Below are positions 1 through 33,941 of a stretch of 33,941 bases of DNA, piece after piece. How positions within the stretch are numbered: the stretch's first letter is position 1; each line of letters opens with the position of its first letter. This stretch comes from a virus: IMG/VR virus record IMGVR_UViG_3300033153_005656, positions 1 to 33,941 of that record. One strand, given 5' to 3'. The notes below the pieces were generated by a model, which saw only the letters and a program-made list of their open reading frames with translations, had not been told where the DNA came from and did no database searches. Position numbers and translations under genes: made by a program.

Positions 1-114
1 ACAAATCAGCTTCAAGTTGAGCCTGTTCATTTAGATCTTCTTTTGTTGAATCGCTTAAAGCATTCTGAGCCTTTTTTAAAGCGAGTTTTTCCTGAGCAAT
101 CTTAAGATTTGTAT
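1..114. repeat. Terminal direct repeat, copy 1 (circle closure)
   Basis: These 114 bases recur exactly at 33828-33941. The repeat lies inside one coding frame and that frame continues in register when the copies are superimposed, so it is best read as the overlap of a circular assembly and not as a biological terminal repeat. The unique genome is then 33827 bp. Confidence 0.95.
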
Positions 115-1231
115 CTAAGATTTTATTTTCACTTTCAATTGCTTCCTGTAAAAATTTAATTCTTTCTTCTGCTGAGAACTTTTCAGTGTCAGCAGCCTTT
201 GCCCTTGCTTCCGCAATCTCAGACTCAAGCTTTGCTCGTTCAACTAAGAACCCACGCTGTAATAAATCAAGAGCAGCCTGTCTGTCTGCTAGTTCTTTCG
301 CAATCCCAATCTCTCTTTTTGTTTCTTCGATTATTCCTTTTAATCCGTTCTTTAATTCTTCAGCAGATTTCCGCCTTTCATCTTGACGCTCTGTTAATAT
401 CTTATCTGCTTCAGCTATTTTTTTTCTCTGCTCTTCTATTGTTGCTGTATTATCTTTGAAAACTCCTTTTACTTTTTGCCAACCTAAACCGATATTTGCA
501 AAGAACTTTGTAAACCTAGCACCTAAAACCTTCAATGAATCAAAAACTAATTTTCCAAAGTCTCTAAAGACATCACCAAGATTCCCGATTACAGCACTAC
601 CAATGGCCATTATTTTATTAAGCTTATTTTGACCTTCTTCAGAACCCTTGAAGTAACTCATTAAGGCTTTTAAGGCAATAACTATCGCTGCAATAATAGC
701 ACCCAAAGGCGTGGCAATAAACGCAAGAGCAGCCTTTGTCATTCCTCCGATACCCATTGCAACCCCGCCCAAAGGACCTTTGATTGCACTCATGTTTTTG
801 CCTAGCTTTCCAAATGCTCCGGTTGCTTTTCCTGTGTCGTCTTTGGCTGCTTTTAGATTTTTGCTTAATGCTTTTAATTCCTTATTGTTCTTTTGAAATT
901 GAGCGTTCCCTGCTTTTGTTGTTCGGTTTAATTTTCCGTTTTCAATTTCAAGCTGTTTCATTCTAGCTTTTACCTGGTCAATGCTTCCTTTTTCAGCACC
1001 AAGTAATTTTATAGTAGCATTGCGCTCTTTGTTTGCTCTCCCTGCTTCATCCTTAGATTTAGCAACCTCTTCAGAATATTTCTTTTGTGAAATTTGACCG
1101 CTTTCAAGCTCAGCTTTTAATTGCTGTTGTGCAACTTTCTCTCCCTCAATTGTTGAGGTGAGTTTGTCAAGACTCTGAACTGCTCCGTCTGTATCGTATT
1201 TGATTTCGACAATTACCGTTTTATCTGCCAT
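1..1231 (-). CDS. Tail tape measure protein, N-terminal part (continues at 33827)
   Basis: This is the first 410 codons of an 827-residue tape measure protein that sets tail length and is threaded through the tail tube. The ATG at 1231 opens MADKTVIVEIKYDTDG and overlaps the end of the upstream gene by 11 bases. The protein is rich in Lys, Glu, Gln and Ala with long predicted coiled coils, then a Gly/Ala-rich hydrophobic stretch (about residues 150-190, with ATPLGAIIAAIVIAL) typical of tape measures. Codon phase is kept across the circle junction: base 1 equals base 33828, and translation runs on to 32575. By the usual 0.15 nm per residue, the tail would be roughly 120 nm (inference). Confident as tape measure from length, composition and the C-terminal half. 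Confidence 0.88.
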   Translation of the reverse strand, partial: MADKTVIVEIKYDTDGAVQSLDKLTSTIEGEKVAQQQLKAELESGQISQKKYSEEVAKSKDEAGRANKERNATIKLLGAEKGSIDQVKARMKQLEIENGKLNRTTKAGNAQFQKNNKELKALSKNLKAAKDDTGKATGAFGKLGKNMSAIKGPLGGVAMGIGGMTKAALAFIATPLGAIIAAIVIALKALMSYFKGSEEGQNKLNKIMAIGSAVIGNLGDVFRDFGKLVFDSLKVLGARFTKFFANIGLGWQKVKGVFKDNTATIEEQRKKIAEADKILTERQDERRKSAEELKNGLKGIIEETKREIGIAKELADRQAALDLLQRGFLVERAKLESEIAEARAKAADTEKFSAEERIKFLQEAIESENKILDTNLKIAQEKLALKKAQNALSDSTKEDLNEQAQLEADL

Positions 1232-2972
1232 ATGCTAAAAGCTTTACTTTGGTTAATTTCTTAGGAATAAAGTTTGATATTTCTAAAACGATAAAAGTAG
1301 TTTTAAAATAATCAATATAAACAAGCTGCTTTTCATGCCATTTCAATACATCTAATTTTGATAAATTAAAATTAGCATTGATTTGTCTGATTCTATAAAG
1401 CGAATTAAACCAATTTTCATAATAATTCGCTGCGATATTCTCCCAACTTATAGGAGAAAAAACAAGCCTTGAGCCTTCAATTGCAAATAATCTAATCATT
1501 ATTTCCTGATCTATAATTCTGGTTGTATCACTGTATACTTTTAAATGTGAAATATCGTTGTTATCAATAGTTACATCGTTACTGGCTCCGAACTTTAAAA
1601 TAATATAGTCGCTTTCTTCAGCAAAACTTTCATTATCTGATAAGAAACTTGACCAACCCAACTCAGGATTAACTGTTAAATCATTTTCGTATTTTAATAA
1701 ATTACGCTGACTGAGTTTTTGAAATTGCGCTGTGATGTTTTCAGAACCTATCACAAACTTATCAGACCAATCAACAGCATTTAATTTGCTTAACTTAGCA
1801 AGTGAACCCCATTGAAACGATTTTACATAACTATCAACGTTATTAAATTGATTTGCAGTAACACAAACTAAATGGAATAAATCTTTATATGTCAGGTCAG
1901 GAAGATTGTCATAAACCTTAATCCAATAACCTAACCACGGATTAGTTGAAAGATCCTCATTTTTATCTGATAGAATTGTATAAATTAATACATCATCAAA
2001 CGAAACTGAGCCTGTTCCTTCAAATCTAATGTCAATAGTGTATCCGTTATCGCTTTGAAATTCACTTGTCGAAAAATCAACTTCCTGGGTTCCGGCTACA
2101 ATTGAAAGTTTACTCTCAGTTATTTTTGTGCCGTCAACGTCATCAATTGCCCTGATAATAAAATCAACATCAGCGTCAGAAGTGATTGAACCCTTAACCC
2201 TGAATATTGTGTTCTTTGTTCCGATAGAAATTGAACCGCTTAAAACTGTCAAATCAGCATGAGCAAAATCGTTTGTGTTAAGTCCTGTAAGTGCTAAAGT
2301 TCCTGAAGGTGAAAAATCAGCATCGATTGTCTTTTGGTATGATGTGAAAAAAAAATCTTTATGATTAGAAGAAAATGCCAAATCTAATTCAGAAGCAGAA
2401 TAAGAATATCCAAAATATTCAATTGCTCGTTTTAGTAACCCTTGAACATAAAAAGACGGTCTGCTATATTTGCAACGGTCGTCTCCGGTTGTTTGATCTG
2501 TATTAATTTGCAACGCTTTTTCATGATAACATGCTTTTCCCCAAACCCAACAGTTGTCAGGGTCGGCAGTATCTTGAGCATCAATTGCTGCTTGAGTTAA
2601 AATAGTATCAAGATCAGACCAATCAAGCTCTTTTAATTTTATTTCAAGAGATTTAAAAAGCTCCTTACTTTCATCAATTATCTGAAAAGAAAGTTTATCT
2701 TTTGTTGAGTTATCTAAAAATCCTGAACCTCTAAAGATTTGAAAAACGTCACTTAATACAGCATCATACAATTTATCATAACTTCGATTATTACTTCCGA
2801 TTGCTTTCGGACTTTGAAATAATTCCCTGTTTTTTACTGTATCAGGTAGTTTAAATTTATTTGTATAGTCAACGAACCGAGCTGAAGGATTATCAATATC
2901 AATAGATTTTTTAGTAATAGCAGGAGAGCTATCACCGAGTTCAATTATTTCACCGTTGATTATTAATTCCAT
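1221..2972 (-). CDS. Baseplate/distal tail protein (minor tail protein)
   Basis: A 583-residue protein directly upstream of the tape measure and overlapping it by 11 bases. It begins MELIINGEIIEL and has the segment NPSARFVDYTNKFKLP, which I associate with tail proteins of Bacteroidetes phages and prophages. A middle beta-rich part (about residues 215-335) looks like a carbohydrate-binding-type jelly-roll insertion (SGSISIGTKNTIFRVKGSI, then SVSFDDVLIY). No signal peptide or membrane segment. Position just before the tape measure in the tail cluster supports a role at the tail tip. The exact component (distal tail or tail-associated adhesin) cannot be settled from sequence reading. Confidence 0.6.
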   Translation of the reverse strand: MELIINGEIIELGDSSPAITKKSIDIDNPSARFVDYTNKFKLPDTVKNRELFQSPKAIGSNNRSYDKLYDAVLSDVFQIFRGSGFLDNSTKDKLSFQIIDESKELFKSLEIKLKELDWSDLDTILTQAAIDAQDTADPDNCWVWGKACYHEKALQINTDQTTGDDRCKYSRPSFYVQGLLKRAIEYFGYSYSASELDLAFSSNHKDFFFTSYQKTIDADFSPSGTLALTGLNTNDFAHADLTVLSGSISIGTKNTIFRVKGSITSDADVDFIIRAIDDVDGTKITESKLSIVAGTQEVDFSTSEFQSDNGYTIDIRFEGTGSVSFDDVLIYTILSDKNEDLSTNPWLGYWIKVYDNLPDLTYKDLFHLVCVTANQFNNVDSYVKSFQWGSLAKLSKLNAVDWSDKFVIGSENITAQFQKLSQRNLLKYENDLTVNPELGWSSFLSDNESFAEESDYIILKFGASNDVTIDNNDISHLKVYSDTTRIIDQEIMIRLFAIEGSRLVFSPISWENIAANYYENWFNSLYRIRQINANFNLSKLDVLKWHEKQLVYIDYFKTTFIVLEISNFIPKKLTKVKLLAYGR

Positions 2973-3385
2973 ACTGCTAAATCACTCGCAATTAATGTAA
3001 ATTCTATTTCATAACGCCCCTCAATCAATCTATATTTATAATTGTTTGCTTCGGGGGCAAATCGTTCAATTGTATCATCTTTTTTTAAGCGTGTTACAAA
3101 CTTATTTCCAAAGAGTTGTAATACTATATTTAAATCTGATTGACTTAAGTCATCGGCAAATAAAGAAATATTCCTCGCTTCTTTTGAAATTAACGCCTCA
3201 ATGTTATCGCTGCTTTCACTGTTTATTACTTCGCTTCTTATCCTTCTCTGAATTTCGGCATCATAAAACATAAACAAATAATCTGAACCGTCTCGACCTA
3301 TCCAACGAATTAAATATTCAAAGTCCTCATATTCAGAACTTTGTAGGCTTTTCGGCCTTATTACTTCAAATTTTTTATTTGCCAT
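2963..3385 (-). CDS. Tail-cluster protein of unknown function
   Basis: A 140-residue protein beginning MANKKFEVIRPK. An open frame reaches up to 3430, but the ATG at 3385 lies 1 base beyond the stop of the upstream fibre gene (3387) and is the better start. It ends inside the start of the next gene (10-base overlap), so the two are probably translationally coupled. Mixed alpha/beta, no membrane segment. The run YKYRLIEGRYEIEFTLI near the C-terminus suggests a small virion domain. I do not recognise the family; place in the tail operon is the only functional clue. Confidence 0.7.
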   Translation of the reverse strand: MANKKFEVIRPKSLQSSEYEDFEYLIRWIGRDGSDYLFMFYDAEIQRRIRSEVINSESSDNIEALISKEARNISLFADDLSQSDLNIVLQLFGNKFVTRLKKDDTIERFAPEANNYKYRLIEGRYEIEFTLIASDLAVWN

Positions 3386-3386
3386 A

Positions 3387-4454
3387 TTATGATGATATTG
3401 ATACTGCTGTAAATCTCCAAACACCCGCATAACCCGCTGCCATATATATATCGCCTAATGTATCAATATAACCCCAACCGCCGTCATTTACTAACTCGTC
3501 ATCGTGAGCTGCAACAAACGGAACAACATAGCCTGGTGAAACATATCCGTCTATATGTTTTATAAATTTCAAACCTGTTGGAGCACTTGCTGACACTTGA
3601 GCGTGAACAGTTATGACTGCTCCGCTTCTTCTTCCGTTTATGCTAGTTACAGTAAAAGGTGCGTGAGGACTTGATGACAACGAAAGCGTTGTTGCTGTAT
3701 TAAATAATGCCACTAAAGCATCATATTTGCGTTTTAATTCACTTGCTATTACTGCCAAAGTTCCTGCCGTTCCTGCATCGTTTTGAGCTGCTGTTGCAAC
3801 TTCGATTACTCCTTTCTGAGTTGTTGAGGCTGTTGGAATTGTTCCGGGTGTTATAGGTCTTGTCGTATCACTCAAGGCGTTTCCTTCTGCTGCTGTAGCT
3901 AGTTCTGAAATTCCTTTCTGACTTGTACTTGCAATTGGTATCCTGCCAGGTGTGACTATTTTATTTACAACACTCAAAGCGTTTGACTCTGCTGCTGTAG
4001 CAGTTTCCAAAACTCCTTCGATTGTATCTGTTGCAGTCTTAACATTCTCAACCCATGCCTTTGCAAAATAGAAACTTGACTTTCTTACAATTTCATAAAG
4101 AACCAAACTTAAAGCGTTTGCATTTGCCTTAATTGGAGTTATATCAGTAACACCTACAAAAGTAACTGCTTGACCTGTAGTTTTTGCAATTAACAGATAT
4201 TTTATTTCACCATCTGAAATTCCGGATAGTGTTATATTTAATGAACCTCCTGTTCGAGTTAAATCAACTCTGTCCTTCCCGGAGAAATCAACTGTTATAT
4301 TACTCGCACCTGAAGACTGAACTACTGCAACGTCTTCTCTGAACACTACATTTTCAGCAAGTTCGTTGTTCAACATATCTGTCATTATTGCATTTGTAAC
4401 AGTCGGAACGTTCTTTGTAATAATGTTACTTTTTGCTGTTGTTCTGTTTGACAT
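3387..4454 (-). CDS. Tail fibre protein with phage-fibre repeats
   Basis: 355 residues. The middle (about 145-235) carries three degenerate copies of a roughly 38-residue repeat with the pattern TATAAESNALS...TPGxIPxASTxQKGxxELATAAE, familiar from trimeric side-tail fibres where each copy forms one turn of the shaft. The N-terminal 140 residues are beta-rich (ASNITVDFSGKDRVDLT) and probably attach to the tail; the C-terminal 110 residues end in Gly/Tyr/Trp-rich sequence (GGWGYIDTLGDIYMAAGY) typical of a globular tip. Likely a trimeric adhesin. It sits 1 base upstream of the next small gene in the same operon. Confidence 0.65.
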   Translation of the reverse strand: MSNRTTAKSNIITKNVPTVTNAIMTDMLNNELAENVVFREDVAVVQSSGASNITVDFSGKDRVDLTRTGGSLNITLSGISDGEIKYLLIAKTTGQAVTFVGVTDITPIKANANALSLVLYEIVRKSSFYFAKAWVENVKTATDTIEGVLETATAAESNALSVVNKIVTPGRIPIASTSQKGISELATAAEGNALSDTTRPITPGTIPTASTTQKGVIEVATAAQNDAGTAGTLAVIASELKRKYDALVALFNTATTLSLSSSPHAPFTVTSINGRRSGAVITVHAQVSASAPTGLKFIKHIDGYVSPGYVVPFVAAHDDELVNDGGWGYIDTLGDIYMAAGYAGVWRFTAVSISS

Positions 4455-4466
4455 TATTTTATTTTT

Positions 4467-5393
4467 TTATTGTGTTAAAAAATCAGGATAAGCAAAATCA
4501 GTATCGGCAAAGTCTAAAAATGCCGCCACTGTTGTAAAAAATTCTATAAATGAAGCCGCCTCAGATATTGAAACATCTTTTGACCAAGCCCACATTATAA
4601 AACCATTTACGTCTGAGTCTAATTCTGATAGGTCATCACCTGCAACCTGAATATTATTTATATCTAATACCTTATAACTCATTGTAATTTTTGAGCTTGC
4701 AGGATCAGCGTCCTTTGCCATTACTATGGCAGCAGGATAACCTAAATATATTTTAGGGATATCAAATTGATTTAATATTTCTTCTATCTCAGGATCATCA
4801 GTCGCATAAAGTAAAACGACTAATTTATTATTTATTAAAGTAAAACCGTTTGAACTTCCTGAGTAAACCTCTCTATATTGCACTTCAAATTCTTGTCTGC
4901 TTTCTGAAATATGACCATCAGCAATTAAAACTCTTTGTCGATTCAAATCGTTTACAATTGAAACATCAATATTTATATTTCCTGCTGAGTCACCGTCACT
5001 ATTTAAAGAGAAAGGTAATAAGTTTGAGGTTGCGAAATTCTGATCTACACATTGCAACTCAACATAATAATTTTTCTTATAATTGATATAGCCGCCTGTT
5101 CCAGACTGAACAAAAGCAATGTCTGTTGTGATATCCGTTGCTGTCAATGATAAGATTATTCCAACAGCATCATAAGTAATATCAGCACCCTCGGAATAAA
5201 TATAAATCGCATCACCTACAGATAAATAAGAAGTTAAGTCTGTTGTTAAATCAACACGCAAACCACCAGAACCACTTTCAACTCCTGTGATTGCTAAATC
5301 TTCACGCTTAAAAACAAATTCAACAGGCTTAAATCCTGCGAATAATTTTACATCTTCGCTCCCTACGGGATTTGTCACAAGAGTTAAAGCCAT
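4467..5393 (-). CDS. Virion (tail) structural protein, unassigned
   Basis: A 308-residue acidic protein with no signal peptide or membrane segment. It begins MALTLVTNPVGSEDVKLFAG and is rich in beta-forming residues with repeated VDLTTDLT / TATDITTDI segments; the C-terminus is aromatic and acidic (FLDFADTDFAYPDFLTQ). Its start overlaps the upstream gp10-like gene by 10 bases. Place between a tail completion protein and the fibre suggests a baseplate or tail-tip component, but I do not recognise the family. Confidence 0.55.
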   Translation of the reverse strand: MALTLVTNPVGSEDVKLFAGFKPVEFVFKREDLAITGVESGSGGLRVDLTTDLTSYLSVGDAIYIYSEGADITYDAVGIILSLTATDITTDIAFVQSGTGGYINYKKNYYVELQCVDQNFATSNLLPFSLNSDGDSAGNINIDVSIVNDLNRQRVLIADGHISESRQEFEVQYREVYSGSSNGFTLINNKLVVLLYATDDPEIEEILNQFDIPKIYLGYPAAIVMAKDADPASSKITMSYKVLDINNIQVAGDDLSELDSDVNGFIMWAWSKDVSISEAASFIEFFTTVAAFLDFADTDFAYPDFLTQ

Positions 5394-5812
5394 TTTAAAG
5401 CCTCCACAGCTACCGTATCAGGTAACTCTTTTAATAATTCGTTTAACATTTCATCAACAAGAGTGTCAAGTTGAATCCCTTTTGATTTATCTTTAAATAT
5501 TTCGCTACCTTCATTTTTCATTTTGCGACCGATTAAAAAAGCGATACCTGAATCTTCTCCATAAGCATCTAAACCTAATTTATTAACCATCCATTCTTTA
5601 ATCTTGTCTACCGGTGGAAAAGTTCCTGGTGAACGCCCTTGATCCAAAAAGTAAATTTCTGAATTAGCAAGTAATTTATTTTCTTGAATTTCTAACGACT
5701 CAGAAGTTCCGCTCGTATCATTTAAGTTTTTTGCAAACATGACCTCTCGAATCTTAGTTTTAAGACCTTCAAGATATTTATTTGTCAGTTCGTTATAAGG
5801 CATAAGAAGCAT
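5384..5812 (-). CDS. HK97 gp10-like tail completion/neck protein
   Basis: A 142-residue mostly helical protein. The middle has the signature GRSPGTFPPVDKIKEWM followed about 20 residues later by IAFLIGRKMKNEG, which matches the (G)RxPGxxPPxxxIxxW...AxLIxRKIxxxG pattern of HK97 gp10-like proteins that join head and tail or finish the tail. Two ATGs are possible (5812 and 5803); the first overlaps the upstream gene by 20 bases and the second by 11. Coupled to the next gene by a 10-base overlap. Assignment rests on the motif; whether it acts as neck or tail-end protein is open. Confidence 0.6.
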   Translation of the reverse strand: MLLMPYNELTNKYLEGLKTKIREVMFAKNLNDTSGTSESLEIQENKLLANSEIYFLDQGRSPGTFPPVDKIKEWMVNKLGLDAYGEDSGIAFLIGRKMKNEGSEIFKDKSKGIQLDTLVDEMLNELLKELPDTVAVEALKWL

Positions 5813-6314
5813 TATAAATTGTTGTATCAGCTCTCAATAATGTTGTATCAGCTCTGTAAATTGGAACAGTTGAAATGTCAGGCGTATATTCTAAATACCA
5901 TTTGACAGTCGGAACGAAAGTTTTCAACTTCACCATAAAGCTCATTTCTTCATGAGGCTTTATTTCAGAATCATCACCAAATAAAGGCGTGTTGTAATAT
6001 TTAAAAGTACCATCATAAAACTCAACTAAGAAATTCCAACCGTAGATACTTGATTTAATCTGATTAACTAAGTCATAATTTTCAAGCGTCAATCCTAATA
6101 AAAGAAACTCAAGTGAATAATCACAAACAACTTTACCACTTTTAGAAAGCTCAAGCTTTACATCAAACTCAGGACGCTGATTATTTTCAACTAACAATAT
6201 AACTCCACCGCCTGAAAGAGCTGTGATCGCACGAAGATTTAAAGGATCATAGTAATTAGCTGTGACATCCTTATTTTCGTATAGAGTTATATTTTTAACC
6301 CCTGCCTGATACAT
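5793..6314 (-). CDS. Tail-cluster structural protein, unassigned
   Basis: A 173-residue protein of mixed beta/alpha character with no signal or membrane segment. The ATG at 6314 overlaps the stop of the upstream fibre gene (TAATG arrangement). Segments such as FLVEFYDGTFKYYNTPLF and MVKLKTFVPTVKWYLEY read like a virion beta-sandwich. The C-terminus contains a short duplication (YRADTTLLRADTTIYNA). I do not recognise the family; position suggests a tail or baseplate part. Confidence 0.55.
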   Translation of the reverse strand: MYQAGVKNITLYENKDVTANYYDPLNLRAITALSGGGVILLVENNQRPEFDVKLELSKSGKVVCDYSLEFLLLGLTLENYDLVNQIKSSIYGWNFLVEFYDGTFKYYNTPLFGDDSEIKPHEEMSFMVKLKTFVPTVKWYLEYTPDISTVPIYRADTTLLRADTTIYNASYAL

Positions 6315-7519
6315 TATTTTTTTAATGGTATTTCTTGTAAATATATAGCAAATGCAACAGGCTCATCAAATATGCCCCCATCAATACTTTCTAAATCAAT
6401 ATCTGTATTTGTAACCTGTGCTTCTATGTAAATAGTATCATTAGTATTTACAAAAACAGGAGCTGTGAAACTGACTAAATCTGTACTTCCATTTGGCTTG
6501 AAATTTTGCGTCGTCGCTGTATTAAATTCTGATTGTTCTACACTATTTACTTTTAATCTAACAAAAACACTAGCATCGACTGCCGGACTTCCGTTAAATT
6601 TTAGTTTTGCATGACCACTAAATGATAAAAAACCATCAAACAGCACCACTATTCCAGTACTATCATCATTAAATTTAAATCCTTCAGTCGTTTTTGCTGC
6701 GATTACAGTATCTAATTTAACTTTAGCCCATACATCGGCAGTCGCAGTGTTTAATGAGGAATATCTACCAAATAAAGCCCCCCTTGCAGAACCCTTAATA
6801 GCTCCTGTCACTCGTAAATCACCATTAATAACTACTGAATCGTTTGCGAAATCACCATAAATAAGAGGTGTTGCGCTGCTTGAGTTTTCAATATATAATT
6901 TGTTTGAACTTGTTTCTTCTTGTCCTGCCTGTTTTCCAATAAAAATATTGTTTGAGCCTGTTGTAGTATATCCTGACGCATATCCTACAAATGTATTTCC
7001 ATCACCCGTGATGTTTGTATATCCTGAATTATATCCTATGAATGTATTGAAATCCGCATTTGTTGTATGTCCAGTATTACTTCCTAAATATGTGTTTCTT
7101 ATGCCTACTAAATTATTTTTCCCAGATTCAAAACCAACAAGAGTATTGTCATTCCCAGTTGTGATTGAATTTCCTGCGGTTTTCCCTATAAATACATTGT
7201 TAATTCCACTATCCGTCTCCAATGATAGTGTATTACCATCCCATGTAAAACCAGAACTATAAACAAAATCACTTCCTGCAACATTCATTCTCGGAATCTG
7301 TCCGTCTGTTCCAAAATTAACCGTTTCTCCTGGTCCGCCGTGAAACTTAATTAAATCAACAAGGTTTGTATCTTGAATAAATACAGGATCATTAATATAA
7401 ACATTATTTGTCCTTGCATTGATACTATCAAGACTTACTTTTCTTTTCGTTATGTCGAGCTGTCCGAAACTGAACAGCGAGCATAAAGCTAATATTAAAA
7501 CTAAAATTCCTTTTTTCAT
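6314..7519 (-). CDS. Receptor-binding fibre with beta-roll repeats and a signal peptide
   Basis: 401 residues from the ATG at 7519; an upstream TTG at 7540 keeps the frame but would bury the signal peptide. Residues 1-20 are a textbook lipid-spanning export signal (MKKGILVLILALCSLF, cleavage near FGQ), as in Bacteroidetes secreted proteins. About residues 100-210 hold six copies of a roughly 20-residue unit with core N-[TI]-[FY]-[IVL]-G-x-x-[SA]-G (NTFIGYNSGY, NTFVGYASGY, NNIFIGKQAG), the left-handed beta-roll repeat of YadA-type trimeric heads and many phage fibres. The C-terminal 150 residues are a beta-rich C1q/jelly-roll-like domain. A trimeric adhesin; the signal peptide is unexpected for a virion part. 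Confidence 0.65.
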   Translation of the reverse strand: MKKGILVLILALCSLFSFGQLDITKRKVSLDSINARTNNVYINDPVFIQDTNLVDLIKFHGGPGETVNFGTDGQIPRMNVAGSDFVYSSGFTWDGNTLSLETDSGINNVFIGKTAGNSITTGNDNTLVGFESGKNNLVGIRNTYLGSNTGHTTNADFNTFIGYNSGYTNITGDGNTFVGYASGYTTTGSNNIFIGKQAGQEETSSNKLYIENSSSATPLIYGDFANDSVVINGDLRVTGAIKGSARGALFGRYSSLNTATADVWAKVKLDTVIAAKTTEGFKFNDDSTGIVVLFDGFLSFSGHAKLKFNGSPAVDASVFVRLKVNSVEQSEFNTATTQNFKPNGSTDLVSFTAPVFVNTNDTIYIEAQVTNTDIDLESIDGGIFDEPVAFAIYLQEIPLKK

Positions 7520-7529
7520 ATTTTCATAT

Positions 7530-7886
7530 TTATTGTTCAACCAATGCTATATATCCAAAGTTCCCAGAACTTAAACTTGTAATAGTAAATCCATCCTGAT
7601 TTTGAGCAGTCACTTCAATTCCTATTCCGTCATAGTCAATTATTTGTAAAGCAAAAACGCTCACAAACTGAGAGGTGAAAGCAATATCTTGACCAGACCC
7701 GCCGTTACAAGACTCAGAAAGTTTCGACCTAACCAAACTCGCAGCCGTCAGAGCTGAACCCTGAAGAGCGGCAATGTCATCATAAAGCTCAGTGAAATTG
7801 TCGTTTGCTTTATCAAAGGCTGTTCTTAACGGATCACCTGAACCGTCATTCGCTGCTGAACCTATTCCAATAACTTGCTTTGCCAT
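7530..7886 (-). CDS. Tail fibre/baseplate attachment protein
   Basis: 118 residues. The N-terminal segment AANDGSGDPLRTAFDKANDN followed by FTELYDD is a widespread motif at the start of phage fibre and baseplate-wedge proteins (NDGTGDxLRxAFxKxNxNFxELY), where it probably forms the trimeric attachment region. The remaining 70 residues are beta-rich. The ATG overlaps the stop of the previous gene by one base. Directly upstream of the beta-roll fibre, it may be its adaptor on the tail tip (inference). Confidence 0.6.
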   Translation of the reverse strand: MAKQVIGIGSAANDGSGDPLRTAFDKANDNFTELYDDIAALQGSALTAASLVRSKLSESCNGGSGQDIAFTSQFVSVFALQIIDYDGIGIEVTAQNQDGFTITSLSSGNFGYIALVEQ

Positions 7887-8254
7887 TATGCAGTCTTAAC
7901 AAATATGTCAACAACTAATACATAATTCAAAACGCCGTCTGTATATAATACACCTGCTAAATTATTATTAGTGCTAATTGATTTTAAATTTGCAAAACTT
8001 GTTACAGTCAAAACGCCGATATTAAAATCAGCAGTTAACAAAGCTTCGATATCCGTATTCAATTGAGCAACCAATTGCTCCATAGTTGTTACTGCAACAG
8101 CATCCTCAACAGTAGACTTTAAAACTGTCATTGTTCTGCTTGTGTATTCTTGCTCGTAATCAGAAAATTCTGTTACTACTGGCTTAGTATATCCTGTTGG
8201 CAATTCTGCCTGAGGAACGCTAATCACTGATCCATTGTGTGTTAATCCTGCCAT
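7886..8254 (-). CDS. Tail-cluster protein of unknown function
   Basis: A 122-residue acidic protein beginning MAGLTHNGSVISVPQAELP. The core has alternating hydrophobic beta strands (FNIGVLTVTSFANLKS, VLYTDGVLNYVLVVDIF). No signal or membrane segment. It lies 3 bases after the previous gene and its stop overlaps the next ATG, so it belongs to the tail operon. Family not recognised; could be a small tail-tube or tip protein. Confidence 0.55.
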   Translation of the reverse strand: MAGLTHNGSVISVPQAELPTGYTKPVVTEFSDYEQEYTSRTMTVLKSTVEDAVAVTTMEQLVAQLNTDIEALLTADFNIGVLTVTSFANLKSISTNNNLAGVLYTDGVLNYVLVVDIFVKTA

Positions 8255-8257
8255 AAT

Positions 8258-8707
8258 CTAAGGTTTTAAAAAGTTTACTATTTCGTTATAATTTACATTC
8301 ATATCTAAAGTAACCCCTGTTAAGTTCGAATTAAAAATATGAAACTCAGGAATACACTTATATCTTTGTCTTGCCGTTGGCCTTACTTCTATCTCTTGAT
8401 AAATATTTACTGCGATTCTATCTGCGTGTGTTTCCATCGCTGCTCTAATATCTTCGCTTTCTAAATCTGAATTGTCAACACTGTCAAGATTTAAAACCAT
8501 AATAACTATACGTGTGTTTTTTAACACATTGTTATTTACTTGAATCTCGTTATCTTTTGATATTTCGTTATTTAAAACGATTAAAGGAAGGTTTGCCGTT
8601 TCAGTTAAAAACGATTCATAATTAGCCTTAAACTTAGATGAAAGGGTGAAGGTAGCGTCTGGATATAGTCCGGTGATTATTGTTTCAATATCAGTAATCA
8701 AACTCAT
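8258..8707 (-). CDS. Tail terminator/completion-like protein
   Basis: 149 residues with the layout of a small alpha/beta tail-completion protein: a helix (MSLITDIETIITGLYPDATF), strands with IVIMVLNL, a long helix ESEDIRAAMETHADRIAVNI, then FHIFNSNLTGVTLDMNVNY. This pattern resembles tail terminator or minor tail proteins that cap the tube. The ATG at 8707 overlaps the TGA of the frameshifted chaperone product (8704-8706) by ATGA, which argues that the frameshifted reading is the real upstream neighbour. Identity moderate. Confidence 0.5.
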   Translation of the reverse strand: MSLITDIETIITGLYPDATFTLSSKFKANYESFLTETANLPLIVLNNEISKDNEIQVNNNVLKNTRIVIMVLNLDSVDNSDLESEDIRAAMETHADRIAVNIYQEIEVRPTARQRYKCIPEFHIFNSNLTGVTLDMNVNYNEIVNFLKP

Positions 8708-8991
8708 TTCTTGCGCCTTTTAGATAATAACTCGTGATATCTTTTTTCAAAATTAGTTTTTTCTAAGTTGGCAAGCAAATGTTTTGTGTAAAAAGTGTCA
8801 TCACCTTCCAAAGCTGCTTCAGGAGTTAAGGCCTGAAACATAGAGCAAATAGTCTCTAGCTCGTATTCATTACTAAATCTATTTAGCTTTTCAACTCCTG
8901 CCGATTTCTTAAGCTCCTGATCTTTGTCAAAACCTGTCGCAAGCTTAAACGCTTTCGCTCTTTGTTTTTGCCATAATTGTAAATCTTGAAG
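8704..8991 (-). CDS. -1 frameshift extension of the tail assembly chaperone-like gene
   Basis: After the T9 run the -1 frame reads 95 codons beginning LQDLQLWQKQRAKAFKLATG and ending LLSKRRKK, with TGA overlapping the next ATG. It is coherent helical, charged protein, and it has no start of its own: a TGA closes the frame at 9016-9018 and the first in-frame ATG is far inside. Joined to residues 1-143 of the 178-residue protein it gives a 238-residue product, the G/GT arrangement of tail assembly chaperones. A one-base homopolymer error that splits a single gene would look the same. Confidence 0.6.
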   Translation of the reverse strand, partial: LQDLQLWQKQRAKAFKLATGFDKDQELKKSAGVEKLNRFSNEYELETICSMFQALTPEAALEGDDTFYTKHLLANLEKTNFEKRYHELLSKRRKK

Positions 8992-9419
8992 AAAAAAAAA
9001 CCAGACGGCAATATCTCAGCAAATGGCATTGTCATATATTTGGATCTTAATTTTTCAATATCTTCAAAGTTATTGCTGCGAGCTTGAGCAACCGCCAAAC
9101 ATAAAACAAGTAATTCATATCCTTTCAAGTCTGAGCTTTCGATTTGATGACGTTGACCCACCGTGTCGATTATGTTTTTTTTGTTCACCCATTTAGCAAC
9201 CGGCATCTTTGTAATATCTGGAATTGTTCCAATGGCTTTTTCAACTGTTGGAGATATGATTGCAAAGAAAGCTTTATCATAAGTTGTATTCGTTTGCCAT
9301 GCAACATACTTCAATACATCAGGATTCTCAATCTTCACCAATTCAATAAACTCAGTTGTGTTGAGTTCAGTAATAGTTTTAATCTTATATTTTTTAGGTC
9401 CTATTTTAATTGGGATCAT
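8883..9419 (-). CDS. Tail assembly chaperone-like protein (short, unshifted form)
   Basis: 178 residues, starting MIPIKIGPKKYKIK, with ATGA overlap to the upstream gene. Helical throughout; AVAQARSNNFEDIEKLRSKY followed by MTMPFAEILPSGFFFF resembles the conserved region of phage tail assembly chaperones, which end their first domain with a MPxxxxLxxxxFF motif. These proteins chaperone the tape measure during tube assembly and are often made in two lengths by frameshifting; a slippery T9 run at 8992-9000 sits at codons 140-143. After it, the unshifted frame is very basic (KNKERKRLSLRQVLTKIRSL). The tape measure is about 8 kb downstream and not adjacent, which weakens the call. Confidence 0.5.
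   Translation of the reverse strand: MIPIKIGPKKYKIKTITELNTTEFIELVKIENPDVLKYVAWQTNTTYDKAFFAIISPTVEKAIGTIPDITKMPVAKWVNKKNIIDTVGQRHQIESSDLKGYELLVLCLAVAQARSNNFEDIEKLRSKYMTMPFAEILPSGFFFFKIYNYGKNKERKRLSLRQVLTKIRSLRNRQELKS
8991..9002 (-). promoter_or_regulatory. Slippery T9 run, candidate -1 frameshift site
   Basis: On the minus strand the codons read GGT TTT TTT TTC. Both T TTT TTT and T TTT TTC fit the X XXY YYZ slippery heptamer in the zero frame. Slipping back one base opens the 95-codon extension. A run of nine T can also cause transcriptional slippage or a sequencing indel. Confidence 0.6.
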
Positions 9420-9742
9420 AATATATTATAATTTACATTAAGCTTATTATTAGTAAAGTCAAATTGATAGTTATTACTCCAGGTACAAATCATTTCTTTT
9501 TCATACCACAATTCTTTACAATCTAAATGCGTATATGATATAATCCTGCATCTTTTAGCAAATTCATATAATTGATGTTTACTATGAAAATTATATCCTT
9601 TTTCATTTAATTTTTTAACAATTAAATCTTCAAACCTCGAATCAATATCTCTTCTTATGTCACTTATTAATTCAGACATTTTAGAAAAATCCATATTTAA
9701 TTCAGGAGTTAATTCTGATGATAGTATAGGTTTGTAAATCAT
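9416..9742 (-). CDS. Hypothetical protein
   Basis: A 108-residue protein, N-terminal half helical and charged (DFSKMSELISDIRRDIDSRF), C-terminal half with several Cys, His and Trp (RCRIISYTHLDCKELWYEKE). No signal or membrane segment. Its TGA overlaps the ATG of the chaperone-like gene. Family not recognised. The 60 bases upstream (9743-9802) hold no gene. Confidence 0.6.
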   Translation of the reverse strand: MIYKPILSSELTPELNMDFSKMSELISDIRRDIDSRFEDLIVKKLNEKGYNFHSKHQLYEFAKRCRIISYTHLDCKELWYEKEMICTWSNNYQFDFTNNKLNVNYNIL

Positions 9743-9802
9743 AGCATCAATATTTAGTGTTTAAGTTTTTTTGTTTTCGCTTGCCGTCTACATTCCTTTG
9801 GT

Positions 9803-10078
9803 TTAAGTTAAAAGTGTGCCTGTCGGAGTTTTGTAAACTGCCATTTCGCAAAGACTCATAAAGCTTATTACAGGCTTGCCGAGTTTTTTTGCTTGCTGAT
9901 TGTAAAGTTTATGAGCTTCATTGTTTACAATTACAAACTCACCACGTTTCCAGTCGTCAACAGGAATAATAAAATATTGTTTTCCTGATAGTTTATGAAG
10001 TCGTAAAGCTTCTTTTTTAAGCCTAGCTAAGTTTCTTTTAGTAAGCCAGTCGAGTATTAGTTTTTTAATTCTTTTCAT
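9803..10078 (-). CDS. Hypothetical basic protein
   Basis: 91 residues; a strongly basic N-terminal helix (MKRIKKLILDWLTKRNLARL) is followed by strands FIIPVDDWKRGEFVIVNN and a helix with AHKLYNQQAKKLGKP. It looks like a small globular accessory protein between the methyltransferase and the tail genes. I do not recognise the family. It starts 4 bases after the methyltransferase stop and is likely co-transcribed. Confidence 0.6.
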   Translation of the reverse strand: MKRIKKLILDWLTKRNLARLKKEALRLHKLSGKQYFIIPVDDWKRGEFVIVNNEAHKLYNQQAKKLGKPVISFMSLCEMAVYKTPTGTLLT

Positions 10079-10082
10079 GTTT

Positions 10083-10643
10083 CTAATTTATTTTTAATAC
10101 TGATACAATTTTTCTATTATGAAATGATCCGAAAAAAGCCCTTATACCTTTTATTGATATTTGTTTATAATAATGAATCTCATTAATTGTCATAAATCCT
10201 GATCGTTTTAATAATTTATCATAACGATATCTGTCAAACTCATGAAAATGACATTTATTAAATGTTATCCATGTTGGTTTTAATGGTGTTCCGAGTATTA
10301 AATAACCGTCAGGTTTTAAATATTTCTTAATCTCTAGTAAAGTAAACAAAGGGTTAAATTGATGCTCAATTACATTATTATAATGAATGAAATCATATTT
10401 CTTTTTAGGAGAATTAAATATTAAATCTAAATCTCCTAAAGTAGAATCAATCTCAATCCCGTAAGTACTTTCTAATATTTCAGTTAAAATATTACGACTT
10501 CCAATATCTAAAACATCACCTTTTAATCCGCCTATACTCATTATAATTTCAATTGTCTTATCAAAATTAATATGGGCAATTGGATTGTTTTTTTGATTAT
10601 CCTTTGTTATTTCATCACTTACCCAGAAGTCTGTATCTTTCAT
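10083..10643 (-). CDS. Class I SAM-dependent methyltransferase
   Basis: 186 residues with the Methyltransf_11-type Rossmann layout: motif I GDVLDIGSRN (about residues 42-51), acidic end of strand 2 GIEID, then YDFIHYNNVIEHQFNP as motif IV region, and LKPDGYLILGTP as the post-motif strand. The IEH signature is typical of small-molecule, lipid or sugar methyltransferases and not of DNA methylases (no NPPY/DPPY). Starts 11 bases after the large terminase. Substrate unknown; it could modify a host surface molecule or a virion protein (inference). Confidence 0.75.
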   Translation of the reverse strand: MKDTDFWVSDEITKDNQKNNPIAHINFDKTIEIIMSIGGLKGDVLDIGSRNILTEILESTYGIEIDSTLGDLDLIFNSPKKKYDFIHYNNVIEHQFNPLFTLLEIKKYLKPDGYLILGTPLKPTWITFNKCHFHEFDRYRYDKLLKRSGFMTINEIHYYKQISIKGIRAFFGSFHNRKIVSVLKIN

Positions 10644-10654
10644 GTCTTTAAGTT

Positions 10655-12640
10655 TTATAATGGTTTAATTGATCTTCTGTAAAATCTTGCGCCGTAACGA
10701 ACAGCATCAATGCAATTGTGAACTAAGATTCCATTTGCAAAATATTCGTGTTGTTCTTCTATCATTAAATCATAAACCATTCGCCTTTCTTCTTTTTCGC
10801 AATGCACGTGCTCTACAATTTTTGTGACAATATTTTGATTTCCCTGAATGCCTTGTTTTATATTCATTTCCGCATTCTTGACAAATAAGCGTTTTATATT
10901 CCCTGCCAATCCATGTTTCCCTTCCTTGCTCTCTGTGCCATTCAATCCCTTCAGGTGATCCGTGCCATTCTTTTGCAGCCTCTCTGCCTTTCCTGTTAAA
11001 TTCATTTGCCCATTCTGGATTGTCTCTAAATCTCTTTTTGCCATGGTCTTTTTGATGTTCTGATTTTTCTTTAAGTTGGAGATTTTCAATATCATTATTC
11101 CATGTGTTACCGTCTTTATGATGTATCTGAAATCCTTTTGGAATACTTTTATTATAAAATTTCCAAACCTCTGTATGCATTCTTTTAATTCCTCTTGAAA
11201 AATACCTTTCTTTTGGATATAGCTTATATGCTTTCCCGTTAAATTCTTGGTAAGGTAAACCATTTGACCCGATTTTAATTTTGAAATTTGCGTCCATCCT
11301 TCATCAGTTTTTAATAAATGTTCTTTTGTACATGACAAAGATAATGAAAAAGTATCGAATTGTATCAAGTATTTATTTATTAGTTTCAATCCGTTACTAT
11401 GTCTCTTTAAAACCCTCTTATATCCTTTTGATGTTAATACAAAATCATTTTTAAAAACATTACTTATATTTTTCAATCCTGTAATTGTATTTATTTTAGT
11501 GTCAGTAACAAAACAATGATTGTTTTTATCTTCAGGTATATCCAAATACTCCCCTGTTATTTTATTCTGCACTCGCTTATACTTTTCAAACTCGTCAATT
11601 GCATTTTTTGAATCTTCGTGTATAAAGATACTAAATTCCTGCAACCTTTCAATACCGTCAATAATTGAACCCTCACCCTTTGTTGCTCCAAGTGCGTTAA
11701 TCCCTGCCATTTGTAATTCAAAGATTTTGTCTTTACGTGCTGAGTCAGCAATGACAATCGGGTTACCTAAACCCTGAATATATTTAATAAGCTTAGAGTT
11801 TAATATTTGCGGTTGGTAAATATGTTCTTTGATGTAAAGCCTGTTATTTTCACCGTCGAAATTAAGCTCACTCAATGTTGTTGGATCAGAGCCACCCCAA
11901 TCAATAACATAAATCTTATAAAGGTCACATTGCGGAAGTATACTGTAAGTAATCCAATTTTGAAAGATCACACCTTCGAGCTGTCCTTTTAATCCAAGTC
12001 CATAAACTTGCCACCAGTTCCACCAATACCCTCGCTTACCTGCTTTGTCCTCAGCGTCGGCTTTTGTCTTAGCAATCTGTAAATCTCTTAATTGTCCTTC
12101 AGTAAGATTTTGAATGTTATCAAAGAATGTTGAATCAATTATGATACAGTCATCACGTTCTTCGAATTTTTCAGTATCAAACCAAAACTCTTCAGAAGGA
12201 TTCCAATCAAGAAAAATAGTTTCTGTTGTTCGCTGCATTAATTGATGGGCAATTGAAAAAGGAAGTTTGTTTGCTTCGTTAATGAACAAAATATCTCTTG
12301 CAGCTCCAAGGGCTTTTCCTGGTTTATCAAATCCAATGAACTCAAGTATTGAATTGTTAATCGTATAGATGTATGGATTCTTTATTCTTACATCGTCAGG
12401 ACTGATTCCCTCTTCAGTTAAGATATTATCAAAATCCCTTATTGCACCACCAACTAAGTGAGGCAATGAAAACGAAACTGTTGATAATACTCTCTTTTTC
12501 TTAGAGTTTTTCATTATCAATAAATCAAGCTGCTTTAATGAAAATGTTTTACTTGACCTAGTTCCGCCTTTATTTGCAATTATCCGATAACCCTGGTTAT
12601 AGGCTTCGAGAGTTTTTGAAAATACTGAGGTTGTTATCAT
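10655..12640 (-). CDS. terL: Large terminase subunit precursor with intein
   Basis: 661 codons; removing a 267-residue intein leaves 394 residues, a normal size. The packaging motor ATPase has Walker A NKGGTRSSKT (residues 23-32) and a Walker B-like DILFINEAN (116-124). The RNase H-like nuclease has Asp247 in YVIDWGGSDP, Asp299 in IVIADSARKD and the third acidic residue in NNH^CIDAVRYG, where the intein splits the motif. Active terminase therefore requires protein splicing. N-extein is 1-375, C-extein 643-661. The ATG at 12640 overlaps the TGA of the 46-aa membrane peptide. An HNH endonuclease is encoded in the -1 frame inside the intein part. Confidence 0.93.
   Translation of the reverse strand: MITTSVFSKTLEAYNQGYRIIANKGGTRSSKTFSLKQLDLLIMKNSKKKRVLSTVSFSLPHLVGGAIRDFDNILTEEGISPDDVRIKNPYIYTINNSILEFIGFDKPGKALGAARDILFINEANKLPFSIAHQLMQRTTETIFLDWNPSEEFWFDTEKFEERDDCIIIDSTFFDNIQNLTEGQLRDLQIAKTKADAEDKAGKRGYWWNWWQVYGLGLKGQLEGVIFQNWITYSILPQCDLYKIYVIDWGGSDPTTLSELNFDGENNRLYIKEHIYQPQILNSKLIKYIQGLGNPIVIADSARKDKIFELQMAGINALGATKGEGSIIDGIERLQEFSIFIHEDSKNAIDEFEKYKRVQNKITGEYLDIPEDKNNHCFVTDTKINTITGLKNISNVFKNDFVLTSKGYKRVLKRHSNGLKLINKYLIQFDTFSLSLSCTKEHLLKTDEGWTQISKLKSGQMVYLTKNLTGKHISYIQKKGIFQEELKECIQRFGNFIIKVFQKDFRYIIKTVTHGIMILKISNLKKNQNIKKTMAKRDLETIQNGQMNLTGKAERLQKNGTDHLKGLNGTESKEGKHGLAGNIKRLFVKNAEMNIKQGIQGNQNIVTKIVEHVHCEKEERRMVYDLMIEEQHEYFANGILVHNCIDAVRYGARFYRRSIKPL
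10715..11515 (-). other. Intein in the large terminase (residues 376-642)
   Basis: The insert starts with Cys376 (CFVTDTKINTITGLKNI, block A), has block B with TKEH (Thr438, His441) and GWTQISKLKSGQMVYL, and ends with block F/G VYDLMIEEQHEYFANGILVH plus Asn642, followed by Cys643 as the +1 nucleophile. These are all the residues of a class 1 splicing intein. Between B and F, about 155 residues in this frame show no DOD or other domain and are Lys/Asn/Gln-rich; the endonuclease is in another frame. Insertion is at the conserved NH-x-DA-x-RY nuclease motif of the host protein. Confidence 0.9.
10770..11297 (-). CDS. HNH homing endonuclease nested out of frame inside the terminase intein
   Basis: 175 residues from ATG 11297, in the -1 frame relative to terL. 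The HNH_3-type core runs RMHTEVWKFYNK, then IHHKDGNTWNNDIENLQL and HQKDH (His41, His59-His60, Asn67-Asn68, His81). The C-terminus has a zinc-ribbon-like pair CQECG and CHKNC (Cys139, 142, 157, 161) and a basic tail. The frame is closed by TGA two codons before the ATG, and its stop lies in the block F codons, so it is an independent nested gene and not part of the spliced reading. It probably cuts intein-free terL alleles. How it is initiated is unclear; no ribosome site is evident. Confidence 0.85.
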   Translation of the reverse strand: MDANFKIKIGSNGLPYQEFNGKAYKLYPKERYFSRGIKRMHTEVWKFYNKSIPKGFQIHHKDGNTWNNDIENLQLKEKSEHQKDHGKKRFRDNPEWANEFNRKGREAAKEWHGSPEGIEWHREQGRETWIGREYKTLICQECGNEYKTRHSGKSKYCHKNCRARALRKRRKANGL

Positions 12641-12777
12641 TTACCTTTGCGCTGTAAATACTCTTTATAAAAAATGTCATTATTAACCTTCAAGTGTTTA
12701 GCTCCTTTGTAGGCTAGTACTCCAATAAAAAAAAAGCCTATCAATATTATTAAAAAACAAATTGACGTTGCTGTCAT
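12637..12777 (-). CDS. 46-residue single-pass membrane peptide between the terminase genes
   Basis: Translates to 46 residues: a hydrophobic segment ICFLIILIGFFFIGVLAY (about residues 6-23) and a basic tail ending EYLQRKGK. Its ATG overlaps the small-terminase TGA and its own TGA overlaps the terL ATG, both by ATGA, so all three are translationally coupled. One transmembrane helix, N-out or N-in not decided. Function unknown. The double overlap and lack of gaps support it being real. Confidence 0.65.
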   Translation of the reverse strand: MTATSICFLIILIGFFFIGVLAYKGAKHLKVNNDIFYKEYLQRKGK

Positions 12778-13199
12778 GATTTCTCATTTTTAAATTTATC
12801 AATCATTTCCTGAACTGCTTCTGAAGTTTTCTGATCAGTTACAATTACTTTTTGCTCCATTGTTCCGGTTTGCTTAATATGCTGCTCGTCTTTTTCACCG
12901 AGTTGTTTCATTCTCCAAATGGATGGAGAAGCAGGAGCAGGAAGCACTTTATCCAAAGCGTTTTTATTAATCCTGCTGATAATCCGATTATGAATATCCT
13001 CTTTTATGATTTGCAAAACATCGTGATTACCAGATAGATAGTAAAATGTTCTGCTTGGAATACCCGATTCATAAATTGCATCTTGCAAGCATAAGCACTC
13101 TTCATTATCCGTTGCATATTTCAAAGCATCTTCAAATCTTGGTTGTGCATTTTCAAGAGTCCATTCTTGAGCATATTTGTTATTTTTTTCAAATGCCAT
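12774..13199 (-). CDS. terS: Small terminase subunit
   Basis: 141 residues from ATG 13199 (MAFEKNNKYAQEWTLENA); the frame stays open to 13238 but that region is better explained by a 32-aa gene whose TAA overlaps this ATG. The N-terminal helices with LCLQDAIYESGIPSRTFYYL form a helix-turn-helix for packaging-site recognition, followed by a coiled oligomerisation part and a charged tail (VQEMIDKFKNEKS) that would contact the large subunit. Directly upstream of terL apart from the 46-aa peptide. Family assignment rests on layout and context. Confidence 0.75.
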   Translation of the reverse strand: MAFEKNNKYAQEWTLENAQPRFEDALKYATDNEECLCLQDAIYESGIPSRTFYYLSGNHDVLQIIKEDIHNRIISRINKNALDKVLPAPASPSIWRMKQLGEKDEQHIKQTGTMEQKVIVTDQKTSEAVQEMIDKFKNEKS

Positions 13200-13297
13200 T
13201 ATACAAAGTGTTTTATACAAAGGTAAATTAAAATACAAACTAAAGCAATACTTGTAAATAATCTGCGTATGAATCGTTTAACTTCCCAATCTCTCAT
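13199..13297 (-). CDS. 32-residue membrane peptide upstream of small terminase
   Basis: Reads MRDWEVKRFIRRLFTS then a hydrophobic segment IALVCILIYLCI and KHFV. The TAA overlaps the small-terminase ATG (TAATG). Basic N-terminus followed by one membrane helix suggests an inner-membrane peptide with its N-terminus inside. Short, so only moderately supported; the stop/start overlap is the best evidence. Confidence 0.4.
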   Translation of the reverse strand: MRDWEVKRFIRRLFTSIALVCILIYLCIKHFV

Positions 13298-13320
13298 AAT
13301 TCAAGTTTTTTATAGTTTAA

Positions 13321-13346
13321 GTAAACAGCACCGAAATGCTGCTTAC
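13321..13346 (-). other. 10-bp hairpin after the SSB-like gene
   Basis: On the minus strand GTAAGCAGCA and TGCTGTTTAC pair over 10 bp with one G-U and a loop TTTCGG. No T-run follows, so it is not a standard terminator; it could slow polymerase or protect the transcript end. Confidence 0.4.
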
Positions 13347-13359
13347 GCTGTGTAAATGT

Positions 13360-13716
13360 TTAGAACGGCAAATCATCAACGCCATTAGCTACTTCATTAC
13401 TTCCTTTCGGCTCAGACTCTCCGTGTCCTGTTGACCCGCTTACTCTTGCATTTCCTAAAATCGGGAGAGCTTTCTTTTGCTCGTCGCTCATCTTTGCCAG
13501 TTCATCTTTTTTAAAAGATTGTTTCAACAAGTGAGTGTCTTTGTATTGTTTATCGCTTTTGTCTTCATAATCAAAGCCAACAATATTCAGATAAATTCCT
13601 TTTTCGCCTTCAATAAGATTATTTTCAGCAATAGGAATTACTAAAGCTTTGTTTCCTTTCGGAGTTGTCATGAGTGCGTGACTCAATTGACGCAAGTTTA
13701 AATTTAATGTGATCAT
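13360..13716 (-). CDS. SSB-like single-stranded DNA-binding protein
   Basis: 118 residues. The N-terminal 70 residues are strand-rich (MITLNLNLRQLSHALM, KALVIPIAENN, KGIYLNIVGFDYED), consistent with a small OB fold. A flexible Gly/Ser/Glu linker leads to VDDLPF, the acidic tip by which SSB proteins recruit replication and recombination partners. Placed among replication genes next to a VRR-NUC nuclease. The OB core is not a clear match to bacterial SSB, so this is inferred from the tip, size and context. Confidence 0.55.
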   Translation of the reverse strand: MITLNLNLRQLSHALMTTPKGNKALVIPIAENNLIEGEKGIYLNIVGFDYEDKSDKQYKDTHLLKQSFKKDELAKMSDEQKKALPILGNARVSGSTGHGESEPKGSNEVANGVDDLPF

Positions 13717-13733
13717 TTTTTTTAAGTATTTAG

Positions 13734-13979
13734 TTAAGTGTATAATTTAAAAGTATCAATAAGATTTTTTAATTCTGGATTTTTTTCTTTTGCTTTCTGA
13801 ATCTGAAAATATTTAGTAACATCAATCTCAATCATCTTTAAAAAATCAAGTAGCTCAGGAGTCAGGTTTGCAATCCTTAAATTTTCGCCTGTTTCTCCGT
13901 CAATAACTTCCATTGATCGAATTAAAATTCCATCAGGAGTTATCTCAGCCGTTTTTATTACAAGTCTAGTTTTCGACAT
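13734..13979 (-). CDS. Hypothetical protein of the replication cluster
   Basis: 81 residues beginning MSKTRLVIKTAEITPDGILI. Three or four strands followed by helices (PELLDFLKMIEIDVTKYF, NPELKNLIDTFKLY). No known motif. Starts one base after the stop of the VRR-NUC gene and 17 bases before the SSB-like gene, so it is in the same transcript. Confidence 0.6.
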   Translation of the reverse strand: MSKTRLVIKTAEITPDGILIRSMEVIDGETGENLRIANLTPELLDFLKMIEIDVTKYFQIQKAKEKNPELKNLIDTFKLYT

Positions 13980-13980
13980 A

Positions 13981-14325
13981 CTAAAGAAAATTTTTACATA
14001 GTTTTTTAAAAGAATCTAAAGTCCTTATGATAAAATAAAGATGACCACTTTCATCTACTTTCGAACCCCATTCAAGTTGGATTTTACTTTGCTTTCCTGT
14101 TGGGATTTTAAACTCAACAAAACAAGCAGGGCCATTTGGGATTAACAAACAACTATCAGCAACCCCAGGAATTATTCCCGTTGCTTTTCCTATTGCTCCG
14201 CTTATGCGGTTTGTTCCTTCGTTTTTAATTCTGAAGAACAAACCTCTCAGACTTGGATATTTGTTTGTGAACCACATAAAGCATTCTTGTTGCAAACGAA
14301 GCTCAGTTTTTTTAATTTCTTCCAT
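13981..14325 (-). CDS. VRR-NUC domain endonuclease
   Basis: 114 residues that are essentially one VRR-NUC domain of the PD-(D/E)XK superfamily: ELRLQQECFMWF helix, FFRIKNEGTNR, GKATGIIPGVADSCLL with Asp57, FVEFKIPTGKQSKIQ with Glu71, Lys73 and Gln83. Phage members of this size are stand-alone nucleases thought to act on recombination or replication intermediates. The start overlaps the end of the upstream gene by 14 bases. All catalytic residues are present. Confidence 0.85.
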   Translation of the reverse strand: MEEIKKTELRLQQECFMWFTNKYPSLRGLFFRIKNEGTNRISGAIGKATGIIPGVADSCLLIPNGPACFVEFKIPTGKQSKIQLEWGSKVDESGHLYFIIRTLDSFKKLCKNFL

Positions 14326-14512
14326 TGTCAGGTAAATATTTAGTGTTACAAATAATCACAAAAGGAATTTTATTTTTAGCAGTATTATAAACTATACTGT
14401 TATCTTTTGCAAACTGAGTAATTGTTTTAAGGTTAAGCTTATTTTTCACAGCTTCAAATAAAACTATTAATTCTGTGTTTGTTAATTGGTCGAGTTGATT
14501 TTCTATTGTCAT
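14312..14512 (-). CDS. Small HTH-like protein
   Basis: 66 residues. N-terminal helix NQLDQLTNTELIVLFEAV, then a possible helix-turn-helix TITQFAKDNSIVYNTAKNKI resembling the DNA-binding region of helix-turn-helix proteins that select a recognition helix after AKxxxIxxxTA. ATG overlaps the upstream TGA (ATGA) and it overlaps the VRR-NUC gene. Could be a small regulator; low certainty on function. Confidence 0.55.
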   Translation of the reverse strand: MTIENQLDQLTNTELIVLFEAVKNKLNLKTITQFAKDNSIVYNTAKNKIPFVIICNTKYLPDNGRN

Positions 14513-14730
14513 TTTCTTTTCGGTTGATTAGTTATTCCTTTAAATTTATTGTCTGATCCTGAAATATCACCCGCCCAAACAAGATGCTGAATTTGATCCA
14601 TAGCTTTATATGTTGCTTTTAGTAATAAGTTTTTTGGAGTATTTGGAAACATAATCAATGAATGAATTGTTTGTTTCAATTCAGCGTTTTCAGCTTTTAA
14701 TTTTTGGTATGATGATTCTTTTGCTTTCAT
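14509..14730 (-). CDS. Hypothetical coiled-coil protein, first gene of an operator-controlled unit
   Basis: 73 residues; the N-terminal 25 (KESSYQKLKAENAELKQTI) are a heptad coiled coil, the rest is basic and unstructured-looking (NQPKRK at the end). No known domain. The -7 box TATATTTG ends only 4 bases before the ATG, so the transcript is probably leaderless at this gene. Family not recognised. Confidence 0.6.
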   Translation of the reverse strand: MKAKESSYQKLKAENAELKQTIHSLIMFPNTPKNLLLKATYKAMDQIQHLVWAGDISGSDNKFKGITNQPKRK

Positions 14731-14734
14731 TTTT

Positions 14735-14756
14735 CAAATATACGAAAACTTTTTCA
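14735..14756 (-). promoter_or_regulatory. Promoter with palindromic operator (site C)
   Basis: Minus strand: palindrome TGAAAAAGTTTTCG directly followed by TATATTTG, a perfect Bacteroidetes -7 box. An upstream TTTGC about 22 bases before the box could serve as the -33 element, and GAAATAATTTGCAAT is shared with site B. The near-identical arrangement at 22195 and 23063 points to a common repressor. Confidence 0.65.
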
Positions 14757-14779
14757 TTATATTGCAAATTATTTCATAA

Positions 14780-16192
14780 TTATTTCAAATAATTTTTACT
14801 TTGAATATAAGACCATCCTTTTTTATATCCTTTAAGTTGCTCATATTCTTTGAATTGATCCATTGTTTTAAATCTATGCAATAAATATCCAACCTTGTAA
14901 CCTTTAGCAATTCTTATCTCTTCCATTTCAGCGACCGTTGCAGCTTCGTTCATTTTCTTTTGAATCTCTGCATAAGTAAGCTCTTGAAGTTCTGCGAACA
15001 TCCGCTCCCTTTCTGTAACAGGCCAAATGTAACCGCAATACTCACAAGTTTTCACATTTACTGAAACGATTGCGCCACACTCAGGACAAAATTTCACAGG
15101 GAAAACATCTTTTTTCCTGTTTTTTTTCTTTGGTGGTTCGAGTGACCATTTGCGCTCAATATGCCAGTAACCAAAACGCTGAACATTCATTCCGAAATCT
15201 AGAATTGTGAATGTCCGTTTTGTTTCCGTAACTCTTGAACCTCTGCCAATCATTTGCAAATATAAAGGAAGTGAGGTTGTGGCCCTATATAAAACAATGC
15301 ACTCAATTTCTGCATGGTCATAACCTGTTGTGGTTATTGCACAATTTGTTATAATTGCATCGGGTGTCGTTTCAAACTCTGTTAAAATTTCATTCCTTTG
15401 TTTAGGATTCATTTCACCATCAAGATGTAAGCAACCTAATTCACGAGCTACGTTCAAACTACTTTGAACAGAAGGACAAAAAATCATTGTCTTTTTTCCT
15501 TTGGCGTATTTTTCTAAGTTATGTTTTAATCCTTCAAATACTTTTACTTCAGAGAAAACTTTCTCCTGATCCCTTTCGTCAAACTCTCCCCTTTTCATCT
15601 TTACTTTTGAAAGGTCAACACTGACTCCGTAGTATTTTGGTTTAGATAAATACTCAGCTTTGATTAAGCTCGAAATACTTGGTCCTTCAACTATTGCAGT
15701 AAAATAGTCTTTAAGCGGCTTTTTAGCGTTCTGTCTTATCGGAGAAGCAGTCGCCCCCACAATATAGCAACTAGAATTGAAATACTTAATAACTGGATCA
15801 AAATTCTGAAGATGAGCCTCGTCAATAATTAAGAGGTCAATTGTTTTTACCAACATAGAAAAATCCAATCGTTTCTCAATTCTACGTTTTAATGTTTCGA
15901 TCATACATATTAGCACATTTGAGTTTGGTATTGATTTAGTTTTTGAAGTTATGCTTTCGTAATCAAGCCCAATCCGGTCAAAAGTTCCTCCTGCTTGTTG
16001 CAGAAGTTCTGCTCGGTGTGTTAATATCATACATCTTTTCCCTTTTTTAGCTGCTTCTTTAACCATGTAGCTAAATATTACAGTTTTTCCCGCACCTGTA
16101 CTTAGTTGCATGATAATATTAGAATGACCTTTAATCATTTCTAATTTTATATTATTTTTTTGTTTCTCTTGATATAAACGAAGTTTAATCAT
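14780..16192 (-). CDS. SF2 DEAD/DEAH-type helicase with C-terminal zinc ribbon
   Basis: 470 residues. Motif I STGAGKT (31-37), motif Ia LTHRAELL, motif II IIDEAH (122-127), motif III GATAS (146-150), and in the second RecA domain motif V region TTTGYDHA and motif VI QMIGRGSR. This is the RAD25/UvsW-like layout used by phages for branch migration and replication fork remodelling. A zinc ribbon CPECG...CEYCG follows the helicase core, then a helical C-terminal domain. Starts 4 bases after the GIY-YIG gene and belongs to the same unit. All helicase motifs intact. Confidence 0.88.
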   Translation of the reverse strand: MIKLRLYQEKQKNNIKLEMIKGHSNIIMQLSTGAGKTVIFSYMVKEAAKKGKRCMILTHRAELLQQAGGTFDRIGLDYESITSKTKSIPNSNVLICMIETLKRRIEKRLDFSMLVKTIDLLIIDEAHLQNFDPVIKYFNSSCYIVGATASPIRQNAKKPLKDYFTAIVEGPSISSLIKAEYLSKPKYYGVSVDLSKVKMKRGEFDERDQEKVFSEVKVFEGLKHNLEKYAKGKKTMIFCPSVQSSLNVARELGCLHLDGEMNPKQRNEILTEFETTPDAIITNCAITTTGYDHAEIECIVLYRATTSLPLYLQMIGRGSRVTETKRTFTILDFGMNVQRFGYWHIERKWSLEPPKKKNRKKDVFPVKFCPECGAIVSVNVKTCEYCGYIWPVTERERMFAELQELTYAEIQKKMNEAATVAEMEEIRIAKGYKVGYLLHRFKTMDQFKEYEQLKGYKKGWSYIQSKNYLK

Positions 16193-16195
16193 TTC

Positions 16196-16780
16196 TTAAT
16201 TTATTAATTCAACTAAAAAACCTCTGACATATTTATATTTTTTTGTTTTTCTTACTTTTTCAAATCCTAAGCTGTTCATGATTTTACTTACATTTTGATG
16301 ACTTAAATTAACATCAAATTTATTATTCAATATATTTGTTATTTCTTCAGAGCTTAAGAAAATTAAATTATCATTATCGCTTTTTGAATTAAAACAACTT
16401 TTTATATAATCTATTTCTAATAAAGGATTCTCTTTTTCATATTCTCTTCTTTGTAATTCTTTTGCCCATGCAAGAAAAAAAGAGTTTTTTGATTCAGATT
16501 TTTCAATTAGATCAAAAAAATTAATTTCTTTTTTAATTTCATTGTCTGTAATATCAAACCATTCACCAATTAATCGTTTTGATTCGAATTTTCTATGTAA
16601 TTGTTTTTCTAATTTGGCAGGATTTAAGGTTTCGATAAATCCAATAATCTCAGCACCATATGGAGCATAGGTTTTAAACTGATTAAATCTTTTTAATGGA
16701 GATATGTTTTCACTAAACCCAATTTTTACAGGCGTTAAGCCTATATGCCTAAAGAAATAAACACAACCTTTATTTTTCAT
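16196..16780 (-). CDS. T5orf172 GIY-YIG family protein with winged-helix C-terminus
   Basis: 194 residues. Residues 1-80 match the T5orf172/MUG113 branch of GIY-YIG nucleases: GCVYFFRHIGLTPVKIGFS, KRFNQFKTYAPYGAEIIGFI, LEKQLHRKFESKRLIGEWF. The C-terminal 55 residues (FLSSEEITNILNNKF, NLSHQNVSKIMNSLGFEK, YVRGFLV) form a winged helix that closely resembles the C-terminal domain of this phage's primase-helicase. It may therefore target the same DNA, perhaps the nearby repeat array (inference). It follows a structured, gene-free stretch and precedes the helicase by 3 bases. Confidence 0.8.
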   Translation of the reverse strand: MKNKGCVYFFRHIGLTPVKIGFSENISPLKRFNQFKTYAPYGAEIIGFIETLNPAKLEKQLHRKFESKRLIGEWFDITDNEIKKEINFFDLIEKSESKNSFFLAWAKELQRREYEKENPLLEIDYIKSCFNSKSDNDNLIFLSSEEITNILNNKFDVNLSHQNVSKIMNSLGFEKVRKTKKYKYVRGFLVELIN

Positions 16781-16789
16781 AATAAAATA

Positions 16790-16857
16790 CCCACACTAGT
16801 AACAAAGGCTATCCAGTCGCACAACAAATGTGCTGAAGGCAATGTTAATAATGTGGG
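16790..16857. repeat. Imperfect inverted repeat upstream of the GIY-YIG gene
   Basis: Arms CCCACACTAGTAAC (16790-16803) and GTTAATAATGTGGG (16844-16857) match at 12 of 14 positions; inside, GCACA and TGTGC form a second small hairpin. It lies 10 bases upstream of the GIY-YIG ATG and could be a transcript leader structure or a protein-binding site. Confidence 0.55.
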
Positions 16858-16920
16858 ATTTAATATTTTCATAACTGAATAGCATTGTAAATATAAGCTT
16901 TTTTTATTTAAATACAATAA

Positions 16921-17190
16921 GGTTGGTTAAGTCTTATTTTTATTTATTTGATTTTCAACAATATACCAACTTGACCACCTTGACCACCTACTTTTCAACC
17001 TTTCCCACGTCTATTATATTACTCACCCCTCTACCTTATATATATATATTCTTTTCCCTTTAATAGAGAAAGTAGTTGGTTAAGGTGGTTAAAAGTGGGT
17101 TGCAACTACTATTCTCGTTGAAATTTTTATGACCAACTATATACCAAAAAATACCGTTTATAGTTGGTCAACAGTTGGTCAGGTTGGTTA
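16921..17190. other. Iteron-like repeat array in AT-rich DNA, candidate replication origin
   Basis: About nine copies of TTGGT(C/T)A or its complement: direct at 16923, 17076, 17086 (partial), 17164, 17175 and 17184; inverted at 16971, 16980 and 17130. There is a perfect 11-bp inverted pair TGACCAACTAT/ATAGTTGGTCA (17130-17140, 17160-17170) and an imperfect 22-bp inverted pair spanning 16972-16995 and 17070-17093. The middle holds TATATATATATT. This gene-free stretch between the regulator and the GIY-YIG gene has the look of an iteron origin or multi-operator region. No ORF of credible coding content is present in 16781-17192. Confidence 0.55.
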
Positions 17191-17192
17191 AT

Positions 17193-17432
17193 TTAATACA
17201 ATATTCGTTTTTTAAAGAATAATTCAACATCATAACCAACAAAAGAAGCCATTTCTATAAGTGTTAATATATCAAATTGATTTCCATTTAATACTCTGCT
17301 AGCTTTCGGTTGAGATATATTAATCCATGAAGCGTCTTTAACCCTAAATCTATCTTTCACTTTTTGTAGCAAGTCGCTGTAATCGGATTTAAATTTTTCA
17401 CTGTTTGAAATATCTGTTTTGTTATCTTCCAT
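17193..17432 (-). CDS. XRE-like helix-turn-helix regulator
   Basis: 79 residues. The C-terminal half NISQPKASRVLNGNQFDILT followed by LIEMASFVGYDVELFF is the classic second half of a Cro/CI-type (XRE) domain, with recognition helix QPKASRVLNG and the closing hydrophobic helix. N-terminal 30 residues are charged. It lies beside the repeat array and is a candidate for binding either those repeats or the palindromic operators elsewhere. Size is at the low end for the family. No lysogeny genes accompany it. Confidence 0.7.
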   Translation of the reverse strand: MEDNKTDISNSEKFKSDYSDLLQKVKDRFRVKDASWINISQPKASRVLNGNQFDILTLIEMASFVGYDVELFFKKRILY

Positions 17433-17465
17433 AATATCAGTTTATTAAGTGTTAGTTACTTCTAT

Positions 17466-17569
17466 GGACTAGTTAAGGCATAATGACTCGCTGTCCTTCC
17501 CTAAAAAACCCTTCGCTCCAAAGGCGCAAAAACCAAAAGCCATTATGCCTTAACCTTCGAGAATAGTCC
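17466..17569. repeat. Large inverted repeat in the regulator's leader
   Basis: Perfect 14-bp arms GTTAAGGCATAATG (17472-17485) and CATTATGCCTTAAC (17541-17554), flanked by outer arms GGACTA (17466-17471) and TAGTCC (17564-17569) with a 9-base bulge on one side; the 55-base interior includes a small hairpin around CGCTCCAAAGGCG. It reads as a folded RNA or recombination/replication site. No coding function is seen in 17433-17677. Confidence 0.6.
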
Positions 17570-17636
17570 TTCGCACACTTAAAAACTTGTGTATTTGTAA
17601 AGTTTTTCCCTAAACTCACAGTGTATAACTATGAAT

Positions 17637-17915
17637 TAAGGGCAAGTTTTAAGATACCATTTTGATGGATAAAATTATTACTTAGGTGGTAACGGTTTTT
17701 TAACTATCATATAATGAGAGTATCTATTTAATGGTAACCACCCGTCAACTGGTGAAAACTCTATCATACCACTAAGTATGTTAAAAACCCAACAGTCTTC
17801 ATTAGGAATAGCCATATTTACATCTTTTGGAATCTTTATCCATTCATTTTCCATAATATTTATTTTAGTTTAATAATTATCTTTTTACTCAAAGGTATCT
17901 TAAAACCTTCCCTTA
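17637..17915. repeat. 22-bp imperfect inverted repeats flanking a 58-aa gene
   Basis: TAAGGGCAAGTTTTAAGATACC (17637-17658, given here as 20 matched of 22 positions) has its reverse complement at 17894-17915, with the core TTTTAAGATACC exact. Together they bracket one small gene, like the ends of a cassette or miniature element. No target duplication is visible. Confidence 0.55.
17678..17854 (-). CDS. 58-residue protein bracketed by inverted repeats
   Basis: Translates to 58 residues beginning MENEWIKIPKDVNMAIPNED, with CWVFNILSGMIEFSPVDGWL in the middle and ending VKKPLPPK. Codon use and balanced composition look genuine, and the start is preceded by an A/T-rich leader as for other genes here. 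No membrane segment. Family not recognised. It lies downstream of the primase-helicase and is separated from both neighbours by inverted repeats. Confidence 0.6.
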   Translation of the reverse strand: MENEWIKIPKDVNMAIPNEDCWVFNILSGMIEFSPVDGWLPLNRYSHYMIVKKPLPPK

Positions 17916-17935
17916 TTCTCGGCTGTTAGCAATAA

Positions 17936-17953
17936 CGCCGCATCTAGCGGGCG
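17936..17953 (-). terminator. GC-rich hairpin after the primase-helicase gene
   Basis: CGCCGC and GCGGGCG pair with one bulged G around ATCTA, 7 bases beyond the stop of the primase gene. On the minus strand it is followed by TTATT, a weak T-tract. A possible attenuating terminator; could equally be a bare structural element. Confidence 0.4.
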
Positions 17954-17960
17954 CAGTTAA

Positions 17961-20249
17961 TCAAAACGGCAATTCATTTTTACTCGCATCATCTTTTTTC
18001 ACCTCAACAACTTCTTTTTTTCCATCACTAACAAAACCGGAAGGAGCTTCATAAACATCTATAACCCAAAACCCCCTAGTATAAGAGCCGTCGATTAACT
18101 TCCTGTCTTTTTCATAACCAATATTTTTCAAAGCAATACTGAGTTTTTGTTGACTCAATCTAATTCCTGAACGCTGCTCAATTGCTGAACGGATTTCAGA
18201 AGATGTAATAAATTTTCCGCCAACTCCGTCAATTTCTATTTTTCTAAAGTATTTCAAAGGTAATTCCATTTCAGGAGCAACTTGAACAGCATCGTAACAA
18301 ATCTCACCTAATCGCTGAATGTCATGTTTATTCAGAAACCAACTTGTATTATGTTCCCTAAACTTCCAATATAATTCAATAAACAACTCAGTCTTATTTA
18401 TCTCTCTATATTTCACTTCATCAACTGCATTAACTTGAATTGGAATTATACGCCTATTCCCTGTCAGGTCATTAATGACTTTTTCATCGTTGGTTGTTCC
18501 ACACAAAACAGCGAGTCTTTGCATATCTTCAAAATAACGCCCGTAAGGCTTTCTAATTGAAAAGACATCCTTTGATATCAATTCCTTAAAACGCTTCTCG
18601 TCCTGCTTAGATTTGCCCCCAAATTCATCATCTAAGATAAGCCACTTGCTACACATTAGTTGACCGATATCAGCTTCCTTTCCGTCAAGCTTATTTATTG
18701 AAAAAAGCCAACGCAATTCATCAGGAAATAATTCTCTGAAAAAAGTTGTTTTTCCTGTTCCCTGAGTTTGTCCGGTTAGGACCATACAAAGAATTGAGTA
18801 AATGCCGTGCGCACTTGCGATGATAGAGATAAGCCATTTTTCAAGAAAGTCCTTTGTAAAATTAACATCGTGTTTATCAATGTCTGAACTGATACAAGCT
18901 GCAAGTTTTTCAATATTTCCGGTTGTACGAATGTGTTTATTTTTTTCGAACCATTCTAAAATTGGATTATATTTTGGTGTAAATTCAGAATGAATCAAAT
19001 CAAAACATTTATCTTTAGTTGTTTTATCTGAAACAATTCTTGTTGCACGTAAATAAATACTATTAAAAATATAATCAGAAACAGGCAATCCGTCAACCTC
19101 AACAATATTTGTAATTTCATTATACTTGAATTTATAATTTGATTTTAAGAATATCTCAATATCATAAAGTAAACCCTCTTCATTTGCTAAATCTTTTACT
19201 GGAACTTTCCAAACCTGTTCAAGTATATCATCAACATCTTTTCCCGTTATTCCTTCGTACTCTTCAAGATATTGCCTTGCATCCTGGCGACCGTTAATCA
19301 TTGCACCAGAACCGCTGCTCTGTTCTTGTTTTCTCCTTATTTTTGCAACTGTTTTAATTTTTTGGGTACGTTCAGAAACAATGTTGCACCCTGCATTTTT
19401 AGCATAATAAAAGAAACTTTTTATGCTTATTCCACCGCCACGGCCTTGATCAGCTCTGAGGCAATTATCATATTGTTTGTCAATGTTAATCTTTTGTTTG
19501 CCACCATAATAATTTGAAATGATACTAAAAGCTGAACGTCCAGACTCACCAAGTTTAGAAGCAATTGCAAAACCAATTCGTACCCAGGAGTAATAGTCAG
19601 GAGCAATATTAATTTGACGCTCTCTAATTTGACTTAAGATATAATCAATATCATTTTCTGAAAATACATGATTATCGTAAGCGTGTTCATTTACTTTTTG
19701 TTCTTTCTTTTCGAAATAGTTCCAGACTGTTGCGCCGTAATTTAAATGACATTCAGGATCGTAAGAGACAAATCTAAGCCGTCCAATATTTGAACAATGC
19801 AAATCAGAGATAATGTCATAATCATTTGCAAGCATTTTAGAGATAGAGTCAAAGCTCTCAAAATGTTTAGAAGTTTTTATCTTAAAATAAACCGCTAAAC
19901 CTTTTCCGCCTAAGCTATAATGAATTGCAAATATCTCTGGTATTTCTTTTAGTTGCTCTCGTATATTTTTAACAGGTAAGCTTTGATCTTTTTCATCAAT
20001 ATCAATAACTAATAATCCCGAATGTTCAGCAAGGTCAGCATCTTTTCGGCCAGTGAAAAAACCACTTGCAGTTATGGCGGTTATCTTTGTTTTTTCTCTT
20101 TTGCCGCTCCTGTATTCAATAACTTCATCTTGCCATTTTCCAGAGATTATTCCGTCAAAGTAATCGTTTAAAGTTATTTGTTTTGATTTTGTAGAAATTG
20201 CATTCTCAAAAATACTTATTTTTTTGAGCTGAATTTGATTTGAACTCAT
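17961..20249 (-). CDS. VirE-type primase-helicase
   Basis: 762 residues. N-terminus (1-130) matches the BT4734/VirE_N primase-like domain, with GLLVIDIDE and SLGGKGLAVYFKI. A PriCT_2-like linker follows (DYYSWVRIGFAIASKLGES, IKSFFYYAKNAGC). The helicase is the VirE/SF3-like AAA+ domain: Walker A GQTQGTGKTT (493-502), Walker B WLILDDE (536-542), then LCGTTNDEKVINDLTGNRR with the sensor and arginine finger region. A winged helix (about 680-735) ends the folded part, and the last residues are NELPF, like the acidic tip of SSB. It is the replication initiator and fork helicase of the phage. Intact. Confidence 0.9.
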   Translation of the reverse strand: MSSNQIQLKKISIFENAISTKSKQITLNDYFDGIISGKWQDEVIEYRSGKREKTKITAITASGFFTGRKDADLAEHSGLLVIDIDEKDQSLPVKNIREQLKEIPEIFAIHYSLGGKGLAVYFKIKTSKHFESFDSISKMLANDYDIISDLHCSNIGRLRFVSYDPECHLNYGATVWNYFEKKEQKVNEHAYDNHVFSENDIDYILSQIRERQINIAPDYYSWVRIGFAIASKLGESGRSAFSIISNYYGGKQKINIDKQYDNCLRADQGRGGGISIKSFFYYAKNAGCNIVSERTQKIKTVAKIRRKQEQSSGSGAMINGRQDARQYLEEYEGITGKDVDDILEQVWKVPVKDLANEEGLLYDIEIFLKSNYKFKYNEITNIVEVDGLPVSDYIFNSIYLRATRIVSDKTTKDKCFDLIHSEFTPKYNPILEWFEKNKHIRTTGNIEKLAACISSDIDKHDVNFTKDFLEKWLISIIASAHGIYSILCMVLTGQTQGTGKTTFFRELFPDELRWLFSINKLDGKEADIGQLMCSKWLILDDEFGGKSKQDEKRFKELISKDVFSIRKPYGRYFEDMQRLAVLCGTTNDEKVINDLTGNRRIIPIQVNAVDEVKYREINKTELFIELYWKFREHNTSWFLNKHDIQRLGEICYDAVQVAPEMELPLKYFRKIEIDGVGGKFITSSEIRSAIEQRSGIRLSQQKLSIALKNIGYEKDRKLIDGSYTRGFWVIDVYEAPSGFVSDGKKEVVEVKKDDASKNELPF

Positions 20250-20270
20250 ATTTAAAGGGTTAAGAAGTGA

Positions 20271-20290
20271 ACCCCGAAATTTATCGGGGT
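20271..20290. other. GC-rich hairpin in the primase leader
   Basis: ACCCCGA and TCGGGGT form a perfect 7-bp stem with a 6-base A/T loop, in the 50-base gap before the primase-helicase ATG. No T-run on either side, so an RNA leader structure or attenuator is more likely than a terminator. Confidence 0.4.
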
Positions 20291-20299
20291 ATTAAATTA

Positions 20300-20515
20300 C
20301 TAAAAATTAAGCTTAGAATGAACTGAAATGAGATAAAATTTTGGTTTTATGTATTGTTTTTTTAAATCTTCAATTGCTTTATTATTAACTTGACTTGCTA
20401 TTACTGATATTGACTTCATTATATTAACAATTACAGGATCATTTAAATTATTACCATATTTTTTCAAATACAAAATTAAGTCTGTCAATTGATGATATTT
20501 AATTTTAATATCCAT
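20300..20515 (-). CDS. Hypothetical protein
   Basis: 71 residues, mostly helical: DIKIKYHQLTDLILYLKKYG then a hydrophobic-polar helix DPVIVNIMKSISVIASQVNN. Not a clear membrane protein. Starts at the stop of the upstream membrane protein (one-base overlap). No family recognised. Confidence 0.55.
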   Translation of the reverse strand: MDIKIKYHQLTDLILYLKKYGNNLNDPVIVNIMKSISVIASQVNNKAIEDLKKQYIKPKFYLISVHSKLNF

Positions 20516-20907
20516 TATTTCAACAACATCATTTCTTTAGCAAATACATAAATCAACATAGGTAATAAAATCCCGAAAAATATCCCAATCCAATTTATAC
20601 GCCAAAATTTTATAATTGATTTACTCCTGTGGACTTTTGCAGATATGCCATTTTCAAAGAAATCCATTGCATAATAATAAACATTGATTATCACCTCAAT
20701 GATTGCCCCGAAAAGAGCAAGCCACGGTTTCTCAATAATAACAAACGCAAAGATCGCAACTGAAAGGATACTGCAAAATATTACAGATTGGCTCGTTTTA
20801 AGCCACCCTTTAAGGCGACTAAACGAATCAAATACAAACCAAGTATGAGTTAACTGCGATATGATTGTTGCAATTGTTAGAGCTAAAAATAAATTATATG
20901 TTGTCAT
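20515..20907 (-). CDS. Four-helix inner membrane protein
   Basis: 130 residues with four predicted membrane helices: YNLFLALTIATIISQLTHTW, SQSVIFCSILSVAIFAFVII, PWLALFGAIIEVIINVYYYA and WIGIFFGILLPMLIYVFAKE. Short basic loops (RLKGWLKTS, KVHRSKSIIK) suggest the inside faces. Located among early genes, so a role in host takeover or superinfection exclusion is possible but unproven. Family not recognised. Confidence 0.65.
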   Translation of the reverse strand: MTTYNLFLALTIATIISQLTHTWFVFDSFSRLKGWLKTSQSVIFCSILSVAIFAFVIIEKPWLALFGAIIEVIINVYYYAMDFFENGISAKVHRSKSIIKFWRINWIGIFFGILLPMLIYVFAKEMMLLK

Positions 20908-21058
20908 AAGGCTCTCCTAAATTGTTACGTTTAATAAAATCTGCTCTGTCTATTGGATGACATAAAGCTAATAGTTTCTGAAAAGTAAAATCGTTTAAGT
21001 ATTCTTTAGTTAAATACTTATTATATGCCATAGCATTAATTATCATTTCTTTCTTCAT
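20894..21058 (-). CDS. Small early protein, 54 residues
   Basis: Translates MKKEMIINAMAYNKYLTKEY and continues with LNDFTFQKLLALCHPIDRAD to YDNI. Its ATG overlaps the TGA of the upstream gene (ATGA), and its own stop lies 14 bases inside the start of the membrane protein. Helical, charged, no membrane segment. Overlaps on both sides and typical composition support it; function unknown. Confidence 0.6.
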   Translation of the reverse strand: MKKEMIINAMAYNKYLTKEYLNDFTFQKLLALCHPIDRADFIKRNNLGEPYDNI

Positions 21059-21351
21059 GTTAAATAATTTTTAAGTGATTTTTCTAAATTAATTAATAAT
21101 TGTTCTTTTGAAATTTCCATTTCGTGAGGGATAAAATCGCCGCCTTTAGTATATACGGTAATACTTAAATCAGCACCATTCAAAAAGCCTGTTTGATGCT
21201 CGTAAGTTCCTGAGAGTATCAAATGAATTTCTTTATCTATATTTGTTTCAATTGAAACCTCACACTTATTATCATCAAAGCCTTTTTTTATAAACTCATT
21301 ATGAATTGCATCAAAGAGCTTACTTTCGATTAAATTGTGGTCTATTTTCAT
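21055..21351 (-). CDS. Hypothetical early protein
   Basis: 98 residues, alternating strands and helices: KCEVSIETNIDKEIHLILSG, LNGADLSITVYTKGGDF, ISKEQLLINLEKSLKNYL. Starts 4 bases inside the upstream gene and ends in an ATGA overlap with the next. Both neighbours begin MKID, perhaps by chance. Family not recognised. Confidence 0.55.
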   Translation of the reverse strand: MKIDHNLIESKLFDAIHNEFIKKGFDDNKCEVSIETNIDKEIHLILSGTYEHQTGFLNGADLSITVYTKGGDFIPHEMEISKEQLLINLEKSLKNYLT

Positions 21352-21551
21352 AGTTCAATCGAGTTTAAGGTTTTTCGAGTCTCAAGTGCATGAAGTTTGT
21401 TTTTAGTTTGATAGGAAACAATATTATCAAAAAACTCAGTTGCTCTTTCTTTATCATGACTGTACGATCCATCTGCATATTTATCATTAATATTTGTAAA
21501 ATATTTCTTAGAACCGTCTAAGTTTGTTTCTTCGATAAAATCTATTTTCAT
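21348..21551 (-). CDS. Hypothetical early protein
   Basis: 67 residues, acidic to neutral, MKIDFIEETNLDGSKKYFTN with strands followed by helices (RATEFFDNIVSYQTKNKLHA). No motif recognised. Two bases after the exonuclease gene, co-transcribed with it. Confidence 0.55.
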   Translation of the reverse strand: MKIDFIEETNLDGSKKYFTNINDKYADGSYSHDKERATEFFDNIVSYQTKNKLHALETRKTLNSIEL

Positions 21552-21553
21552 GA

Positions 21554-22171
21554 TTACTTAAGTTTAGAGATTAAGTTATTAAACATCAATGTCGCTTCTG
21601 TAACTCTGTTTTTCAATAGCTCCAAATGTGTTTCGTTTAATTCAATATTAAGAATAAGCATTCTTTGAGACTCTTTAAATCTTGGATCATAAGAACAGAA
21701 TTTCCACTTTTTACAGCCAGTAAGCCACATATAAGAAATTATTTGCCAATAATATTCAGGACGCAATTTTAATAAATCTTCAGTCGTTTCAATTAAAAGA
21801 TTTTTAAAATGATTTCCTGAGTTAAAAGGGCATTTGATTTCGAATCCTGTTTCTTGGCCATCAACTAAGCCGTCAGGAGTTCCGCAAATTGCATCGTTTA
21901 ATAAAGTTTCAGAGCTATTTATTTTTAAGCCTGTTGCAGCTTCAAAATACAATACTGCTTCCATTTCGTGATCAATTCCCCATTGAGTAGCAGCAGAAGA
22001 AAACTCAGCTTTTGCGGGTTGACCTGTTAAATGTTCAGCGACTTTTTCCATAATATAGGTTTCGCCTGTTTTTCCGAAACCCTTTGCACCCATAAGCTTA
22101 TAGTTTTCGCTTCCTGAGAATTTTCCTGCTCTCAATTGTTTTTGTTCTTTTGATAGTGTTGTGTTTTCCAT
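21554..22171 (-). CDS. YqaJ/lambda-type exonuclease (recombination nuclease)
   Basis: 205 residues from ATG 22171; an ATG at 22192 also keeps the frame but lies 2 bases after the -7 box, so it cannot be on the transcript. The domain has WGIDHEMEA, then CGTPDGLVDGQETGFEIKCP with Asp100, Glu111 and Lys113, the D...ExK catalytic set of the lambda exonuclease/YqaJ family, and YYWQIISYMWLTGCKKW as the following helix. It would resect DNA ends 5' to 3' and pair with the annealing protein encoded just upstream, as Red alpha/beta do. Confidence 0.88.
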   Translation of the reverse strand: MENTTLSKEQKQLRAGKFSGSENYKLMGAKGFGKTGETYIMEKVAEHLTGQPAKAEFSSAATQWGIDHEMEAVLYFEAATGLKINSSETLLNDAICGTPDGLVDGQETGFEIKCPFNSGNHFKNLLIETTEDLLKLRPEYYWQIISYMWLTGCKKWKFCSYDPRFKESQRMLILNIELNETHLELLKNRVTEATLMFNNLISKLK

Positions 22172-22194
22172 GTTTTTAATTTTTAAATTCATTG

Positions 22195-22216
22195 CTAAGA
22201 TATGAAAAGTTTTTCA
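22195..22216 (-). promoter_or_regulatory. Promoter with palindromic operator (site A)
   Basis: Minus strand: TGAAAAACTTTTCA followed at once by TATCTTAG, a variant -7 box, in the 44-base gap before the exonuclease gene. The palindrome is identical to site B. It implies that the exonuclease has its own promoter, with transcription starting before ATG 22171. Confidence 0.6.
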
Positions 22217-22236
22217 ATATCCTATCATTTATTGAA

Positions 22237-22785
22237 TTATTTTTCAATTAAAGTTGCACCGTCAAAGTTTTTTGTTAAAACATCGTAGTTAAGTGTATCT
22301 TTTCGATTAAGGTCACGCCCGAAAATTTTCCCTATTTTGTCAGCAGCATCTTTCACAGCATTTGTTTCTGCAATAGGAAGGGCTAACATAACAGCATTCG
22401 ATTTAATTGCATTATGATCCATTGCATTAGAACCAGAATCAACTTGCATTGGAGCAGCTCCGACACCGTCTTGCCATGTAAACTCTGTTGAGTCAGGGTC
22501 TTTATAATAAAGCCTAATACTTACACAGATTGAGTTTGCTATCTGAATAAAGCTTTTAACCTCAACACGCCAATTTTGAAAAAAGACAGTTAAAAGAAAT
22601 TCAACTTTATCAATTGGCAAATAAGTGTTTTTATATAGAGGGTGTTTTTTTAACCATGTGTCAGTTGGTGACTGATTAAGCATAAAATTTCTTAAATCTT
22701 GTTTCCCTTTTACAGATAATTCGTAGCTTTCAAGATCATTCCACTTAATATTTTTAGGCTGTATTTTTGCTATTTCGTTTTCCAT
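22237..22785 (-). CDS. Single-strand annealing protein (Rad52/RecT-type role)
   Basis: 182 residues. Diagnostic stretches are YLPIDKVEFLLTVFFQNWRV, VCVSIRLYYKD-type strands (ICVSIRLYYKDPDS), WQDGVGAAPMQ, and VMLALPIAETNAVKDAADKI followed by GKIFGRDLNR. The last pattern (A-x-AxxAVKDAAxxxGxxFGxDLNR) is what I know from phage Rad52/ERF-like annealing proteins. Its position directly before the exonuclease gives a two-component recombination module. Family label is from memory of motifs, so the exact superfamily (Rad52, ERF or RecT) is not fixed. Confidence 0.6.
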   Translation of the reverse strand: MENEIAKIQPKNIKWNDLESYELSVKGKQDLRNFMLNQSPTDTWLKKHPLYKNTYLPIDKVEFLLTVFFQNWRVEVKSFIQIANSICVSIRLYYKDPDSTEFTWQDGVGAAPMQVDSGSNAMDHNAIKSNAVMLALPIAETNAVKDAADKIGKIFGRDLNRKDTLNYDVLTKNFDGATLIEK

Positions 22786-23039
22786 TAGTAAGGCCCTTCA
22801 TTTTCCTGATTTTCAATACTATTTGACATCAAATTTAATTCGCTAATTAAATTTTTTACAGCATTGTCAGACTCTACATAATCTTTTAGCATGATTTCAG
22901 CTCTTTTTTCAAGCTCTCTGACTGTATTCCTATGCCCTTCAATTATTACTACTTGAGCGTCATAAATCACTTTTCTTTTTGCCCTGTCTTCCTGGGCAAT
23001 ATTAATCTCTTTTTGTTTTTTTTCGATCTTTTTTTCCAT
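22785..23039 (-). CDS. Coiled-coil early protein
   Basis: 84 residues, almost entirely heptad helix and highly charged (MEKKIEKKQKEINIAQEDRA, EKRAEIMLKDYVESDNAVKN). First gene after the site B promoter, with leader AATTTAAAAAC before the ATG, the same leader as the exonuclease gene. One-base overlap with the annealing-protein gene. No family recognised. Confidence 0.6.
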   Translation of the reverse strand: MEKKIEKKQKEINIAQEDRAKRKVIYDAQVVIIEGHRNTVRELEKRAEIMLKDYVESDNAVKNLISELNLMSNSIENQENEGPY

Positions 23040-23062
23040 GTTTTTAAATTATTGGTACAATG

Positions 23063-23084
23063 CAAATATATGAAAAGTTTTTCA
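23063..23084 (-). promoter_or_regulatory. Early promoter with palindromic operator (site B)
   Basis: Minus strand: TGAAAAACTTTTCA directly followed by TATATTTG, a perfect -7 box, 24 bases before the first early gene. Upstream it shares GAAATAATTTGCAAT with site C. It drives the recombination and replication genes downstream of the late terminator. Confidence 0.7.
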
Positions 23085-23113
23085 ATTAACTACCATTAAT
23101 TGCAAATTATTTC

Positions 23114-23155
23114 AAAAAAATAGCTCTTTAGGAACATGAAAAACCTAAAGAGCTA
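23114..23155 (-). terminator. Strong intrinsic terminator of the head/lysis operon
   Basis: Perfect 12-bp stem TAGCTCTTTAGG/CCTAAAGAGCTA with an 11-base loop, followed on the minus strand by seven T. It separates the lysis genes from the early promoter. Confidence 0.9.
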
Positions 23156-23157
23156 TA

Positions 23158-23196
23158 AATCAATATTTATGAACCCTAATGAATATTGATTTTTTT
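23158..23196 (+). terminator. Possible plus-strand terminator
   Basis: AATCAATATT and AATATTGATT form a perfect 10-bp stem followed on the plus strand by a T-run (23192-23196). No plus-strand gene is known, so it may block antisense transcription. The right arm overlaps the last codons of the spanin-like gene. Confidence 0.4.
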
Positions 23197-23748
23197 CACT
23201 CTTTTTTCTCCTGTGCAGTTATCAATAATAGTATATGTTATGTCGGGAGATTGCCACCATTTAACTAAATTTAAACCTAAAAAATGAATTGTATCTTTTT
23301 TTATAAATTCAATTTCTGTGAAATCGCTAAAAAAAATTCTTTCTGTGACGTTTAATTCAGGGCCTAAAGAATCTAATTCCATAAATCCCCGAAACTCAAA
23401 GCAACCAGTATTGTCAACAAACGGATAAGACTTTGTTTTTGCGTCGAAATCTGGCTTTATTACTGTTATGTTCGTGTCAGTATAGTAAGTGTTATAATTT
23501 GTTATCTGAGTGACGTTTTTGGGCTTAATTTTAGCAATCTTGAGTATTGAGTCAGTCTTTATGTCAATGCCTTTTTTAAACTCTTTTAAAGTTAAATCAA
23601 TTTGCTTGACTTGCTTCGAAGTTTCGCTGAAATTTTGTTCCCAACGTGCAGCATCTTTTTTGTGTTTCTGATTTTGATTGTATTGAAGATAACCAAAACC
23701 GCCCAAAACAACAATTATTATAATTAAATAAAATGTTAGTTTTTTCAT
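23176..23748 (-). CDS. Membrane-anchored, spanin-like protein
   Basis: 190 residues. An N-terminal membrane helix LTFYLIIIIVVLGGFGYLQY is followed by a coiled-coil (QKHKKDAARWEQNFSETSKQ, VKQIDLTLKEFKKG) and a beta-rich domain ending with CTGEKRVKKINIH. This layout (one N-terminal anchor, periplasmic coiled coil, globular end) in the lysis cluster suggests an i-spanin or unimolecular spanin. There is no lipobox. It is the last gene before the strong terminator. Confidence 0.5.
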   Translation of the reverse strand: MKKLTFYLIIIIVVLGGFGYLQYNQNQKHKKDAARWEQNFSETSKQVKQIDLTLKEFKKGIDIKTDSILKIAKIKPKNVTQITNYNTYYTDTNITVIKPDFDAKTKSYPFVDNTGCFEFRGFMELDSLGPELNVTERIFFSDFTEIEFIKKDTIHFLGLNLVKWWQSPDITYTIIDNCTGEKRVKKINIH

Positions 23749-23939
23749 TATTCAGCAAAGAAATTTGTTAAAAACTTTCCTATAACTCCAACGCCTAAAC
23801 TTATATATGCTAATATATCATTACCGCTTGCTATTGATGCGCTTGTTATAGTTGTTGCTACAGCTAATAATCCATCCCCCAATCTTCTCATATTTTTAGG
23901 AGTTGCTTTCATGTAATTTCTGTGACTTAATTTTGGCAT
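23748..23939 (-). CDS. Small holin-like membrane protein
   Basis: 63 residues: a basic N-terminus (MPKLSHRNYMKATPKNMRRL) and two short hydrophobic segments, GLLAVATTITSASIASG and ILAYISLGVGVIGKFLTNFF. Size, charge and neighbourhood of the amidase match small class II holins of Bacteroidetes phages. One-base overlap with the spanin-like gene. A second holin-like gene lies upstream of the amidase, so which one triggers lysis is unclear. Confidence 0.6.
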   Translation of the reverse strand: MPKLSHRNYMKATPKNMRRLGDGLLAVATTITSASIASGNDILAYISLGVGVIGKFLTNFFAE

Positions 23940-23950
23940 AATATTTTATT

Positions 23951-24529
23951 TTAAATTGTTTCTAATTCTTGTATGGCCTTATAGTGTTGCAATGCTATTT
24001 CGTATTGAAATTCAGGATTCATTAATTTTCTACATTCTTTTTCATTGCTGTAAAATCCATTTTCAGTTAGAATACTTACACACTTAGTCCATCTAAGTAT
24101 AGCAAATGGTGATCCTTTAATCCCTCTGTCATTACCTAATTTACCGATATATTTTTGAAATACTTCTGCAATTTCTTTGCCTTTTTTACTTTCAAATCCG
24201 TTTCTTTTATAATAATGAGTTTCAAATCCGTTTACTCTGTCATCTGGCGGAAATTTATTTGCATGAATAGAAATTACGATACTATCTTTATATTTTGAAA
24301 ATTCATTTGCACGTACAGCACGACCACTTTTAATTGGAATATCTTTTAATTCAGGTACTAAAATTTTATAATCTATTTTGGCATCCTTTAACATAAAAGA
24401 TAAATATTTAACTACATTTCTAGTGAATAAATATTCTTTTAATTGAGTGCCATCTCGCCAAACTTTAGACTCTTTTTTCTTTGTGTTTAGTCCGTGTCCA
24501 TTATCTAATATGTACAGATATTTACTCAT
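23951..24529 (-). CDS. Endolysin: N-acetylmuramoyl-L-alanine amidase (Amidase_3)
   Basis: 192 residues, one Amidase_3 domain and nothing else. Zinc ligands and catalytic residues are visible: DNGHG (His12), LKEYLFTRNV (Glu32), SIHAN (His89) and ILTENGF (Glu156). No signal peptide, so export depends on a holin. It starts with an ATGA overlap to the upstream membrane gene. Confidence 0.9.
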   Translation of the reverse strand: MSKYLYILDNGHGLNTKKKESKVWRDGTQLKEYLFTRNVVKYLSFMLKDAKIDYKILVPELKDIPIKSGRAVRANEFSKYKDSIVISIHANKFPPDDRVNGFETHYYKRNGFESKKGKEIAEVFQKYIGKLGNDRGIKGSPFAILRWTKCVSILTENGFYSNEKECRKLMNPEFQYEIALQHYKAIQELETI

Positions 24530-24756
24530 TTCCCTAAATCCCTTTTTCTTTGTTTAATGCTTAATTTTACATCATAAATTTTGAAAATAATATATACAAA
24601 CCCAGACAAAGATATCAATCCAGTTAAAAGCGAGTTCCATTCTACATTCAGAATCCAACCAGTAACATTTAAAAATAAAGCACTTATAAAGGCAGTTAAA
24701 CCAAGTGCATCGCAGAGGTCATTTAGAAAATTCATATCTATTATTTTTTTGTGCAT
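24526..24756 (-). CDS. Holin-like two-helix membrane protein
   Basis: 76 residues with helices CDALGLTAFISALFLNVTGW and LLTGLISLSGFVYIIFKIYD, and a basic C-terminal tail (KLSIKQRKRDLGK), the usual holin layout. A second ATG at 24735 is possible. Its TGA overlaps the amidase ATG, a common holin/endolysin pair arrangement. Confidence 0.6.
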   Translation of the reverse strand: MHKKIIDMNFLNDLCDALGLTAFISALFLNVTGWILNVEWNSLLTGLISLSGFVYIIFKIYDVKLSIKQRKRDLGK

Positions 24757-24764
24757 TATATTCT

Positions 24765-25247
24765 TTATTCTTTATATTTTTCTGGTTTCTCAACTAATAT
24801 TTTATCAATATCATAATCCTTGTAATTGTCTTTCGTAATTGTAATTACAGTATCATTTACTACTATATAAAATGGTTTTGCTAATTTTATTACATCCATA
24901 TCCAATAAATCTATTTCCTTATAATTCTCAATAAACAATACTCTTTCACCTAATTGTGGACAAATCTCAACACTATCCTCGCATTTTACAACTATCTGGG
25001 AATTAACCAAAGTGTCAAAAATTGCTCTGGTTTCTTCTAATGCTATTAATAAGACTTCTAAATCTGCTTTACCATCATCTTTTAGTATTTCATCATTATA
25101 AGCTTTTAAAGCATTTTCATAATCCTTTTTAGCATCCTTGAATTCAATTGTATCCTCAAATTTAGTCTTATCAGATTCAATCTTAGTATCAAAACCAACT
25201 AAATCAGCTTCATTGAATTTTATCTGTGTTGCCTTATATCGTTTCAT
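24765..25247 (-). CDS. Hypothetical protein after the receptor-binding candidate
   Basis: 160 residues, acidic; N-terminal helical half with FKDAKKDYENALKAYNDEIL, C-terminal strands (FYIVVNDTVITITKDNYKDY). Starts at the stop of the LamG-type protein (one-base overlap). The position suggests a fibre chaperone or accessory, but there is no motif to support it. Confidence 0.55.
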   Translation of the reverse strand: MKRYKATQIKFNEADLVGFDTKIESDKTKFEDTIEFKDAKKDYENALKAYNDEILKDDGKADLEVLLIALEETRAIFDTLVNSQIVVKCEDSVEICPQLGERVLFIENYKEIDLLDMDVIKLAKPFYIVVNDTVITITKDNYKDYDIDKILVEKPEKYKE

Positions 25248-26857
25248 TATGGATATATATCTGAGATTTTACAATAGCTTGTTATTTTTGTAAGGTCACT
25301 TCCTGTTTTCTTGTCCTGATAATTCAATTCCTCATCGTATCTTATAATATCTGTTCCTGATAATCGTACTTTTCCAAATACCCTATTTTTATAATCTGTT
25401 TCAAAAAATGTATCATATATTCTAGGATCGGCTATTTCATTTATTTGGTATCTGAAAGTATAGTTAGCATCATAAAATAAGGATGCTCTTGATGTTGCTG
25501 TTTGACGAATACTATTAAATCTATTAAAAATACCTATTTGTGTAATTTTGTAAACAAATATATTATCAACGCTCCCAATAAAATCTGTATCTCCTATAAT
25601 AAATAAATCATCAATAGTATCTGCTGTAATTAATTCATGGGTATAAACTCCATTTACTGATTTATCCCCAGAAGATGCTGATGGATTCCCACCTAATTGA
25701 ATAGCTACATTACCAGCAGTATAATTTTTAACTTCCCACGAAACAAAATATTTCTCACCAATAACTCCTCCTAAAATATTATTTTGTCTTAATAAAGAAT
25801 CTCCACTTTGAGTACCATCACAATTAGCAGTCCCCCCAGATATAGTCCATTCTGCTGCTTTAGCCCAATCAGTATCAGTAGCAAAATCACCATTAATAAT
25901 AATATCGCCAACATTTCCATCGGGATCGAAATCAACTAAAGCATCTGCCATATTCCATTTAGAACCACCAGCGACTAAATCTCTTGTATGAGTATATCCT
26001 GCTGGTATATCTACTCCTGCGGTTAAACTTAAAGGATTGCCGTTAATATCGAAAGGAACTTGTATATCAGGTAACGTTGGATATGTTGAGTGTCGCCATT
26101 GAGAATATCCATTGTCATTTGGATAGGTTGAGCCATTGTGATCAAAGTCAAATCTTGCTCCTGTTCCTGACCATGTACCATGATTATTATTACCAGATAC
26201 ATCATATTCATAATCGCCTTGACCTGTTGGATAATAATTTTCTACTAAAACTCCATTTTTAGAAATTGAACAATAAGAACATTTCATTGTTGCATAGATA
26301 CCGCCAGCTCTCGCCCCAATTATAAACTTTTTCGTAATTGAATCTAATGATGTTCCAACAGTTCCAATCCAATTAGTTAAAGTTTGTAAAACATCATTCT
26401 TATATAATTTTAATCTTCCTGCATCTCCTGTCTGTGAGCCGTCAAAAACAACTTTAAATCTAAACCATCCTGTATCTAAATTTGTAATATAAGCATAAGC
26501 ACCCGCCGCATATACATATATATTATTATTGATATGCCAAGTAAAAGCAAATGAAACTGAAGCTGTGTCATATTGACCTATAACAGTATATATTCCATTA
26601 GATGATCTATATACATCAAATTCGTATTCGGCTGATGTAGCTCCTGATAAATCAATTAAGGTTGATACTTCATCATCCGTTCCATTAAAATCAGCAACCC
26701 TCGGCAAAAACTTTGCTGACAAATTATTAATACTTTCGGCAAAATTCCCTATTCCTGAGATGGTTTTGTGTCGTGTATTTAGATCACTAAAAAATGGAGG
26801 TCGTAAAGTTATCTTTGCGCCAACATGATTACCGTTTACATTTGCATTCCAACCCAT
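25247..26857 (-). CDS. LamG-type (concanavalin-like) receptor-binding protein
   Basis: 536 residues. About residues 55-240 fit a LamG/concanavalin A-like lectin domain (VADFNGTDDEVSTLIDLSG, YEFDVYRSSNGIYTVIGQYD, WFRFKVVFDGSQTGDAGRLK, DVSGNNNHGTWSGTG). About residues 340-440 look like a second carbohydrate-binding jelly roll (IINGDFATDTDWAKAAEWTI, YFVSWEVKNYTAG). The N-terminus (MGWNANVNGNHVGAKI) may be the attachment part. Two sugar-binding folds in a virion cluster indicate a host-recognition adhesin. No signal peptide. It lies after the portal and before lysis genes, away from the main tail cluster. Confidence 0.6.
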   Translation of the reverse strand: MGWNANVNGNHVGAKITLRPPFFSDLNTRHKTISGIGNFAESINNLSAKFLPRVADFNGTDDEVSTLIDLSGATSAEYEFDVYRSSNGIYTVIGQYDTASVSFAFTWHINNNIYVYAAGAYAYITNLDTGWFRFKVVFDGSQTGDAGRLKLYKNDVLQTLTNWIGTVGTSLDSITKKFIIGARAGGIYATMKCSYCSISKNGVLVENYYPTGQGDYEYDVSGNNNHGTWSGTGARFDFDHNGSTYPNDNGYSQWRHSTYPTLPDIQVPFDINGNPLSLTAGVDIPAGYTHTRDLVAGGSKWNMADALVDFDPDGNVGDIIINGDFATDTDWAKAAEWTISGGTANCDGTQSGDSLLRQNNILGGVIGEKYFVSWEVKNYTAGNVAIQLGGNPSASSGDKSVNGVYTHELITADTIDDLFIIGDTDFIGSVDNIFVYKITQIGIFNRFNSIRQTATSRASLFYDANYTFRYQINEIADPRIYDTFFETDYKNRVFGKVRLSGTDIIRYDEELNYQDKKTGSDLTKITSYCKISDIYP

Positions 26858-26859
26858 AA

Positions 26860-27120
26860 TTATTTTAATAAAAAGAAATCAGTATCAGCAATAGTCGTAC
26901 CTGTTGCATAAATTTTCTTTATAGTTACATTTTTTGCGCTTGCTTGTTGTGCGTCCATAACGGCCTTATCGCCAAGTTCTTCGCCCCACAAAACAACCAT
27001 AATCACGCCTGAAACAGTGTCGTCTTTTACGCTAAACAAACTCTCTTCAGTCATTATATTCCCTGCTACGTCATCAACAACGTGAGCAATTCGTCTTCGA
27101 CCATTCAATGCTACTGCCAT
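26860..27120 (-). CDS. Hypothetical virion-cluster protein
   Basis: 86 residues, MAVALNGRRRIAHVVDDVAG then strands (GVIMVVLWGEELGD, NVTIKKIYATGTT). No motif recognised. It sits between the connector and the receptor-binding candidate with gaps of 4 and 2 bases, so a small head or neck part is plausible. Confidence 0.5.
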   Translation of the reverse strand: MAVALNGRRRIAHVVDDVAGNIMTEESLFSVKDDTVSGVIMVVLWGEELGDKAVMDAQQASAKNVTIKKIYATGTTIADTDFFLLK

Positions 27121-27124
27121 AATT

Positions 27125-27643
27125 TTATATTTTAAAAGTTAAAAATTCTGTTGGTTTTGTTTCAGAATTACTTTTCCAAAGTGGATAATCTGAACTATTT
27201 TCGTTTAAAAATCTTATAATGTCGTTTGCATAATCTTGAGCTGATTGCATATAATCAGTCGCAATTCGTTCTTTTGATTTTGCTGATTCAAAACTTTGCT
27301 GTTGATTGTTTGTAAATTGGATTGCTCCATAAGTAGCCATAAATAAATCACCCTCACGACAGCCAATTGCAAGCCATAAATAGCACAAATAAGGTTTTAA
27401 TCCATAATATTGAATTGTGTTTCCTTGATATGTATATGATTTGCCATTCAAAAGATCAGCGTAAATTCCCTCAGTTCTGGCATCGGCCATAAAAGCAAAA
27501 TATAAGGCATCACCTAAAAGATTTCGCAAATTTTTTCTCCTGGTTTCTTGCTCAAAAGTATCAAAACGAACCGTGTCAAATTTTGGATCAACCCTTCTAT
27601 AAGTTTGAACGTCTGTAATTGTTATAAGTGCGCTTTCAGCCAT
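27125..27643 (-). CDS. Head-tail connector/adaptor-like protein
   Basis: 172 residues, mostly helical: ETRRKNLRNLLGDALYFAFM, YYGLKPYLCYLWLAIGCREG, KERIATDYMQSAQDYANDII, DIIRFLNENSSDYPLW. This resembles the helical connector proteins of Bacteroidetes phages (DUF6712-like, my recollection) that sit below the portal. One-base overlap with the portal gene supports the role. Confidence 0.6.
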   Translation of the reverse strand: MAESALITITDVQTYRRVDPKFDTVRFDTFEQETRRKNLRNLLGDALYFAFMADARTEGIYADLLNGKSYTYQGNTIQYYGLKPYLCYLWLAIGCREGDLFMATYGAIQFTNNQQQSFESAKSKERIATDYMQSAQDYANDIIRFLNENSSDYPLWKSNSETKPTEFLTFKI

Positions 27644-28815
27644 TAGAATTTAGGTTTTGATTCTGGTTTTTCTCTCCCTGTAAAAGTCTTTGGAATGATC
27701 TCAACTTTTCCAATATTATTCCAAATGCTATATGATAATATTTTGCTTAATTCTTTTTCAACTTCTTTTCGCTCTGTTTCCGTAGCTGTATTATAATAAT
27801 GAAAAGCGTCAGCAAATGAATCCTGATTAAACATTCCTGTTTTAACAACTCCGTTTAATATTGGAGGCTGTCTAAATGCTGCGTAAATATTGTATTTTGA
27901 GCGTTCAATTTGGTTCGTGTGTAATCCATCAATATTATTTCTTGACATTGGAGTAAACCATTTCCAATTATTAATACTTTCTGTTGGCATTGCACCAACA
28001 ACTCTAATTCCGCCCGCATTTGCAGAGCCTTTATCTTGTTGTAATTCTTCTTTTATATCATCGATCTCTTCTTTATCAGTTATATTTTTAGGATAACTGA
28101 TTAATCCAGAGAGTGAATAGTCATTTTGAATACTTGAAAGTGAGTAAAGTTTTGCTTCAGCTTCAAATTGAGCATCATCCAAAACAGAATCCCAGTTGCA
28201 AGGTGTGTAATAATCTGTTAAATTAGGAATCCAGTAATATAACTGACCCTTATAATCGTGAATATTTCCTGTTTCGTTTATTTCATTGATAACGTTTTCA
28301 GGCCAAAAAGGATTATATTCAATTTCTTCCTTTCTTCTGTTGCGTCTAAACCAATCAGGATTAACAATAAAATGTTTTAAGTCCTTAGACCATCGAACAA
28401 ACTCAAAATTAATAGGATTAATTTCAGTTATTTGCCCTAAAATATTATAATTAAAATGCAATGCAAAACCTTTGTTCATTGCTTTTGACTGTGAAATATG
28501 TCTTAATATATCCCAAAGCGTTTGATTTTCTCTGTTCACAACGACTCCCATGGCTGCAAATCCCTCACCTGATATAAAGGCTGAAAGAGTTTCAATTGCG
28601 CTCATTGTAGTTCCTGAGCGTTGAGCAATAGACTTTATTTTATTTGGATAAAGATTGTCTCTATCAAATGGAATTATCCTATCTGCAGGAAAAGCTATAT
28701 TTACATATAATCGTTCAACAAATAATGTTCGTTGAATTGAATTAACGGCAACTTTTACATTGCCGTTTTTCAAAGCCTCTTCTTGTCTGGTTATTGTTGA
28801 ACTGTTGTTTTCCAT
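27643..28815 (-). CDS. Portal protein
   Basis: 390 residues. The core reads FPADRIIPFDRDNLYPNKIK, GTTMSAIETLSAFISGEGFA, and late in the protein HTNQIERSKYNIYAAFRQPP followed by ILNGVVKTGMFNQDSFADAF and a helical ETERKEVEKELSKILSYSIW. This is the portal pattern: the wing/stem helices and the conserved AAFxxPPxxLG-like crown region. Size is usual for short portals. It forms the dodecameric ring through which DNA is packaged. It lies downstream of the capsid gene here and not between terminase and protease, an unusual order. Confidence 0.75.
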   Translation of the reverse strand: MENNSSTITRQEEALKNGNVKVAVNSIQRTLFVERLYVNIAFPADRIIPFDRDNLYPNKIKSIAQRSGTTMSAIETLSAFISGEGFAAMGVVVNRENQTLWDILRHISQSKAMNKGFALHFNYNILGQITEINPINFEFVRWSKDLKHFIVNPDWFRRNRRKEEIEYNPFWPENVINEINETGNIHDYKGQLYYWIPNLTDYYTPCNWDSVLDDAQFEAEAKLYSLSSIQNDYSLSGLISYPKNITDKEEIDDIKEELQQDKGSANAGGIRVVGAMPTESINNWKWFTPMSRNNIDGLHTNQIERSKYNIYAAFRQPPILNGVVKTGMFNQDSFADAFHYYNTATETERKEVEKELSKILSYSIWNNIGKVEIIPKTFTGREKPESKPKF

Positions 28816-29240
28816 TATCCGAAATAATAAGCGGCAGTTTTCTTGCCTTTGCTTTCAATAAGTTTTTTAATTTCAACAGGAACCGGAATACCTTCAACTA
28901 GTAAGGCTTGTTCGTTGTCGATTGCTGCTCGAACTGTGCGAATTGATTTACGACCTTCACAGGTCAATAATTCCGCTTCAAGTTCTTTAAGCTCTTTTTT
29001 TGTCTCGTCAGAGAGTTTTGTTTCAGATAATTCAAGAAATTTTAAACCAGTATATTTGTCGTAATCTGACTTATTTACTAGTTTTTTCTCTTTTGATTTC
29101 TTTAGCGCTTCCGCTTCTTTTTTCACCTTTTGTTCCGCTGCTGCCTTCTCGGCTGCTGCTTTTTTCTGAGCTGCTTTCGCTGCTGTTTGTTCCGCTGCTG
29201 CCTTCTCGGCTGCTGCTTTTTGTTCGGGTGTCTGTGCCAT
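28815..29240 (-). CDS. Ala/Lys/Glu-rich virion-cluster protein
   Basis: 141 residues. Residues 1-50 are a low-complexity, helical repeat of KAAAEKAAAEQ type (QKAAAEKAAAEQTAAKAAQK) encoded in part by a 36-bp direct repeat. The C-terminal 80 residues are a normal domain (KYTGLKFLELSETKLSDETK, VRAAIDNEQALLVEGIPVPV, SKGKKTAAYYFG). Starts inside another frame that opens at 29361. One-base overlap with the portal gene. Function unknown; could be a head decoration or scaffold-like factor. Confidence 0.6.
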   Translation of the reverse strand: MAQTPEQKAAAEKAAAEQTAAKAAQKKAAAEKAAAEQKVKKEAEALKKSKEKKLVNKSDYDKYTGLKFLELSETKLSDETKKELKELEAELLTCEGRKSIRTVRAAIDNEQALLVEGIPVPVEIKKLIESKGKKTAAYYFG

Positions 29241-29361
29241 GTTCTTTTTTAGTGTTGGTTTTCCACAAATTTAATAAAGTTTTCTGTAAATGTAAAGGCA
29301 GCGAGTCAAAAAGAACCCGCTTACCTTTTACAATTATTATTTGATTTTTAGAATCAATCAT
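29071..29361 (-). CDS. Overlapping small reading frame, uncertain
   Basis: 96 codons opening with ATG at 29361 in TAATG overlap with the upstream stop. The first 40 residues look genuine (MIDSKNQIIIVKGKRVLFDS, LPLHLQKTLLNLWKTN), but the rest is a Ser/Arg/Glu/Gly repeat that is simply the shifted reading of the Ala-rich repeat of the next gene. It may be a short real protein whose end runs into the neighbour, or a remnant. No slippery site joins the two frames. Confidence 0.35.
   Translation of the reverse strand: MIDSKNQIIIVKGKRVLFDSLPLHLQKTLLNLWKTNTKKEHGTDTRTKSSSREGSSGTNSSESSSEKSSSREGSSGTKGEKRSGSAKEIKREKTSK
29129..29221. repeat. 36-bp direct repeat, 57 bp apart
   Basis: Two identical 36-base copies at 29129-29164 and 29186-29221 within the Ala/Lys/Glu-rich gene, spaced by a multiple of three so that recombination between them would keep the frame. 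Suggests repeat-length variation. Confidence 0.8.
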
Positions 29362-29924
29362 TATGCAGCCGGTGTATCAAGCGTTGTAATGTCGAAAGTG
29401 CTTGCAATTATATGAGGAGGATCAATTTCAGGAGGATCGTTTTCAGGTGTTTTTACAACTACCTGGAAAGTTCCGCCAGTGTCAGCATCACCTGGCATTA
29501 ATTGAAAATCACTCATTCTCATTCCTACATTGCGCCCAAAGAGCATAAATTTTCCACTCGCAAGTGGTATAATTACAACCCCTTTTTGAAATCTCATTTT
29601 CTTTGCGTTATCCATAGACAACTGAGACGCATCAAGAATTCTTAAGTCTGCTGTATGATCAAAGCCGTCAATTGCAGTTACCGCACGTAAAGGAGATGAA
29701 GGAATTATCTGAACTGAACCTTTAGAAGATTCAAACTTATAACCTTGTGTACCACTTGCCAAAACAAGAGCAGTAATTTCATTGCTCACTCCGTCAAATG
29801 TTAACACTTGATTTTCGTCAAAATCTTCTTTATTGATAAAATACATATAATTTCCGATACCACCTTGAACAATTGCGTCACCGTCAAAAGCTGAGCCTCT
29901 ACTTATTTTTACGTTTGTGCTCAT
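29361..29924 (-). CDS. Virion structural protein, possible tail-tube-like
   Basis: 187 residues, beta-rich with no membrane segment: GGIGNYMYFINKEDFDENQV, VLASGTQGYKFESSKGSVQI, LASGKFMLFGRNVGMRMSDF, DTGGTFQVVVKTPEND. The G-x-F-xLFG...D-x-GG-x-F-x-V pattern recalls structural proteins of Bacteroidetes prophages that could form the tail tube. It follows the capsid cluster. Identity weak, but structural role likely from neighbours. Confidence 0.5.
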   Translation of the reverse strand: MSTNVKISRGSAFDGDAIVQGGIGNYMYFINKEDFDENQVLTFDGVSNEITALVLASGTQGYKFESSKGSVQIIPSSPLRAVTAIDGFDHTADLRILDASQLSMDNAKKMRFQKGVVIIPLASGKFMLFGRNVGMRMSDFQLMPGDADTGGTFQVVVKTPENDPPEIDPPHIIASTFDITTLDTPAA

Positions 29925-29927
29925 AAT

Positions 29928-30323
29928 TTACCGTTTAAAAATAAATAACTGATTAGTAAAAGCAACCGTATCAGTGACCTCATAAGCTCTTTTTCTAAGT
30001 CTATAATTAAAGAACTCTGAGGGATTATCAACTAAATGTTGATCTGCTGCGGTTGTTCCTGCTATAAATTCAAGTGTACTAATCGTTTGAGATGTAGTCC
30101 AATCATCATTTGAGCCTTGGAAATCAATATAACAAGTATCACCAGCAGCGTTACCTGTTGCAGTATAATCCCAAGTTATAACACCGTTATACTTTACATC
30201 AGCAGATGTAACAGTCGCAGTATCACCGTTTATAGTTGCAGCGTCAAACTCTTGGTAAACCTGTTGAGCGTTTGCTGCCATTCCTAGAATGACAAACAAA
30301 CATAAGATAAATAACTTTTTCAT
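29928..30323 (-). CDS. Signal-peptide protein next to the major capsid gene
   Basis: 131 residues from ATG 30323, one base after the capsid stop; an upstream non-ATG extension in the same frame is not needed. Residues 1-20 are an export signal (MKKLFILCLFVILGMAANA, cleavage after AQ), followed by a beta-rich domain (GVITWDYTATGNAAGDTCYI, DFQGSNDDWTTSQTISTLEF) that resembles an immunoglobulin-like fold. A virion-cluster gene with an export signal is odd; it may be surface-displayed or a captured host-type domain that decorates the capsid. Function not known. Confidence 0.6.
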   Translation of the reverse strand: MKKLFILCLFVILGMAANAQQVYQEFDAATINGDTATVTSADVKYNGVITWDYTATGNAAGDTCYIDFQGSNDDWTTSQTISTLEFIAGTTAADQHLVDNPSEFFNYRLRKRAYEVTDTVAFTNQLFIFKR

Positions 30324-30324
30324 A

Positions 30325-31266
30325 TTAGGTTGGAGTATAAAGTATAACCTCTTCTGCAATTCTATAATTTGCATCAGCTTTAAAATCAAGTCTCAAGAAC
30401 CATAAGCGACTATTGTTAGCAACCTTGTCAACAACTACGCTCTCACTATCAGGATCAACCCAAACACCCATATTAAGGTTAGAGTCTTCACCGTTTGTGG
30501 ATTTTGCTCCTACAATATGATGACGAGTTACACCTTGAAAATGCTTGATTCTTTTTTCTTGATACATAGTATCCAGACTCATTCCAAACACACCGACAAA
30601 AGCTTCTTTAAGCTTTGTGTTTCCTGCTTGCATTGTTTTGTAATCCGTTGTATTAATATGAATCACAAAGTCAGGATCGTCGATAAATTTATCAGGAATT
30701 GCAGCCCAAACAGCAGCAAGAATATCCATAAAATTTGAATCAGTGATATTTCCGGCAGGAGTTGGTTTAATTACATTTCCGTCTAATTTCGCACGTGTAA
30801 TGATACCGTTAAACTTATTCATTGCGTTTGCAGCTCCGAGAGTTTTATCACCTTGCCAAAATAGCTTCGCCATTTGTGTGCCAATTCCATTTTTATAAAG
30901 GTCAAGAATAGCATTTAATAACTCGGCGTTTAATTCAAGATTTGTAAAGTCACCAATTGACTTCCACTTCTGCCAAATATCATGAAATGTTGTAGGCAAG
31001 AAAGTTTCATAAACTGTCATCGGTTCAACAACAAGCTCACGCTCTGCATAAGTTGTTGTCGCAGTAACCCCAGAAGGAACACCCGCTTGATAATCCCCAA
31101 TTGGATCAGCAGTTTGACTCAATCTAGGTAGTGCTTTTTTCGTTGAAATATCAGGATGCAGTTTTGCTGCTGATTTTTGAATTACTTCGTTCCCAACTCC
31201 CGTCACAAGGTATAAGTTTTCTAAAACTTCACCGTTGTAATTTGTGTTTGTCAATGTTAAACTCAT
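30325..31266 (-). CDS. Major capsid protein
   Basis: 313 residues, in the size range of HK97-fold capsid proteins. The first 70 residues (GEVLENLYLVTGVGNEVIQK, AGVPSGVTATTTYAERELVV) correspond to the N-arm and first strands, with KIEEF-like helix segments further on (FVIHINTTDYKTMQAGNTKL, KEAFVGVFGMSLDTMYQEKR) and an end SRLWFLRLDFKADANYRIAE matching the A-domain. Located directly after the protease/scaffold gene, as usual. Delta domain not obvious; scaffold function is supplied by the protease fusion. Confidence 0.8.
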   Translation of the reverse strand: MSLTLTNTNYNGEVLENLYLVTGVGNEVIQKSAAKLHPDISTKKALPRLSQTADPIGDYQAGVPSGVTATTTYAERELVVEPMTVYETFLPTTFHDIWQKWKSIGDFTNLELNAELLNAILDLYKNGIGTQMAKLFWQGDKTLGAANAMNKFNGIITRAKLDGNVIKPTPAGNITDSNFMDILAAVWAAIPDKFIDDPDFVIHINTTDYKTMQAGNTKLKEAFVGVFGMSLDTMYQEKRIKHFQGVTRHHIVGAKSTNGEDSNLNMGVWVDPDSESVVVDKVANNSRLWFLRLDFKADANYRIAEEVILYTPT

Positions 31267-31269
31267 AGC

Positions 31270-32304
31270 TTAAGATTTTCGAGATTCAACTAATTTTTGA
31301 CGAATACCATCAGCGACAGCGTTAACTTTACTGATAACGTCAGTAGTTTCCACTTTTGCGCTTGGAGCAGTAATCTTTGTTCCTTTTGGTGGAGTGTGTG
31401 AGCTTTTTATTGATGCTAACTTAGCATCGAATTTCGCCTCAACAGCAGCAATCGCCTCAGCAACTACATCACTTACAGCGGCAATAATAGCCTCAGTGTT
31501 TTCCTCAGGTTTCTCAGCAGCTTCAATCTCAACTACTTCCGTAATAACTCCCCCTGCAACCAATATCTTTCGACCGTCGGCAAGTTCGTACTCACCATCT
31601 TCGAGCGTCATAGCTCCAATAGGCGCAACCTCAACTCCTGTAGCAACTTCTTCTGCATTGATAAGCAGAGATTTTTCACCTTTAAGAGCAAGGACATTCA
31701 TAACACTGGCATCAGTGTTTTTCCATGGTAATTTCATTTTTTGTTCTAATTTAGTTAATAATAAATCGTTAATTTTATTCTTTGCACCTGCAATCATAAT
31801 ACTTGCAGCTATTTTAATGCCCGAATTTATAACTCGGTCAACAAAACCATATTGCTCGGCTTCCGTTGGACTCAGCCAGTCAGAAGCTTTCATCAAGTCT
31901 TTTATTTTATTGTCGTCTAAGCCTGTTTTTTCCCTATAAATTTTAATCATTATAGCGTCCATTTTTAACAGGTCGCTCGCAGCTTTTTGAAAATCATAAA
32001 CATTGCCGGTCACTTCCTTCCAACCATTATGAATTAAAAACAAAGCATTATCAGAAATATGAACCTCATCACAAGCAATTGCAATTACTGTCCCTGCGCT
32101 TGCAGTAAGTCCTATAATATTCGCAATTGTTTTTTTAGGATGTGTTTTTATTAAGTCGTGAATTGTTAAACCAGTAGCAAGATCACCACCGAGCGAAGAA
32201 ATATCAAACTCAACATCTTCGTTTTTATTTGAGTTTAGGAAGGTTTTAACGCTTTCAACTGTTATATTCTCCCCAACAGTATCAAATAATTCAAATTTTA
32301 CCAT
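31270..32304 (-). CDS. ClpP-type prohead protease with scaffold-like C-terminus
   Basis: 344 residues from ATG 32304; the frame opens at a TTG at 32319 but the terminator T-run sits just upstream, so ATG 32304 is favoured. Residues 1-160 are an S14 (ClpP-like) peptidase: GGDLATGLTIHDLI, GLTASAGTVIA with Ser69, LFLIHNGW with His92, and PTEAEQYGFVDRV as the closing motif. The remaining 180 residues are acidic and helical (EIEAAEKPEENTEAIIAAVS, VVAEAIAAVEAKFDAKLASI) and fit a scaffolding role, as in fused protease-scaffold proteins. First gene of the head operon. Confidence 0.88.
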   Translation of the reverse strand: MVKFELFDTVGENITVESVKTFLNSNKNEDVEFDISSLGGDLATGLTIHDLIKTHPKKTIANIIGLTASAGTVIAIACDEVHISDNALFLIHNGWKEVTGNVYDFQKAASDLLKMDAIMIKIYREKTGLDDNKIKDLMKASDWLSPTEAEQYGFVDRVINSGIKIAASIMIAGAKNKINDLLLTKLEQKMKLPWKNTDASVMNVLALKGEKSLLINAEEVATGVEVAPIGAMTLEDGEYELADGRKILVAGGVITEVVEIEAAEKPEENTEAIIAAVSDVVAEAIAAVEAKFDAKLASIKSSHTPPKGTKITAPSAKVETTDVISKVNAVADGIRQKLVESRKS

Positions 32305-32321
32305 ATCCGAAAAGTACAAAT

Positions 32322-32350
32322 AAAAAAAAGCCTTAACAAGAATTAAGACT
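32322..32350 (-). terminator. Intrinsic terminator after the tail operon
   Basis: On the minus strand AGTCTTAA and TTAAGGCT form an 8-bp stem with one G-T pair and a 6-base loop, followed by eight T. It ends the tape-measure transcript just before the protease gene. Confidence 0.8.
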
Positions 32351-32374
32351 TTACATTGTCACCATGTCAGTAAA

Positions 32375-32575
32375 CTATGCCGTTATGTCTCTGAATACCG
32401 TCCTTTCACTAACCGCAAAAATCTCACATAAAGCCCCGACAACATCAGAAGTATTACGGCAATTCTCTAAACCTGTCGCTAAATCTCGAAGCTGTGAGGC
32501 TGCTTTCTTCTGATCTTTTAAAGCTAGTTGACAAAATTCAGAACGCTGTTTTATATATTTATCTCTTTTAGCCAT
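32375..32575 (-). CDS. Small HTH-like protein after the tape measure
   Basis: 66 residues, helical: RSEFCQLALKDQKKAASQLR, DVVGALCEIFAVSERTVFRD. The C-terminal AVSERTVFRDI resembles the recognition helix of DeoR-type HTH regulators (xSxRTVxRDI). It overlaps the tape-measure stop by one base and lies before a terminator. Could be a late regulator or a tail chaperone; only the C-terminal motif supports DNA binding. Confidence 0.5.
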   Translation of the reverse strand: MAKRDKYIKQRSEFCQLALKDQKKAASQLRDLATGLENCRNTSDVVGALCEIFAVSERTVFRDITA

Positions 32576-33941
32576 TAGATAACCCCTGCTTCTTTAACTG
32601 AGTTAAACGCTGTGAATCCTGCTTCAATTGATTCTACGCCTACAATAATAGGAGTCCTTTGTATTGCTTCATTAACTTGTTGATCAATGTTCGCAGTGTC
32701 AACCTCGCCACCTTCCTGTAAATGAGTCGAGCTTTTTCCAGTAAATGAACGCCCGCCAAAACTTTCATTAATCATACTTAAAGCAGCGATTTCAGCAGTT
32801 GCGTCTTTTTTCATCACAAACATAGCCTCTCCTTTTTCAGCTTCAAACATACTACCGTCTTGACCAAAAAATTTCGTTCCGCCTTGAGCGTGTGAGCTTC
32901 CGCCGATTATTCCGCCTTTTGCAAATTTCGGTGTCGGTTGTGATGCTATTGCAGCGATCTGAACACCTCCCAAAACTCCGACTAAAGCAGCCATAATAAT
33001 TCCGAGTATTGGATTTCCTGAGTTTGCCAAAGCACTTACAACACCCAAAGCAGTGGCAATTGTAGCGTCAATTAATGCAGCGTTTTTATCATCTTTAGCC
33101 TGTTTTGTTTTTAACTCTGCCTGTTTCCTTGCAAATTTAACATTAATTGCGTCCTGTGCTTCCTTGTTATCACCTACAAGAGCAAGCTCGTGGGCTTTTT
33201 GAATTTCTAAATCAGCAAGCTCCTGTTCGTGTCCTGCTGTAATAAGTGCCGTTAATCCAGAAGCAGCTTGAGCAATAGCCATAAATTTATCTTTAGAGCT
33301 TTCAAGCTCTTTGAAGTCTATAGTTGAAATCCTTGAAAAAGCATCACTAATAATTGAAACTCTTTTATCAGCCATTCCATTAGTCGCTGCAATAATTCGT
33401 TGCATACTTTCAAAAGCACTCTGTAAATTTTCTTCTCTGTGAGCGTCAATCTGTGCATTATATTCAGCGTCAATTTCTAAAAGCCTCGCTTTATGTTCGG
33501 CTTCTAAAAGTTCTTTTTCTTCATACAATAAACCATCCTGCTCTAATTTTAATTCAAGTTCCTCCTCTGCTTGCTCAATTAACAATTCTTTTCTTGCTTC
33601 AAAAGTCTCAGCTTCTGCTATCAGTCTATCATTTTCAAGCTTTGCCATTTGAGCAATTGCGTCTGCTCTGCGTTCAAGTTTTTCAGCTTCGATTTGTCTC
33701 TCTTTTTCGGCTGCAATTTCGGCTGCAATTTCTTGTTTTGTTATTTCGGCTGTCAATTCTCTTTGTGCTGAAACTAGTTGACCTGTGATTCTTACTCTTT
33801 TTAATGCGTTTTCTTTTTGTACATTAAACAAATCAGCTTCAAGTTGAGCCTGTTCATTTAGATCTTCTTTTGTTGAATCGCTTAAAGCATTCTGAGCCTT
33901 TTTTAAAGCGAGTTTTTCCTGAGCAATCTTAAGATTTGTAT
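32575..33941 (-). CDS. Tail tape measure protein, C-terminal part
   Basis: The last part of the 827-residue tape measure protein that begins at 1231. Residues 411 to the end (from 33828 on) give coiled-coil heptads (ITKQEIAAEIAAEKERQIEA), a hydrophobic stretch (ATIATALGVVSALAN, ILGIIMAALVGVLGGVQIAA) and a Gly-rich end (FAKGGIIGGSSHAQGGTKFF) that is typical of tape-measure C-termini, including GGxxxGxxHAxGGxxF. The stop at 32575 overlaps the start of the small HTH-like gene. Frame continuity with 1-1231 was checked by codon phase across the repeated ends. Confidence 0.88.
   Translation of the reverse strand, partial: TNLKIAQEKLALKKAQNALSDSTKEDLNEQAQLEADLFNVQKENALKRVRITGQLVSAQRELTAEITKQEIAAEIAAEKERQIEAEKLERRADAIAQMAKLENDRLIAEAETFEARKELLIEQAEEELELKLEQDGLLYEEKELLEAEHKARLLEIDAEYNAQIDAHREENLQSAFESMQRIIAATNGMADKRVSIISDAFSRISTIDFKELESSKDKFMAIAQAASGLTALITAGHEQELADLEIQKAHELALVGDNKEAQDAINVKFARKQAELKTKQAKDDKNAALIDATIATALGVVSALANSGNPILGIIMAALVGVLGGVQIAAIASQPTPKFAKGGIIGGSSHAQGGTKFFGQDGSMFEAEKGEAMFVMKKDATAEIAALSMINESFGGRSFTGKSSTHLQEGGEVDTANIDQQVNEAIQRTPIIVGVESIEAGFTAFNSVKEAGVI
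33828..33941. repeat. Terminal direct repeat, copy 2 (circle closure)
   Basis: Exact copy of bases 1-114 in the same orientation, inside the tape-measure gene; superimposing the two copies restores one uninterrupted coding frame. Confidence 0.95.

Follow-up and report, generated by a model that had tools for sequence, protein, structure and literature searches.

Introduction

Inteins that carry a nuclease are described as a single protein with an in-frame endonuclease domain. In the canonical bifunctional inteins, such as PI-SceI and TliVMA, the HINT splicing domain comprises blocks A, B, F and G, the endonuclease occupies the usual HEN site between blocks B and F, and vacant alleles occur. 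The ShiLan domain (PMC11855218; Applejack gp54/gp55, PMC12613952) is a sporadically distributed zinc-finger HNH endonuclease hidden out of frame in the open frame of a mycobacteriophage methylase; according to its authors it has no splicing domain and is thought to be retained in the protein (PMC11855218). Fractured genes with split phage inteins (gp41-1; Dassa et al. 2009, cited in PMC6801210) have an independent endonuclease gene between IntN and IntC, and the nuclease of the fractured gene of Dassa et al. is reported to be of a different, Vsr-like family. The homing endonucleases of group I introns (I-HmuI type) are encoded independently of the frame of the splicing machinery. Free-standing HNH genes lie beside terL in PAE1, SN1, Shemara, EauM-23 and BP10.

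Here we describe a terL gene from a virus contig of IMG/VR. The window, meaning the whole stretch of DNA that was analysed, is a single metagenomic contig of 33,941 bases. The terL element resembles the canonical bifunctional inteins in its HINT blocks, in the location of the endonuclease and in having vacant alleles, but its nuclease is a gene of its own in the −1 frame, the filler between its splicing halves is predicted to be unstructured, and the nuclease would not be part of the spliced intein. The canonical criterion, an endonuclease in the frame of the splicing domain, was not met in any unbroken locus. With ShiLan it shares an out-of-frame zinc-finger HNH within an open host frame and a sporadic distribution; unlike ShiLan, the HNH is flanked by complete intein splicing blocks, and SD sites are present in many nested loci, whereas no RBS is given in that paper. 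Fractured genes are similar in that gp41-1 is the closest solved splicing domain and that relatives L163, L164 and L182 have the same gene order, but the window and most relatives have one continuous ORF overlapping the nuclease, which is here of the HNH_3 type. The free-standing genes beside terL belong to the same HNH and zinc-ribbon family and share its neighbourhood, but lie outside any intein and have stops in the −1 frame at the expected rate. The likeness to group I introns consists of a weak fold match and the independent endonuclease ORF; the difference is that splicing is here inferred to occur at the protein level, with terL open throughout. A group I or II intron, or another RNA, was ruled out by the lack of any Rfam match and by the uninterrupted terL frame.

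Results

The intein and its nested gene

The positions of all features are collected in Table 1. The host gene was identified as terL by Pfam Terminase_3C and PHROG TerL matches, and the intein probably interrupts the nuclease-domain motif NH..DA.RY of phage TerL. All class 1 motifs are present, namely Cys1, block B TKEH (T63/H66), H266-N267 and the +1 Cys, which was also found in 92/93 invaded loci of our first set; block F/G reads YDLMIEEQHEYFANGILVHN. Pfam Intein_splicing matched the intein with an E of 1.8e-7 and 31.6 bits, slightly below its curated cut-off of 35.8, and TIGR01443 intein_Cterm exceeded its cut-off. In the AlphaFold model the HINT fold is predicted to be intact, with pLDDT above 90 at residues 1-90 and 231-267 and an unstructured filler between the two halves. 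The best PDB match of this model was the gp41-1 intein (6qaz, TMt 0.80), and gp41-1 was also the top match by sequence. By its motifs and fold the element is likely to be a class 1-type intein; splicing activity is inferred.

Table 1. Features of the terL locus (positions in the window)
Feature	Position	Strand	Description
terL precursor gene	10655..12640	(-)	One open frame of 661 codons: N-extein, intein and C-extein
TerL N-extein	11516..12640	(-)	375 codons, C-terminal end ...PEDKNNH
Intein	10715..11515	(-)	267 codons, Cys1 to Asn267 (HN^C), equal to terL Cys376 to Asn642
Intein N-terminal splicing half	11246..11515	(-)	Residues 1-90, blocks A and B; AlphaFold pLDDT 91-97
Tandem TGA stops	11301..11306	(-)	Two, just 5' of the HNH ATG; shut the HNH frame
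HNH ATG	11295..11297	(-)	Last base of intein codon Gly73 plus TG of Trp74 (TGG)
Nested HNH endonuclease gene	10770..11297	(-)	175 codons plus stop, frame −1 to terL
Intein-frame filler	10838..11236	(-)	Residues 94-226; open, unconstrained; pLDDT 27-62
HNH_3 catalytic domain	11052..11183	(-)	HNH residues 39-82; HH59-60, N68, N72 and H81 invariant in 40 homologues
HNH four-Cys zinc ribbon	10815..10883	(-)	C139, C142, C157 and C161, invariant
Intein C-terminal splicing half	10715..10831	(-)	Residues 229-267, blocks F and G; pLDDT 94-96
HNH TGA stop	10770..10772	(-)	Last base of Tyr248 (TAT) plus GA of Asp249 (GAT), in conserved block F VYD
TerL C-extein	10658..10714	(-)	19 codons, start C-IDAVRY; terL stop codon 10655-10657

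The filler is the HNH coding sequence as read in the intein frame. The HNH ORF matched Pfam HNH_3 (3.8e-13) and phrog_15471 HNH (1.3e-24), and both sequence features of a homing endonuclease, a motif with conserved catalytic residues and a DNA-binding zinc ribbon, are present. Its structure was modelled with a mean pLDDT of 89.7; the top Foldseek match of the model was I-HmuI (1u3e), which was weak (E 0.012), and a PDB sequence search with the HNH profile gave no match.

The HNH gene runs from the end of the block B region to block F. Counted from the Cys codon, its ATG lies at nt 218 in most distinct loci of the Bacteroidota-type clade. This clade conserves both Trp74, which is invariant in the alignment, and the VYD of block F. 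The nested gene thus begins and ends in conserved intein codons, and the codons of the splicing domain therefore furnish its punctuation. A first-pass annotation, made from the sequence alone, had claimed a terL frame open for 661 codons with Cys376, block B, block F/G and HN^C; a complete 175-residue HNH protein with four zinc-ribbon Cys in the −1 frame; and an ATG in block B, a stop in block F and a TGA upstream. The first of these claims held on ORF and motif reading and the second on the Pfam and PHROG matches; the third also held, with two tandem TGA found.

Some other features of the window were recorded. Minus-strand ORFs with matches to tape-measure proteins lie at 1-1231 and 32575-33941, with one ORF open at each contig end; the contig may therefore be a complete, circularly permuted genome cut within the tape measure gene. 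Directly downstream of terL is a class I methyltransferase gene (10083-10643), and at 13360-13716 is a gene for a 118-aa protein of a PHROG of unknown function, whose C-terminal DDLPF is an SSB-like acidic tail.

The nested arrangement recurs

Homologues were collected from IMG/VR, isolate phages and bacterial MAGs in scans with profiles of terL, the HNH and the intein. These gave 156 loci at which an unbroken intein carries this HNH, corresponding to 129 distinct inteins (the distinct count is given since some contigs were retrieved repeatedly), with the HNH in frame −1 in every case. An HNH in frame with terL, which the first-pass annotation had named as a finding that would refute its reading, was seen at 0/156 unbroken loci (129 distinct). 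The nested gene is present in the isolate phages Tetrasphaera phage TJE1, Rhodobacteraceae phage LS06 and Acinetobacter phage Highwayman, whose genome annotations show terL alone at the site and miss the nuclease gene, as well as in MAG contigs of Bacteroides, Patescibacteria and Acidobacteria. A scan for the intein C-terminus, which is independent of the HNH, gave 73 further loci, some of them on contigs already seen: 69 were nested, 2 were partial with the HNH in −1, and 2 were mini-inteins without HNH. Where the exteins were divergent, a terminase family match was obtained in 8/10 tested, and nearly all insertions lie within or adjoin the NH..DA.RY motif. The nested HNH intein, which had been put forward as a possible new intein architecture, is thus a widespread family rather than a one-off oddity. 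Members of the same HNH family are also encoded between split-intein halves and as free-standing genes beside terL, which refines the earlier description.

The insertion point in the TerL NH..DA.RY motif was observed to shift by 0, 1 or about 4 residues between lineages (cis-open loci, e.g. L110, L140, L078). In L199 (509-2713) a LAGLIDADG domain is also present in the N-extein region, and a second, in-frame endonuclease element is possible in that gene.

An out-of-frame HNH could be mimicked by two compensating indels from sequencing or assembly, and the window is a single metagenomic contig. However, the −1 relation recurs in independent assemblies and isolate phage genomes, which excludes sequencing error as its source; no in-frame homologue was found; and the HNH gene starts and stops at conserved intein codons. 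We regard this explanation as all but eliminated.

Constraint on the two frames

When the window HNH gene was shuffled synonymously, the intein frame stayed open in just 1.8% of shuffles, with 2.26 stops expected. Over 70 distinct loci the shuffles gave a mean of 3.2 intein-frame stops and a median chance of remaining open of 0.004 (0.4%), yet the frame was open in 69/70, the exception being L164, a split form. Nested HNH genes had 0 intein-frame stops vs 2.5 expected. As a control, free-standing HNH genes (n=17) had 6.5 stops vs 6.7 by shuffling, and those between split halves (n=11) had 8.5 vs 7.6. The filler is therefore kept open only where the intein has to be translated across it, and an intein frame open by chance was ruled out by the shuffles together with this control.

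The codon-level comparison of both frames that had been proposed as a check was made on 64 close pairs, which are not independent of one another. Ahead of the overlap, dN/dS in the intein frame was 0.23. Over the first 18 HNH codons it was 0.36 in the intein frame and 1.25 in the HNH frame; in the filler these values were reversed to 1.30 and 0.16, and over the last 18 intein codons dN/dS was 0.04. The column-variability profile agreed with this pattern. Constraint thus passes from intein to HNH and back to intein along the overlap, as shown by these non-independent pairs. The claim of 528 dual-coding bases held in part: both frames are read over the whole length, but constraint on both at once is absent from most of it. 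True two-frame constraint across all 528 bases was unsupported: the first 15-18 HNH codons are under intein-frame constraint, the middle is under HNH-frame constraint only, and real dual-frame constraint is limited to the edges of the overlap, between which the intein frame is open filler.

The choice of frame can be accounted for by the same data. The third frame (+1) holds about 20-22 stops, vs about 2.5-7 that need to be purged in −1; −1 is thus the sole frame that is cheap to hold open, which offers a simple explanation for its constancy.

Inferred expression of the nuclease

The first-pass annotation had inferred that the HNH is made by internal initiation. In the 61 distinct loci with start positions other than that of the window's type, the SD energy at the HNH start averaged −4.4 kcal/mol vs −2.4 at the gene's other ATGs (p=9e-5). 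Near-perfect SDs are found inside the intein code of L190, L216, L198, L185 and LS06 (for example acggaggataggtcATG in L190 and tttggaggtgtcagtATG in L216). In window-type loci (n=60) the HNH start has no SD and an A-rich leader. Such a leader is compatible with initiation in Bacteroidota; in the window it is also dictated by the intein codons. The inference of internal initiation is thus supported for SD-using hosts and remains indirect for the SD-less type of the window.

Alternatively, ribosomes on the terL mRNA could reach the HNH frame by −1 programmed ribosomal frameshifting, in which case the product would be a fusion of TerL-N/IntN to HNH and no free HNH would be made. In its favour, the HNH frame is −1 throughout, and in-register slippery XXXYYYZ heptamers occur in 19/70 loci, including GGGAAAG 58 nt 3' of the ATG in the window. 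However, the other 51/70 loci have no heptamer, heptamer position is not conserved, and in most loci HNH-frame stops lie a few codons 5' of the positionally conserved ATG. SD signals also precede the HNH start in many loci, and the constancy of −1 is explained more simply by the purging of stops described above. Frameshifting is therefore very unlikely, and internal initiation, though inferred, is the better reading.

Vacant alleles and inferred mobility

TerL relatives 66-78% identical to that of the window have vacant sites, DKNNH^(I/A)ID, and a similar vacant site is seen at 62% identity. The four nearest vacant relatives have an uninterrupted DKNNH^xID...RYG. None of the vacant relatives listed has Cys as the next residue after the site; the presence of this Cys in invaded but not vacant copies fits a +1 Cys that arrives together with the element. 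HNH identity exceeded TerL identity in 94% of 8,911 pairs, and in 169 pairs TerL was <35% and HNH >60% identical. We infer that the HNH homes the intein into vacant terL, the cleavage of the vacant allele being likewise an inference.

A different possibility is that the HNH has a packaging role beside the terminase, with nesting a by-product and no homing. Free-standing relatives do adjoin terL or portal genes, and some phages are known to use HNH proteins as partners in packaging (Kala et al. 2014, as cited in PMC12613952). Against this, the terL relatives at 62-78% identity have neither intein nor HNH, so the HNH is dispensable; HNH similarity outruns TerL similarity; the position of the HNH, within an intein that occupies a vacant-site motif, is classic for homing; and mini-inteins without HNH are present at this site. 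A packaging role alone is thus unlikely, and homing remains the preferred reading.

Split, mini and free-standing relatives

IntN, HNH and IntC are separate, mostly overlapping ORFs in L163, L164, L182 (Vibrio phage 1.245.O), L222, L242 and L252. Three of these, L163 (48-1552), L164 (2311-4254) and L182 (658-4389), from Clostridia MAGs and Vibrio phage 1.245.O, are split TerL inteins in which an HNH of the same family lies between IntN and IntC and overlaps them, and may be naturally split inteins. In L181 (Brochothrix phage BL3, 709-2607), gp2/gp3 resemble a terL intein that has become split and retains only the decayed, zinc-ribbon end of its HNH, in the −1 frame. The window intein is one continuous ORF, unlike L163, L164, L181 and L182. 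At the same TerL site, L301 (3171-3569) and L318 (3165-3569) are mini-inteins of 133 and 135 aa without HNH; the filler is absent, suggesting that it is dispensable, and the two may be useful as small inteins. Free-standing HNH homologues beside terL were found in L124 as well as in the five named above, which indicates that the HNH can be autonomous.

By manual count, about 5/9 independent split lineages show exactly the nested frames, with the HNH at −1 to both halves (chance 1/9). This proportion, taken with the gp41-1 match, suggests interconversion of nested and split forms. The HNH tree was a quick one with poor deep support and an unresolved root, and does not decide the direction between nested, free and split forms. 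The nested state could have been derived by loss of stops from split inteins with an intervening HNH, the fractured-gene layout: split relatives (the six loci above and others) exist, and the HNH tree has no resolved root. The nested frames held by about 5/9 split lineages fit instead the addition of stops to a nested frame, and unbroken nested loci far outnumber split ones. A split-first origin remains possible.

Discussion

Our main reading, to which we assign a probability of about 0.8, is that the element is a mobile class 1-type intein whose homing endonuclease is a separate gene nested in the −1 frame. Its basis is computational: neither frame is broken, more than a hundred inteins share the arrangement, purifying selection acts on the HNH frame across the filler, where the intein frame is free of stops, and vacant alleles exist. 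There are no expression, splicing or cleavage data, and splicing, initiation and cleavage are inferred.

In this reading the TerL precursor would be translated through the intein, and the HINT halves would fold with the unstructured filler between them and remove the insert by splicing. A minority of ribosomes would start at the internal ATG, or HNH synthesis would be coupled to terL translation, giving free HNH without extein. The free HNH would cut intein-free terL alleles of co-infecting phages, and repair would then copy the whole intein, including the +1 Cys, into the cut terL. Production of the nuclease would thereby be separate from splicing, and the uncoupling of homing from splicing that had been proposed earlier fits this scheme, although it too is inferred. 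Stops arising in the filler would give a split intein with the HNH between its halves, a state that is seen in relatives.

An intein with an out-of-frame endonuclease was not found in the open-access literature that we searched, where ShiLan (PMC11855218) is the nearest precedent. For overlapping frames, that paper cites Gorbalenya 1998, 'Non-canonical inteins', and the Gosselin et al. 2025 preprint (10.1101/2025.01.02.630785), entitled 'Actinobacteriophage Inteins... Non-Canonical Architecture'. Part of the present finding may therefore be already described, with this preprint as the main risk to novelty.

A bolder reading, against which we lean slightly, is that these elements form a large undescribed class of phage inteins in which a homing nuclease is overprinted at a fixed −1 and punctuated by the splicing codons (xW -> ATG, YD -> TGA), and which yields gp41-type split inteins through stops in the filler.

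The nested HNH intein is likely to be an overlooked design of mobile element, and annotation pipelines overlook such nested nuclease genes. The family is found in phages of several bacterial phyla, where a separate nuclease gene is obtained from the same DNA. This allows the amount of nuclease to be adjusted separately from splicing, and places the nuclease gene under constraint from the splicing domain. Even if the nuclease is lost, the sequence is not necessarily released, since the filler has to remain an open frame. The nested form may also be a route to naturally split inteins, and with continuous, split and free-standing states linked in one family, the origin of split inteins becomes directly testable.
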